Below are positions 1-46,651 of a stretch of 46,651 nt of DNA, piece after piece. This DNA comes from Acetobacteraceae bacterium. Its GTDB lineage: Bacteria > Pseudomonadota > Alphaproteobacteria > Acetobacterales > Acetobacteraceae. Under the pieces are notes generated by a model, which had not been told where the DNA came from, did no database searches, and saw nothing but the letters and a program-made list of their open reading frames with translations. Both the position numbers and the translations under genes were made by a program. The DNA is taken from positions 1 to 46,651 of the forward strand of contig DAHWFB010000056.1 in the NCBI GenBank assembly GCA_027326105.1, in the 5' to 3' direction. Positions within the stretch are counted from its first letter, which is position 1; every line of letters begins with the position of its first letter.

Positions 1-1
1 C

Positions 2-148
2 TCCCGGCCCCAACCGTCCGGGCCCGAACCCGCGCCCACCACCTCCGCGCCCATCTCCTCCGCGCCGACCACCTCCGCGCCGACAGCGGCCGCGAATCGC
101 GCGCCCCCGGCCTTCGCCCCTGCGGCTGCCAATTTCGTTACGATATAG
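2..148 (+). CDS. Possible 3' end of a truncated gene with a Pro/Ala/Ser/Thr-rich tail
   Basis: An open frame enters from the window edge and stops at TAG 146-148, giving the last 48 residues of a protein. The tail contains the near-repeats TTSAP, ISSAP, TTSAP and TSAPTAAA, typical of a disordered linker or secreted C-terminus. It would be convergent with dapB. No domain is visible, so no function can be given. The frame is short and in GC-rich DNA, so it could be a chance open frame. Confidence 0.35.
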   Translation, partial: SRPQPSGPEPAPTTSAPISSAPTTSAPTAAANRAPPAFAPAAANFVTI

Positions 149-161
149 CAACAAACTCGCC

Positions 162-198
162 GAGCCGGCCGCCGCGTTGGCAGCCCGCCGGCCGGCTC
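162..198. terminator. Possible hairpin between convergent genes
   Basis: A perfect 9-bp inverted repeat, GAGCCGGCC (162-170) and GGCCGGCTC (190-198), with a 19-nt loop lies between the candidate upstream gene end and the dapB stop. There is no T-run, so it is only a weak terminator candidate. Confidence 0.25.
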
Positions 199-199
199 T

Positions 200-973
200 C
201 TAGCCGGCGAGCACGTCCGCCATCCCGTACAGCCCGGCGGGTCTGGCCCTGAGCCAGAGGGCGGCGCGCAGCGCGCCCTCGGCGAAGGCGCGGCGGTCGA
301 AGGCGCGGTGGGTGAGCGTGATCTGCTCCGCCCCCGAGGTGAACAGGAGGCTGTGCTCGCCCACGATCTGCCCGCCGCGCAGCGCGGCGAAGCCGATCGC
401 GCCCGGCTTGCGCGCCCCCGTCGCCCCATGGCGCCCGCTTTCGGCCACCGCCGCGAGGTCCTGCCCCCGCGCGGCGGCGACCGCGGCCCCGAGGGCGAGC
501 GCGGTGCCCGAGGGGGCATCGACCTTCTGGCGATGGTGCATTTCGAGGATCTCGGCGTCGTAGCCCTCCGCCGGCAGGGCGGCGGCGAGCCGGGCGGCGA
601 GTTCGAGCACGAGCGCGACGCCGGTGGAGAAATTGGCCGCGCGGACCACCGGCGCGCGCGCCGCCGCCGCCGCGATGGCGGCCTCGTCGGCGGCGGCGAG
701 CCCGGTGGTGCCGAGCACCCAGCCGCAGCCCGCGGCGGCGATCGCGCCGGCGTGGGCGGGGATCGTGCTGGCGTGGGTGAAGTCGATCACCACGTCGGCG
801 GCCGCGGCCAGCGCCGCGATGCCGGGCAGCAGCGCGACCCCCGCGGGCACCGCTCCCGCCTCCTCGGGGCGGCAGATGCCGCCGGCGATCGGCAAGCCGC
901 GGGCGCGCGCCTCCTCGGCGACCAGCCGTCCCATCCGCCCGCTCGCCCCGGCGATCCCGATGCGCGGCGTCAC
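200..973 (-). CDS. dapB: 4-hydroxy-tetrahydrodipicolinate reductase
   Basis: Reduces the DapA product to tetrahydrodipicolinate with NAD(P)H in the cytosolic diaminopimelate/lysine pathway, which also feeds peptidoglycan. The 257-aa protein has the N-terminal Rossmann motif GIAGASGRMG, and the family signature EMHHRQKVDAPSGTAL with the catalytic His-His and Lys. The C-terminal substrate domain ends in a typical LTHRAFDRRAF segment. Length is slightly short for the family (about 270). The start is GTG at 973 and overlaps the TGA of the upstream ABC ATPase (GTGA), so it is probably translationally coupled to that gene. Placing dapB last in an ABC transporter operon is unusual. Confidence 0.95.
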   Translation of the reverse strand: MTPRIGIAGASGRMGRLVAEEARARGLPIAGGICRPEEAGAVPAGVALLPGIAALAAAADVVIDFTHASTIPAHAGAIAAAGCGWVLGTTGLAAADEAAIAAAAARAPVVRAANFSTGVALVLELAARLAAALPAEGYDAEILEMHHRQKVDAPSGTALALGAAVAAARGQDLAAVAESGRHGATGARKPGAIGFAALRGGQIVGEHSLLFTSGAEQITLTHRAFDRRAFAEGALRAALWLRARPAGLYGMADVLAG

Positions 974-2295
974 GGCACTTCCTCGAGGCTGAACTGATCG
1001 GCCTCCTCGTCATAGCTGTAGAGCTCGGCGTAGCGCCCCCAGGAGATGGCGATGCGCAGGCTCTCCTCGGCGTATTCGGGGGACATGTGGTCCTCGAGCT
1101 CGTCGCGGAAGCGCAGCGCCGGCGCCCGGTGGTTCCAGCGCTCGTCGAGCACCGAGCGGATGGCGGCGACCAGCGGCACGTTGGCGCGCAGGGCGGCGGC
1201 GAAGATGCGCTTGCGCGCCTCGGTGTCGGCGGCGACGTACCGGCGCCCCTCCTCGGTCAGCCGGATGTCGCCCTCCTCGAGTTCGGCGAAGCGCAGCAGC
1301 TGGAGGGTCTCGCCGAGCGGCAGCAGTTCGTCGGCTTCGAGCTGGAGGGCGGCGGCCAGCGGCGGCAGGTCGGCGCGGCCCTCGTAGGGGGGCGCGGCCA
1401 GCGTCTCCATCAGGCCCGCCATCAGGTTGGTGCCGACCGGATGCAGGGGGGTCGCGAAGCCCGCCGCGGCGGGGGCCGCGGCCTGGGCGCGCACCTCCGC
1501 CGCCGCCGGGCGGCGGGTCATCAGCGCGTAGATGTCCTCCACCTTCTGGCGGAAGGCGGGGTCCTGGCGGTTGCGCGGATGGGCGAACGGCACCGCGAGC
1601 TCGCTCGCCACCCGCCCGGGGTTGGCCGCAAACACCAGGATGCGGTCGCACATCAGCACCGCCTCCTCGATGTTGTGGGTGACCATCAGGATCGACTGCA
1701 CCGGCAGCCGCCGCTCCGCCCAGAGGTCGATGAGGTCGGTGCGCAGCGTCTCGGCGGTGAGCACGTCGAGCGCGCTGAACGGCTCGTCCATGAGCAGCAG
1801 GTCGGGGTGGACGACCAGCGCCCGGGCGAGGCCGACGCGCTGGCGCATCCCGCCGGAGAGTTCCTTGGGGTAGGCGCTCTCGTAGCCGCCGAGGCCGATC
1901 AGGTCGATCGCCTCCTCCGCCCGCCTGGCCCGCTCGGCGCGCGGCACGCCCTGCGCTTCGAGCCCGAGTTCCACGTTCTCCCGCACGCTGAGCCAGGGGA
2001 AGAGGGCGAAGCTCTGGAACACCATCGCCACCCCTTCGGCCGGGCCCGAAAGCGGCTGCCCGCGCCACAGCACCCGCCCTGCGCTCGGGGTGAGCAGGCC
2101 GGAGACGATGCGCAGCAGCGTCGACTTGCCGGAGCCGGAGCGGCCGAGCAGGCCGACGATCTCGCCCGCCGCGAGGCGGAGATTGACCTCCTCGAGCACC
2201 ACCAGTTCGGTGCCGGCGTCCTTGGGGTAGGTCTGCCGGCAGGACTGGACCTCGAGCAGGGCCGCGGGGAGCACGGGCGGGGCGATCTGGTCCAT
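970..2295 (-). CDS. ABC transporter ATP-binding protein with C-terminal AAA-associated domain
   Basis: Cytoplasmic ATPase of an importer of the nitrate/sulfonate/taurine class. Residues about 10-250 form the ABC domain: Walker A GRSGSGKST, signature LSGGMRQRVGLARAL, Walker B LLLMDEPFSALD and the H-loop segment VTHNIEEAV. The remaining roughly 150 residues are an extra C-terminal winged-helix-like region matching, from memory, the AAA_assoc_C family that occurs on this ATPase type. It lies 15 nt after the stop of its fused permease and overlaps dapB by 4 nt. No periplasmic binding protein is adjacent, which is common for this subfamily, so the substrate cannot be named. Confidence 0.88.
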   Translation of the reverse strand: MDQIAPPVLPAALLEVQSCRQTYPKDAGTELVVLEEVNLRLAAGEIVGLLGRSGSGKSTLLRIVSGLLTPSAGRVLWRGQPLSGPAEGVAMVFQSFALFPWLSVRENVELGLEAQGVPRAERARRAEEAIDLIGLGGYESAYPKELSGGMRQRVGLARALVVHPDLLLMDEPFSALDVLTAETLRTDLIDLWAERRLPVQSILMVTHNIEEAVLMCDRILVFAANPGRVASELAVPFAHPRNRQDPAFRQKVEDIYALMTRRPAAAEVRAQAAAPAAAGFATPLHPVGTNLMAGLMETLAAPPYEGRADLPPLAAALQLEADELLPLGETLQLLRFAELEEGDIRLTEEGRRYVAADTEARKRIFAAALRANVPLVAAIRSVLDERWNHRAPALRFRDELEDHMSPEYAEESLRIAISWGRYAELYSYDEEADQFSLEEVP

Positions 2296-2310
2296 GGCGG
2301 ATCCGTCCGG

Positions 2311-4077
2311 TCAGAAGCTGGTGCGGCGGCGCGCGTAGTCATAGAGCGGGCGCCACACCAGGCGGTTGAAGAGGAGCACGAACGCCGACATTACCGCGAC
2401 CCCGAGCACCACCTTGGACGTCGCGCCGTCGGCGGTCGCCTGCGCGATATAGGCGCCGAGGCCGGGGGCGACCAGCGTCACCTTTCCCCAGGCCGCCAGT
2501 TCGGCGACGATCGAGGTGTTCCAGGCGTTGCCGGTGGCGGTGATCGCCCCGGTGACGAGATAGGGCAGGATGCCGGGCAGGATCACCCGCCGCCACCACA
2601 GCAGCCCGCCGACCCTGAAATTGGCCGCCGCCTCCCGGAGATCGCCGGGAAACGCGGCGGCGCCGGCGACGACGTTGAACAACACATACAACTGCGTCCC
2701 GAGCAGCATCAGCGGCGTGAGCCACACCGCGGGGTCGAGGCGAAAATAGACGATCACCAGAACCATCGGCGGAAACAGAAGATTGGCCGGGAAGGCGGCG
2801 AGGAACTGCGCCACCGGCTGGGCGATGCGGGCGTAGGCCGGGCGCAGCCCCAGCCAGACCCCGATCGGCACCCAGACGATGCAGGAGATGGCGAGCACCG
2901 CGATCACCCGGGCCAGCGTGAAGAGGCCGTAGAGCAGCGCCTGAAGGGCGTCGCTCCAGGCCAGCGAGGCGGCGAGGAAGCTCGCGATCCGCCAGAGCGC
3001 GGCAGCGAGTGCCACCGCCAGCACGACGTAGAAGAGCGCATCGACCAGCCGCGAGGGCGGCCCGGCGGCGCGGCGCCGCCGCCCGGGCACGGCGAGCGGC
3101 AGGCCCGCGAGCCGGTCCGCCAATCCGCCCAGGCGCTGGCCGGCGAGGCGCAGGAAGCGGGTGCGGCGGACCAGCTTGAGCACCCAGGGGTCGGGCGGCG
3201 CCAGCGTCGCGATGGTTTCGAAGCGGAACTTGGCCGACCAGGCGACCAGCGGGCGGAACAGGATCTGGTCATAGGCGAGGATGACCGCGAGCATCGCGAG
3301 GATCGCCCAGGCGATCGCACCCAGCCGCTCATGGGTCAGCGCCAGCGCCACGTACGAGCCGATGCCCGGCAGGGTGAAGGTGCGGTTGCCGACCGAGACC
3401 GCCTCGGAGGCGACCACGAAGAACCAGCCCCCCGACATCGAGAGCATGGTGTTCCACACCAGGCCGGGCACCGCGAAGGGCACGTCGAGCCGCCAGAAGC
3501 GCTGCCACGGGGTGAGCCGGAACAGCCGCGCCGCCTCGATCAGATCCTCGGGCTCGGTGACCAGGGACTGGTAGAAGCTGAACGCCATGTTCCAGGCCTG
3601 GCTGGTGAAGATGACGAAGATCGCGGCGAATTCCGCGCCCAGCACGCGGCCGGGAAAGAGGTTGAGGAAGAAAGTGACGGTGAAGGTGAGAAAACCCAGG
3701 ATCGGCACCGACTGGAGGATGTCGAGCGCGGGGATGACGAGCAGGGCGGCGCGGCGCGAGCGGGCGGCGAGCGGGGCCACCGTGAAAGTGAAGGCGAGCG
3801 AGGCCACCAGCGCCGCGAACATCCGCATGGTGGTGCGCAGCGCGTATTCCGGCAGATAGGAGGGCGCGAGATGGATCACCGCCGCACTCGCCTCCGGCAG
3901 GGGCGCCAGCGTGCTGCGGGCGGCGCCGGCCACCGCCACCAGCGCCCCGAAGACGCAGAGCATCGCCCCCGCGTCCCAGAGGTTGAGCAGGCGCCGGCCG
4001 CTGGCCAGGGCTGGCAGGGCAGTGCTGGACATGAGGCGAAACCCGACAGTGACGAGGATGCCGCGCCCCGCGGGCAC
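2311..4077 (-). CDS. ABC transporter permease, two permease domains fused
   Basis: Inner-membrane permease of about 588 aa containing two homologous BPD_transp_1 halves. Each half carries an EAA loop: EAARLFRLTPWQRFWRLD in the first, and EAAANFRVGGLLWWRRV in the second. Each is surrounded by several hydrophobic helices, with an Arg/Pro-rich linker around the middle (VPGRRRRAAGPPSR). One polypeptide thus replaces the usual permease dimer. Start choice is uncertain. A GGAGG at about 4084-4088 sits 6 nt before GTG 4077, whereas the homology-like start MSSTALPAL (ATG at 4032) has no visible ribosome binding site. It is followed after 15 nt by the ATPase gene. Confidence 0.85.
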   Translation of the reverse strand: MPAGRGILVTVGFRLMSSTALPALASGRRLLNLWDAGAMLCVFGALVAVAGAARSTLAPLPEASAAVIHLAPSYLPEYALRTTMRMFAALVASLAFTFTVAPLAARSRRAALLVIPALDILQSVPILGFLTFTVTFFLNLFPGRVLGAEFAAIFVIFTSQAWNMAFSFYQSLVTEPEDLIEAARLFRLTPWQRFWRLDVPFAVPGLVWNTMLSMSGGWFFVVASEAVSVGNRTFTLPGIGSYVALALTHERLGAIAWAILAMLAVILAYDQILFRPLVAWSAKFRFETIATLAPPDPWVLKLVRRTRFLRLAGQRLGGLADRLAGLPLAVPGRRRRAAGPPSRLVDALFYVVLAVALAAALWRIASFLAASLAWSDALQALLYGLFTLARVIAVLAISCIVWVPIGVWLGLRPAYARIAQPVAQFLAAFPANLLFPPMVLVIVYFRLDPAVWLTPLMLLGTQLYVLFNVVAGAAAFPGDLREAAANFRVGGLLWWRRVILPGILPYLVTGAITATGNAWNTSIVAELAAWGKVTLVAPGLGAYIAQATADGATSKVVLGVAVMSAFVLLFNRLVWRPLYDYARRRTSF

Positions 4078-4132
4078 GCGCATCCTCCGGCTCTAGCCCA
4101 ATCCGCTGCCCGCTGTCACCCGGCCGGAGATG

Positions 4133-4633
4133 TCATTTTGGTGACGCGGCGAGACCGGTGCTGCCGAACCCGCCGGCGCCGCGTTCGGAGGCGGTGGAGA
4201 ATTGTTCGACCACGGCGAACAGCGGGCGGAGGACGGGAACGAACAACATCTGCGCGATCCGCTCTCCGGGGGCGATGCGGATGCTCTCGCCGCCCGCCGG
4301 GTTGCGGTTCCAGGCGCTGACCAGCACCTCCCCGGTATAGTCGGGGTCGATCAGCCCGACGAGATTGCCGAGCACCAGGCCGCGCTTGTGGCCGAGCCCG
4401 GAGCGCGGCAGCACCAGTGCGGCGATGCCGGGCTCGGCCATGTGCAGGGCGATCCCCGAGGGGACCAGGGTGGCGGGCGCGCCAGGGGCGAGGGTGAGCG
4501 GCGCGGCCACGCAGGCGAAGAGATCGACCGCGGCGGCCATCGCCGAGCCGTAGCCGGGCAGGCCCCATTCGTGCAGCCGGGGGTCGAGGATGCGCAGTTC
4601 GACGCGGGGGCGGTGCAGCGGCGGCGTGTCCAT
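4133..4633 (-). CDS. dut: dUTP diphosphatase (dUTPase)
   Basis: Hydrolyses dUTP to dUMP and pyrophosphate, keeping uracil out of DNA and supplying dTMP synthesis. The 166-aa trimeric-type protein shows the family motifs in order: [14 protein letters not shown] (motif 1), [11 protein letters not shown] (motif 2), [11 protein letters not shown] with the catalytic Asp (motif 3), [12 protein letters not shown] (motif 4) and the C-terminal Gly-rich [10 protein letters not shown] (motif 5), which closes over the active site. Start ATG 4633 lies 3 nt after the stop of the upstream ThDP enzyme, so the two are cotranscribed. In other bacteria dut often follows coaBC; that partner is absent here. Confidence 0.95.
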
Positions 4634-4636
4634 GGT

Positions 4637-6178
4637 TCAGACCATCAGTTCGATGAGGAAGGGACCGGGGCGGCGGTTGGCGTGGTCGAGCAGTTCGGCG
4701 AAGCGCTCGAGCGTTGCCGCCCGCGCCGCCTCCACCCCCATGCCGCCGGCGAGACGGGGCCAGTCGAGCGCGGGATCGGCGAGATCCATCATCCCGTGCG
4801 CGGTCGGGCCCGGGATCGCGCCGACGCCGGCAAATTCCTTGAGCAGGATCGCGTATTTGCGGTTGGCGAGCAGGATGGTGGTGACGTCGAGCCGCTCGCG
4901 CGCCTGGGTCCACAGCGACTGGAGGGTGTACATCGCCGAACCGTCGCCCTGGAGCACGATGACCCGCCGCCCCGGCGCGCCGATCGCAGCCCCGGTGGCC
5001 AGTGGCAGGCCCTCGCCGATCGCGCCGCCGCAGAGTTGCAGCCAGTCGTGCGGCGCGGCGGCGGCGAGGGAGGCGAAGAGATCGCGCCCGTAGCTGATGC
5101 TCTCGTCCACCACGATGGCATCCTCGGGGAGCGCGCGGGCGAGGATCGCGGCGACGCCTTCGGGGCCGACCGCGCCGCGCACCGGGCCTTCGGGGAGCGG
5201 GCGCGGGGCGGCGGGCGGAGCGGCGGGGGCGCGCAGCGCCTCGGCGAGGCGGGCGAGCGCTTCCGGCCCGTCCTGCCCGATGCCGGCGAGCACATGGACC
5301 GCGCAGTCGGGCGGTTGCAGGCGGCCCGGCTTGCCGGGATAGGCGAAGAAGCCCACCGGCGGCGGGGCATTGACGGCGACGAGGTGGCGGGCGCCGGCGA
5401 AGGCCGCGAGCGCCGCGTCGATCGGATAGGGAACCCGCCCGATGGCCGGGCGCCCGCGCCCGCGCGGGATGCGCCCGACAAAGGTTTCGACCAGCGGCCG
5501 CGCCCCGGTGGCGGCACGGATGCGGGCGGCGGCGGCGAGACCGGCTTCGCCCGCCGCCGCGCCGCCGAGCAGGAGCACCGCGGGTTCGCCCGAACGCAGG
5601 GCACGGGCGGCTTCCGCGACCGCCGCGGCACTCGCCCGCGGCGTGGGCGGCGGCGGGTCCGGGGTGGCGGCGATGCCGCCCTCGCCCCAGGCGGTATCGG
5701 CGGGCAGGATCAGGGTCGCGACCTGCCCGGGCGGGGTGCGGGCGGCGGTGATGGCCGCCGCCGCGTCCGCGCCGACGCCCCCGGCGGAGGTGGCGGTGCG
5801 CACGAACCCGCCGACGCCGCGCGCCCAGCCTGCGGTATCGGCGGTCAGCGGCGGGTCGAGCGGGCGGTGGTACGTCGCCTGGTCACCGACGATGTTGACC
5901 ACCGGCGAGTGGGCGCGGCGGGCGTTGTGGAGGTTGGCGAGCGCGTTGGCGAGGCCCGGGCCGCAGTGGAACAGCGTCCCCGCCGGCTTGCCGGCGAGGC
6001 GCGCGTAGCCGTCCGCCGCCCCGCTCGCCACCCCTTCGAAGAGGGCGAGCACGCAGCGCAGGCCGGGGATGCGGTCGAGGGCTGCGACGAAGTGCATCTC
6101 CGACGTGCCCGGGTTGACGAAGCAGGTGTCGACGCCGCCGGCGAGCAGCGTATGGACCAGGCTTTCGGCGCCGTTCAT
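4637..6178 (-). CDS. ThDP-dependent enzyme of the acetolactate synthase-like (IlvX-like) family
   Basis: A 513-aa thiamine diphosphate enzyme with the usual three-domain layout. The Pyr domain contains catalytic-type Glu48 in LFEGVASGAADGYAR; the PP domain contains GDGSAMYTL followed by LLANRKY, the Mg/ThDP-binding GDG-N motif. It closely resembles, from memory, proteins annotated acetolactate synthase large subunit and mycobacterial IlvX, whose reaction is unproven; they lack the FAD-region length of true AHAS (about 570-600 aa). The ATG at 6178 follows a GGAGGGGGG ribosome binding site; a longer GTG start at 6208 is less likely. It sits between the alcohol oxidation genes and dut. Carboligation or 2-oxoacid decarboxylation is possible, but the substrate is unknown. 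Confidence 0.8.
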   Translation of the reverse strand: MNGAESLVHTLLAGGVDTCFVNPGTSEMHFVAALDRIPGLRCVLALFEGVASGAADGYARLAGKPAGTLFHCGPGLANALANLHNARRAHSPVVNIVGDQATYHRPLDPPLTADTAGWARGVGGFVRTATSAGGVGADAAAAITAARTPPGQVATLILPADTAWGEGGIAATPDPPPPTPRASAAAVAEAARALRSGEPAVLLLGGAAAGEAGLAAAARIRAATGARPLVETFVGRIPRGRGRPAIGRVPYPIDAALAAFAGARHLVAVNAPPPVGFFAYPGKPGRLQPPDCAVHVLAGIGQDGPEALARLAEALRAPAAPPAAPRPLPEGPVRGAVGPEGVAAILARALPEDAIVVDESISYGRDLFASLAAAAPHDWLQLCGGAIGEGLPLATGAAIGAPGRRVIVLQGDGSAMYTLQSLWTQARERLDVTTILLANRKYAILLKEFAGVGAIPGPTAHGMMDLADPALDWPRLAGGMGVEAARAATLERFAELLDHANRRPGPFLIELMV

Positions 6179-6277
6179 CCCCCCTCCCTTCCCCGACCGT
6201 GCGACCACCGGAGCGGACGCAGGATCGGGGCAGAAGGGGCGCGATGCAACCCCGCCGCGCGCCGCCCGCCGCCCGGT

Positions 6278-7438
6278 TCAGGGCACCCGGGAGACGAGCG
6301 GGGTGGTGGAGGCGGAGGCGGCCGCGAAACCGAGCCGGCGGGGACCGGCGGGGTAGCCGTTCTGGGCGAGGATGAAGGCCATCACGTCGGCGTACTGGCG
6401 GGGGGTGAGGCTGGCCGGGCGGCCGGCCGGCATCTGCCCGGCGAGGAAGGAGAAGATCGCGCCCACCGAATAGCCCATCGACGCGGAAGCGAAGCCCGGG
6501 CCCTTCAGCGTCGGCCCGACCAGGCCCTGGAGGTGGCCGCCGTGGCAGGCGGCGCAGTTCTGCGCGAACACGCGGCCGCCCGCCGCCGCCTGGGCGGTGG
6601 TGAAGAGGGCGGGAACCGCGGGCGCCGCGGGGGCGAGCCGGGGCAGGGCGAGCGGGGCGATCAGCCCGGAAAGATGCGCCTTCTCCTGCAGGGCGAGAAG
6701 TTTGGCGAGCCCGGCTGCGAAGCGCTCGCCGGCGGCGTGACCGGCGGCATCGTCGGCGGTGAGTGCGGCGATCACCCAGGCGGCGTGGGGCTGGTGCAGA
6801 AGCCGGGTCCGGAAGCGGAGCCCGTGGGCGCGGGCGAAGGCGGCGAGCGCGCGGTGGCGGGCGAGAAAGGCGAGATAGTCGGGCTGCCAGACGACCGCAC
6901 CCGCGACCTTGCCGGCCGCCAGCGCGGCCAGACTCTGCGCGTCCGAATCGAAGATATCGGCGGCGAGCGCGGGATGGCGGGCGGCGAACAGGCTCGACGG
7001 CGCGAGATAGGTGACGCCGAGGCGGAAACCCCTGGGCAGGGCCGCGAGCGGCGCCGGCGCGGTGCCGACGGTGACCAGGACGTAGCCGGTCTTGGCGTAG
7101 GCGGCGGCCAGCGTGAGCCCTTTCGGCACGCCGGTGCCCGGCGCCGGCAGCGGCACGCCCATCACCACGTCGCAGCGCGTGGCGAGCTTGCGCAGGAGCG
7201 GGCCGCGCACGCCCTTCTTGCCGGCGCGGGCGCTGCTGAAGGGGACCAGCGTGGCCGCGCTGCCCGCGGCCGCGGCGACCGCGCGGGCCACCTTCGCGTC
7301 GCGCCCGGCGAGCGGACTCGCCCGGTCGATGCAGAAGCGCATTCCCGGCGCGGCGGCGGAGGCGGGCTGCGTGAGCAGCCCGCCGGTGAACGCGAGGAGG
7401 GTGAGGGCCGCGGCCCTACTTGCCCAAGCCGAAGACAT
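6278..7438 (-). CDS. Quinoprotein-associated periplasmic binding-like domain fused to cytochrome c
   Basis: Exported 386-aa protein. A Sec signal peptide (about 1-30, ending ASAAA) leads into a region (about 31-260) resembling the MoxJ/XoxJ-type substrate-binding-like proteins that accompany PQQ dehydrogenases. A class I cytochrome c domain follows, with CAACH at 295-299 and probable Met336 axial ligand in GQMPAG. In known methanol oxidation clusters the J protein and the cytochrome (XoxG/MxaG) are separate genes; here they are one chain. It overlaps the upstream PQQ dehydrogenase gene by 23 nt, so coupled synthesis is likely. Inferred role: electron acceptor and maturation or docking partner of that dehydrogenase in the periplasm. 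Confidence 0.8.
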   Translation of the reverse strand: MSSAWASRAAALTLLAFTGGLLTQPASAAAPGMRFCIDRASPLAGRDAKVARAVAAAAGSAATLVPFSSARAGKKGVRGPLLRKLATRCDVVMGVPLPAPGTGVPKGLTLAAAYAKTGYVLVTVGTAPAPLAALPRGFRLGVTYLAPSSLFAARHPALAADIFDSDAQSLAALAAGKVAGAVVWQPDYLAFLARHRALAAFARAHGLRFRTRLLHQPHAAWVIAALTADDAAGHAAGERFAAGLAKLLALQEKAHLSGLIAPLALPRLAPAAPAVPALFTTAQAAAGGRVFAQNCAACHGGHLQGLVGPTLKGPGFASASMGYSVGAIFSFLAGQMPAGRPASLTPRQYADVMAFILAQNGYPAGPRRLGFAAASASTTPLVSRVP

Positions 7439-9137
7439 AGAGATGCCCTCCCCGGGGGATGTTCTTGATCGAAGGATCGTTCGCCATCACCCCGCCCCAG
7501 ATCGGCGAGGCGCCGCCCCAGCCCGCCCAGAGCGCGACATACTGCTTGCCCGCGATCTCGAACGTCGAGGGCTGGCTCACGATGCCGGAGGCGAGTTGCG
7601 GGCTCTCCCACAAGACCTTGCCGGTCTTGGCGTCGAAGGCCATCAGATGCCCGTCCGCGCGGCCGCTGAAGACCAGGCCGGACGCGGTGGTGAGCACGCC
7701 GGAATTCCACGGCGCCTTGGTCTGGTACTGCCAGACGCGCTTGCCGGTCGAGAGGTCGATCGCCTGCAGCGAACCCCAGCCCTTGGCGCCGGGCTGCGGC
7801 ACCACCTGGAAGCTCTCGCCCAGGAACGGCAGGCCGCGCAGATAGGAGACCGGCGCGCCCTTCATCGTCATGCAGGCGTGCAGCGTCGGCACGTAGGCCA
7901 TGCCGGTCGCGGGATCGACCGACATCGGCCACCAGTTCTTGCCGCCGAGGAAGCTCGGGCAGGTGAAGATGCCCTTGGTCAGCGTCGGGCGCACCGCGTC
8001 GTTGGTGAGCGTGCCGGCGGCGGCGGTGACCGATTTGATCGAGAGCGAGTGCACGAAGGGCCTGGCGTAGATCAGCTTCCCGGTGGTGCGGTCGATCGCG
8101 TAGAAATATCCGTTGCGGTCGGCGTGCACGATCGCCTTGTAGGCGTGGCCCTTCCAGGTCACGTCGGCGAGGATCGATTCATTGGTGCCGTCGTAGTCCC
8201 AGGTGTCGTGCGGGGTGAACTGGTAATACCACTTGAGCGCGCCGGTCGCGGGATCGAGCGCGAGCACGGAATCGGTATAGAGGTTCCTGCCCGGACGCAT
8301 CGTGGCGAGCCAGGGTCCCGGATTGCCGACGCCCCAGAAGAGGGTTTTCGTCGCCGGATCGTAGGTACCGGTGAGCCAGGCGCCGCCGCCGCCGTGCTTG
8401 TAGGCGCCCTTGGGCCAGGTGTCGCCGCCGGGCTGGTTCGGCGCCGGAATGGTGAAGCGCTTCCAGGAAATCGCGCCGGTTTTCGCGTCCAGCGCGGCGA
8501 TGAAGCCGCGCGCGCCGTATTCGCCGCCCGATTCGCCGACGATCACCTTGCCGTCCACGACCAGCGGCGCGACGGTGAGCGCGTAGCCCACGCCGGGGGG
8601 TTTCAGCGTGGTATCCCACACGATCTTGCCGGTGGTGGCCTGGAAGGCGAGGACGTGATTGTCGAGCGTCGCCATGTAGACCAGCGACCCGGCGACCGCG
8701 ACCCCGCGGTTGACCACGTCGCAGCACACCGTCTTGGTCGCGGTCGGCGGAAAGACGCGGTCGTATTTCCACAGCAGCTTGCCGGTGAGCGCGTCGAACG
8801 CGCGCAGATGGTCCATCGGCGTGGTGACGAACATGTAGCGGCCGTTGACGATGGGCGCCGCCTCGTAGCCGGGCTTGAGCCCGTCGTTGTAGCTCCAGAC
8901 CGTGGTGAGTTTCGCGACGTTGGCGGGATTGATGGCGGTGAACGGCGCGTAGGCCTGGCCGGAATAGTCGCGGCGGAACATCAGCCAGCCGGGATCGGAC
9001 TCCGCCTTGGCGAGACGGGCGGCGGTGACGGCGGGATAGGGCGGCATCGCCGCCGCGGCGGGAAGCGCGCTCGCGAGCAGCCCGCCGCCGGCCAGGGCGG
9101 CGGCGCGAATCGCGAGGGGGGAGCGGGAACGTTTCAC
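7416..9137 (-). CDS. PQQ-dependent alcohol dehydrogenase, predicted lanthanide type
   Basis: Periplasmic quinoprotein oxidising primary alcohols to aldehydes. The 573-aa precursor has a signal peptide (about 1-30, ending ALPAAAA) and an eight-bladed propeller with repeated tryptophan-docking motifs. Visible active-site features are the vicinal disulfide pair Cys138-Cys139 (TVCCDVVNRG), metal ligands Glu206 (GESGGEYGARG) and Asn272 (GVGNPGPW), and catalytic Asp314 in HDTWDYDGTNE. Asp316, two residues on, is the extra ligand that marks XoxF/ExaF/PedH-type lanthanide enzymes; calcium enzymes have Ala or Ser or similar there. There is no C-terminal haem domain, so it is not a quinohaemoprotein. 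The GTG start at 9137 has an AAGGAAGG site upstream; a longer frame exists without support. Confidence 0.92.
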   Translation of the reverse strand: MKRSRSPLAIRAAALAGGGLLASALPAAAAMPPYPAVTAARLAKAESDPGWLMFRRDYSGQAYAPFTAINPANVAKLTTVWSYNDGLKPGYEAAPIVNGRYMFVTTPMDHLRAFDALTGKLLWKYDRVFPPTATKTVCCDVVNRGVAVAGSLVYMATLDNHVLAFQATTGKIVWDTTLKPPGVGYALTVAPLVVDGKVIVGESGGEYGARGFIAALDAKTGAISWKRFTIPAPNQPGGDTWPKGAYKHGGGGAWLTGTYDPATKTLFWGVGNPGPWLATMRPGRNLYTDSVLALDPATGALKWYYQFTPHDTWDYDGTNESILADVTWKGHAYKAIVHADRNGYFYAIDRTTGKLIYARPFVHSLSIKSVTAAAGTLTNDAVRPTLTKGIFTCPSFLGGKNWWPMSVDPATGMAYVPTLHACMTMKGAPVSYLRGLPFLGESFQVVPQPGAKGWGSLQAIDLSTGKRVWQYQTKAPWNSGVLTTASGLVFSGRADGHLMAFDAKTGKVLWESPQLASGIVSQPSTFEIAGKQYVALWAGWGGASPIWGGVMANDPSIKNIPRGGHLYVFGLGK

Positions 9138-9195
9138 GATCGGTTTCCTTCCTTGTTGGTTGTGGTCGGAGGCGGTCGGGGCGGGCCTGGCTGGT

Positions 9196-9579
9196 TCAGG
9201 CGCCGCCTGTCTGCGCGGCTTCGAGTGCCGCCGCTTCCGCGTCGGTGAACAGGCGCGAGCGGGTGAGGAAGCGCAGTCCGGTGGGACGCTCGAGGGAAAA
9301 CATCCCACCGTTCCCTGGCACCGCATCGATGATCAGCTGGGTGTGGCGCCAGTAGGCGAACTGCGAACCGCTCATGTAGAAGGGAACGCCGGCGATTTCG
9401 CCGAGCAGCACGTCGACGTCGCCGACCAGGAATTCGCCGGCCGGAAAACACATCGGCGCGCTGCCGTCGCAGCAGCCGCCGGACTGGTGGAACAGCAGCC
9501 CGCCGTGTTCGGCGGCGAGGCGCGCGATCAATGCGCACGCCGCCGCCGTCGCCACCACCCGCGCGGGCCGCTCCGCCAT
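9196..9579 (-). CDS. DUF779 family protein
   Basis: A 127-aa protein of the DUF779 family, recognised by the segment HQSGGCCDGSAPMCF and by its position beside an aldehyde dehydrogenase, its usual neighbour. Cys36, Cys37 and Cys44 form a compact cluster that could bind a metal or an Fe-S centre; no function is established that I know of. The ATG at 9579 has a strong GGAGGGGGG site. It lies 26 nt after the aldehyde dehydrogenase stop and 58 nt before the PQQ dehydrogenase, inside the sigma-54 operon. Confidence 0.85.
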   Translation of the reverse strand: MAERPARVVATAAACALIARLAAEHGGLLFHQSGGCCDGSAPMCFPAGEFLVGDVDVLLGEIAGVPFYMSGSQFAYWRHTQLIIDAVPGNGGMFSLERPTGLRFLTRSRLFTDAEAAALEAAQTGGA

Positions 9580-9605
9580 TCCCCCCTCCCCCGCGTGGCC
9601 CGCGC

Positions 9606-11156
<1,551 letters not shown>

Positions 11157-11218
11157 GGTTCCTCCCTTGCTTGTTGCCGTGCCTCGGGCGCCCCGACGGC
11201 GCCTTCGGGGGAGGCATA

Positions 11219-11234
11219 AGCAAAGTTCGTGCCA
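11219..11234 (-). promoter_or_regulatory. Sigma-54 (-24/-12) promoter of the alcohol oxidation operon
   Basis: Read on the minus strand the sequence is TGGCACG-AACT-TTGCT, an exact match to the RpoN consensus TGGCACG-N4-TTGCW, with the invariant GG and GC elements correctly spaced. It ends about 62 nt upstream of the aldehyde dehydrogenase ATG, leaving a leader of roughly 50 nt. The divergent gene is a sigma-54-dependent activator, which strongly supports function. Confidence 0.88.
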
Positions 11235-11288
11235 GGCATGCACGCAGCCGATCGCCCGCAGAATTGCCGGCGGAGCGGGGAATGGCGT

Positions 11289-11366
11289 GACAAAATGTCC
11301 CATGGGACCGGGCGCTGGGCGCCGGCGCCCCTTTTTTGCATGGCCGCATCGTGCCATGTTCATGGC
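11289..11366. promoter_or_regulatory. Candidate activator binding sites (inverted repeats) upstream of the sigma-54 promoter
   Basis: Three palindromic elements lie 55-150 bp upstream of the -24 box, where enhancer-type sites of AcoR-like activators normally sit. They are GACA-AAA-TGTC (11289-11299), overlapping GTCCCATGGGAC (11297-11308), and GCCATG-TT-CATGGC (11353-11366). Which, if any, is bound is inference. The same 285-bp gap (11157-11441) must also hold the promoter of the divergent activator gene; no clear -35/-10 pair is seen for it. Confidence 0.45.
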
Positions 11367-11441
11367 TCGCGTCCGCTGGTTCCGGGGCGCGCAAGCGCCG
11401 GGCAACCTGGCTCAGGTTCCCGGCAAGCGCGGGGGAGGACG

Positions 11442-13391
<1,950 letters not shown>

Positions 13392-13483
13392 GGCGCGACA
13401 GGTCGCGTGCCTCCCGAAGTCTGCCCAATGGGGCGCTATTCGAATCCCGGGGTGCCATTTGAACCTGGAGAATGGAAGAAGCG

Positions 13484-13693
13484 ATGAGAGAGTTCACCAA
13501 GTCCGGCACACCGCAGAAGCTGCCGGCCGCCGAACCGAACCCGAAGGACGCGAGCGAGGGGAAAGTGAACCCGCTGTCCTTCGACCCGAACGAATCACCG
13601 AAGCTCGATACCCGGCCGATCATGAAAGCAGGGGTTGACCTCGGCCCCCGAGACGCGGGCGAGGCGGCGGGCACGCCGGGCGCGAAACCGTAG
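13484..13693 (+). CDS. Small hypothetical protein
   Basis: Encodes 69 residues beginning MREFTKSGTPQKL; hydrophilic, Pro/Lys/Asp-rich, without signal peptide or membrane helix, so probably largely disordered. The ATG at 13484 has GGAAGA about 6 nt upstream. An in-frame ATG at 13472 is preceded directly by GGAGA with no spacing and is less likely. It lies 92 nt after the activator gene on the same strand. No family is recognised. Codon pattern and the ribosome site favour a real gene, but this is not certain. Confidence 0.55.
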   Translation: MREFTKSGTPQKLPAAEPNPKDASEGKVNPLSFDPNESPKLDTRPIMKAGVDLGPRDAGEAAGTPGAKP

Positions 13694-13735
13694 CCGGGCG
13701 GGAGCCCCGATCGAAGCGGCGCGGTACCGAGGCGG

Positions 13736-14229
13736 TCATCGCAACAGGCTCGGAAGCAGATACGAGACCCGCGCCAGTACCGCCCATGCCGCCAGGGTGG
13801 CTACCAATCCTCCCGGCAGAGCATTTTGCATTCGAATCTGGCTGTTTTTCAGGAGCGCGGCGATTTTGATGTTCTGCCCGGCGTTCTTTTCGATGGGTGC
13901 TTGCAGCTGTTTGGCCAGAAACAGGAATCCCGAGGCATCGTCGGGCGCATAGATTACCTCCTCCAGCGCTTTTCGCCCGATTTCGCGAGGCTCGAAACCG
14001 GGAGGCCGCCAGTCGTACGGATCCAGGCCGCGCAGATCCAAAGGGATCCGGCAAAAGCGGCACCGAGAGCCGCCGAGGCCAGCGTCACCGATTGGCCGAA
14101 GGCGGTGGAGAGCTTGGCCGACAGGCCGTCGCCGGCGGCAAGCCGGGTCTTGATGATTTCCTGCGCTTCGCGGAGGATCTCCTCCGCCATCTTGGCATTG
14201 TACTGTGCGGTCACTTCCGCCGTACCCAA
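13736..14229 (-). pseudogene. Frameshifted small membrane protein
   Basis: Two minus-strand frames read as the halves of one protein. The 5' frame (ATG 14229, MGTAEVTAQYNAKMAEEI) gives an amphipathic helix and a hydrophobic segment (SVTLASAALGAAFAGSLW), then drifts into unrelated sequence ending at 13954. The other frame, entered near 14025-14045, gives DLRGLDPYDWRPPGFEP, a long helix and a second membrane segment (GGLVATLAAWAVLARVSYLL), stopping at 13736. The layout resembles a family of small two-to-three-helix membrane proteins with an RGxDWxxPG turn. The expected second helix of the hairpin seems missing, so a small deletion with frameshift is likely. The junction holds three GATCC copies. 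A sequencing error is the alternative. The start overlaps the upstream gene by 19 nt. Confidence 0.55.
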
Positions 14230-14729
14230 TGAAACACCGCGCCGTGGTGCTTTTCCTCATCGAACCGGTCCGGGCCGACCACGGTGACGGGGTTGCTCGT
14301 CGGGGCAAGGCGCACCGCTTCGCAATGGCCGGGGGCGGTGCACAGCTGCCGCGGCCGCCAGCCGGCGGGCTCGAGGTGGAGAACGCCCGATGAGGGCGCC
14401 ACGGTTCGCACCCGGTAGTTGCCCCAGAGCTGTACCGTCTGCTCGTGGCCATCGGCGAGGGTCCGCCAGACCCACATGTTGAAGGTGCCATCGGCCTTGG
14501 CGACCAGGACGGCATGAATCGTCGGCCGTCCAGCGTCCCGGGCGGTGGTCGACCAGGTGCCGACCAGGGAGAGCGGAGGTTTCGGCACCGGCCGGAGCGG
14601 GGGAATGCCGAGACCGGGCGGCCGGGCCATCGGTCCGGGCTTGCCGGCGGGCGCCGGGGAGACCGTTTGGCCCGCCGCCGGGACGCTGGCCAGGAGCAGC
14701 AACGCAAGCAGGCTCGTGATGCACTTCAT
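14211..14729 (-). CDS. Secreted hypothetical protein
   Basis: A 172-aa exported protein with a clear signal peptide (MKCITSLLALLLLASVPAAG), a Pro-rich linker (about 22-52), then a compact beta-rich domain starting LVGTWSTTARDAG with further strands. The LxGTW opening is reminiscent of lipocalin-like or heat-stable extracytoplasmic domains, but no family is confidently recognised. Two Cys (LCTAPGHCEA) could form a disulfide. It is the first gene of a minus-strand pair with the frameshifted membrane protein, and faces the dehydratase operon across a 308-bp gap. Confidence 0.7.
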   Translation of the reverse strand: MKCITSLLALLLLASVPAAGQTVSPAPAGKPGPMARPPGLGIPPLRPVPKPPLSLVGTWSTTARDAGRPTIHAVLVAKADGTFNMWVWRTLADGHEQTVQLWGNYRVRTVAPSSGVLHLEPAGWRPRQLCTAPGHCEAVRLAPTSNPVTVVGPDRFDEEKHHGAVFHWVRRK

Positions 14730-15037
14730 CGCGTTTCTCCGGGGAAGGCGTCCGGCGGGGCGCCGGCGTTGCGGTGGGCAGGCGGTGGCGGGTTTTCCGG
14801 CCGGGCGAATGACCGTGGTTATGCCCCCATCCGCCGCCGGGTTCCATGCCCTCGGGGCGCCGGCGAAGACCGGGTGGCCCGCCGGCCGAGCGCTACGGCG
14901 CTTCCGGGCGCTCGCGGCCCGGCGCGCCCGGATAATCCGATCAATCGGCCGGCGGCCGTTGACAGCGCCGCCCGCGCGCGCGATTCCTGGGCTCCAGGGG
15001 CCCCGGAAGCGGGGCGGAAACGCGAAAGGCCCACCTC
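14730..15037. other. Divergent intergenic region
   Basis: This 308-bp gap separates the secreted hypothetical gene (minus) from the dehydratase gene (plus). It contains no convincing gene. A perfect -35-like TTGACA occurs at 14959-14964 on the plus strand, but the hexamer 17 nt downstream (GATTCC) is a poor -10, so it is only a weak promoter candidate for the dehydratase operon. A ribosome site (GAAAGG) precedes ATG 15038. Confidence 0.4.
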
Positions 15038-16834
15038 ATGGCAGCGGATGGCTCCTCCTCCTCGCCGCGGCGGCTGCGCAGCCGGCGCTGGTTCGACAAT
15101 CCGCACAACCCGGGGATGACCGCGCTCTATCTCGAGCGCTACCTCAACTACGGGCTGACCCGGGGGGAATTGCAGTCGGGCAAGCCGATCATCGGCATCG
15201 CCCAGACCGGCTCCGACCTCTCGCCCTGCAACCGCCACCATCTCGAGCTGGCCAGCCGGGTGCGCGACGGCATCCGCGAGGCCGGGGGCGTGCCGATCGA
15301 GTTTCCCGTCCATCCCATCCAGGAGACCGGCAAGCGGCCGACCGCCGCCCTCGACCGCAATCTCGCCTATCTCGGCCTGGTCGAGGTGCTGCACGGCTAC
15401 CCGCTCGACGGCGTGGTGCTGACCACCGGCTGCGACAAGACCACGCCGGCCTGCCTGATGGCCGCCGCCACCGTCAACCTCCCCGCCATCGTGCTCTCCG
15501 GCGGGCCGATGCTGGACGGGTGGTACCAGGGGCGGCTCGCCGGCTCGGGGACGATCGTCTGGGAGGGGCGCAAGCTGCTCGCCGAGGGCAGGATCAGCGC
15601 CGACGAGTTCATCGAGATGGTCTGTTCCTCGGCGCGCTCGCCCGGGCACTGCAACACCATGGGCACCGCGAGCTCGATGAATTCGCTGGCCGAGGCTTTG
15701 GGCATGTCGCTGCCCGGCTGCGCCATGATTCCCGCGCCCTACCGCGAGCGCGGCCAGATCGCCTACGAGACCGGGCGGCGGATCGTCGCCATGGTGGCCG
15801 AGGATCTCAAGCCCGCCGACGTGATGACCAGGGCGGCGTTCGAGAACGCGGTGGTGGTGGCCGCGGCCATCGGCGCCTCCTCCAACTGCCCGATCCACAT
15901 GGTCGCGATCGCCCGCCACATGGGGGTCGATCATTCGCTGGCCGACTGGCAGCGGCTGGGGCCGGAAATTCCCCTGCTCGCGGACGTGCAGCCGGTGGGC
16001 CGCTTCCTCGGCGAGGCCTTCCATCGCGGCGGCGGGGTGCCGGCGGTGATGAAGGAGCTGCTCGGCGCCGGGAAGCTGAACGGGGCGGCGATGACGGTGA
16101 CCGGGCGCACGGTGGCGGAAAACCTCGCCGCCGTCGGCGCGCCCGACCCCGAGGTCATCCGCCCCTACGCCACGCCCTTGAAGGAGCACGCGGGGTACGT
16201 GGTGATGGCGGGCAATCTGTTCGAGAGCGCAGTGATGAAGACCAGCGCCATCGACGAGGAGTTCCGCGCCCGCTTCCTCTCCGACCCGGCGCGGCCCAAC
16301 GTGTTCGAGGGGCGGGTCACCGTGTTCGAGGGGCCGGAGGACTATCACGCCCGCATCGAGGACCCCGGCCTCGGGATCGACGAGCGGACCGTGCTGGTGA
16401 TCCGCAACGCCGGCCCGGTGGGCTATCCGGGCAGCGCCGAGGTGGTGAACATGCAGCCGCCGGCGGCACTGCTCGCCAAGGGCATCAACGCCCTGCCGAC
16501 CATGGGGGACGGGCGGCAGTCGGGCACGTCCGGCAGCCCCTCCATCCTCAACGTCTCGCCCGAGGCGGCGGTGGGCGGCGGGCTCGCGCTGCTGCGCGAC
16601 GGCGACCCCATCCGCATCGATCTCAACCACTGCCGGGTCGATCTGCTGCTGCCCGAGGCCGAGATCGCCGCCCGCCGCGCCGCCTGGCGCCCGCCCGTGC
16701 TCGACAACAAGACGCCGTGGGAGGAGATCTACCGGGCGGGCGTGGGCCAACTCGGCACCGGGGCGTGCCTGGAGGCGGCGACCCTCTATCTCGACGTCAT
16801 CCGCACCCGCGGCGAATCGCGCGACAACCACTGA
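15038..16834 (+). CDS. IlvD/Edd family dehydratase, probable sugar-acid dehydratase
   Basis: Removes water from an aldonic acid to give a 2-keto-3-deoxy acid. The 598-aa protein carries the three Fe-S Cys positions of the family: Cys64 (DLSPCNRHH), Cys132 (TTGCDKTTPA) and Cys205 (PGHCNTMGTAS). The spacing and sequence match arabinonate/xylonate-type dehydratases, which bind a 2Fe-2S cluster, better than true IlvD. The Mg-binding and C-terminal segment GDGRQSGTSGSPSIL is intact. It is followed after 18 nt by an SDR resembling 2-keto-3-deoxy-L-fuconate dehydrogenase, which fits a non-phosphorylative sugar-acid route. The precise sugar acid is not determinable here. Confidence 0.88.
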   Translation: MAADGSSSSPRRLRSRRWFDNPHNPGMTALYLERYLNYGLTRGELQSGKPIIGIAQTGSDLSPCNRHHLELASRVRDGIREAGGVPIEFPVHPIQETGKRPTAALDRNLAYLGLVEVLHGYPLDGVVLTTGCDKTTPACLMAAATVNLPAIVLSGGPMLDGWYQGRLAGSGTIVWEGRKLLAEGRISADEFIEMVCSSARSPGHCNTMGTASSMNSLAEALGMSLPGCAMIPAPYRERGQIAYETGRRIVAMVAEDLKPADVMTRAAFENAVVVAAAIGASSNCPIHMVAIARHMGVDHSLADWQRLGPEIPLLADVQPVGRFLGEAFHRGGGVPAVMKELLGAGKLNGAAMTVTGRTVAENLAAVGAPDPEVIRPYATPLKEHAGYVVMAGNLFESAVMKTSAIDEEFRARFLSDPARPNVFEGRVTVFEGPEDYHARIEDPGLGIDERTVLVIRNAGPVGYPGSAEVVNMQPPAALLAKGINALPTMGDGRQSGTSGSPSILNVSPEAAVGGGLALLRDGDPIRIDLNHCRVDLLLPEAEIAARRAAWRPPVLDNKTPWEEIYRAGVGQLGTGACLEAATLYLDVIRTRGESRDNH

Positions 16835-16852
16835 AAGCAACTGAGAGGAACC

Positions 16853-17602
16853 ATGGCCGGACGACTCGCGGGCAAGCGCGCCTTTCTCACCGCCGCCGGC
16901 CAGGGCATCGGGCGGGCCACGGCGGAGGCCTTCGCCGCCGAGGGCGCGCGGGTGATCGCGACCGATCTCGACGCCGCCAAGCTCGCCACCCTGGCCGGGC
17001 CGGCGATCACCACCGCGGTGCTGGACGCGACCGATGCCGGGGCGATCGCGCGCGCGGCGGAGGCGGCGGGGCCGATCGACATCCTCTTCAACTGCGCGGG
17101 CTTCGTGCACCAGGGCACGATCCTCGACGCGCACGAGGAGGAGTTCGACTTCGCGATGACCCTGAACGTGCGCGCCATGTTCCGGCTGATCCGCGCCTTC
17201 CTGCCCGGAATGCTGGAGCGCGGGGCGGGCAACATCGTCAACATGGCCTCCGCCGCCGGCTCGATCAAAGGCGCGCCCAACCGCTGCCTGTACGGTACCA
17301 CGAAGGCCGCGGTGATCGGGCTGACCAAGGCGGTGGCAGCGGATTTCGTCACCCGGGGGATCCGCTGCAACGCCATCTGCCCGGGCACGGTGGAGACCCC
17401 GAGCCTCAACGAGCGGATGGCGGCGAACGCCGGCGCGGCGGGCGATCTCGCCGCGGTGCGGGCGGCCTATGTCGCCCGCCAGGCGATGGGCCGCTTCGCC
17501 GAACCCGCCGAGATCGCGGCGCTCGCCCTCTATCTCGCCTCCGAGGAGTCGCGCTTCGTCACCGGCCAGGCGATCGTCATCGACGGCGGCTGGACGCTGT
17601 AG
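16853..17602 (+). CDS. SDR oxidoreductase, 2-keto-3-deoxy-fuconate dehydrogenase/DHRS6-like
   Basis: A 249-aa NAD-dependent short-chain dehydrogenase: cofactor motif TAAGQGIGRA, NNAG-type motif FNCAG, catalytic Ser in MASAAGS, Tyr-Lys in LYGTTKAAVIGLTK, and the end VIDGGWTL. The stretch NRCLYGTTKAAVIGLTK followed by GIRCNAICPGTVETPSL is close, from memory, to DHRS6/BDH2 and bacterial 2-keto-3-deoxy-L-fuconate dehydrogenases. Placed directly behind a sugar-acid dehydratase, it probably oxidises the 2-keto-3-deoxy acid at C4. No aldolase or hydrolase for the next step is adjacent. Confidence 0.85.
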   Translation: MAGRLAGKRAFLTAAGQGIGRATAEAFAAEGARVIATDLDAAKLATLAGPAITTAVLDATDAGAIARAAEAAGPIDILFNCAGFVHQGTILDAHEEEFDFAMTLNVRAMFRLIRAFLPGMLERGAGNIVNMASAAGSIKGAPNRCLYGTTKAAVIGLTKAVAADFVTRGIRCNAICPGTVETPSLNERMAANAGAAGDLAAVRAAYVARQAMGRFAEPAEIAALALYLASEESRFVTGQAIVIDGGWTL

Positions 17603-17661
17603 CGGCCGGCCTGCTTGCGGTTTCGCTCCGCTTGCGGGAACATCGCTGCGGGAAGGACCGT

Positions 17662-18447
17662 ATGGGACGCTCCGGCTGCCGCTGGTGGGGATTGGCGCTC
17701 GGGCTCGGGCTAGGGCTCGCTCGGCCGGATGCGGCGCTCGCGGCGGGGGGATCGCGCTACACCGGCCAGGCGATCGTCACCGGCACCGACATGCGCGACC
17801 GGCCGCGCGGGCTCGCGCTCTGCCTCGCGCAGGCGCTGGTCAAGGCTTCGGGAGACCCCAACGTTCTCCGCCGGCCGGGCGTTCCCGCCCTGGAGGGGAA
17901 GGCGACCGCGTTCGTGGCCGGTCTCTCCTACGTCGATCGGATGAGCGGACAGCCGAAGCACGACGAGCAGGGCTCGCGCGACCGGCCGTTCACCCTCACC
18001 GCACGCTTCGACCCGGCGAAGATCGACGCGGCACTCGTGGGGCTCGGCGTCGCGCCCTGGCGGGGGCCGCGGCCGACCGTCGCGCTGGTCATCGCGGTGG
18101 CGGGCTTCGGGCATGCGTTCACCGTCACGCCGACCGAACCGCTGGCGGTGGACATGCGCGCGGCGCTCGTCGAGGAGCGGCGGCTCTATGACGTGCGCGT
18201 GGCGCTGCCCGCCGCCGCGGGAGCCACCCCGCGCGGGACCATCCTGGTGCGCGGGACGCTGCGCTGGGATCAGGCCCATTTCGGCTGGCGGGCGCGCTGG
18301 GCAAGCCTCTGGTACGGGCGGACGTATCGCTGGGGCGAGGACGGCGTGCCCTTCGATGACGCTTTCGGGGCCGCGCTCGCGGGCGCGCTGGGCCTTGCCG
18401 CCGGCCACGCGCCGCCACGGCCCGGCACGCCGTTGGTGCGCCGGTGA
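17662..18447 (+). CDS. DUF2066-like exported protein
   Basis: A 261-aa protein with an N-terminal signal sequence (GLALGLGLGLARPDAALAA) and a domain opening YTGQAIVTGTDMRDRPRG, with a conserved-looking block DEQGSRDRPFTLTARFDPAKID. This resembles DUF2066 proteins as I remember them; the assignment is tentative and no biochemical role is known. ATG 17662 follows GGGAAGG. Its stop overlaps the GTG start of the metallohydrolase gene by 3 nt, tying it to the quinoprotein relay cluster. It may be an accessory periplasmic factor. Confidence 0.6.
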   Translation: MGRSGCRWWGLALGLGLGLARPDAALAAGGSRYTGQAIVTGTDMRDRPRGLALCLAQALVKASGDPNVLRRPGVPALEGKATAFVAGLSYVDRMSGQPKHDEQGSRDRPFTLTARFDPAKIDAALVGLGVAPWRGPRPTVALVIAVAGFGHAFTVTPTEPLAVDMRAALVEERRLYDVRVALPAAAGATPRGTILVRGTLRWDQAHFGWRARWASLWYGRTYRWGEDGVPFDDAFGAALAGALGLAAGHAPPRPGTPLVRR

Positions 18448-19406
18448 CGGTGCCGCGGTTCGGCTGCTGTGGCTGCGGCCGGCGGGCGCTGATCGCCGCC
18501 GGAGCGGCCGGGCTGTTCGCCACCGGGGCGGCGGAGGCCGCGCCGGTGTTCACACTGCACGAGGTGGCGCCGGGGATCTTCGTCCGCCACGGGCTCTATC
18601 AGGACGCTAGCAAGCGGAATCTCGATTTCATCGCCAACACCGGCTTCATCGTCGGGGAACGGGCGGTCGCGGTGATCGACCCCGGCGGCAGCCTCCCGGA
18701 CGGGGAGCGTCTCTACGCGTCCTTGCGCGCCCGCACCCGGCTTCCGGTGCGCCATCTCATCCTCAGCCACCTCCACCCCGATCACTACTTCGGCGCCCAG
18801 CCGTTCCTGGCCGAGAAGCCGGAGGTGATCGCCCATTGGCGGATGCCGGACGCGATCGCCGAACAGGAGGCCTATTACCACACCCGCCTCGCGGAGGTGG
18901 TGGGCACGGCGGCGGCCGGTGGGCTGGTGCGGCCGACGCGGCTGGTGAAAGCGGTCGCCAGCGTCGATCTCGGCGGGCGGGTCCTCGATCTGACCGCCCA
19001 TCCGCGCGCCCATACCTTCACCGATCTGACCGTCTTCGACCGCGCCACCGCGACCCTCTGGATGGCGGATCTGCTGTTCGTGAAGCGGATCCCGGCGATC
19101 GATGGCAGCCTCACCGGCTGGCAGAAGACTCTGGCGGCGCTCGCCAAGGTGAAGGCGGCCCGGGCGGTGCCCGGGCACGGGCCGGTCGCGGTCGCCTGGC
19201 CGGCGGGGGCGGTGGACGAGGCGCGCTATTTCCGCGTGCTGCGCAGCGGGATCCTCAAGGTGCTGCACGACGGCGGGGATATCGAACAGGCGGTGGCGAG
19301 CGTGGGGCGGAGCGAGCGCGGCAGATGGCTGTTGTTCGACGCCTACAACGGGCGTAACGTGACCGCTTCGTTCAAGGAACTCGAATGGGCGGCGACGCCG
19401 GGCTGA
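18444..19406 (+). CDS. Quinoprotein relay system zinc metallohydrolase (SoxH-like)
   Basis: Periplasmic metallo-beta-lactamase-fold hydrolase of 320 aa. An unusual Cys-rich, twin-Arg N-terminus (GCCGCGRRALIAAGAAG) suggests export, perhaps by Tat. The zinc site is H109-x-H111-x-D113-H114 in SHLHPDHYFGA, with later ligands in HPRAHTFTD, MADLLF and VPGHGP. The family is known from neighbourhood analysis to travel with quinoprotein dehydrogenases and SoxYZ-like carriers, and may act on the carrier-bound group. The GTG start at 18444 overlaps the preceding stop (GTGA), and the SoxYZ-like gene follows after 25 nt. Confidence 0.85.
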   Translation: MTVPRFGCCGCGRRALIAAGAAGLFATGAAEAAPVFTLHEVAPGIFVRHGLYQDASKRNLDFIANTGFIVGERAVAVIDPGGSLPDGERLYASLRARTRLPVRHLILSHLHPDHYFGAQPFLAEKPEVIAHWRMPDAIAEQEAYYHTRLAEVVGTAAAGGLVRPTRLVKAVASVDLGGRVLDLTAHPRAHTFTDLTVFDRATATLWMADLLFVKRIPAIDGSLTGWQKTLAALAKVKAARAVPGHGPVAVAWPAGAVDEARYFRVLRSGILKVLHDGGDIEQAVASVGRSERGRWLLFDAYNGRNVTASFKELEWAATPG

Positions 19407-19431
19407 AGGCAGCCGCCGCGGGAGATCGTCC

Positions 19432-20253
19432 ATGGCACTGCCGCTGACCGGCCGGCGCGGCGTTTCGCTGGCACTGGGCGCGGGGCTGGCGACGCTCGGG
19501 GCTGGTCCGGCCTTCGCAATCGCCGACAAGGCGATGCGCGAGGCGCGCTGGAAGGCGCTCGACGCGCTGCTGTTCGGCAAGACCGCGCTGCGCGACGGCG
19601 CCGGGATGCTCACGCTCGACGCTCCCTTCCGCGCGCAGGACGCGGCGCTGGTGCCGATGGGGCTCACCGTCGCGCCAGCGGCGGCACCCTCGGTGCTGAT
19701 GCTGGTGATCGATCTCAACCCTTCGCCGGTCGCGGCCAAGGTTGCCTACGGGCCGGCAGGGGATCCGCATCTTTTCCGCGCCCGGGTGCGCGTGAACGAC
19801 TATACCTGGGTGCACGCGGTCGCGGAGACCGCGGACGGGATTTTCCTGGTGCGCAAATATGTCCGGGCGGCGGGCGGCTGCTCGGCACCCTCGGTGGGTG
19901 ACCCCGCGACCGCGAGCCGCGACATCGGGCAGATGAAGCTGCGCCTGGCGAGAGCGCCGCTGGCGAACGGGGCGCGCGAGGCGACACTGCTGATCCGCCA
20001 TCCCAACAACAACGGGATGCAGATGGACCAGCTGACCCACTACATCATCCCCCCCCGCTTCATCACCACCATCGCCGTCCACCTGGGCGGCGAGCGGGTC
20101 TTCGCCATGGAGACCGGCATCTCGCTCGCCGAGGACCCCGCCATCACCTTCGCCTTCCACCCGCGCCGGGGAGCGGCGCTGGAGGCGGTGGTGCACGACA
20201 CCAGCGGCGCCGTGTTCCGCAAGCGGTTCGCGCTCCCGTCCCTGGCGAGCTGA
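19432..20253 (+). CDS. Quinoprotein dehydrogenase-associated SoxYZ-like carrier protein
   Basis: A 273-aa exported fusion: a SoxY-like domain (about 30-150), ending in the carrier-type motif AAGGC with Cys150, then a SoxZ-like domain (about 165-270: MKLRLARAPLANG, HYIIPPRFI). In SoxY the corresponding GGCGG Cys carries a sulfur intermediate, so Cys150 is probably the carrying residue. The signal region TGRRGVSLALGAGLATLG contains a twin-Arg, hinting at Tat export in a pre-folded form. Together with the upstream metallohydrolase it makes a quinoprotein relay pair. The likely client is the PQQ dehydrogenase at 7416-9137. Function of the relay remains hypothetical. Confidence 0.85.
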   Translation: MALPLTGRRGVSLALGAGLATLGAGPAFAIADKAMREARWKALDALLFGKTALRDGAGMLTLDAPFRAQDAALVPMGLTVAPAAAPSVLMLVIDLNPSPVAAKVAYGPAGDPHLFRARVRVNDYTWVHAVAETADGIFLVRKYVRAAGGCSAPSVGDPATASRDIGQMKLRLARAPLANGAREATLLIRHPNNNGMQMDQLTHYIIPPRFITTIAVHLGGERVFAMETGISLAEDPAITFAFHPRRGAALEAVVHDTSGAVFRKRFALPSLAS

Positions 20254-20262
20254 CCCGGCGGC

Positions 20263-20278
20263 GGGTCGGCGGCGACCC
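20263..20278. terminator. Hairpin between convergent genes
   Basis: A perfect 6-bp stem GGGTCG-GCGG-CGACCC sits in the 54-bp gap between the SoxYZ-like gene and the convergent DUF4010 gene, inside a larger GGCGGGT/ACCCGCC repeat. It lacks a T-run, so intrinsic termination is uncertain. Confidence 0.3.
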
Positions 20279-20307
20279 GGGCACCCGCCGATCGAACGGA
20301 GATCGCG

Positions 20308-21575
20308 CTATCCGGCGAGCGCGATGTAGACGATCGAGGCGGCCAGTAGCGCGAGCAGCCAGAGGGCGGCGGGGAGCAAGCGGCGGTCGCGCGAGAGCGC
20401 CAGCGCATAGCCCGCCTTGAGCAGATTGTTGCTGCCCGAGGCGACCAGCACGGCGGCTTCCACCGCCCCCGGCCCGACATGGAAATTCCCCGCCAGCAGC
20501 GACAGGATGAAGGGATCGATGTCGGTGAAGCCGACCGCGAAACTGAGCACGTGCAGCCCGTTCGCCCCGTAGCGGGCGACGATGACGCGGGTGATGGCGG
20601 CGAAGGCGACGAAGAGGGCGGCGAACAGGAGCGCGATCGGCAGATCGAGCGGGTTGGAGGTGGCGTGCGGCGCCGCCCGCGCCGGCGCCTTCGCGCCACC
20701 GCGGGCGAGCAGCGCGGCCACCACCGCGGAGCCCACGAGCGCCGCCGCGAACGGGGCGGCGAGGCGCATCGCCATGGCGCGATGGCCGAGCACCAGGATC
20801 AGCACCCAGAGGCGCAGATACATCATGGCGGTCGCGATCACCACCGCCGCCGCCGCCTCGCGCGCGCTGTCCGGCTCCGCGCGGGCGGCGCGGGCGAGCA
20901 CCACCGTCGCCGCGGTGGAGGAATAGAGCCCGCCGAGCACGCCGGTGAGCAGGAGCCCGGCGCGGGGAAAGAAGTAGGTGTGGGCGAGATAGCCGAGATA
21001 GGAGATGCCCGAGATCAGCACCACCGCGAGCCAGACCTTGGCATAGGTGATGCCGGGCAGCCCGGGAATGTCGGCGGCGGGCAGCAGCGGCAGGACGAGG
21101 CCGGCGAGGATCAGGAACTTGGCGAGACTGACCCCCTCGGCGGCGGGAAACGCGTCGGAGAAGCGGCGGATGCCGGGCTTCTCGCCCAGCATCAGGATCA
21201 CCGCGACCGCGAGCGCCGCGACCAGCCAGACCGGGCCGGCGGCGATCAGCGGGCCGAGCAGGAAGACGAGGAGCGCGACCAGCGTGGGCAGCAGCGATTC
21301 CTCGCCGCGCGCGATGCGGGCGCGGTATTCGATCGCGAGCCAGAGCGCGAGGGCGGCGAGCGCGACCGGAAAGGCCAGCGGCATGCGCGCGGCGAGCCGC
21401 CAAACGGCGAAGCCGGCGACCCCGATGAGGGTGAGCGTGCGGGTGGTGCCGAAGCCGAGACCCTCGCCGGCGCCGCGCCGGTAGGAGTGCAGTTCGAGGC
21501 CGATGACGAAGCTCAGCGCGACCGTCGCGGCAAAGGCGACGAAGGCGGGCGGCAGCGCGCCCGCGCCCGCCGGGT

Positions 21576-21579
<4 letters not shown>
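20308..21579 (-). CDS. MgtC/SapB and DUF4010 family membrane protein
   Basis: A 423-aa integral membrane protein with about a dozen hydrophobic segments. The N-terminal part (FAATVALSFVIGLELHSYRR) matches MgtC/SapB-type modules, and the C-terminal half has the DUF4010 feature VGFTDIDPFILSLL followed by ASGSNNLLKAGYALAL. Role unknown; transport or envelope homeostasis has been suggested for the family. The GTG start at 21579 overlaps the glmS stop (GTGA), so it is translated behind glmS in the glmU-glmS operon. Confidence 0.8.
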
Positions 21580-23398
<1,819 letters not shown>

Positions 23399-23399
<1 letters not shown>

Positions 23400-24763
23400 C
23401 AGCCCTTCGCTCCCTGCTTCGCCCCGCCCTGCGTCACCCCGCCCTGCTTCGCGACGCCCTGTCTCGCGGCCCGGAACGCCGCCGCGGCGCCCGGCTTGTT
23501 GCGCTGGCGGGCGCGGCCGAGGGCAAGCTCGTCCGCGCCGACCGCGGCGGTGATGACACTGCCGGCGGCGACGATCGCCCCGGCGCCGACCGTGACCGGG
23601 GCGACCAGCGCGCTGTTCGAGCCGATGAAGGCGCCGGGCCCGATCTCGGTGCGGTATTTGCCGAAGCCGTCGTAGTTGCAGGTGATGGTGCCGGCGCCGA
23701 TGTTGGCGCCCGCCCCCACCGTGGCATCGCCGAGATAGCTGAGGTGGTTGGCCTTGGCCCCCTCGCCCAGCGTCGCGGCCTTGAGTTCGACGAAATTGCC
23801 GACCTGGGCCCGCGCCTCGACCACCGTTCCCGGACGCAGCCGGGCGAACGGGCCGACCACCGCGCCGGCGCCCACCCGGCAGCCTTCGAGATGGGAGAAG
23901 GAGCGGATTTCCGCCCCCGCCGCGACCGCGACCCCGGGGCCGAAGACGACGTTGGGGGCGATGGTGACGTCGGGGGCGAGCACGGTGTCGGCGGCGAGGA
24001 ACACCGTCTCCGGGGCGGCCATGCCGACGCCGGCGGCGAGTGCTGCCGCGCGCAGCCGCCCCTGCACGGTGGCCTCGGCGGCGGCGAGTTCGGCGCGGGT
24101 GTTGATGCCGCGCGCCTCGGTGAACGGGGCTTCGACCGCGCCGGCACGCAGCCCCTCGCCAGCGGCGAGGGCCACCACGTCGGTGAGGTAGTATTCGCCC
24201 TTGGCGTTGTCCGGGCGGACCTGGCCGAGCCAGCGGCGCAGGTCGGCCGCGCGGGCCGCGATGCCGCCGGCGTTGCAGAGGCCGATCGCACACTGCTCCG
24301 CCGTCGCGTCCGCCGCCTCGACGATGCGGGTGACGTAGCCGCCTTCGAGCACCACGCGCCCGTAAGGGGTGGGATCGTCCGGGCGGGTGGTGAGCAACGC
24401 CAGTGCCGCGTCCCCGGCGCGCAGGCGGGCCAGCAGCGCCCGCAAGGTCTCCGGCGTGAGCAGCGGATTGTCCACGTAGAGGATGGCGACCTCGCCGGCA
24501 CCGAACTGCGCGGCGGCGGCGCGGGCGGCGTCCGCAGTGCCGCGCGGGGTCTGCTGGAGCGCGAGGGTGTGGGCGGCGGCGGCGGCGGCCACGCCTTCCA
24601 TCCCCGGCGCGGCAACCACGACGATGTGGTCGAACACCGCCTCGCAGGCGGCGAGCAGGTGGGCGATCATCGGCCGGTGGGCGAGCGGGTGGAGCGCCTT
24701 GGGCAGGGCCGATTTCATGCGGCTCGACTGTCCGGCGGCGAGGATCACGGCGGTTGCGACCAT
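23399..24763 (-). CDS. glmU: Bifunctional UDP-GlcNAc pyrophosphorylase/glucosamine-1-P acetyltransferase
   Basis: Last two steps to UDP-GlcNAc for peptidoglycan and LPS. The 454-aa protein has an N-terminal uridyltransferase (LAAGQSSRMKSALPK) and a C-terminal left-handed beta-helix acetyltransferase with hexapeptide repeats, catalytic His in KANHLSYLGD and IGAGTITCNYDG. Some N-terminal motifs are atypical: YVDNP (residues 96-100) in place of YGDxP, and GTADA in place of GTAHA; the Mg-binding Asp98 is kept. The C-terminus ends in a Lys/Gln/Gly repeat tail (VAKQGGVTQGGAKQGAKG). The gene is divergent from gph across a 72-bp gap. Confidence 0.95.
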
Positions 24764-24835
24764 GGATTTGGGGTAGCGGGAGAGGGCGTGCCGTGTCAAA
24801 GGAACCGGCTTCAATTCGCGTTTCGGAGTGCAACC

Positions 24836-25489
24836 TTGCCGGGAATCGTGGTCTTCGATCTCGATGGCACATTGGTCGATACGCTGCCCGACCTGGCGGC
24901 GGCGGTGAACCGGGCGTTGGCCGCGCGCGGGCTCGCGCCGCTCGCGTCCGCCGCGGTCGCGGCGATGGTGGGGGACGGCATCCGCATGCTGCTGACCCGG
25001 GCGCTCGCCGCCCGCGGACAGCGCCCGGCGGAGGCGGACTTTCCCGCCTTCGCCGCCGACTATGCCGCCCACGCCGACGACGCCTCCTGCCTGTTCCCGG
25101 GCGCCGCCGAAACCCTGGACGCGCTCGCCGGGGCGGGCTGGCGGCTCGCGGTCTGCACCAACAAGCCGGAGGCGCCGGCGCGCTCGCTGCTCGCGGCACT
25201 CGGCGTGCTCGACCGTTTCGACGCCGTCGGCGCAGGCGACAGTTTCTCCGCGCGCAAGCCCGACCCCGCCCATCTCGCGGCGACCCTCGCCGCCGCCGGC
25301 GCGGCGGCGCGCGAGGCGGTGATGGTGGGCGATCACGCCAACGACATCGCGGTCGCGCGCGGGCTCGGGGTGCCGGCGATCTTCGCCGGCTGGGGCTACG
25401 GGCGGCCCGCCATGGCGGAAGGGGCGGCGGCGATCGCCCGCAGTTTCGCCGAAATCCCGGCGCTCGCGGCGCGCTGGCGGGGGAATTGA
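24836..25489 (+). CDS. gph: HAD family phosphoglycolate phosphatase
   Basis: Dephosphorylates 2-phosphoglycolate, a by-product of DNA repair and oxygenase activity. The 217-aa HAD hydrolase shows motif I VFDLDGTLVDT with nucleophile and acid Asp, a helical cap, motif II VCTNK, motif III Lys in ARKPDP and motif IV VGDHANDI. Length and motif spacing fit Gph. The start is TTG at 24836 (LPGIVVFDLDG), supported by GGAG 7 nt upstream; there is no nearby ATG. Divergent from glmU. Confidence 0.85.
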   Translation: MPGIVVFDLDGTLVDTLPDLAAAVNRALAARGLAPLASAAVAAMVGDGIRMLLTRALAARGQRPAEADFPAFAADYAAHADDASCLFPGAAETLDALAGAGWRLAVCTNKPEAPARSLLAALGVLDRFDAVGAGDSFSARKPDPAHLAATLAAAGAAAREAVMVGDHANDIAVARGLGVPAIFAGWGYGRPAMAEGAAAIARSFAEIPALAARWRGN

Positions 25490-25570
25490 TGCGGATCAAC
25501 GTGCTCGCCGCTGCGACCGCCTATGCTCGCCTGCTCGCAAACAAGAACCAGGAGCACAGGGAGGCTGGGG

Positions 25571-26059
25571 ATGGAGAGCCAGGCGATGGTTGCCGGGGCG
25601 GAAGTTTGGTTCGTGATCGCGGACGCCGGGCGGGCCCGGATCGTGAGCCCGGCCGCGCACCCGGGCGGATGGAAGACGGTGCGGGCGCTGGAATCGGTGG
25701 TGCTGCACGAGAAGGAGTCCGATCTCGGGCGCGACCGGCCGGGGCGCAGCTTCGAGAGCGCGACCACCGCCCGCCACGCGATCGAGCGGCGGGCGGCGGC
25801 GAAGGCGCGCGGGGCGCAGGCGTTCATCGCCGAACTCGCCGATCTGGTCGATGCCGCCGCCGAGGAGGGGGAGTTTTCCCGCCTCGTCCTGGTCGCGCCG
25901 ACGCCGGTGCTGCACAATCTCGCCGCCTCCCTGGGCCCGGATGCGGCGGGCCGGGTGGCGCTGAGCGTCGCCAAGGATCTCGCCAAGGTGCCGGATGGCG
26001 AGCTCGCCCGCCATCTCGGTCCGGCCTGGCTCGCCGCCAGCCGGCGCGGCGCCGGCTGA
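25571..26059 (+). CDS. Host-attachment (Host_attach/baeRF-like) family protein
   Basis: A 162-aa cytosolic protein beginning MESQAMVAG, with the family opening VWFVIADAGRARI, a central DLGRDRPGRSFES and a C-terminal VLVAPTPVLHNL...KDLAKVP. This matches the Host_attach family (named for Agrobacterium attachment; fold related to archaeo-eukaryotic release factors). Biochemical role unproven; ribosome-associated or stress roles are possible. ATG 25571 has GGAGG 6 nt before it. It stands 81 nt after gph and 31 nt before the helicase gene. Confidence 0.8.
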   Translation: MESQAMVAGAEVWFVIADAGRARIVSPAAHPGGWKTVRALESVVLHEKESDLGRDRPGRSFESATTARHAIERRAAAKARGAQAFIAELADLVDAAAEEGEFSRLVLVAPTPVLHNLAASLGPDAAGRVALSVAKDLAKVPDGELARHLGPAWLAASRRGAG

Positions 26060-26090
26060 ACCCTGCCCGCGCCGCGGGCGGGCGCGGCGC

Positions 26091-28271
26091 ATGAGCGGGT
26101 ATCTCGCCGGGCTCAACCCGGAGCAGCGCGAGGCCGTGGAGGCGGTGGACGGGCCGGTGCTGGTGCTCTCCGGCGCAGGCACCGGCAAGACCCGCGTGCT
26201 CACCACCCGCTTCGCCCACATCCTGCTCACCGGCCGCGCCGCCCCGGGCGAGATGCTCGCCGTCACCTTCACCAACAAGGCGGCGCGCGAGATGCGCGAG
26301 CGGGTCGCGGGCCTGCTCGGCCGCCCGGTGGACGGGCTCTGGCTCGGCACCTTCCACGCCCTCGGCGCGCGGATGCTGCGCCGGCACGCCGAGGCGGCAG
26401 GGCTGCGGCGCGATTTCGCCATCCTCGACACCGACGACCAGTTGCGCGTGCTCAAGCCGGTGATGGAGGAGCTGCGGCTCGACCCCAAGCGCGCCCCGCC
26501 GCCGGCGGCGCTGGCGCTGATCCAGCGCTGGAAGGATCGCGGCGTCGCCCCCGATCGCCTCGGCGCCGCCGAGCAGACCGAATTCGCCTCCGGGCGGATG
26601 GCGGAGGTCTATGCCCGCTACCAGCAGCGTCTCGCCGCCCTGAACGCTGCCGATTTCGGCGATCTGCTGCTGCACATGACCGACATCCTGCGCCGCGAGC
26701 CCGCGGCGCTGGCCGCCTGGCAGCGCCGCTTCCGCTATCTCCTGGTGGACGAATACCAGGACACCAACGTGGTCCAGTACCTGTTCCTGCGGCTACTCGC
26801 GCAGGCGCACCGCAACATCTGCTGCGTCGGCGACGACGACCAGAGCATCTATTCCTGGCGGGGCGCCGAGGTCGGCAACATCCTTCGCTTCGAGCAGGAT
26901 TTTCCCGGCGCGCGGGTGATCCGCCTCGAACGCAACTACCGCTCGACCGCGCCCATCCTGGCCGCCGCCGCCGGGCTGATCGCCCACAACGAGGAGCGGC
27001 TGGGCAAGACGCTGCGCCCGGCGGGCAAGGAGGGGGCGGGCGAGCAGGTGCTGGTGGTCAGCCTGTGGGATTCCGACGAGGAGGCGCGCATGGTGGGCGA
27101 GCGCATCGCCGCCCTGCGCGCCGAGGGCCACCGGCTCGCCGAGATCGCGGTGCTGGTGCGCGCCGGCTTCCAGACCCGGGCCTTCGAGGAGCGCCTGCTG
27201 GCGCTGGCGATTCCCTATCGGGTGGTGGGGGGCTTGCGCTTCTACGAGCGGGCGGAAATCCGCGACGCGGTCGCCTATCTGCGCCTGCTCGCCCGCCCGG
27301 CCGACGATCTCGCCTTCGAGCGCATCGTCAACGTGCCGCGGCGGGGGATCGGCGAGGGAACGCTGGCGACGCTGCGGCAGGCGGCGCGGGCGCGGGGCGA
27401 GCCGCTCGCGGTCGCGACCGCCGCCGCGATCGCGGCGAAGCAGATCCCGCCGCGGGCGCGCGAGACGCTCGGGCACTGGCTGCACGATCTCGACCGCTGG
27501 CGCGAGATCGAAGCGCGCGAGGGGCCGGTGGTGGCGCTCTCCGCGGTGCTCGAGGACTCCGGCTATCTCGAGATGTGGCGGCGCGATCCTTCGCCGGAGG
27601 CGCCGGGCAGGGTCGAGAATCTGCGCGAGCTCGGCCGCGCGCTCGCCGAGTTCGAAACGCTGGCCGCCTTCCTCGACCATGTCAGCCTGGTGATGGAGAA
27701 CGAGGCGGAGAACGGCGACGACAAGCTCAGCCTGATGACGCTGCACGCCGCCAAGGGGCTCGAGTTCGACACCGTCTTCCTGCCCGGCTGGGAGGAGGGG
27801 GTGTTTCCCAACCAGCGCGCGCTGGACGAGAGCGGAACCAAGGGGCTCGAAGAGGAACGCCGCCTCGCCTATGTCGGGCTGACCCGGGCGCGCACGCGGG
27901 CGATCGTGAGCTTCGCGCTCAACCGGCGCATCTACGGCAACTGGCAGAGCAACGCGCCCTCGCGCTTTCTCGACGAGCTGCCGGCCGACGAGATCCGGCG
28001 CGAGGGTTCCAGCGCGTTCCGCCGCGCCGCCGCCCGGCGCGAGCCGGTGGTATTCCTCGACCGCGCCCCGCTCACCGCCTTGCGGTCCTCCGTTCCCGAA
28101 CGGGTGGCGCCGCGCCCGCGCCCGGCGGAGGCGGTCGGGGTGGGGGCGCGGGTCAGGCACGAGCGCTACGGGCTCGGCACGGTGCGGGCGGCGGAGGCGG
28201 GCCGCCTCGAAATCGAGTTCGACGAGGGCGGGCGCAAGCGCATCCTCGACGGCTTCGTGACCCCGGCCTGA
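26091..28271 (+). CDS. uvrD: ATP-dependent DNA helicase of the UvrD/PcrA type
   Basis: SF1A 3'-5' helicase for repair and replication restart. The 726-aa protein has Q motif LNPEQREAV, Walker A GAGTGKT (28-34), motif Ia VTFTNKAAREMRERV, Walker B LLVDEYQDTN, motif III GDDDQSIYSWRGAE, motif IV RLERNYRST, motif V LMTLHAAKGLEFD and motif VI EERRLAYVGLTRAR. A PcrA-like C-terminal Tudor-type segment (VRHERYGLGTV) may contact RNA polymerase. The name could equally be pcrA. ATG at 26091; prmA begins 8 nt after its stop. Confidence 0.93.
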   Translation: MSGYLAGLNPEQREAVEAVDGPVLVLSGAGTGKTRVLTTRFAHILLTGRAAPGEMLAVTFTNKAAREMRERVAGLLGRPVDGLWLGTFHALGARMLRRHAEAAGLRRDFAILDTDDQLRVLKPVMEELRLDPKRAPPPAALALIQRWKDRGVAPDRLGAAEQTEFASGRMAEVYARYQQRLAALNAADFGDLLLHMTDILRREPAALAAWQRRFRYLLVDEYQDTNVVQYLFLRLLAQAHRNICCVGDDDQSIYSWRGAEVGNILRFEQDFPGARVIRLERNYRSTAPILAAAAGLIAHNEERLGKTLRPAGKEGAGEQVLVVSLWDSDEEARMVGERIAALRAEGHRLAEIAVLVRAGFQTRAFEERLLALAIPYRVVGGLRFYERAEIRDAVAYLRLLARPADDLAFERIVNVPRRGIGEGTLATLRQAARARGEPLAVATAAAIAAKQIPPRARETLGHWLHDLDRWREIEAREGPVVALSAVLEDSGYLEMWRRDPSPEAPGRVENLRELGRALAEFETLAAFLDHVSLVMENEAENGDDKLSLMTLHAAKGLEFDTVFLPGWEEGVFPNQRALDESGTKGLEEERRLAYVGLTRARTRAIVSFALNRRIYGNWQSNAPSRFLDELPADEIRREGSSAFRRAAARREPVVFLDRAPLTALRSSVPERVAPRPRPAEAVGVGARVRHERYGLGTVRAAEAGRLEIEFDEGGRKRILDGFVTPA

Positions 28272-28279
28272 GACCGCGC

Positions 28280-29245
28280 GTGCGCCACGCCCCGCCCGCG
28301 CTGGAGAGCCTCGCCGTGACCGTGACCGAGGCGGCGGCGCCGCTGTTCGAGGCTGCGCTGCGCCCGCGGGCGCTCAGCCTCGCGCTGTTCGCCGCCGGCC
28401 CCGGGCGCTGGCGGATCGAGGCGATCGGCCCGGTCGGGGAGGGAGCGGCGGAGCGTGCGGCGGCGCTGGCGCTGGCCGAAGCGCTGAGCGGGGAGAGCCC
28501 GGCCCGCGAACGTGCGCCGGTGGCAGCGGCGGGCTGGCTCGCCCGCAACCGCGCGAGCTTCCCGCCCACCCTGGTCGGACACCGCTTCGTCCTCCGCCCC
28601 ACCCATCTGCCGCCGCGGCGGCAGGCGGGGCGCATCACGCTGACGCTCGACGCCGGGCTCGCCTTCGGCAGCGGCGAGCACGGCTCGACCCGGGGCTGCC
28701 TGCGCGCCATCGAGCGGCTCACGCCCTGGCGGCCGCGGCGCATCCTCGACCTCGGCACCGGCTCGGGCATTCTCGCCATGGCGGCGGCGCGGCTCTGGGG
28801 GCGGCGGGTGCTGGCCACCGACATCGAGCCCTTCTCGGTGCGGGTGGCGGCGGAGAACGCGCGGCGCAACGGGCTCGGGCCGCGCATCGCGGTGCGGCTC
28901 GCCGACGGCTGGCGCGGGCGCGCGCTGCGCCGGGCCGGCCGGTTCGACCTCGTGCTCGCCAACATCCTCGCCCGCCCGCTCTGCCGCATGGCGCGCGATC
29001 TCTCGCTGCATCTCGCCCCCGGCGGGCGGGTGGTGCTCGCCGGGCTGCTCGCCGAGCAGGAGCGGATGGTGCTGGCCGCACACCGGAGGGCCGGGCTGGT
29101 GCTGGCCGCGCGGCTTTCCGAAGGAGCCTGGCGGACGCTGGTGCTGCGCGCCGGGGCGCGCCCGGATCAGCCGATCTTGGAGGGCTTCTCGCCGAGTTCG
29201 GAGGCGCCGAGGCGGGGCAGCAGCGCGGGTACCGCGAGCCGGTAG
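28280..29245 (+). CDS. prmA: Ribosomal protein L11 methyltransferase
   Basis: SAM-dependent trimethylation of L11. The 321-aa protein has the family N-terminal domain (LESLAVTVTEAAAPLFEAAL), the GLAFGSGEHGSTRGCL signature, SAM-binding DLGTGSGILAMAAARL, acidic TDIEPF and catalytic-region NILARPL. GTG 28280 is chosen because family members begin with this LESxxLT segment; GTG 28316 has a GGAG site and is the alternative. The C-terminus runs about 28 residues past the usual TLVL end, so its 3' end overlaps the convergent methyltransferase gene by 79 nt. Confidence 0.85.
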   Translation: MRHAPPALESLAVTVTEAAAPLFEAALRPRALSLALFAAGPGRWRIEAIGPVGEGAAERAAALALAEALSGESPARERAPVAAAGWLARNRASFPPTLVGHRFVLRPTHLPPRRQAGRITLTLDAGLAFGSGEHGSTRGCLRAIERLTPWRPRRILDLGTGSGILAMAAARLWGRRVLATDIEPFSVRVAAENARRNGLGPRIAVRLADGWRGRALRRAGRFDLVLANILARPLCRMARDLSLHLAPGGRVVLAGLLAEQERMVLAAHRRAGLVLAARLSEGAWRTLVLRAGARPDQPILEGFSPSSEAPRRGSSAGTASR

Positions 29246-29766
29246 GCGCGATAGGCGGGGCCGAAGGTGGCGGCGAGCAGCCGTTCCTCGGCGGCGATCT
29301 GGTCGGCGATGACGGCGCCGATCAGCCCCACCGCGACCAGACCGCGCACGTCGCCGCGGGCGATGGCGGTGCCGACCACGGCGAGCAGGATGCCGCTGTA
29401 GATCGGGTGGCGGACGAGGCGGTAGGGGCCGGAGGTGATGAACTCATGGTCGCGGCGCAGCACCACGAGATTGCTCCAGTTGCCGGCGAGATGCATCCGG
29501 GCCCAGGTGGCGAAGCCGAGCCCGCAGAGAACCAGCGCGACGGCGAAGTGGCGGATTTCGTCGTTGGCCGGCAGCACGCGGCGGAACAGCCAGCCCCAGC
29601 CCAGGGCGGGCACGGCGAGCAGGGCGAAGCCGGCGAGGTAGGGGGCGGTGTGGAGCAGGCGCGCGAACGGCCCCTCGCTGCGCAGGACCGGCTTGGTGTC
29701 GCGGGCGGCGACATACCAGTAGAGGGTCCACAGGATCCAGAGACCGGCGATCATCCAGGCGTCCAT
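29167..29766 (-). CDS. Isoprenylcysteine carboxyl methyltransferase-like membrane protein
   Basis: A 199-aa membrane protein with about five hydrophobic segments and the PEMT/ICMT-type SAM-binding signature GPYRLVRHPIYSGILL followed by AAEERLLAATFGPAYRAY. Bacterial members methylate small lipophilic or unknown substrates; the real acceptor is unknown. ATG 29766 has AAGGAG 6 nt upstream. It lies 127 nt downstream of recA on the same strand, behind a stem-loop, and converges with prmA. Confidence 0.8.
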   Translation of the reverse strand: MDAWMIAGLWILWTLYWYVAARDTKPVLRSEGPFARLLHTAPYLAGFALLAVPALGWGWLFRRVLPANDEIRHFAVALVLCGLGFATWARMHLAGNWSNLVVLRRDHEFITSGPYRLVRHPIYSGILLAVVGTAIARGDVRGLVAVGLIGAVIADQIAAEERLLAATFGPAYRAYRLAVPALLPRLGASELGEKPSKIG

Positions 29767-29817
29767 GCATGCTCCTTGCCGCCCTGCTCGCCCGGGCTCT
29801 CGATGCGGAAGCGACGG

Positions 29818-29839
29818 CCGGACGCCGAGCAGCGTCCGG
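29818..29839 (-). terminator. Stem-loop behind recA
   Basis: A perfect 8-bp hairpin, CCGGACGC (29818-29825), loop CGAGCA and GCGTCCGG (29832-29839), lies about 55 nt after the recA stop. It is a plausible recA terminator or mRNA-stabilising hairpin; no T-run follows it on the minus strand. Confidence 0.4.
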
Positions 29840-29893
29840 GGCGGCGAGCGGGAACCGGGCCGCGCCGGCTGTATCGCAGATCGGCGGCTGAGG

Positions 29894-30922
<1,029 letters not shown>

Positions 30923-31347
30923 CGTGCAACCCCGTTCGGAATGGAAATCGTCAACCGCTGTCGTTGCCGGCGGCAAGCCCGGGCCGCCGGCTGGTGCCGC
31001 GCGGGCGAGTCGCGGCTGCATCACCCGGACCCTACTTTGCCCAACCGGGAACGAAACCGCAACCGGGCACAGCGGCAGAAAGACGCGCGCGTGGACCCGT
31101 GCGGTGGCAAGGCGATCCGCCGGCCGGAAGGATGCTCCGGTCGGACGGGTTCTGCACGCGCGGCATCGGCACCCGCGGCGGAACGGCCCGCCGGGGCCGG
31201 ACTCCGGCACCGCGCTTCAGGGGGCCTCGAGACCAGCTTCACCCCGCCCCGCTCGCGGCGTAGGCTGGGTCGCGGTGTCCCGCCCTCCGTGCCCGGCATG
31301 GCACCGCGGCGAGCACGGCCCTGGCCACCGCTGCAACGGAGAACGGC
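30923..31347. other. recA/dihydroorotase divergent intergenic region
   Basis: A 425-bp non-coding gap; the open frames crossing it have no convincing ribosome sites or domains. At 31049-31063 the plus strand reads GAAC-N7-CAAC, one base away from the alphaproteobacterial LexA operator GAAC-N7-GAAC. It is 127 bp upstream of recA, so it may be a degenerate SOS box. No strong -35/-10 pair is visible for either gene. Confidence 0.4.
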
Positions 31348-32703
31348 ATGGCGGAACCCTTCGATCTGGTCCTGGGCGGCGGGCAGGTGGTGCTGCCCTG
31401 GGGGGTCGAGGCGCTCGATATCGGCGTGCGGGAGGGGCGGATCGCAGCGCTCGGCGTGCCCGCCTCGGCGCCGGCCGCCGCCCGCTTCGACGCGCGGGGG
31501 CTCGCGGTCCTGCCCGGTCTGATCGACGCGCACGTGCATTTCCGCGACCCCGGGGATGCGTCGGTCGAGACCATCGCGACCGGCACGCGGGGCGCGATCC
31601 GGGGCGGCATCACCACCGTCTTCGACATGCCCAACACCACCCCGCCCATCACCGATGCCGCGCGGCTGGCCTGGAAGCAGCGCCATGCCGAAGCCACCGC
31701 CTGGTGCGACATGGGGCTGTATGTGGGCGCGACCAAGACCAACGTGGCCGCCCTCGGCGCCCTCGAATCCGCCCGCGGCGCCTGCGCGGTCAAGGTCTTC
31801 GCGGGCTCCTCGACGGGGGATCTCCTGGTCGAGGACGATCTTTCGCTCGAGCGGGTGATGCGCTCGGGCCGCCGGCGCGTCGCCTACCATTCCGAGGACG
31901 AATACCGGCTGCGCGAGCGGCGCGCGCTGTTCGCCGAGGGCGATCCGCCGGCCCGCCACGCCGCCTGGCGCGACGTGGAGACCGCCTTTCTCGGCACCCG
32001 GCGCATCCTGGCGCTGGCCCGCAAGACCGGCCGCCCGGCGCACATCCTGCACGTCTCCACCGCCGAGGAGCTGGACTATGCCGCCCGCCACCGCGACATC
32101 GCGACGGTGGAGGTGCTGGTCAACCATCTCACCCAGTGGGCGCCCGACGCGTACGAGCGGCTCGGCACCTATGCGGTGATGAACCCGCCCCTGCGCGAGC
32201 GCCGCCATCTCGAGGCCGCCTGGGCGGCGGTGGCGGACGGCAGGGTGGACGTGGTAGGTTCCGACCACGCCCCCCATCCGCGCGCCGCCAAGGAGCGGCC
32301 GTGGCCATCGTGCGCCGCCGGGCTCACCGGCGTGCAGACCATCGTCCCGGTGATGCTCGATCACGTCGCCGCCGGGCGGCTTTCGCTCTCGCGGCTGGCC
32401 GATCTGATGGCGGCGGGTCCGGCGCGGGTCTATGGTCTGGCGGCCAAGGGGCGGATCGCGGTCGGATACGACGCGGATTTCACCGTGGTCGATCCCGCCG
32501 CGCGGCGGGTGATCGAGCCCGGCTGGCTGGTCTCTCCCTGCGGCTGGTCGCCGTTCGCCGGCACCACGGTCACCGGCTGGCCGGTGGCGACGATCCTGCG
32601 CGGGCAGGTGGTGATGCGCGAGGGCGAAGTGCTCGGCGCCGCTTCCGGGCGGCTTGCCCGCTTCTGGGGCGAGAGCGTGGAACATTACGCCGATTTTGCT
32701 TGA
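31348..32703 (+). CDS. pyrC: Dihydroorotase (amidohydrolase family)
   Basis: Zinc amidohydrolase closing carbamoyl-aspartate to dihydroorotate in pyrimidine synthesis. The 451-aa type I protein has metal ligands His62 and His64 in DAHVHFRDPG, probable carbamylated Lys149 in CAVKVFAGSSTG, further ligands His181 and His235, and the catalytic-region Asp in GSDHAPH. Allantoinase and hydantoinase are relatives with the same layout, but the FRDPG motif and MPNTTPP favour dihydroorotase. It is not next to pyrB. ATG 31348 follows CGGAGAAC. Confidence 0.85.
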   Translation: MAEPFDLVLGGGQVVLPWGVEALDIGVREGRIAALGVPASAPAAARFDARGLAVLPGLIDAHVHFRDPGDASVETIATGTRGAIRGGITTVFDMPNTTPPITDAARLAWKQRHAEATAWCDMGLYVGATKTNVAALGALESARGACAVKVFAGSSTGDLLVEDDLSLERVMRSGRRRVAYHSEDEYRLRERRALFAEGDPPARHAAWRDVETAFLGTRRILALARKTGRPAHILHVSTAEELDYAARHRDIATVEVLVNHLTQWAPDAYERLGTYAVMNPPLRERRHLEAAWAAVADGRVDVVGSDHAPHPRAAKERPWPSCAAGLTGVQTIVPVMLDHVAAGRLSLSRLADLMAAGPARVYGLAAKGRIAVGYDADFTVVDPAARRVIEPGWLVSPCGWSPFAGTTVTGWPVATILRGQVVMREGEVLGAASGRLARFWGESVEHYADFA

Positions 32704-32771
32704 ACGCCGCCGGGATCGGCCCAAAATACCCGCCGACGCGGGAGAACCGTGAACGGAAAGGACGCCCAACG

Positions 32772-33536
32772 ATGGCCTACCCGAATGATTTCCAGCCCTA
32801 CCGCGCCGCCACCTCGGCGGCGACCAGCGCCGCCGTTCTGGACGAGGGGCTGCGCGCCTACATGCTGCGGGTCTACAATTGGATGGCGTCGGGCCTCGCG
32901 CTCACCGGCATCGTGGCCTGGGCGATCGCCCACACCTCGCTGATCAACCTTTTCTACCGGCCGCTGCCCACCGGCGGCGTGGCGCCGACCGGGCTCGCGT
33001 ATATCTCGATCTTCGCGCCGCTGGTCTTCGTCATGGTGATGAGTTTCGGGGTCAACAAGCTTTCCCGCCCTGCCGCGCAGGCGCTCTACTGGGCCTTCTG
33101 TGTCGCGATGGGGATGAGTCTCACCAACATCTTCCTGATCTATACCGCGACCTCGATCGGGGTGGTCTTCTTCATCACCGCCGGCACCTTCGCCGCGACC
33201 AGCCTCTACGGCTACGCGACGGGCACCGATCTGAGCCGCTTCGGCAGCTTCCTGATGATGGGGCTGTTCGGCATCATCATCGCGAGCGTGGTCAACATGT
33301 TCGTCCAGTCGAGCGGGATGCAGTTCGCGATCAGCGTGATCGGCGTGCTGGTGTTCACCGGGCTCACCGCCTATGACACCCAGCGCATCAAGGCCGACTA
33401 TGTCCAGTTCGGCTCGCGCTTCGGGGCGGAGGCGGCGGCGATGCGCAGCGTCTATGACGCGCTCGCGCTCTACCTCAACTTCATCAACCTCTTCATGATG
33501 CTGCTGCAGCTGTTCGGCCAGACCAACCGGCGCTGA
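32772..33536 (+). CDS. Bax inhibitor-1/YccA family membrane protein
   Basis: A 254-aa inner-membrane protein with seven hydrophobic segments and the family endings GLTAYDTQRIK and ALALYLNFINLFMMLLQL. The Asp pair typical of BI-1 (pH-sensing calcium leak in some homologues) is represented by the Asp in AYDTQ and YDALALYLN. The bacterial role is probably ion homeostasis or membrane-protein quality control (as YccA with FtsH). ATG 32772. It is 68 nt after the dihydroorotase, with a small hairpin in its leader, and ends at a strong terminator. Confidence 0.92.
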   Translation: MAYPNDFQPYRAATSAATSAAVLDEGLRAYMLRVYNWMASGLALTGIVAWAIAHTSLINLFYRPLPTGGVAPTGLAYISIFAPLVFVMVMSFGVNKLSRPAAQALYWAFCVAMGMSLTNIFLIYTATSIGVVFFITAGTFAATSLYGYATGTDLSRFGSFLMMGLFGIIIASVVNMFVQSSGMQFAISVIGVLVFTGLTAYDTQRIKADYVQFGSRFGAEAAAMRSVYDALALYLNFINLFMMLLQLFGQTNRR

Positions 33537-33546
33537 ACCGGCCCGA

Positions 33547-34386
33547 TCAAAACGATCGGGGGCGCGGGGCCTCAGGCCCCGCCCTTTTTTTGTCTTCCTT
33601 CCGTTCGATGTCCTTCCATGCCGCCGTGATCGCGGCGATCACGGCGAGCGCCTCGGCGGCGCCGTTGGCCTCGCCCTTTTCGAAATCCCCTTCTTCCTGG
33701 GCCATGCGGTTGGTGACGTGGGCGAGGCAGAGCACGTCGCATCCGCGGGCGGCGGCAAAAGCGTAGAGGGCGGCGGCTTCCATTTCCACCGCGAGCACGC
33801 CGGCGGCGCGCGCCTGCGCGATCGCGGCTTCGGTTTCGCGGAAGGGTGCGTCGGTGGTCCAGGTCGCGCCCTGGCGGACCGCCATTCCGGCCCGCCGCAG
33901 CGCCCCGAACGCGAGACCGGCGAGCGCCGCCGGCGCGGGCGCGAAGTCCGCGGGCGGCAGGTAGTGGTAGCTGGTGCCTTCGTCGCGCAAGCTGCGGTCG
34001 ATGACGATGAAGTAGGGCGGATCGCCCGCGGTCTCGATCTGTCCGGCCGAGGTGAGGCTGAGCAGAAGCCGGCAGCCGGAAGCGAACAGTTGCTCGGCGA
34101 GCAGGACGGCGAAGGCAGCGCCGACGGCGCAGCCGATCACGCCGTAGCGGACCCCGGCATGGTCGAACTCGTGCAGCGTGGTGTGGTAGCAGGCCCAGAC
34201 CGGCGAGGGCCGCGTGCGCCCGGCGGATGCCAGAGCGCGGAGGAGATCGCCGTCCGGATCGAGCAGGCAGATGTCGGGCACCGGCCCCTCGGGGACGCGC
34301 TTCTGCCGCCGTGCCTCGCGCAGCAGGTTCTCGGGGCGGAAGACGGAGGGCGCGCCGGTGTCCTTGGCGGCGAACAGCGGTCCCAC
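33547..34386 (-). CDS. Nucleoside phosphorylase/nucleosidase family protein
   Basis: A 279-aa protein of the PNP/UDP superfamily: phosphate-site-like Arg/Gly regions (GVIGCAVGAAFAVLLAEQL), TTDAPFRET, and the substrate-binding AVEMEAAALYAFAAARG typical of uridine phosphorylase and MTA/SAH nucleosidase. Substrate is not settled. The last 14 residues (KKRAGPEAPRPRSF) are encoded by the terminator of the convergent gene. Start GTG 34386 with AGGGG before it, 8 nt after the SDR stop, so these two are cotranscribed. Confidence 0.78.
   Translation of the reverse strand: MGPLFAAKDTGAPSVFRPENLLREARRQKRVPEGPVPDICLLDPDGDLLRALASAGRTRPSPVWACYHTTLHEFDHAGVRYGVIGCAVGAAFAVLLAEQLFASGCRLLLSLTSAGQIETAGDPPYFIVIDRSLRDEGTSYHYLPPADFAPAPAALAGLAFGALRRAGMAVRQGATWTTDAPFRETEAAIAQARAAGVLAVEMEAAALYAFAAARGCDVLCLAHVTNRMAQEEGDFEKGEANGAAEALAVIAAITAAWKDIERKEDKKRAGPEAPRPRSF
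33564..33591 (+). terminator. Rho-independent terminator
   Basis: Perfect 9-bp stem GCGGGGCCT (33564-33572) and AGGCCCCGC (33574-33582) followed by a run of seven T (33585-33591), 28 nt after the Bax-inhibitor gene stop. A second hairpin, CCCGATC-AAAAC-GATCGGG (33542-33560), precedes it. Both lie within the 3' coding end of the convergent gene. Confidence 0.92.
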
Positions 34387-34394
34387 CGTGCCCC

Positions 34395-35129
34395 TCAGCC
34401 GCGCCCCAGGAAGGGCATGGAGAAGGGCAGGATCACGGTCTCGAGCAGGCTGACCTCGGGCGGCAGGGTGGCGGCGACGAGCGCGACGCGGGCCACCTCG
34501 GCCGCCGGCATCAGCCCCTCCTTGCGTCCCTGCGCCTCGTTGCCGGCCCAGATGCCGCTTTCGGTGTTGCCGGGGTGGATGATGCCGACCGAGATGCGGT
34601 GCGGCCGCCCGTCGAGCGCAAAGGCCCGCGTCAGCCCTTCGAGCCCGAACTTGGAGGCGGTGTAGGGCACCGAGTTCACCCGCGGCACGCGGGCGGAGAC
34701 CGAGCCGATGTTGAGGATGCGCCCGCCCTCCCCTTGCGCCTTCATCGCCCGGAAGGCCTCGCGCGAGCAGAGGAAGGCGGCGGTGAGGTTGACCTCGATG
34801 ACCGAACGCCAGGCGTCCAGTGTCAGATCCTCGGTCTTGACCCGCGAGGCGGTGCCCGCGTTGTTGACCAGGATGTCGATCCGCCCGAAGGCCTCACGGG
34901 TGCGGTTGAAGACGTTGAGCACGGCGGATTCGTCGGATACGTCGGCGGGGACGGCGAGCACCGAGGTGCCTTCGCCCTGGAGGGTCGCGGCGAGGCTGGT
35001 GAGCCGGTCCGGTCCGCGGGCGACGAGGACGAGTTTCGCCCCTTCGGCAGCGAAGGCTTCGGCGATGGCGCGGCCGATGCCGCTGGATGCGCCGGTGATG
35101 ATCGCGACCTTGCCTGCCAGAGCCGGCAT
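34395..35129 (-). CDS. SDR family oxidoreductase
   Basis: A 244-aa classical short-chain dehydrogenase: ITGASSGIGRA cofactor motif, NNAG, catalytic Ser in IGSVSAR, Tyr-Lys in YTASKFG and the IHPGNTES loop. Substrate unknown. ATG 35129 is preceded by GGGAGG 5 nt upstream. It leads a two-gene unit with the nucleoside phosphorylase-like gene. Confidence 0.87.
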   Translation of the reverse strand: MPALAGKVAIITGASSGIGRAIAEAFAAEGAKLVLVARGPDRLTSLAATLQGEGTSVLAVPADVSDESAVLNVFNRTREAFGRIDILVNNAGTASRVKTEDLTLDAWRSVIEVNLTAAFLCSREAFRAMKAQGEGGRILNIGSVSARVPRVNSVPYTASKFGLEGLTRAFALDGRPHRISVGIIHPGNTESGIWAGNEAQGRKEGLMPAAEVARVALVAATLPPEVSLLETVILPFSMPFLGRG

Positions 35130-35215
35130 TCTGCCCTCCCCTTTTTCCTCTCCCACTCTACCCGGGTGGCGGCTGGAACCCAAATCCGCCCTTTCATAAA
35201 TTCATGCACATATGT

Positions 35216-36529
35216 TTATGTCTTTATCGCCGCCGTGTCGGCCGCGGGCGCATCGCGGGCGGCGCGGACGGTGGCGACACGGCGGTTGTCCATCGTCGTG
35301 ACCTCGAAGCGCCAGCCGGCGAAGACGATGGTATCGCCGGCCCGCGGCACCCGGCGCAGCAGGGCGAGCAGGAGGCCGCCGAGGGTGTGATAGCTGCCCT
35401 CCGCGGGGAGGTGTTCGGGCAGGGCGAGGCGGGATTTCAGCTCGTCGATCGCCATCGCGCCTTCGAGATCAAAGGGGCCGGGGTCGGGGGCGGTGGCGTG
35501 GGCGTCGGCGCGGGTGCGCTCCCCGCCTTCGCCGACGATGGCGCTGAGCACGTCCGCCGCCGTCACCATGCCCTCGAAGCTGCCGTATTCGTCGAGCACG
35601 AGGGCGATCCCCAGAGGATCGGTCTTGAGCCGTTCGAGCACGTCGAGCGCGGAGGCGGTGTCGGGGACGATGATGGGGGTGCGCAGCGCGGCGGTGAGCG
35701 AGAGGTCGCCGCCGTCGAGGAGGCGGTCGAGGATGTCCTTGGCCTGGACGATGCCGACCACATTGTCCACCGCGCCGTCGCTGACCACGAAGCGGGAGTG
35801 GGGAGCGGATTTGAGGGCGGCGGCGATCTCCCGCGGGGGATCGGTGCGGTCGATCCAGGCGATTTCGGTGCGCGGGGTCATGATCGCGCGCACCGGCCGG
35901 TCGGCCAGGCGCAGGAGGCGCTCGATCATCTCGCGCTCCTCCGATTCGAGCACCCCGGCCTCGGTGCCCTCGTGCAGGAAGGCCTTGAGTTCCTCCTCCG
36001 TCATGCCCGGGCGGGGGCCGGTGGAGATGCGAGCGAGGGCGAGCACGAGCCGCGAGGAGCGGCCGAGCAGCCAGACCACGGGCGTGCTCGCGCGGGTGAG
36101 CCGGCCGAGGGCGGGAGCGAGGGCGGCGGCGATGCGCTCCGGCCGGCGCAGCGCCAGTTGCTTGGGCACCAGTTCGCCGAGAACGAGAGTGAAATAGGTG
36201 ATGAACACCACCACCAGCAGGAGCGCGAGATTCTCGGCCAGCGCGGGGCCGAGACCTGCGCGCTCGAGGATGATGGCGATGCTGTCGGTGAGGTGAGCAC
36301 CGCCGACCACGCCGGTGAGGATGCCCACCAGGGTGACGCCGAGTTGCACGGTGGGCAGGAAGTGCTGTGGCTCGGCGGCGAGGCGGCGCGCCGCTTCCGC
36401 ACCTTTGAGCCCTTTGCGCACGAGCACCGCGAGCCGCGCGGGGCGCGCGGAGACCAGCGCCATCTCTCCCATCGCGAACAGACCGTTGAGCAGGACAAGA
36501 AATAAAATCAACAGGATTTCAAGCCACAT
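35216..36529 (-). CDS. Hemolysin/CorC-CNNM family transporter-like protein
   Basis: A 437-aa inner-membrane protein. It has an N-terminal DUF21 domain with four hydrophobic segments (about 1-170, LGELVPKQLALRRPE), a CBS pair (about 200-325, IMTPRTEIAWID and VLDEYGSFEGMVTAADV) and a C-terminal CorC/HlyC domain (SYHTLGGLLLALL...RFEVTTMD). Members are linked to Mg/Co efflux or homeostasis and heavy metal tolerance; older annotations call them TlyC hemolysins. ATG 36529. Divergent from the glucan synthase gene. Confidence 0.88.
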   Translation of the reverse strand: MWLEILLILFLVLLNGLFAMGEMALVSARPARLAVLVRKGLKGAEAARRLAAEPQHFLPTVQLGVTLVGILTGVVGGAHLTDSIAIILERAGLGPALAENLALLLVVVFITYFTLVLGELVPKQLALRRPERIAAALAPALGRLTRASTPVVWLLGRSSRLVLALARISTGPRPGMTEEELKAFLHEGTEAGVLESEEREMIERLLRLADRPVRAIMTPRTEIAWIDRTDPPREIAAALKSAPHSRFVVSDGAVDNVVGIVQAKDILDRLLDGGDLSLTAALRTPIIVPDTASALDVLERLKTDPLGIALVLDEYGSFEGMVTAADVLSAIVGEGGERTRADAHATAPDPGPFDLEGAMAIDELKSRLALPEHLPAEGSYHTLGGLLLALLRRVPRAGDTIVFAGWRFEVTTMDNRRVATVRAARDAPAADTAAIKT

Positions 36530-36729
36530 CGGAGTTTTCCCCGCGACCGCGCCGCGGCCCTTCGCGGCGCAGGATAGGAGTTCTGCGGACGACCTCAACC
36601 ATTACGCGAACAGCGGCCGGAACTGCCCAGAAAGCGCCATAAACCGGCCGAGGCATTGCCGCACTGCAACAGTCTAACCGACGTTGGCGGCGGGGAATGG
36701 TCCCAGGCCGAAGGCGAGGCGTCGAGACG

Positions 36730-39441
36730 ATGATGATGGACCCTGCACCCCATGCGGCTCCCCGCCCGGCTCCCCACCCGGCTTCCGGGGCGCTGCCGCG
36801 GCGGTTTGTGGTCAGGCTGTTCTCCGCCTCGAGCCTGTTCGCGGTGGCGATCGCGGCACTCGGCGCGCTGATGGTCTGGGCGGCGCTGAACCGGCCGGCG
36901 GCGCTGCCCGCCTATCAGGGGGAGATCGGCGGCTTCGCCTTCTCGCCCTTCCGCGCCGGGCAGAGCCCGCAGACCAACCTCTATCCCAAACCCGCCCAGA
37001 TCCGCGCCGATCTGGCGCTCGCCGCCCGCTACACCCACCAGATCCGCACCTACACAGTGCAGAACGTGCTCGGCGACATCCCCCGCCTCGCCCGCGGCCT
37101 GCCGCTCAAGATCACCCTCGGCGCCTGGCTCGACCGCCACCCGCGGGCCAACGCGGCCGAGATCGCCCGGTTGATCCGCATCACCGACCAAAGCCCCAAC
37201 GTCAACCAGGTGATGGTCGGCAACGAGACCATCCTGCGCCGGGACCTCACCGTGCCGCAACTGGTGGCCTTCATCGATCAGGTGAAGAAGGCGGTGCACG
37301 TGCCGGTTTCCACCGCTGAGCCCTGGCATGTCTGGCTGCACCACCCGGAGCTCGCCAACGCCGTCGATTTCATCACCGTCCATCTGCTGCCCTACTGGGA
37401 AGGGGTGCCGGAAAAGGACGCGCTCGCCTTCACCATGCAGAAGCTCGCCGAAGTGCAGGCGGCGTTTCCGGGCAAGCGGATCGTCATCGGTGAGGTCGGC
37501 TGGCCGTCAGACGGCATCAACATCGGCGCGGCGAGGGCGAGCCGGGTGAACCAGGCTGCCTTCCTGCGCGCGTTCTTCAATGTGGCCGCCCGCGATCATC
37601 TCGACTATTTCGTCATGGAGGCGTTCGACCAGCCCTGGAAGACCAGCTTCGAAGGTCGCGCGGCCGGATACTGGGGCATGTTCACCCTCGACCGCCAGCA
37701 GAAATGGCCGCTGCGCGGGCCGGTAGAGAATTCGCCCTCCTGGCCGCTCTGGGCTGCCGGCTCGATCGCCGCCGCCGCGCTCCTGTCGCTGCTGCTGCTC
37801 TCGCGCCGCCCCGACGTGCGGGTGCCGGGCAAGCTGATGCTGGCGGTGCTGGCGCAGAGCTTCGTCGGCACCCTGGCCGCGGTGCTGCTGACGATGAGCG
37901 AGACCTATTTGTCGCTTTCCGCCGGTGCGATCTGGACCACGCTCGCGCTCGGCCAGGCGATCCTGCTGGTGGCGCTGCTCGCCGACAGTTTCGAGCTCGC
38001 CGAGACGCTGTTCGCCCGCCCCCGGCGCATCTACCTGCCCCAACCTGCGCCGGCGGGGGCGAAGCTGCCCAAGGTTTCGCTCCATCTGCCGATCTGCAAC
38101 GAGCCGCCGGAGATGGTGCGCGAGACACTCTCGGCGCTGGCGGCACTCGACTATCCCGACTACGAGGTGCTGGTGGTGGACAACAACACCATGGACCCTT
38201 CGGTGTGGGAGCCGGTGGCGGAGTATTGCGCCCTGCTGGGGCCGAAGTTCCGCTTCTTCCATCTCGGCAAATATCCCGGCTTCAAAGCCGGCGCGCTCAA
38301 TTTCGCCCTGCGCGAGACAGCGGCGGATGCCGAGGTGGTGGGCGTGCTGGATAGCGACTATGTCGTCGAGCGCGACTGGCTGCGCCGCATGGTGCCCGCC
38401 TTCGCCGACCCGCGGGTGGGCTTCACCCAGTCTCCGCAGGATTATCGCGACAACGACGGATCGCTCTTCAAGCGGCTGATGTTCTGGGAATATGCCGGCT
38501 TCTTCCACCTCGGCATGGTCAACCGCAACCAGCGCAACGCCATCATCCAGCACGGCACCATGACGCTGATCCGCCGCCGCGCGATCGAGGAGGCGGGGGG
38601 CTGGGCGGAGTGGACCATCACCGAGGATGCCGAACTCGGGCTGCGGCTGTTCCGCCGCGGCTGGGAGGCGGTCTATTCGCCCCGCAGCTTCGGGCGCGGG
38701 GTGATGCCGGACGATTTCACCGCCTTCCGCAAGCAGCGCCACCGCTGGGCCTATGGGGCGATGCAGATCTGCCGCGGCCACTGGCGGGCGCTGCTTTCCC
38801 CCTTCTCGCGCGAGCTGACCCCCGGCCAGCGCTGGCACTTCCTCACCGGCTGGCTGCCCTGGGTGGGCGACGCCCTGGGGTTGTTGTTCCTCGCCATGGG
38901 GCTGGTGTGGTCGGCTGGTCTCGCGCTCGCGCCCAAGAGCTATGAGTTCCCCATCGTGCTCTTCATGCTGCCCTCGCTCGGCCTGTTCGCGTTCAAGATC
39001 GGCCAGATCCTGGCGCTCTACCGGGCCCGGGTGCCGTGCGGGGCGGGTGACCGTTTCGGCGCGGCGCTGGCCGGGCTGGCACTGTCGCATACCATCGGCA
39101 AGGCGGTGTGGAAGGGTCTGCTCACCCGCCGCGCGCCCTTCCTGCGCACGCCCAAGATGGAGAACGCGCCGGCGCTGGTGCAGGGGCTGGTGATGGCACG
39201 CGAGGAGTTGGCCATCCTGATCCTGACCTGGGGGGCGGCGCTCGCGGTGGGACTGGTGCATCATTTCGCCACGCTGGAGGCGCGGCTCTGGGTGGTGATG
39301 CTGTTCGTCCAGTCGGTGCCCTATCTCGCGGCGGTCACGGTTTCGGTGATGGCAGCGCTGCCGGCGCGCAAGCCCCTGCCGGCGGCGCGCCCGGCGCCCG
39401 CCCGCGGCCGACTGGTGGCGCGCCCGGGTGCCGGCGACTGA
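36730..39441 (+). CDS. ndvB: NdvB-type beta-glucan synthase with GH17 domain and GT2 domain
   Basis: A 903-aa inner-membrane protein. After a first membrane helix (about 32-52) comes a periplasmic GH17 (beta-1,3-glucanase/transglycosylase) domain with acid/base Glu166 (VGNETILRRD) and nucleophile Glu255 (VIGEVGWPSDG). Two or more helices lead into a cytosolic GT2 domain (SLHLPICNEPPEMV, VGVLDSDYVVE as DxD, TEDAELGLRLF, QRHRW as QxxRW), then C-terminal helices. Similar fusions in Bradyrhizobium and Pseudomonas (NdvB) make cyclic beta-(1,3),(1,6)-glucans for osmotic adaptation. Start taken at the first of three ATG codons (36730); ATG 36697 is possible. No ndvC-like partner is beside it. Confidence 0.85.
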   Translation: MMMDPAPHAAPRPAPHPASGALPRRFVVRLFSASSLFAVAIAALGALMVWAALNRPAALPAYQGEIGGFAFSPFRAGQSPQTNLYPKPAQIRADLALAARYTHQIRTYTVQNVLGDIPRLARGLPLKITLGAWLDRHPRANAAEIARLIRITDQSPNVNQVMVGNETILRRDLTVPQLVAFIDQVKKAVHVPVSTAEPWHVWLHHPELANAVDFITVHLLPYWEGVPEKDALAFTMQKLAEVQAAFPGKRIVIGEVGWPSDGINIGAARASRVNQAAFLRAFFNVAARDHLDYFVMEAFDQPWKTSFEGRAAGYWGMFTLDRQQKWPLRGPVENSPSWPLWAAGSIAAAALLSLLLLSRRPDVRVPGKLMLAVLAQSFVGTLAAVLLTMSETYLSLSAGAIWTTLALGQAILLVALLADSFELAETLFARPRRIYLPQPAPAGAKLPKVSLHLPICNEPPEMVRETLSALAALDYPDYEVLVVDNNTMDPSVWEPVAEYCALLGPKFRFFHLGKYPGFKAGALNFALRETAADAEVVGVLDSDYVVERDWLRRMVPAFADPRVGFTQSPQDYRDNDGSLFKRLMFWEYAGFFHLGMVNRNQRNAIIQHGTMTLIRRRAIEEAGGWAEWTITEDAELGLRLFRRGWEAVYSPRSFGRGVMPDDFTAFRKQRHRWAYGAMQICRGHWRALLSPFSRELTPGQRWHFLTGWLPWVGDALGLLFLAMGLVWSAGLALAPKSYEFPIVLFMLPSLGLFAFKIGQILALYRARVPCGAGDRFGAALAGLALSHTIGKAVWKGLLTRRAPFLRTPKMENAPALVQGLVMAREELAILILTWGAALAVGLVHHFATLEARLWVVMLFVQSVPYLAAVTVSVMAALPARKPLPAARPAPARGRLVARPGAGD

Positions 39442-39443
39442 GC

Positions 39444-39468
39444 GGGAGGCCGGTTCGCCGGCCTTCCC
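39444..39468 (+). terminator. UUCG-loop terminator behind the glucan synthase
   Basis: Hairpin GGGAGGCCGG-TTCG-CCGGCCTTCCC immediately after the stop, with a stable UUCG tetraloop and about 10 paired bases (one G-U). A T-rich stretch (TTTGTTTTG) follows some 14 nt later, so termination may be partly rho-dependent. Confidence 0.65.
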
Positions 39469-39885
39469 ACCCCGCCGGGAATTTGTTTTGTATTAGCAAT
39501 TATTTTTGCACGCTTCGGCGCCGTTGCCGGCCCGAACCGCGGCGCCGAAGACCAGCGAGCCTGCGTACGCGGCCATTTCGCCATCCTGGAGGCGCGCCTC
39601 CGGCGGGTGATGCCGCGGGTGCAATCGGGACCCGATTGTGACCGCCCGCTCGGCATCGCCGGTCTTGCCGACGCGCCCGGGCCCGGCCCCGGTCCGCTCG
39701 CGCCACCGGCACGCGCGCGAGCGGCGAGAGACGGAATCCTTTCGCACATCCGACATGCCGATTGACTTTCTTGCGCCTGCGACGCAGCTTGCGAAATTGG
39801 AACGATACGCCGGCTCACGACGACGCACGTTCCCAACCGGGGGCAACGTCAGCACACCCTCCGTGCGAGGGTGGAAAGGTCAAAT
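39469..39885. other. Intergenic region with AT-rich island
   Basis: About 417 bp between the glucan synthase terminator and the DUF1097 gene. At 39480-39509 an AT-rich patch (AATTTGTTTTGTATTAGCAA...) stands out against very GC-rich surroundings. Open frames in the rest have no ribosome site or recognisable domain, and I see no gene. The DUF1097 promoter must lie here, but no clear consensus is visible. Confidence 0.45.
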
Positions 39886-40407
39886 ATGACTATGCTCAAT
39901 GCGTTGACCGTGTCGATCGGCGTGCTTGCCGCCGTCGCAGTCTATCTCGTCCTCGGTCCGCTCGGCGGCCAGATCCAGATCTGGGCCGCCTTCATCGCCT
40001 GGGGCTCCTTCTACCACTGCGGGGGCAAATTCGCCGGGCTGCGCAACACCGTCACCGGCAGCCTATTCGGGATGGTGGTGGGGTGGATTACCCTCTTCGT
40101 CATCGTCGCCGTCCCGCTCGGGGGGACGCTTGGCGTGCCGCTGTGGGCGGCGATCGTGGTCGGCGTGTTCGTCGCCGTGCTGGTGGCGGCGGCGCGGGTG
40201 CCGGCGTTCTCGGTCATTCCGACAGGGGTCTATGGCTTCGCCTCGGTGGTCGCCTATACGCTGCTAGCCGGGCATCTCTCGCAGGCCGGGTTGACCGGAG
40301 GCGGGCTCGCCAACCCGGCGATCAGCGTCGGACTCGGGCTCGTCGTCGGGGCGGTGTTCGGCTACGTCTCCGAACTGGTTGCGGGCAAGCTCGCCGCCGC
40401 GGCGTGA
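39886..40407 (+). CDS. DUF1097 family membrane protein
   Basis: A 173-aa protein with five hydrophobic segments (NALTVSIGVLAAVAVYLVLG, IQIWAAFIAWGSFYHCGG, GMVVGWITLFVIVAVPL and others), matching DUF1097 proteins such as E. coli YcdZ/YahC as I recall them. Function unknown; transport or gas/small molecule permeability are guesses. ATG 39886 with AAAGG upstream. Its stop is 3 nt from the convergent pstA stop, and a GAGGG/CCCTC hairpin (40406-40421) spans the junction. Confidence 0.8.
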   Translation: MTMLNALTVSIGVLAAVAVYLVLGPLGGQIQIWAAFIAWGSFYHCGGKFAGLRNTVTGSLFGMVVGWITLFVIVAVPLGGTLGVPLWAAIVVGVFVAVLVAAARVPAFSVIPTGVYGFASVVAYTLLAGHLSQAGLTGGGLANPAISVGLGLVVGAVFGYVSELVAGKLAAAA

Positions 40408-40410
40408 GGG

Positions 40411-41307
40411 TCACGTCCCTCCCGCGCGCCGGCGCAGGGCGAGGCGGGAGGCGATGTTGATCGCGAGCACCGCGAGGATGACCAGGAGGGCCGCGGCGAA
40501 GGCGAGCGCATGGGCGGAGGCGAAGGGCTGGTTGATGAAGCTCCACACCACGTAGGTGAGATAGCCCACCGGCTCATGGGTGAGCCGGCCGTTCCAGAGA
40601 TAGTTCGACCAGCCGGCGGTGTAGATCAGCGGCGCGGTTTCGCCGACCGAAATCGCGAGCCCGAGCAGAATGCCGGTGAGGATGCCGGGCCAGGCGACGG
40701 GAAAGACGATGCGCAATACCACCGTGTGTTCCGGCGCGCCGATCGCGTAGGCCGCCTCGCGCAGGGTCTGGGGCACCTGGCGTAGCGCGAGTTCGCTGAT
40801 GCGGGCGATATAGGGGACGATGATGATCGCGACCGTGATCGCGCCGGCGAGCACCGAGAATTGCCACCCCAACCCGATCACCATGGTGATGTAGGAGAAA
40901 TAGCCGAGCACGATCGAGGGGATGCCGGTGAGCACGTCGGCGAGGAAGCGCACCAGATCGGCGAACCGGCCGCGGCCGAATTCCGCGAGATAGATCCCCC
41001 CACCGACGCCCACCGGCACGCCGAACAGCAGCGCGCCGCCGGACAGCACGAGCGTGCCGGTGATGGCGTTCAGCAATCCGCCCGAGATGCCGTTGGTCAC
41101 GGTGGTGAAGAGGCTGGCACGAAAGGCACCGAAGCCGCGCACCGCGATCAGCGCCAGCAGATCGAACAGCGGCAGTGCTACGAGCGCGAAGAACAGGCCG
41201 CAGCCGACCCAGCCGGAAACATTGGCGAGCCGCCGCAGCCGGATGCGGGCGGCACTCCCGCCGGCCCGGCCCGGCGCGACGGCCAGCGCCTCAGCCGCGG
41301 GCGACAT
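40411..41307 (-). CDS. pstA: Phosphate ABC transporter permease PstA
   Basis: A 298-aa inner-membrane permease of the high-affinity phosphate importer. It has six hydrophobic segments and the PstA signature FLADVLTGIPSIVLGYFSY, with EAA-type loop LREAAYAIGAPEHTVVLRIV. The start ATG 41307 lies 17 nt inside the end of pstC. The usual next gene, pstB, is absent: the neighbouring gene is the convergent DUF1097. Confidence 0.92.
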   Translation of the reverse strand: MSPAAEALAVAPGRAGGSAARIRLRRLANVSGWVGCGLFFALVALPLFDLLALIAVRGFGAFRASLFTTVTNGISGGLLNAITGTLVLSGGALLFGVPVGVGGGIYLAEFGRGRFADLVRFLADVLTGIPSIVLGYFSYITMVIGLGWQFSVLAGAITVAIIIVPYIARISELALRQVPQTLREAAYAIGAPEHTVVLRIVFPVAWPGILTGILLGLAISVGETAPLIYTAGWSNYLWNGRLTHEPVGYLTYVVWSFINQPFASAHALAFAAALLVILAVLAINIASRLALRRRAGGT

Positions 41308-42256
41308 GGAACCCCCGCACCATCAGCCGCGCGGCGATATTGACGACGACGGTGATGACGAACAGCACCAGCGCGATCTCGGCCAGCGAACGCACCGCCA
41401 TCCCGGTCGGGTCCTGTTCGGCGGAATCGAGCTGGGACACGATGAAGGAGGCCATCGTGCTGATCGGGCTGGAAAGCGAGGTGGGGAGGTAGTTGAGCGC
41501 GCCGCCGGAGACCATCAGCACCGCCATGGTCTCGCCGAGCGCACGGCCGAGACCGAGGATGACGGCGCCGATCACCGAAGCGCGGACCATCGGCAGCATC
41601 GCGCGGCGCACCACCTCGAAACGGGTCAGGCCAAGCGCGTAGGCGGCCTCCCGGGTTTCGGCGGGAACCCTGGTCAGCGCGTCGTAGACGGTGGTTGCGA
41701 TGATCGGGACGACCATGAGCGCGAGCACCAGCGAACAGGCGAGCAGCCCGTAGCCGCTGCCCGAGCCGGCGGCGAAGAAGGGCAGGAAGCCGAGCACGGC
41801 GGCGAGCGCCGGGTTGAGCACATGGGCGACGACCGGCACCAGCACCACGACGCCCCACAGCCCGTAGACCACCGAGGGCACCATCGCCAGCATTTCGACG
41901 ACGAGCGAGAGCACCGGGCGCAGCCGGGCGGGGACGCCTTCGGCGAGGAACATCGCGACCCCGAGGCTGACCGGCACCGCGATCAGGAGCGCCAGGAAGG
42001 AACTCAGCAGCGTGCCGGCGATGAAGACGAGGATGCCGTAGCTCGCCCCGATCGGCGCCAGCACACCCCCCTGCCGCACCGGATCGACGTAGAGATTGCC
42101 CAGGCTCCAGGGCACGGTGGTGAGGAAGGAAAGGCCGTTGAAGCGGATCGCCGGCCAGGAATAGAGGCCGAGGAAGATCACCACCGCGAACAGCGAGGCC
42201 GGGATCAGCAGCGTGAGGCCGAGGAGGACGAGTCGGAAGGGGCTGGTGCGAGGCAT
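41291..42256 (-). CDS. pstC: Phosphate ABC transporter permease PstC
   Basis: A 321-aa inner-membrane permease partner of PstA, with six hydrophobic segments, the PstC-type motif VEMLAMVPSVVYGLWGVVVL, and EAA loop TREAAYALGLTRFEVVRRAM. Starts at ATG 42256, 67 nt after pstS across a strong stem-loop, and overlaps pstA. Confidence 0.92.
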   Translation of the reverse strand: MPRTSPFRLVLLGLTLLIPASLFAVVIFLGLYSWPAIRFNGLSFLTTVPWSLGNLYVDPVRQGGVLAPIGASYGILVFIAGTLLSSFLALLIAVPVSLGVAMFLAEGVPARLRPVLSLVVEMLAMVPSVVYGLWGVVVLVPVVAHVLNPALAAVLGFLPFFAAGSGSGYGLLACSLVLALMVVPIIATTVYDALTRVPAETREAAYALGLTRFEVVRRAMLPMVRASVIGAVILGLGRALGETMAVLMVSGGALNYLPTSLSSPISTMASFIVSQLDSAEQDPTGMAVRSLAEIALVLFVITVVVNIAARLMVRGFHVARG

Positions 42257-42287
42257 GCGGTCCGTGGTGGCTCCCGGCCAGGGGCGA

Positions 42288-42312
42288 GGCCCCTCCGCGA
42301 CGCGGAGGGGCC
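42288..42312 (-). promoter_or_regulatory. Intercistronic stem-loop between pstS and pstC
   Basis: A perfect 11-bp stem, GGCCCCTCCGC (42288-42298) and GCGGAGGGGCC (42302-42312), with a 3-nt loop GAC. No T-run. In binding-protein operons such hairpins protect the upstream message, allowing more PstS than permease. Confidence 0.7.
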
Positions 42313-42323
42313 AAAGCTCGAGT

Positions 42324-43421
42324 CTACTGGATCTTGTCGATCTGAGTCTTGCTCAAGGCCACGATCGGCGCGGGAAGCGCGATGAAACGGACCTGGTCGA
42401 GGAAGCTCGGAGCATTGCCGGCGGTGATGCACCACAGCAGGAACTTCTTGAGGGCGGCGGCGGTGGCGGGGCTCGCCTGCTTCTTGTTCACGATCGCGTA
42501 TTCGTAGTTGATGATCGGGTAGGAGGATGGACCGGGCGCGAAGACCAGGCTGATGCGCTCGTCTTTCGGAGTCTTGGGGCCGATGGCGGCGGCGGCGGCG
42601 CCGATGGTCGCAGCACTCGGCAGCAGGAACTTGCCCGCCTTGTTCTCGATCAGCGCGGTGCCGAGGCCGGCCTTGGCGATCTGGGCGTGGAAGCTCACCC
42701 CGATGTAGGCGATGGAGTAGGGGTTCTGCTGGGCGCCCTGGACCATGCCGGGGTTGCCCTCCGCGCCGAGCCCGCCGGGCACCGCCGGCCAGGAGATGGT
42801 GGTGCCGTAGGCCACGGTCTTCATCCAGGACGGGGTGGAGAAGGCGAGGTACTGGCTGAAGATGAAGGTGTCGCCGCTGCCATCGGTCCGGTGGACCGGG
42901 ATGATGACGTGGTGCGGCAGGGCGACGCCGGGGTTGAGCGCCTTCAGCGCCGCGTCATCCCAGAAGCGGATCTTGCCCGAATAGATGCCGGCGAGCACCG
43001 GACCGCTGAGCTTGAGGTGGGTCTGGTTGAGCCCGGGGACGTTGTAGTTGACGGTCTGCGCCGAAATGGCGAGCGGGATGTTCAGGATGTTCGGGTTCTG
43101 CTTGATCTGGGCGTTGGCCATGTAGGCGTCCGAGGCGCCGATCTGGGCGACGCCGGAGATCGCCTGCGCGATGCCGGTGCCGCTGCCGGTGCCCTGGGTG
43201 CTGATGCGCACGCCCGGGTTGGCCTTGGTGTAGGCGGGCACCCAGATGTTGAACAGCGGATAGAGCAGGGTCGAGCCGGTCTCCAGCAGGCTGACCGGGG
43301 CGGCGGCGCGGGCGGCGGCGGGCAGCGCCAGCGTCGCGGCGGCCAGACCTGCGGCGGCCAGACCTGCGGTGGCGAGACCTGCGGCGGCGAGAAAGCGGGC
43401 CCGGGTAAGGCGGATTGTCAT
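42324..43421 (-). CDS. pstS: Phosphate-binding periplasmic protein PstS
   Basis: A 365-aa periplasmic phosphate receptor. It has a signal peptide with a threefold AAAGLA-type repeat (about 1-40), then ETGSTLLYPLFNIW, TQGTGSGTGIAQAISG and HRTDGSGDTF, the loops that hydrogen-bond phosphate in PstS, and a C-terminal SYPIINYEYAIV. Start ATG 43421 with AGGAGA upstream. It is first in pstS-pstC-pstA, consistent with phosphate-starvation control. Confidence 0.93.
   Translation of the reverse strand: MTIRLTRARFLAAAGLATAGLAAAGLAAATLALPAAARAAAPVSLLETGSTLLYPLFNIWVPAYTKANPGVRISTQGTGSGTGIAQAISGVAQIGASDAYMANAQIKQNPNILNIPLAISAQTVNYNVPGLNQTHLKLSGPVLAGIYSGKIRFWDDAALKALNPGVALPHHVIIPVHRTDGSGDTFIFSQYLAFSTPSWMKTVAYGTTISWPAVPGGLGAEGNPGMVQGAQQNPYSIAYIGVSFHAQIAKAGLGTALIENKAGKFLLPSAATIGAAAAAIGPKTPKDERISLVFAPGPSSYPIINYEYAIVNKKQASPATAAALKKFLLWCITAGNAPSFLDQVRFIALPAPIVALSKTQIDKIQ
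43343..43387 (-). repeat. Three 15-bp tandem repeats in the PstS signal peptide
   Basis: Three consecutive units of 15 bp (43343-43357, 43358-43372, 43373-43387), each of form CCAGACCTGCGGCGG with one or two changes, encode repeated Ala-Gly-Leu-Ala blocks of the hydrophobic core. Copy number could vary by slippage. Confidence 0.85.
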
Positions 43422-43497
43422 CGTGCGTCTCTCCTGTGACAGGCGGAAGCCGGCCGAGCGGGGCCGGCGGAACCTGCGGCGCGTATAGGAGGCGGCC

Positions 43498-43538
43498 GTG
43501 ACAGTGGCCATGGCGGTTGCGTTGCGGTTCGATGACAT
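43498..43538 (-). promoter_or_regulatory. Weak Pho-box candidate upstream of pstS
   Basis: On the minus strand TGTCAT (43537-43532) and TGTCAC (43503-43498) occur 34 nt apart, about three 11-bp turns as in PHO-box arrays, but the intervening repeats are not recognisable. A third TGTCAC lies nearer the start. Evidence is positional only. Confidence 0.3.
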
Positions 43539-43565
43539 TTCGCCCGCGACCCGGGCGCGCCCGGA

Positions 43566-44324
43566 TCAACCCGCGGCCGGGCTGGCGGCGGCTTCGAGGT
43601 CGGGGGCGCCGATTTCGCGCCAGGCGCCGGCGATCAGGATTTCAGCGGGGCGGAAGCGGGATTTGTAGGCCATCTTGCGGCTTTCCGCGACCCAGTAGCC
43701 GAGATAGACGTGGGGCAGGCCGAGGGCGCGGGCGCGCTCGATCATCCACAGGATGGCGAAGGTGCCGAGCGAGCGGCGCTCCTCGGCGGGCTCGAAGAAG
43801 CTGTAGACGCCGGACAGACCGTCACCCAGACGGTCGGTGAGGCAGGCGCCGAGAAGCTGGTCGAATGGATCACGGAACTCGACCATGAACGTCTCGATCG
43901 GCGTGTCCTCGACCATCGAACGATAGTCGTAGAAACTCATCGCCGCCATGTCGCCCTCGCCGTGGCGGGCCTGCTGGTAGCGCTGGAAGAGGGCGAACTG
44001 CTCGGTAGTGGCGCGCGGGGGCACCTCGAAGCCTTCCACCGTCGCGTTGTGGCGGGCGATGCGGCGCAGCGCACGGTCCGGGGCGAAGCGGGCGACCGGG
44101 ATGCGGATGGGCACACAGGCCTGGCAGCCCGGGCAGACCGGAGCGTAGGCGATGTTGTGGGAGCGGCGGAAGCCGGCGCGGGAGAGACGGTCGTGCAGCG
44201 CCTCGGCATCCGGGCCGGTGAGTTCGGTGACCACCTTCCGCTCGGTCCGGCCCGCGAGATAAGGGCAGGGCAGCGGGGCGGTGGTATAGAAGAAGTGCGG
44301 GCGGCGGGGGGATTTGTAGGTCAT
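43566..44324 (-). CDS. bpt: Aspartate/glutamate leucyltransferase (arginyltransferase family)
   Basis: Cytosolic L/F-transferase-like enzyme that adds Leu to N-terminal Asp/Glu of proteins, marking them for ClpS/ClpAP degradation. The 252-aa protein has the Ate1 N-terminal Cys motif CPGCQACVPIRIP, HGEGDMAAMSFYDYRSMVED, and C-terminal GVYSFFEPAEERRSLG and YLGYWVAESRKMAYKSRFRP. ATG 44324; GGAGAG about 10 nt upstream. It is 19 nt downstream of the acylase gene, so probably cotranscribed with it. Confidence 0.93.
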   Translation of the reverse strand: MTYKSPRRPHFFYTTAPLPCPYLAGRTERKVVTELTGPDAEALHDRLSRAGFRRSHNIAYAPVCPGCQACVPIRIPVARFAPDRALRRIARHNATVEGFEVPPRATTEQFALFQRYQQARHGEGDMAAMSFYDYRSMVEDTPIETFMVEFRDPFDQLLGACLTDRLGDGLSGVYSFFEPAEERRSLGTFAILWMIERARALGLPHVYLGYWVAESRKMAYKSRFRPAEILIAGAWREIGAPDLEAAASPAAG

Positions 44325-44343
44325 CGGGATCGCTCTCTCCCCA

Positions 44344-46650
44344 TCATGGCAGAAGCCGGAGCACTCCCGCCAGATGCTTCGGCGCCGCCCCGAGCGCCAG
44401 CGAACCGCCCGCGCGCCAGCGGCGGAGCAGGTCCGCGGCGTGCGCCGAGAGCGGGTTGCCGGACTGGCCGGGAGCCACGATGAAGCGGCTGCGGCCGGGG
44501 TGGGCGAGGTCGTAGACGCCGCGATATTCCGGGCCGTGGACGGCGGTGAAGCCGGGGGCCGCGGGCGAGGCGCGGTCGATGGTGGTGTCATCGCCGGAGA
44601 CCGCGATGGCGAAGCGGGCGAGGCCGCCGGCGAGCGGCAGGCGGGAGAGCAGCGGGTCGGCGAACACCGCGGCGTGGGCGCGGCCCCAGCGCCAGCGGGC
44701 GGGATCGGGCCCGTAGCGGCGGGCGAGCGCTGCGGCAGATTGTGCGAGCGCGCGGGCGAGCAGAGGGTGACAGTCCCCGCCACACCAGGAGCGGCCGCCG
44801 GCGGGGGTGAGCAGGAACAGGGTGAAATCGTTGCGCGCCGGGCCGGCGTCCGCCAGCGGGACGTGGTTGGCGGCGAGCACGAGATGGCGGAAGCGGCGCA
44901 GCCAGGCATTGAAGATCAGCGGTTGCGGCAGACGGCGGTCCATCTTGCCGTTCCAGCCGGCGAGCAGCCCCCGGGCGCGGGCGGGCAAGCCGGGCGCGAC
45001 CACCACCGCGCGCAGTGCGGGCAGGATGCGGCGGGCGAAGAGGCTCACCGTGTCGTGCTGGATGGCGAGCATCGTCGCCAGGCTCTGGCGGGGGACACGG
45101 CCGAGCAGGGCGCGGATGCGGCGGGCGCGCCAGGCGCCGGGCCAGTCGCGGCCCAGGAATACCGGAAAATCCGCCGGCGCGACGCGATTGTTGGCGTTGA
45201 CCAGCAGGCCCGTGGCGGGATCGAGGTAGTGCGGCAGGGCGGCGCCGCTGGCGAAGCCGATCCAGTCGGCCGCACCGGAAGCGCCGGGGGCGGGAAAGGA
45301 GCCGTCGCCGCTCCTGCGGATCGGCACCCGGCCGGTGACGAAGAGGCCGATGTGGTGGCGCGAGGCGGCGAGCAGGTTGAGCACCGGGGCCGAGATCAGC
45401 GGTGCGGCGCGTTCGACCGCGGCCATGGTGCGGGCACGGTTGAGCGCGAGCAGCCCGGTTGCGGTCGTATCGCCCGGGGCGAGCGAGGCCAGCGCCAGCG
45501 CCAGCGCCTTCCGCCCGTGATCGAAGAGCGCGATGACCGGGCCGTGGCGGCTTTTGCGGATGGTGAGCGCGAGCGGGCGGGCGCCGCGCACGCGGACGAT
45601 CTCGTGGCGAACCGCGAACGGGCGCGGACCCGAGGGGGTGAGGTACTCCCCGTCGGGCAGCACGGTTTCGAGGAAGAGATCCTGCGTGTCCGCCTCGGTA
45701 TCCGTGAAGCTCCAGGCGAGGTGGCGGTTGCGGCCGAGGACGAGGAAGGGAACGCCGGGGGCGGTGGCGCCGGCCAGCGTCTCATGCGGGGTTTCGATCC
45801 GCGCGAGATACCAGAGCGAGGGGAAACCGAAGCCGAGGTGCGGATCGCCCGCGAGCAGCGGCGCGCCGGTGGCGGAGCGGGCGGCGGCCACGGCCCAGGC
45901 GTTGGAGGCCTCGGATGGCAAGGTGAACGGCGCGGGAAAATGCGGCAGGGCGGCGAGCAGGCGCTGGGCGGCGGCGGCCTCGTGCCGGTTGGCAGGGCGC
46001 GCCGCAGGATCGCCGGCCTCGTGGTGGGCGGGCCAGAGCTGATCGATCTTCTTGAGCGGCAGATGGGCGGAGAGCGCGTAGCGCTGGAGTTCGGTGCGCC
46101 AGTTGGTGGCGAGATCGAAGGCCATCCATTCGCCCCAATAGAGGGAGTCGACCGGCTCCCAGGGGCGCGGGCGGCCGAACCAGAGCGAGGGTAGGGAGGC
46201 GAAACGGCCGCGGGCCGCGATCCAGGCGTTGACCCCACGGGCGTAGGCTTCGAGCAGGGCACGGGTGCGCGGGGCGAGGTGGGCGAGCGTTTCGCGCGCG
46301 TGGCGGGCGAGGCCGAGGGTGCGCAGGACCCGGTCCGACGGCAGGCCGGCCGGGCCGATGAGGGCGGCCAGCCGCCCGGTGATCAGCCGGCGCAGCAGCA
46401 GCATCTGGAACAGCCGTGCGCGGGCGTGGAGGAAGCCGAGCGCTGCGGCAGCGTCCGCTGCGTTGGCGGCGCGGATGAAGGGGATACCGTGGCGGTCGAG
46501 CCGGACGGTGACCGGAGCGGTGAGGCCAGGAATACGATAGGTGGCGTTGGCCGGCGGCAGCGTGCGCCAGAGGGCAAACCCCGCCGCGAGCACGGCCACG
46601 AACAGCACGGCGAGAAGGCCGAGGAGATAGCGGCGGAGGAATCGCTTCAT
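44344..46650 (-). CDS. Penicillin acylase family N-terminal-nucleophile hydrolase
   Basis: A 768-aa exported or membrane-anchored precursor with N-terminal hydrophobic segment (LLGLLAVLFVAVLAAGFALW). The alpha chain precedes the autocleavage site at PSEASNAWAV, making Ser249 the new N-terminal nucleophile of the beta chain, followed by DPHLGF. Later motifs include NRHLAWSFTDTEADTQDLF. Members cleave amides such as penicillins or acyl-homoserine lactones; the substrate here is unknown. Start ATG 46650 is one base from the window edge; upstream context is not visible. Confidence 0.88.
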   Translation of the reverse strand: MKRFLRRYLLGLLAVLFVAVLAAGFALWRTLPPANATYRIPGLTAPVTVRLDRHGIPFIRAANAADAAAALGFLHARARLFQMLLLRRLITGRLAALIGPAGLPSDRVLRTLGLARHARETLAHLAPRTRALLEAYARGVNAWIAARGRFASLPSLWFGRPRPWEPVDSLYWGEWMAFDLATNWRTELQRYALSAHLPLKKIDQLWPAHHEAGDPAARPANRHEAAAAQRLLAALPHFPAPFTLPSEASNAWAVAAARSATGAPLLAGDPHLGFGFPSLWYLARIETPHETLAGATAPGVPFLVLGRNRHLAWSFTDTEADTQDLFLETVLPDGEYLTPSGPRPFAVRHEIVRVRGARPLALTIRKSRHGPVIALFDHGRKALALALASLAPGDTTATGLLALNRARTMAAVERAAPLISAPVLNLLAASRHHIGLFVTGRVPIRRSGDGSFPAPGASGAADWIGFASGAALPHYLDPATGLLVNANNRVAPADFPVFLGRDWPGAWRARRIRALLGRVPRQSLATMLAIQHDTVSLFARRILPALRAVVVAPGLPARARGLLAGWNGKMDRRLPQPLIFNAWLRRFRHLVLAANHVPLADAGPARNDFTLFLLTPAGGRSWCGGDCHPLLARALAQSAAALARRYGPDPARWRWGRAHAAVFADPLLSRLPLAGGLARFAIAVSGDDTTIDRASPAAPGFTAVHGPEYRGVYDLAHPGRSRFIVAPGQSGNPLSAHAADLLRRWRAGGSLALGAAPKHLAGVLRLLP

Positions 46651-46651
46651 G

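Follow-up and report, generated by a model that had tools for sequence, protein, structure and literature searches.

We identified in the genome of an Acetobacteraceae bacterium a putatively periplasmic, PQQ-dependent alcohol dehydrogenase (ADH) that is most likely lanthanide-dependent, belongs to an uncharacterised clade and would work in an operon switched by sigma-54, a reading that we hold with considerable confidence from the sequence. The whole stretch of DNA analysed, 46.6 kb long, is referred to here as the window, and the dehydrogenase gene and its metal-site codons lie in it as follows.

7416..9137, minus strand: PQQ-dependent ADH of 573 aa, with a GTG start, a signal peptide and a D-x-D metal site (TIGR03075, residue alignment, AlphaFold2/Foldseek).
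8190..8198, minus strand: codons of D314-Y315-D316, the catalytic Asp and the extra Asp (predicted lanthanide ligand), in TPHDTWDYDGTNE aligned with PedH/XoxF versus ExaA/MxaF; coordinates computed from the start at 9137.

The initial annotation gave no strand for this gene. Its coding strand is the minus strand, on which 7416-9137 is translated into 573 aa without interruption, including the signal peptide, and the ribosome-binding-like AAGGAAGGAA lies 5' of the GTG start. A profile search placed the ADH in the PQQ methanol/ethanol dehydrogenase family (NCBIfam TIGR03075, 573.8 bits against a cut-off of 480.05). The AlphaFold2 model (pLDDT 90) found its best Foldseek match in PedH with a TM of 0.90, while XoxF2 and ExaA matched less well by E-value, and PedH was the top PDB match by sequence as well.

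The metal-site segment of the ADH is TPHDTWDYDGTNE and contains W313-D314-Y315-D316; the WDYDG motif with Asp314 and Asp316 had thus been numbered correctly. In the alignment to the sequences of solved enzymes, the D316 column holds Asp in the lanthanide enzymes PedH (6zcw, WDFDG, segment TPHDGWDFDGVNE), XoxF2 (4mae, WDYDG, segment TPWDSWDYDGVNE) and XoxF5 (6oc5, WDFDG, segment TPHDEWDFDGINE; 6dam, WDYDG, segment TPHDEWDYDGINE), whereas Ser stands there in ExaA 1flg (WDFSG), Ala in MxaF 4tqo/9ism (WDYAG) and Thr in the quinohemoprotein ADH 1kv9 (WDFTA). The comparison had been set beforehand as a refuting test of the claim that Asp316 is the extra carboxylate of lanthanide enzymes; the columns agree and the claim stands. 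E206, N272 and the vicinal pair C138-C139, which the initial annotation had called intact, are present in the ADH together with R341. Moreover, D314 and D316 were carried by every one of the diverse relatives in a 39-sequence alignment (39/39), indicating that the D316 motif is not a product of chance.

The earlier suggestion that this motif sets the enzyme apart did not hold. D-x-D was found in nearly all of the 80 loci in our own sample, and in an ocean survey, 14 of 17 PQQ-dehydrogenase families had it in most or all of their members (PMC11996626). As the majority state in the family, the motif supports lanthanide use and gives the enzyme no novelty by itself. The same survey takes it as a sign of at least facultative lanthanide dependence and states that, outside methanol dehydrogenases, lanthanide use is biochemically confirmed for type 2b (ExaF/PedH) only (PMC11996626); Ca-dependent PedE and lanthanide-dependent PedH show the Ser/Asp difference (PMC5487730). 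It is unlikely, in our estimate, that the ADH is Ca2+-dependent or metal-promiscuous and that its extra Asp is tolerated rather than required. Metal motifs can indeed be mixed within a family, since type 6a of Methylobacterium aquaticum includes Adh6 with Ala and Adh4 with Asp, and the Ca-type PedE retained 60-80% activity in 10 mM lanthanides (PMC10409515), but D-x-D is kept across the whole clade of the ADH and its distant relatives, and the other metal-site residues of the clade agree with PedH/XoxF. We consider the lanthanide dependence of the ADH well predicted by these residues.

A genome scan recovered 20 relatives of the ADH with 56-66% identity, the next ones down being at 43%. Relatives were carried by 13 genomes of the source's own family (57-63% identity) and by two Burkholderiaceae plasmids (59.8 and 58.3%). 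Phylogenetic tree analysis joined these relatives and the window ADH in one clade of 28 rows with 100/100 support, apart from XoxF/MxaF, ExaA/PedH (type 2b), quinohemoprotein ADHs and type 6a, and D-x-D occurs in every clade member with a readable metal-site segment. Of the Keltjens types from 6 onwards, the tree covered type 6a, represented by the plasmid-borne Adh4 and Adh6 of M. aquaticum 22A, with type assignments from PMC7356819; the clade may correspond to type 6b (which includes the chromosomal ExaF of M. aquaticum 22A), 7, 8 or 9 or to a later type. For PedH, the trees used a sequence transcribed from printed alignments, which lacks two residues of the range given there; its metal-site segment is unaffected. 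Among characterised enzymes, PedH is the closest to the ADH (42.9% identity), followed by ExaA (41.4%), and we found no characterised or assayed member of the clade itself. Membership of three known groups was considered and rejected: the ADH falls outside the XoxF/MxaF group on 100/100 branches, PedH of type 2b groups with ExaA and three further loci (L124, L125 and L130) separately from the window clade (100/100), and Adh4 and Adh6 of type 6a form separate 100/100 clades from it. On the plasmid that encodes the latter two, pMaq22A_1p (L148, L149), Adh4 reads WDWD and Adh6 WDWA, although both are assigned to type 6a, a type described as putatively lanthanide-containing.

The clade gene is patchy in its distribution. 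At E<=1e-140 it was detected in 13 of 200 sampled family genomes besides the window's own (a tally of 14 includes the latter), and in a class-level sample of 385 genomes it was found in the window's own genome only. Cultured bacteria in the clade are Acidocella, Mangrovitalea and Caballeronia, and one genome of the family (G212) has exactly the same gene as Acidocella facilis. A different genome of the family encodes a protein closely related to the membrane ADH of Gluconobacter oxydans (8gy2). These two links point indirectly to Acetobacteraceae, in the GTDB sense, as the probable family.

The tree also bears on the initial impression that the clade does not look like XoxF, which it confirmed by placing the ADH outside both XoxF and ExaF/PedH (100/100). 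A divergent XoxF methanol dehydrogenase would share D-x-D, the vicinal Cys pair and neighbouring J-like and G-like proteins with the ADH, which is 34-39% identical to XoxF. Yet this reading is highly improbable given the 100/100 separation from the XoxF/MxaF group, the ExaC aldehyde dehydrogenase next to the ADH, and GGKNWWP at residues 398-404, which resembles ExaA/PedH, NWxP being absent from the XoxF/MxaF references. In addition, the same genome, which is 82% complete, encodes a separate XoxF5 (916 bits to XoxF 6oc5), after which come a cytochrome of the methanol-metabolism type, scoring under the cut-off of its family, and a XoxJ-type protein (TIGR03871, 249 bits, over the cut-off). The genes pqqB, pqqC and pqqE are present as well, and together with the XoxF5 locus they make PQQ production and lanthanide use elsewhere in the cell plausible. 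The genome encodes yet another quinoprotein, its third (L145 8275-9927, minus strand), which has D-x-D (NDTHDWDAS), no vicinal Cys pair, GDKAGN replacing ADRNGY and a long tree branch, and is followed by a cytochrome c protein (L145 7056-8267, minus strand).

The uncharacterised ADH lies in a conserved cassette with its own candidate regulator.

6278..7438, minus strand: 386-aa periplasmic protein with an N-terminal type-2 periplasmic-binding (XoxJ/PedG-like) domain and a C-terminal cytochrome c, predicted electron acceptor/helper of the ADH (PF13442 at 282-356; weak TIGR03871; Foldseek; profile hits).
9196..9579, minus strand: DUF779 protein of 127 aa between the aldehyde dehydrogenase and the ADH (PF05610, 156 bits); same position in several clade loci.
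9606..11156, minus strand: ExaC-type acetaldehyde dehydrogenase (NF050026, 938.5 bits, cut-off 900); start taken as the ATG at 11156.
11442..13391, plus strand: divergent sigma-54-dependent activator with GAF, AAA+ Sigma54_activat and Fis-type HTH domains (PF00158, 216 bits; PF01590; PF02954).
18444..19406, plus strand: quinoprotein relay system zinc metallohydrolase 2, SoxH-like (TIGR04559, 352.7 bits, cut-off 280).
19432..20253, plus strand: quinoprotein dehydrogenase-associated SoxYZ-like carrier (TIGR04557, 218.2 bits, cut-off 140).

On the minus strand the order is ExaC-type aldehyde dehydrogenase, DUF779, ADH and the binding-domain/cytochrome c fusion. The N-terminal 250 residues of this 386-aa fusion resemble a type-2 periplasmic binding domain. 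TIGR03871 matched weakly over 45-194 (E=0.0038, 16.9 bits, below the cut-off of 212.15), Foldseek with a low-confidence model (pLDDT 67) retrieved periplasmic binding proteins including XoxJ 6onp (E=4.8e-6), and profile matches were to amino-acid binding proteins and periplasmic binding proteins. The domain thus resembles XoxJ in its modelled fold only and stays below the TIGR03871 cut-off. Every clade locus whose contig extends beyond the ADH has a cytochrome next to it. In roughly two-thirds of these loci the binding domain is fused to the cytochrome or lies beside it, and in the rest it is absent; in the Acidocella loci binding domain and cytochrome are separate genes. Regulators 41-55% identical to the window activator were found near many clade ADHs. 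The distance from the ADH to the SoxH and SoxYZ genes is about 9-11 kb; relay genes of this type occur in the ped cluster and near xoxFGJ (PMC12997753), while the relay rhodanese-like family TIGR03865 had no match in the 82%-complete genome. The DNA that separates the activator from the SoxH/SoxYZ genes (window 15038-17602) encodes an SDR and an enzyme of the dihydroxy-acid dehydratase family (NF009560, 1018 bits). The gene immediately following that of the cytochrome, at 4637-6208, encodes a TPP enzyme (NF005760, by annotation an acetolactate synthase large subunit); this enzyme and the downstream ABC transporter, dUTPase and DapB genes showed no conservation with the cassette in relatives. 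On a Caballeronia plasmid, an annotated pqqA (L120 9333-9407) is located just upstream of a clade ADH.

A candidate promoter for the operon was found in the divergent gap between the aldehyde dehydrogenase and the activator.

11219..11234, minus strand: predicted sigma-54 (-24/-12) promoter TGGCACGAACTTTGCT, an 11/11 consensus match, 63 bp upstream of the aldehyde dehydrogenase start.

This is the sole 11/11 sigma-54 site in the window. Of the 34 strong sites (score of at least 10) in 35 clade loci, 29 precede the start of an ADH or aldehyde dehydrogenase gene by no more than 300 bp; the stretches so defined account for about 4% of the 373 kb scanned. In this count L143 and L023 stand for one gene, whose site at the ADH start is doubtful, as is the one located 242 bp ahead of the L016 aldehyde dehydrogenase. 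Sixty other loci used as a control gave 7 strong sites in 796 kb. With wider flanks, three Acetobacteraceae loci (L151, L154, L163) showed sites ahead of the aldehyde dehydrogenase and the other ten showed none, which indicates that sigma-54 control is common but not universal. At the sequence level, the operon has both hallmarks of sigma-54 control, a predicted -24/-12 promoter and a PF00158 regulator. The promoter suggests that alcohol sensing rather than metal may be the main switch, and our literature search found no paper joining sigma-54 with lanthanide PQQ-ADHs.

The candidate regulation also counts against an ortholog of ExaF/PedH (type 2b), because P. putida PedH is controlled by PedS2/PedR2 (PMC6115532). 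PedH is the nearest characterised enzyme at 42.9% identity and the gene content near the ADH is ped-like, but PedH and its kin group with the Ca-type ExaA (100/100), apart from the 28-row clade (100/100), and we regard orthology as very unlikely.

The DNA itself shows the metal-site motif, the clade placement, the order of the genes, their domains and the match to the promoter consensus, whereas metal, substrate, electron path and regulation of the probably lanthanide-dependent ADH are inferred. E206, N272, D314 and the extra carboxylate of D316 would bind Ln3+, which would activate PQQ, with D314 as the putative catalytic base. The enzyme would oxidise a short-chain, ethanol-like alcohol to the aldehyde in the periplasm, a substrate suggested by the ExaC neighbour and the likeness to PedH/ExaA. 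The cytochrome domain of the neighbouring fusion protein would take up the electrons from the ADH, and the binding-protein domain of the same fusion may assist in loading PQQ or metal, a role proposed for XoxJ. The ExaC-type aldehyde dehydrogenase would convert the aldehyde to the acid. The GAF-type activator would sense alcohol, aldehyde or a related signal and turn on the operon through RNA polymerase-sigma-54 at the -24/-12 promoter.

Lanthanide use outside methanol dehydrogenases has been proven biochemically for one branch only, ExaF/PedH, and the ADH clade would be a second, well-conserved one. Because cultured bacteria carry it, the reliability of D-x-D as a sign of lanthanide dependence can be tested directly, and the suggestion that alcohol sensing is the main switch can be tested in a laboratory strain. 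More tentatively, at slightly less than even confidence, we propose a distinct clade of lanthanide ADHs in Acetobacteraceae and other Proteobacteria with a patchy cassette, a sigma-54 activator instead of the known lanthanide-switch two-component systems, and an electron acceptor and maturation helper often combined in one fused protein.

Compared with known systems, the ADH is a credible new branch of a known kind, and what the present analysis adds is a separate clade, so far uncharacterised, and a conserved cassette that is probably driven by sigma-54. With the lanthanide-dependent type 2b enzymes PedH (Pseudomonas putida KT2440) and ExaF it shares D-x-D, the E/N ligands, the vicinal Cys pair, the GxKNWxP segment and nearby SoxYZ and SoxH genes. 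It differs from PedH, at 42.9% identity, in its clade, in a fused binding protein-cytochrome where PedG and PedF are separate, and in its sigma-54 activator and promoter. XoxF5 and XoxF2 share the lanthanide ligand Asp, the other metal ligands and the neighbouring J-type binding protein and cytochrome, but they are 34-39% identical and form a separate tree group, and the genome's XoxF5 has its own locus. Type 6a (Adh4 and Adh6 of M. aquaticum 22A) likewise consists of non-XoxF PQQ-ADHs, 39-42% identical to the ADH; these form a separate clade, lack the vicinal Cys pair and have a mixed metal motif (WDWD, WDWA). The Ca-dependent ethanol dehydrogenases ExaA/PedE share the exaABC-like logic of ADH, cytochrome c and ExaC aldehyde dehydrogenase, whereas their metal site has Ser in place of the Asp of the ADH (41.4% identity). 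In Methylacidiphilum XoxGJ, a XoxG-type cytochrome is fused with a XoxJ-type binding protein as the partner of a lanthanide dehydrogenase (PMC8498564); that fusion serves XoxF, while the binding domain of the fusion described here is N-terminal and weakly related to XoxJ in sequence.

Follow-up and report, generated by a model that had tools for sequence, protein, structure and literature searches.

A putative one-piece J-cytochrome partner of a PQQ-dependent alcohol dehydrogenase in the Acetobacteraceae

Can a MoxJ/XoxJ-like protein and an electron-accepting cytochrome be carried in one exported polypeptide, and what would such a polypeptide do beside its enzyme? This question was raised by a gene in the window, the whole stretch of 46,651 nucleotides that was analyzed (Acetobacteraceae bacterium, assembly GCA_027326105.1, contig DAHWFB010000056.1). 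The role of XoxJ/MxaJ-type proteins is still debated, and the gene adjoins that of a PQQ-dependent alcohol dehydrogenase.

Organization of the fused gene and identity of its two halves

The open reading frame (ORF) was located at 6278-7438 on the minus strand, which the original prediction had not specified, and it encoded 386 aa from an ATG start with zero internal stops. Its first 23 nt (7416-7438) were shared with the 3' end of the ORF encoding the dehydrogenase (7416-9326), exactly the overlap that had been predicted. On the same strand, a signal peptide was predicted by eye at residues about 1-29 (7352-7438), with a charged start, then a hydrophobic stretch and an ASA/AAP cleavage region. 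The MoxJ/XoxJ-like domain, supported by a weak TIGR03871 match, an independent HMM and alignment, covered residues 31-262 (6653-7348), followed by a linker at residues 263-281 (6596-6652), in which the hydropathy profile gave no second signal peptide, and by a class I cytochrome c domain at residues 282-357 (6368-6595). Judged from the sequence, J-like domain and class I cytochrome c are fused in frame within one polypeptide, and the expectation of a single 386-aa protein, predicted to be exported and containing both parts, was borne out.

The cytochrome half was assigned by two Pfam families. Residues 282-357 scored 40.1 bits against Cytochrome_CBB3 (PF13442) and 27.1 bits against Cytochrom_C (PF00034), above the curated cut-offs of 27 and 21.3 respectively, and the single CxxCH of the domain was found as the heme attachment site CAACH at residues 295-299 (6542-6556), which together define a class I cytochrome c. 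The scores against the NCBIfam models of MoxG (cytochrome cL; 18.9 bits, cut-off 147.8) and PedF (13.3 bits, cut-off 122) were far too low, and by these profiles the cytochrome is no recognized MoxG or PedF equivalog.

The identity of the N-terminal half was less straightforward. TIGR03871 was its only NCBIfam match among binding proteins, with 16.9 bits (E=0.0038) for the whole protein and 18.8 bits (E=0.00096) for the N-terminal domain alone, and no Pfam family matched this domain at E up to 0.01. The MoxJ-type HMM search proposed along with the original prediction thus gave a match, but a weak one that lay far below the curated cut-off of 212 bits, by which strict membership of TIGR03871 was ruled out. 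A J HMM was then built independently from eight J sequences, from which the window and its clade were left out to avoid circularity. This HMM gave 37.9 bits with residues 1-265 of the window protein and 34-55 bits with five clade relatives, whereas none of 500 shuffled versions of the sequence exceeded 6.5 bits, and no match was reported in the cytochrome part. As the score lay so far above that of the shuffles, the J-like domain is real and not a product of chance; the predicted MoxJ/XoxJ-like nature of this region was supported, and the objection that it might match no binding-protein fold failed.

Residue conservation showed the same trend. In an alignment of 14 J domains, the window protein kept the invariant residues, among them C36, C89-D90, G94, P96, W184 and P186, and CDVVMGVP at residues 89-96 (7151-7174) was identical in all ten rows of an alignment of the window with nine J sequences from related loci. 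When the profile of the 14 J domains, one row of which was the window itself, was compared with solved structures, XoxJ 6onp ranked first (E=4.6e-48), then 5sv6 and MxaJ 9ism. Detectable homology, conserved cysteines, CDVVMGVP and a gene adjoining a PQQ dehydrogenase gene, the further marks used here for a J-type protein, were all present. On this sequence evidence, the N-terminal domain is homologous to J proteins, yet too divergent for TIGR03871's own rule.

Structure modeling was of limited help: with a mean pLDDT of 54.9 and 53.9, both AlphaFold predictions were of poor quality. Among the matches listed by Foldseek for the first model, solute-binding proteins prevailed, with low TM-scores of 0.17-0.24 by query, and VIA-align with the second model gave Z of about 10 over mostly about 90 residues, corresponding to one lobe. 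XoxJ and MxaJ chains were absent among the 50 matches listed by each of Foldseek and VIA-align, which with models so poor is no counter-evidence. The comparisons weakly suggested a solute-binding-type fold only.

The neighboring dehydrogenase and known systems

The product of the adjoining gene (7416-9326, minus strand; ORF as listed, the true start probably being an internal GTG near residue 64) scored 573 bits against TIGR03075 (cut-off 480) and was assigned to the methanol/ethanol family of PQQ-dependent alcohol dehydrogenases. Its best solved relative was the quinoprotein ethanol dehydrogenase 6zcw (PedH; E=4.3e-120), and the methanol dehydrogenase 4mae gave E=3.6e-103; the dehydrogenase tree described below was drawn without a SolV sequence. 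At the predicted metal site, Asp-Tyr-Asp (D377-Y378-D379; 8190-8198, minus strand), a lanthanide-type signature, aligned with Asp-Phe-Asp in 6zcw and with Asp-Phe-Ser in 1flg, the calcium enzyme ExaA. W-D-Y-D and adjacent cysteines were found in all 30 dehydrogenases of the window clade, and an excerpt of PMC8170126 states that enzymes of this type coordinate their lanthanide through a conserved additional Asp. The neighbor thereby combined the PQQ family, adjacent cysteines and an Asp two residues after the catalytic Asp, by which the ExaF/PedH kind was recognized, and is most likely a lanthanide-type ethanol dehydrogenase as far as its sequence can tell.

Upstream of the dehydrogenase on the minus strand, a DUF779 protein (9196-9597) and an acetaldehyde dehydrogenase ExaC (9606-11405; NF050026 938.5 bits, cut-off 900) were encoded, the latter ORF given as listed with its match beginning at about 11087. 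A sigma-54-dependent regulator with a GAF domain was divergent on the plus strand (11229-13391, ORF as listed, probably starting further inside). PqqE was present in the same genome. Directly downstream of the fusion, the minus strand carried a thiamine-diphosphate enzyme of the acetolactate synthase/benzoylformate decarboxylase type (4637-6208; NF005760 over cut-off).

The original prediction had held that J protein and cytochrome are encoded separately in known clusters and that the arrangement is possibly a new architecture. The first statement was contradicted by Methylacidiphilum XoxGJ (PMC8498564, PMC6688271, PMC5623727, PMC8170126), a XoxG-XoxJ fusion also named cytochrome cGJ, which the available portions of these papers and of PMC8779874 describe as the electron acceptor of XoxF. 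Among the 25 listed of 96 papers matching fused J names, the two that contained XoxGJ concerned, to judge by their titles, a Methylacidiphilum strain and an extremophile methane oxidizer. The claim of a new architecture was ruled out by this published fusion, and half-annotated fusions were also present in public Burkholderiaceae records. The window protein resembles XoxGJ in being one polypeptide of J domain and cytochrome c beside a PQQ-dependent lanthanide-type alcohol dehydrogenase, but the partner of XoxGJ is the methanol dehydrogenase XoxF, whereas that of the window looks ethanol-type. Moreover, the order in the window is J then cytochrome, whereas the name XoxGJ suggests cytochrome first, and Methylacidiphilum also has a full separate xoxJ, its fused J being truncated, according to the part of PMC6688271 available.

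The locus also resembles ExaF-ExaG-ExaJ of Methylorubrum and PedE/PedH-PedF-PedG of Pseudomonas putida, in which an ethanol-type PQQ dehydrogenase is likewise accompanied by a cytochrome and a J-like protein; as far as the excerpts of PMC7391723 and PMC12997753 go, ExaG/ExaJ and PedF/PedG are separate genes, whereas in the window they correspond to one gene. With the proteins of TIGR03871 (quinoprotein dehydrogenase-associated putative ABC transporter substrate-binding protein), the window protein shares gene context, CDVVMGVP and the cysteine pair; unlike them, it has a cytochrome at its C-terminus and misses the cut-off by a wide margin. In the search listings and cited passages of open-licence PMC text, no report was found of a J-cytochrome fusion beside an ethanol-type dehydrogenase. 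What is new is the ethanol-type context and the recurrence of J fusions; the fusion principle itself is known, and the window represents an uncommon variant.

Distribution and origins of J-cytochrome fusions

The taxonomic family of the window, represented by 397 genomes, was searched with a two-row fusion profile. Matches with E up to 1e-6 were obtained in 83 of the 397, many via the cytochrome part only, and the fusion in one uninterrupted frame was found in 15, the window included (13 single uninterrupted matches, and 2 with both pieces sharing one frame). Two further family genomes had one stop between the parts and hence adjacent genes, and in genome G311 the frame length looked fused, but stops were found between the parts. 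The fusion was also located on three Burkholderiaceae plasmids (Burkholderia multivorans, Caballeronia and Paraburkholderia), whose records name the product a transporter substrate-binding domain protein, a c-type cytochrome or a hypothetical protein. The architecture search suggested with the original prediction was positive in both groups.

For phylogenetic analysis, a dehydrogenase tree of 67 rows was built from loci with a recognized dehydrogenase inside the stretch examined; L001 and L113-L129 (short or duplicate stretches) and the second dehydrogenase in L148 were left out of this count. The rows were chosen, not random, and many of the regions sampled had been selected because their open frames were long or their J scores weak, so the sampling favors fusions in the following proportions: 34 fused partners, 27 separate J proteins, 5 cytochromes with another N-terminal domain and 1 locus without J. 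The window clade (30 rows) contained 18 fused loci, 11 loci with J and cytochrome as adjacent genes, and the J-less locus L157. A homolog of the ExaC aldehyde dehydrogenase accompanied 8 of the 18 fused and 7 of the 11 separate loci of this clade, in stretches of unequal length. The peak 17-residue hydropathy upstream of the heme motif was 1.40 in the window linker and 0.30-1.65 over the 34 fused linkers, and reached 1.91-2.29 in the 11 separate cytochromes of the window clade, which have their own signal peptide.

A second fused group comprised 15 rows, with dehydrogenases about 40% identical. Its J domains scored better on TIGR03871 (two were scored, at 107 and 123 bits), and its cytochrome gave a weak, below-cut-off PedF match of 33 bits. 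In Thiolinea disciformis (L021, 4950-6494), an over-cut-off J (252 bits) and a third cytochrome type, with 69 bits against TIGR03874 (below cut-off), were connected by a long proline-rich linker, and the gene lay beside that of a PQQ dehydrogenase. The three fused groups stayed apart in the cytochrome tree, which was based on few columns. We infer from these sequences that J and cytochrome were fused at least three separate times, with different cytochromes. Within the window clade, a grouping of the 18 fused loci with J-less L157 (19 rows) was not rejected (p-AU 0.396), and the label FUSED required 4 changes over all 67 rows, gains and losses pooled; a single origin of the window-type fusion is left undecided by these values.

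In L157 (genome G066, 2182-2856), nested in the fused clade, the J part was missing, and the dehydrogenase and a cytochrome with its own signal peptide were kept. Since over-cut-off J genes occur elsewhere in the genome of L157, the J protein may act there in trans or may be dispensable. To judge from these gene arrangements, the J-cytochrome tether is not indispensable in L157.

Proposed function of the fusion protein

Given the Asp-Tyr-Asp of the dehydrogenase and the adjoining ExaC-type gene, the gene most likely encodes a fused ExaJ-ExaG-like protein, and we consider it probable that this is a dedicated periplasmic one-piece partner of the adjacent enzyme. The protein would be exported to the periplasm and heme would be attached at CAACH. 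Using PQQ and a lanthanide, the dehydrogenase would oxidize an alcohol, of which ethanol is the most likely, and the electrons would pass via the cytochrome domain towards the respiratory chain; both steps are proposed from what is known of the families. The J-like domain would hold the dehydrogenase, either to load cofactors, the role suggested for XoxJ/MxaJ, or as a mere dock, and would thereby keep the electron acceptor beside the enzyme; the aldehyde would next be oxidized by the ExaC-type aldehyde dehydrogenase. The binding step was adopted from proposals for XoxJ, MxaJ and PedG in the available parts of PMC12997753 and PMC7391723. The tether between maturation factor and electron acceptor that the original prediction envisaged would be plausible.

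A different and rather unlikely explanation would make the J-like part a passive spacer or a relic in decay, with the cytochrome alone at work and with maturation J-free or served by a canonical J encoded elsewhere in the genome. The low TIGR03871 score would fit such decay, as would the faster divergence of the J domain than of its neighbors (29-40% identity between the window and 8 relatives, compared with 57-65% for the dehydrogenase). The absence of the J part in L157 points the same way, and on contig C18 of the window's own genome a further dehydrogenase is accompanied by a cytochrome and a J protein that are encoded separately, the J protein scoring over the cut-off. However, the residues invariant among J domains were kept, and so was the frame, in the 15 family genomes and 3 plasmids, despite J identities to the window of only 31-39% (five fused relatives), which does not fit decay.

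Much less probable is a role like that of a solute-binding protein, in which the J-like domain would bind not the dehydrogenase but a small ligand, be it an alcohol, PQQ or a lanthanide. Periplasmic solute-binding proteins are indeed the fold family of this domain according to the profile and the low-confidence models, and the same strand encodes ABC-transporter permease and ATPase components at 970-4083, some 2 kb downstream of the fusion and separated from it by two other genes; but in the profile comparison XoxJ and MxaJ came out as the nearest solved structures, and the constant neighbor among relatives is the dehydrogenase. An artefactual single ORF, created from two genes by a frameshift or an assembly error, can practically be dismissed: eleven relatives do have two adjacent genes, but the same merged frame recurs in many independent assemblies, and the window linker lacks the second signal peptide that a simple merger would leave, so this candidate was ruled out by the shared frame and the linker hydropathy.

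For the preferred one-piece partner, the closely related enzymes provide a natural series, with fused lineages of different cytochromes, separate sister loci and one J-less relative, in which a role of J in cofactor loading, cytochrome docking or neither could be tested. A bolder and more doubtful idea, put forward tentatively, is that J and cytochrome were fused repeatedly and independently, with a different cytochrome each time, because J, besides acting as a transient maturation factor, is a standing dock by which the electron acceptor is held on the mature dehydrogenase.

Two further arrangements were observed among the relatives. At L094 (6476-9494; genome G000, contig C119), and also at L095, L015, L016 and L017, an unrelated domain of about 230 aa without any Pfam match was fused to the same cytochrome family; this arrangement occurred in two genomes of the window's family and three Eremiobacterota/WPS-2 contigs, and the PQQ-dehydrogenase-like protein preceding it showed no adjacent cysteines or W-D-x-D by pattern scan. 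On the Burkholderia multivorans plasmid (L182, 5427-5744), an annotated high-potential iron-sulfur protein was encoded directly after the fused gene and could be the next electron carrier.

Follow-up and report, generated by a model that had tools for sequence, protein, structure and literature searches.

The window which we have analysed is a stretch of 46,651 nucleotides from an Acetobacteraceae bacterium. It is gene-dense, with a GC content of 72%, and its source genome amounts to 2.55 Mb and is 82% complete. Three consecutive genes with the same direction (+) are found in positions 17662-20253. The first one (17662-18447, ATG to TGA) codes for a DUF2066 protein of 261 amino acids, which matches PF09839 in residues 33-176 with 66.4 bits (gathering threshold 23). 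It is followed by the gene of a quinoprotein relay system zinc metallohydrolase 2 (18444-19406, GTG start), a SoxH-related protein of the MBL fold with a Tat-like signal and a score of 352.7 bits for TIGR04559 (cut-off 280). The third gene (19432-20253, ATG start) codes for a quinoprotein dehydrogenase-associated fused SoxYZ-like carrier, with 218.2 bits for TIGR04557 (cut-off 140). An earlier note on this DNA had assigned the last two genes to the quinoprotein relay families and had joined them by a GTGA overlap to a DUF2066-like gene: the scores confirm the three assignments and the overlap of 4 bp between the DUF2066 and metallohydrolase genes is read directly in the sequence, CGGTGACGGTG.

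This overlap would disappear if the metallohydrolase started at an alternative GTG two codons downstream. Among the 27 pairs of same-strand neighbours in the window 6 overlap and 14 lie within 30 bp. In relatives the gene nearest upstream of the metallohydrolase differs: it may be pqqE-like, ABC-ATPase-like, a 118-aa exported protein or others, and in some of them these differing genes also have a 4-bp overlap with the metallohydrolase. Since the upstream gene varies and overlaps are common in the window, we have rejected the GTGA overlap as a proof of joint function. At most the DUF2066 gene is possibly co-transcribed with the relay pair.

The metallohydrolase and the SoxYZ fusion

The product of 18444-19406 is a predicted zinc metallohydrolase of the TIGR04559 family. 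The ligand residues H109, H111, D113, H114, H190, D209 and H245 form a complete MBL metal-ligand set and are invariant in 13 relatives. Most relatives also have two arginines ahead of a hydrophobic stretch in their N-terminus; because this feature recurs, Tat export of the predicted enzyme is plausible. The earlier note had suggested twin-arginine signals for both relay proteins. The suggestion remains plausible for the metallohydrolase, but not for the SoxYZ fusion, in which the RR is not conserved and most relatives show a Sec-type MK...LL signal. A peculiarity of the metallohydrolase N-terminus is the cluster of cysteines next to the twin arginine (GCCGCGRR, in 18444-18530), which is odd for a signal peptide. 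Cysteine clusters are found in the N-termini of relatives as well (FCC, CLCC and CACC in loci L124, L127, L136 and L138).

The SoxYZ fusion contains the Pfam domains PF13501 (SoxY) and PF08770 (SoxZ), and its solved relatives are SoxY and SoxZ. Cys150 is found in the context AAGGCSAP, where G148, G149, C150, S151 and P153 are invariant in 11 relatives; the placement of this cysteine in a GGC motif, already pointed out in the earlier note, is therefore correct. In the AF2 model (pLDDT 81.7) there are two beta domains, and Cys150 lies beside a low-confidence stretch, 151-153, between them. Such a modelled position is what one would expect for a carrier arm.

The homology with SoxY and SoxZ might suggest that the relay pair works in ordinary Sox thiosulfate oxidation. 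We consider this very improbable and have rejected a true Sox role on the basis of the scores and the motif: the fusion reaches 43.3 bits with the true SoxY model (cut-off 125) and 52.9 bits with the true SoxZ model (cut-off 76), and instead of the GGCGG of true SoxY, which is absent from it, it has GGCSAP. The gene company of the pair, which consists of PQQ genes, also argues against such a role. The fusion shares with the Sox carrier SoxYZ both domains and a carrier cysteine on a flexible stretch, but it is a single chain with an internal cysteine. As it lies below the true models and has no GGCGG, it may act in the way of a SoxYZ carrier and yet not belong to them.

The third member of the relay set

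We have studied the surroundings of SoxYZ, with flanks of up to 10 kb, at 80 loci whose GTDB genomes are named. Among the neighbours the metallohydrolase (MBL) is found in 74 loci, TIGR03865, a rhodanese-like protein with a CXXCW motif, in 62, pqqE in 20 and XoxG/XoxJ in 11; DUF2066 is found in none of them. In 52 of the 62 loci with TIGR03865 its gene lies within 1.3 kb of SoxYZ in the same strand.

The same picture is apparent in a sample of 397 genomes of the family, 52 of which have SoxYZ. TIGR03865 is over its cut-off in 49 genomes, 48 with SoxYZ and one without it. It is thus present in 48 of the 52 SoxYZ genomes (p~6e-56, Fisher test); this p-value and those given below are optimistic, since related genomes are counted as independent. 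The four exceptions include the genome of the window, in which TIGR03865 was not found at 82% completeness, and three of the four are less than 90% complete. In the case of the window the gene may sit in the unassembled 18%. The recurrent third member of the relay is TIGR03865, not DUF2066. Being almost one-to-one with SoxYZ, it is the partner to test with the relay pair rather than DUF2066, and the metallohydrolase, SoxYZ and TIGR03865 form a sharp three-gene set for deletion work under rare-earth conditions.

This set has been described in other species. In Pseudomonas putida it corresponds to PP_2677, PP_2678 and PP_2666 (the last one being the rhodanese), with homologues META1p1703-1705 in Methylorubrum extorquens (2026 review, PMC12997753). 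The ped cluster of P. putida resembles the window in that a lanthanide-type PQQ alcohol dehydrogenase is accompanied by a SoxYZ-like carrier and a SoxH/quinoprotein relay metallohydrolase. It differs by its rhodanese PP_2666, for which no counterpart was found in the 82% complete genome of the window, and by the DUF2066 gene upstream, which is a feature of the window. M. extorquens has all three families of the set, and the Methylorubrum loci L205, L215 and L225 have the order metallohydrolase-SoxYZ-rhodanese; they differ by the adjacent rhodanese and the absence of DUF2066. The relay pair and its rhodanese are an already described set, and the window holds ordinary members of this accessory pair, which goes together with PQQ enzymes for the oxidation of alcohols, often of the rare-earth-metal kind.

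The DUF2066 protein

The contrast between DUF2066 and TIGR03865 was drawn on one and the same sample of genomes. DUF2066 is found in 21 of the 397; it coincides with SoxYZ in 5 genomes, whereas 2.75 are expected (p=0.125), or in 4 if the genome of the window is left out (p=0.25). The two genes are adjacent in the window only: in each of the other four genomes they are on different contigs, and TIGR03865 is present in all of these. The surroundings of the DUF2066 genes of relatives are varied and unrelated. The earlier note had suggested that DUF2066 may be a third component, and had itself stated that a lack of co-occurrence with the pair in relatives would refute this. No association has been found in the 397 genomes or the 80 named loci, and we have rejected DUF2066 as a third component on co-occurrence and neighbourhood.

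DUF2066 might still be a true third component in the lineage of the window, where it could replace the missing TIGR03865. The protein is exported and its gene overlaps that of the metallohydrolase by 4 bp, features which go in this direction together with the failure to find TIGR03865 in the 82% complete genome. Nevertheless we judge it highly unlikely, given the lack of association in the 397 genomes and the 80 named loci and the separate contigs of the four other genomes with both genes, all of them provided with TIGR03865. Furthermore, 3 of 13 relatives lack the only cysteine of the mature DUF2066 protein, which is thus not conserved, and the missing TIGR03865 may be in the unassembled 18%. 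The complete scenario, in which TIGR03865 was lost in this lineage and DUF2066 was recruited into the relay operon as a functional replacement, appears extremely unlikely.

We hold it probable that the relay pair has been identified as a known kind and that DUF2066 is a bystander, most likely a chance, lineage-specific neighbour of the pair. A relative (G160, loci L126/L147) has the pair beside the same HAD-glmU-glmS block as the window, with pqqBCDE upstream of the metallohydrolase and no DUF2066. In the genome of the window pqqE is on another contig than the relay pair. The HAD-glmU-glmS block (20308-25489 in the window) adjoins the pair in both genomes with opposite orientation. The shared block hints at where the pair was located ancestrally. 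The simplest reading is that a local rearrangement has placed DUF2066 ahead of the pair.

From these data we infer that DUF2066, as an ordinary exported protein, has a role unrelated to the relay pair. A sequence search for solved relatives gave none convincing (best E 0.39). The structure model has a pLDDT of 86.6 and gave no Foldseek match at E<=0.001. With VIA-align it matches, with Z up to 7.1, envelope proteins such as PqiC, TolB N-domain, LptE and PelC, but also ribosome-hibernation and tRNA-synthetase domains; as these unrelated domains match too, the fold matches are uninformative on function. In the parts of the literature available to us DUF2066 is mentioned a single time in each of two papers, one of which gives no statement on its function. 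The canonical DUF2066 of other Alphaproteobacteria (L120) belongs to the same Pfam family PF09839, but it has about 394 aa, compared with 261 in the window, and it is found amid purM-, purN-, ndk- and ppk-like genes (named by reading their sequences) instead of adjoining the relay pair. A relative of the ILVD/EDD-type dehydratases is found near DUF2066 both in the window (15038-16834) and in L106 of genome G217 (6553-8244). This is probably due to chance, as it is the case in one of 15 other tabulated DUF2066 loci.

PQQ dehydrogenases and the possible function of the relay pair

At about 8.3 kb from the relay cluster there is a PQQ alcohol dehydrogenase gene in the minus strand (7416-9326; TIGR03075, 573 bits, cut-off 480), in agreement with the distance of some 8 kb given previously. 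Its product has the adjacent cysteines of VCCDVV and a lanthanide-type DYD motif, both of which we read directly. The DYD motif is the mark of lanthanide-dependent enzymes. The same operon contains an ExaC-type acetaldehyde dehydrogenase (9606-11156, minus strand; NF050026, 938.5 bits, cut-off 900). Divergent from it, in the plus strand, we find a sigma-54 activator with a GAF domain (11442-13391), which likely regulates this operon.

The link between the relay families and PQQ dehydrogenases proposed in the earlier note holds in the family sample: a PQQ alcohol dehydrogenase is present in each of the 52 genomes with SoxYZ, while 20 are expected (p~2e-25, 397 genomes). Among the matches listed, 22 SoxYZ loci lie at 15 kb or less from a dehydrogenase. 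In the relative G122 (L137) the relay pair has, at a distance of no more than 10 kb, a dehydrogenase like that of the window, an ExaC (76% identical) and a DUF779 gene; DUF2066 is absent from this locus. The PQQ dehydrogenase of the window is likely a client of the pair.

An alternative is that the pair serves PQQ itself, by its protection or late maturation, and not one particular dehydrogenase. The presence of a PQQ dehydrogenase in all 52 SoxYZ genomes of the family fits this idea, 19 or 20 of the 80 loci have pqqE, pqqC and pqqB next to the pair, and the guarding of PQQ against sulfur nucleophiles has been raised in PMC12997753. However, PQQ dehydrogenases are found in the absence of SoxYZ in 99 of the 397 genomes, so that SoxYZ is not required by PQQ alone. 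We regard this alternative as possible but rather doubtful.

For the P. putida set the proposed roles are disulfide formation, cofactor stabilisation or PQQ protection from sulfur nucleophiles, and RB-TnSeq in the absence of rare earths gave a minimal phenotype for its genes (PMC12997753). Given these proposals, the modelled position of Cys150 and the solved relatives SoxY and SoxZ, a sulfur or thiol relay is the best inference: homology with SoxYZ and gene company suggest that the pair would most likely protect or mature periplasmic quinoproteins. By analogy with SoxY, the periplasmic Cys150 would hold a sulfur or thiol adduct on its flexible arm. The rhodanese-like protein, the one not found in the genome of the window, could transfer sulfur or a disulfide to Cys150 or take it over from there, and the metallohydrolase would release or resolve the adduct. 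The purpose might be either the shielding of PQQ from sulfur nucleophiles or the formation or repair of the disulfide between the adjacent cysteines in the dehydrogenase. The details of this scheme, from the Cys150 adduct to its purpose, are tentative, and we give them slightly less than an even chance.

The dehydrogenase of the window is adjoined in the same strand (6278-7438) by the gene of an exported protein of 386 aa with a C-terminal c-type cytochrome domain (PF13442, 40.1 bits, residues 281-355); its N-terminal part has no Pfam match. A counterpart of 429 aa with a similar layout is found by the dehydrogenase in L137. The genome of the window contains on another contig (C18; L141, 10258-13630) a XoxF-type dehydrogenase with DYD and adjacent cysteines, accompanied by a cytochrome like XoxG and a protein like XoxJ.

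Follow-up and report, generated by a model that had tools for sequence, protein, structure and literature searches.

A pstSCA operon without adjoining pstB in an Acetobacteraceae genome, and its probable pairing with a native PstB encoded on another contig

We describe a pstSCA operon of an Acetobacteraceae bacterium, which constitutes the front end of the only Pst transporter found in its draft genome, is very probably supplied in trans with the PstB encoded on another contig (C34), and is probably of foreign origin, having replaced the native pstSCA set. The operon lies in a stretch of 46,651 nucleotides, hereafter the window, corresponding to the whole of contig C121 of the source genome (G000), a draft of 2.55 Mb in 132 contigs, rated 82% complete. 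The gene content, the presence of single copies in the available sequence, the recurrence of the split in other genomes and the conflicting ancestry of the two halves are genuine features of the data.

According to the proposed mechanism, the separate operon pstB-phoU-phoB would provide PstB in trans, two copies of which would dock onto the PstC-PstA pair, and PhoU would link transport and Pho signalling in the usual way; the foreign pstSCA would have taken the place of the family's original set, the native pstB being kept.

The pstSCA locus and the rest of the system

The three genes, all on the reverse strand, are intact open reading frames, recognized by NCBIfam equivalog profiles: pstS (42324..43421; TIGR00975, 338.8 bits, cut-off 205) encodes the phosphate-binding protein, while pstC (41291..42256; TIGR02138, 271.4 bits, cut-off 196.45) and pstA (40411..41307; TIGR00974, 222.4 bits, cut-off 193.45) encode the permease subunits. 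The first 17 nt of pstA are shared with the end of pstC, and pstA is the last gene of the operon: its reading frame, extending to 40411, is separated by 3 nt from that of a convergent gene (39886..40407, forward strand; DUF1097, PF06496, 87.8 bits), which is outside the system and was found in none of the related pstSCA loci scanned. The start of pstS was set at 43421, an alternative in-frame ATG being present at 43538; as judged by eye, the N terminus of PstS is signal-peptide-like, and a short imperfect repeat (about 15 bases) is visible within the signal-peptide region, at 43340-43392.

Profile searches identified neither pstB nor phoU adjoining pstSCA in the window, where the PstB model produced one match (1627-2205), of 109 bits versus a cut-off of 343.2. 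The first-pass annotation, which had described a pstSCA operon lacking both genes and lying 3 nt from a convergent gene, is thus borne out by reading frames and profile scores. The locus departs from the canonical pstSCAB-phoU layout, as pstA is followed by the convergent DUF1097 gene and pstB-phoU are found on a separate contig. It also differs from the pst operons of arsenic islands, no ars or aio genes being present among the nearest four genes scanned (from 36697 rightward), which encode the DUF1097 protein, a glycosyltransferase, an arginyltransferase and a penicillin-amidase-family protein; the arginyltransferase gene, on the same strand, is the 5' neighbor of pstS. A large protein is encoded at 36697-39441 on the forward strand: its C-terminal half matches family 2 glycosyltransferases, and a weak likeness to glycosyl hydrolase family 17 is seen in its N-terminal half (25.7 bits, below the cut-off of 28.2). 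No structured-RNA matches were returned by an Rfam scan of the window at the gathering score.

Elsewhere in the source genome, a single PstB match exceeds the cut-off (C34:12226-12963; 375.3 bits versus 343.2). It is followed by phoU (C34:13007-13633; about 210.2 bits, cut-off 130.25) and then by phoB (331.8 bits, cut-off 296.2), in the order pstB-phoU-phoB. All the components by which a Pst importer is recognized, namely PstS, PstC and PstA orthologues, PstB and PhoU, are present in the genome. The only PstA over the cut-off is the window's own, the genome-wide profile search of the 82% complete draft having produced no second one, and the split Pst is the sole Pst in the available part of the genome. 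It had initially been proposed that the transporter either borrows a distant ATPase or represents a second, specialised phosphate system, to be distinguished by searching the genome for pstB and phoU and for a second full pst operon. The former view is favored, with both genes located on C34 and phoB next to them; the latter is unsupported, since no second full operon was found in the sequenced 82% and one PstA only passes the cut-off. In two other members of the family (G067 and G095), whose genomes are rated 100% complete, one pstA and one pstB each were similarly found on separate contigs.

The available 82% of the genome yielded no Pit-type low-affinity phosphate importer (PF01384), a protein present in 10 of 14 control genomes. 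For PhoR, the best match in the genome (284.1 bits, on C28) falls below the cut-off of 334.2, a value exceeded in 1 of 14 control genomes.

Recurrence of the split and ancestry of its two halves

In a sample of 120 Acetobacteraceae genomes, 114 match PstA at E up to 1e-42. As counted by hand from two tables, pstA adjoins pstB in 107 of these and is split from it in 7 (G000, G023, G038, G056, G057, G067 and G095). PstA proteins of the type found in the window (E up to 1e-60) occur in 8 of the 120 genomes, five of which (G000, G023, G056, G067, G095) are split; window-type pstA lies immediately ahead of pstB in G007 and G097, and in G093 the window-type set is additional, beside native pstAB. 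At the same threshold, window-type PstA was found in 3 of 349 genomes of the phylum, the window's own included.

Relatives of the window's PstA were collected at 61 loci from named records and scanned for pstB with the PstB of the source genome as query: pstB is present on 28 of the loci and was found on none of the other 33. At eight of the 61 (L031, L033, L042, L046, L047, L053, L062 and L079), a single pstB is preceded by a tandem of two front ends, which differ from each other in type; the first front end of L079 is cut by a contig end. Thirty-three genomes were subsequently searched as a whole, corresponding to 31 of the 33 loci devoid of pstB plus L169 and L170; the two left out are L080, which belongs to the G057 genome and carries another pstSCA type, and L081, an edge fragment. 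Some loci are short behind pstA (less than 400 bp in L048 and L058, for instance), and the absence of pstB there rests on the whole-genome search. Exactly one pstB (E up to 1e-85, over the cut-off) was detected in 31 of the 33 genomes, never on the contig of the window-type pstA; none was detected in G482 and G494. Four of the 33 (G450, G472, G485 and G489) also contain a native-type pstA, adjoining that pstB.

The front end and PstB display different ancestries in trees which were midpoint-rooted and built on hand-chosen rows from the available loci, two of them long-branched. In the PstB tree, 37 family rows (14 split genomes, 20 unsplit, 2 in place, 1 with both) form one clade, supported at 100/100, versus 22 others; G476 was assigned to the family because its PstB is 75% identical to that of the source genome. 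For PstA, a single clade of the 38 family rows, derived from the same genomes, is rejected (delta lnL 381, p-AU 0.001). The same holds for 29 family rows in PstC (cost 345 log units, p 3e-59) and in PstS (cost 327 log units, p 0.003), both being quick trees whose native rows partly differ from the PstA set. In both the PstC and the PstS tree, window-type rows are united in a single clade (35 and 33 rows, respectively; SH-aLRT 100), whether they come from family members or from other organisms. As placed by these trees, PstS, PstC and PstA of the window fall in a clade shared with organisms which, to judge by their record titles, are beta- and gammaproteobacteria, apart from the usual PstSCA of the family, and PstB appears as family-native. 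This supports, but does not prove, an origin of the front end outside the family.

Within the window-type PstA tree, 13 family rows form one clade (95/84), with G056, G007, G097 and G093 lying elsewhere. Because the 17 family rows do not form one clade, a single grouping being rejected at a cost of 96 log units, the data suggest that the family acquired the window-type front end at least twice. Plasmids were considered as vehicles and discarded: nine plasmid records match PstA, all at less than 60% identity and none covering 80% of the query, and the one examined, from Azospirillum, carries an ordinary pstSCAB.

The same trees weigh upon an ancient paralogy, in which an ancestor of the family would have possessed both front-end types, sorted afterwards by lineage-wise losses with no transfer between families. 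Both types do coexist in G093, within the family, and in G450, G472, G485 and G489 outside it, and the tandem front ends at 8 of the 61 related loci would also fit such an ancestor. However, the window type is rare at E up to 1e-60, with 3 of 349 genomes in the phylum and 8 of 120 in the family, and uniting its 17 family rows in a single clade is rejected (delta lnL 96), so that many losses would be needed; we regard this alternative as unlikely.

Replacement of the native front end by a foreign one, the reading we prefer, agrees with the surroundings of pstB. In the source genome, a tRNA-Val gene is followed by a peroxiredoxin gene (209.5 bits, just below the model cut-off of 211), 207 bp before the PstB match. 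In 17 of the 25 distinct split genomes with a family-type PstB, a peroxiredoxin gene lies upstream of the PstB match at a distance of 181-371 bp, G477 and G095, which are the same assembly, being counted as a single entry; it was not found there in the other 8, one of which offers 432 bp of sequence only. Eight further split genomes, whose PstB is of another kind (58-63% identical), show no peroxiredoxin before pstB. Among unsplit genomes, in G063 the peroxiredoxin gene precedes a complete pstS-pstC-pstA-pstB-phoU-phoB series, at 3.1 kb from PstB, and G054 features a similar order, at 3.7 kb; the gene is situated farther upstream in G010 and G099. Overall, peroxiredoxin is upstream in 4 of the 14 unsplit controls, near pstS in 2 of them, and was not seen in the stretch examined for the other 10. 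The short interval in split genomes is a likely scar, and supports, short of proof, the loss of native pstSCA from the place between peroxiredoxin and pstB; such a loss is the simplest reading, because members of the family have, as a rule, pstA adjoining pstB. As a separate observation, 3 of the 14 unsplit controls (G008, G022 and G025; loci L220, L223 and L224) have no PstS match directly before pstC, and in two of these a PstS match is located on the far side of phoB.

PhoB control, partner ATPase and possible exchange of front ends

The PHO-box consensus used consists of two CTGTCAT/C halves, 4 bases apart. Sites before pstS and before pstB were scored against Markov shuffles, in 16 split genomes each, with within-operon stretches as controls. 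Of the 16 stretches in each set, 10 upstream of pstS and 11 upstream of pstB gave a p value below 0.05 (combined p 4e-10 and 2e-11, respectively, descriptive only, the genomes being related); among the controls, this level was reached by 1 of 15 stretches preceding pstC and by 0 of 15 preceding phoU (combined p 0.93 and 0.9995). In the window, the best site upstream of pstS, a weak one (43436..43453, reverse strand; 11/14, p 0.02 versus Markov shuffles), is closer to the start codon than the sites of the relatives and may be a chance match; a candidate PHO box, ATGTCATCGAACCGCAAC (43521..43538, reverse strand; 10/14 by hand), not top-scored, lies roughly at the position of the relatives' sites. 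Upstream of pstB, the source genome features a weak PHO-box-like site (10/14, p 0.44). Taken together, the scores support, though they do not prove, control by PhoB of both halves, pstSCA and pstB-phoU-phoB.

The foreign PstC-PstA pair would have to assemble physically with the native PstB. EAA loops are the permease parts docking on the ATPase, and their conservation between the two front-end types was evaluated as a sign of compatibility and discarded, not being distinctive with respect to the rest of the proteins: the figures are 39% versus 37% overall for PstA (rank 138 of 273 windows) and 45% versus 38% overall for PstC (rank 64 of 296). Since the loops are not specially conserved, it is the genomic pattern that argues for compatibility. 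As a counter-point, the window-type front end has a pstB behind it in 28 of the 61 related loci, and in G007 and G097 as well.

ATPases common to several importers occur elsewhere, and the front end might be driven by another ABC ATPase, PstB being used for signalling alone. The PstB model matches 101 places in the genome at E up to 0.001, mostly other ABC ATPases, but the runner-up, adjoining permease-like matches on C95, reaches 217.8 bits versus the cut-off of 343.2, and 31 of the 33 genomes having a window-type front end without adjoining pstB contain a pstB over the cut-off; we thus hold this alternative to be very improbable. Least credible of all, to the point of being almost negligible, is the notion that a whole operon was broken or misjoined by the assembly, with pstB concealed in a rearranged part of it, the finding by which the first-pass annotation would have been refuted: the genome is indeed a draft in 132 contigs, but a complete DUF1097 gene follows pstA in the window, and the split is not an artefact because it recurs across genomes, in 7 of 114 family genomes and in many other assemblies, including that of Acidisoma cellulosilyticum, where pstA is on a 762-kb contig and pstB on one of 882 kb.

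Two of the split family genomes carry front ends of other kinds. In G057, a pstSCA of another type, with no pstB behind it (L149, G057:C51:59500-72000, 2412-8058), is found next to genes for an ArsR-like regulator (45.1 bits, cut-off 55), an arsenate reductase (125.4 bits, cut-off 106.05) and a MIP-family channel (76.8 bits, below the cut-off of 171.25), and adjoins a shortened reading frame akin to window-type pstA; the pstB of G057 is in the peroxiredoxin-pstB-phoU-phoB place. In G038, where pstSCA also has no pstB behind it, PstS resembles by eye that of G057, and a separate pstS directly precedes pstB-phoU-phoB on a 3.8-kb contig, pstSCA being on another (L144, L145). It is conceivable, and we propose it tentatively, that pstB-phoU-phoB is a fixed chassis of the family, into which different PstSCA sets have been plugged repeatedly, the window type at least twice and those of G057 and G038 in addition, and that such exchange of the outward parts is adaptive, perhaps at acid or arsenate-rich sites. 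Arsenic islands containing pst operons have been described (PMC3834237). Adaptation to low pH is a lead, offered by organism names in record titles alone (Acidiphilium, Acidisoma, Acidocella, Thiomonas).

These results suggest that a distant lineage can supply replacements for three of the four transporter subunits, with the ATPase and the regulators staying. If this is true, Pst would represent a natural test of how far permease-ATPase interfaces are interchangeable, and annotation based on operons would miscall split genomes as defective.

Comparison with known systems

A split Pst is already known as a kind. In Mycobacterium tuberculosis, the Pst-1 locus (pstS3-pstC2-pstA1) is described as devoid of PstB, and it has been suggested that the absent subunit is the distant PhoT, whose mutants share the same phenotype (PMC11708021). 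The likeness, a front end without pstB and a PstB orthologue elsewhere, concerns layout only, and no common origin is claimed. Unlike the present case, where the split Pst is the only one found, M. tuberculosis also features a complete Pst-2; furthermore, the front end described here is of a type foreign to the family, while its ATPase is native. Caulobacter crescentus has pstS apart from pstCAB-phoUB, both under PhoB control (PMC11208175): there, too, Pst is distributed over more than one transcription unit, but only pstS is apart, and pstB stays with the permease genes.

Other reports concern duplication and transfer. Two pstSCA clusters are found in most Acidithiobacillaceae genomes, with signals of transfer in one strain (PMC8886135). 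Acidiphilium pstSACB has been listed among functions derived from horizontal transfer (PMC7677001); that listing does not separate the genes, whereas the present trees place pstSCA as foreign and pstB as native. A search of the literature, mostly excluding subscription papers, returned no description of pstSCA replaced with pstB-phoU-phoB kept.

A further comparison is offered by the Thiomonas-type pstSCA-pstSCAB tandem, in which a window-type front end and one pstB are found on the same locus, as observed at 8 of the 61 loci collected. It differs from the window in that a second front end adjoins the first, both lying ahead of the one pstB.
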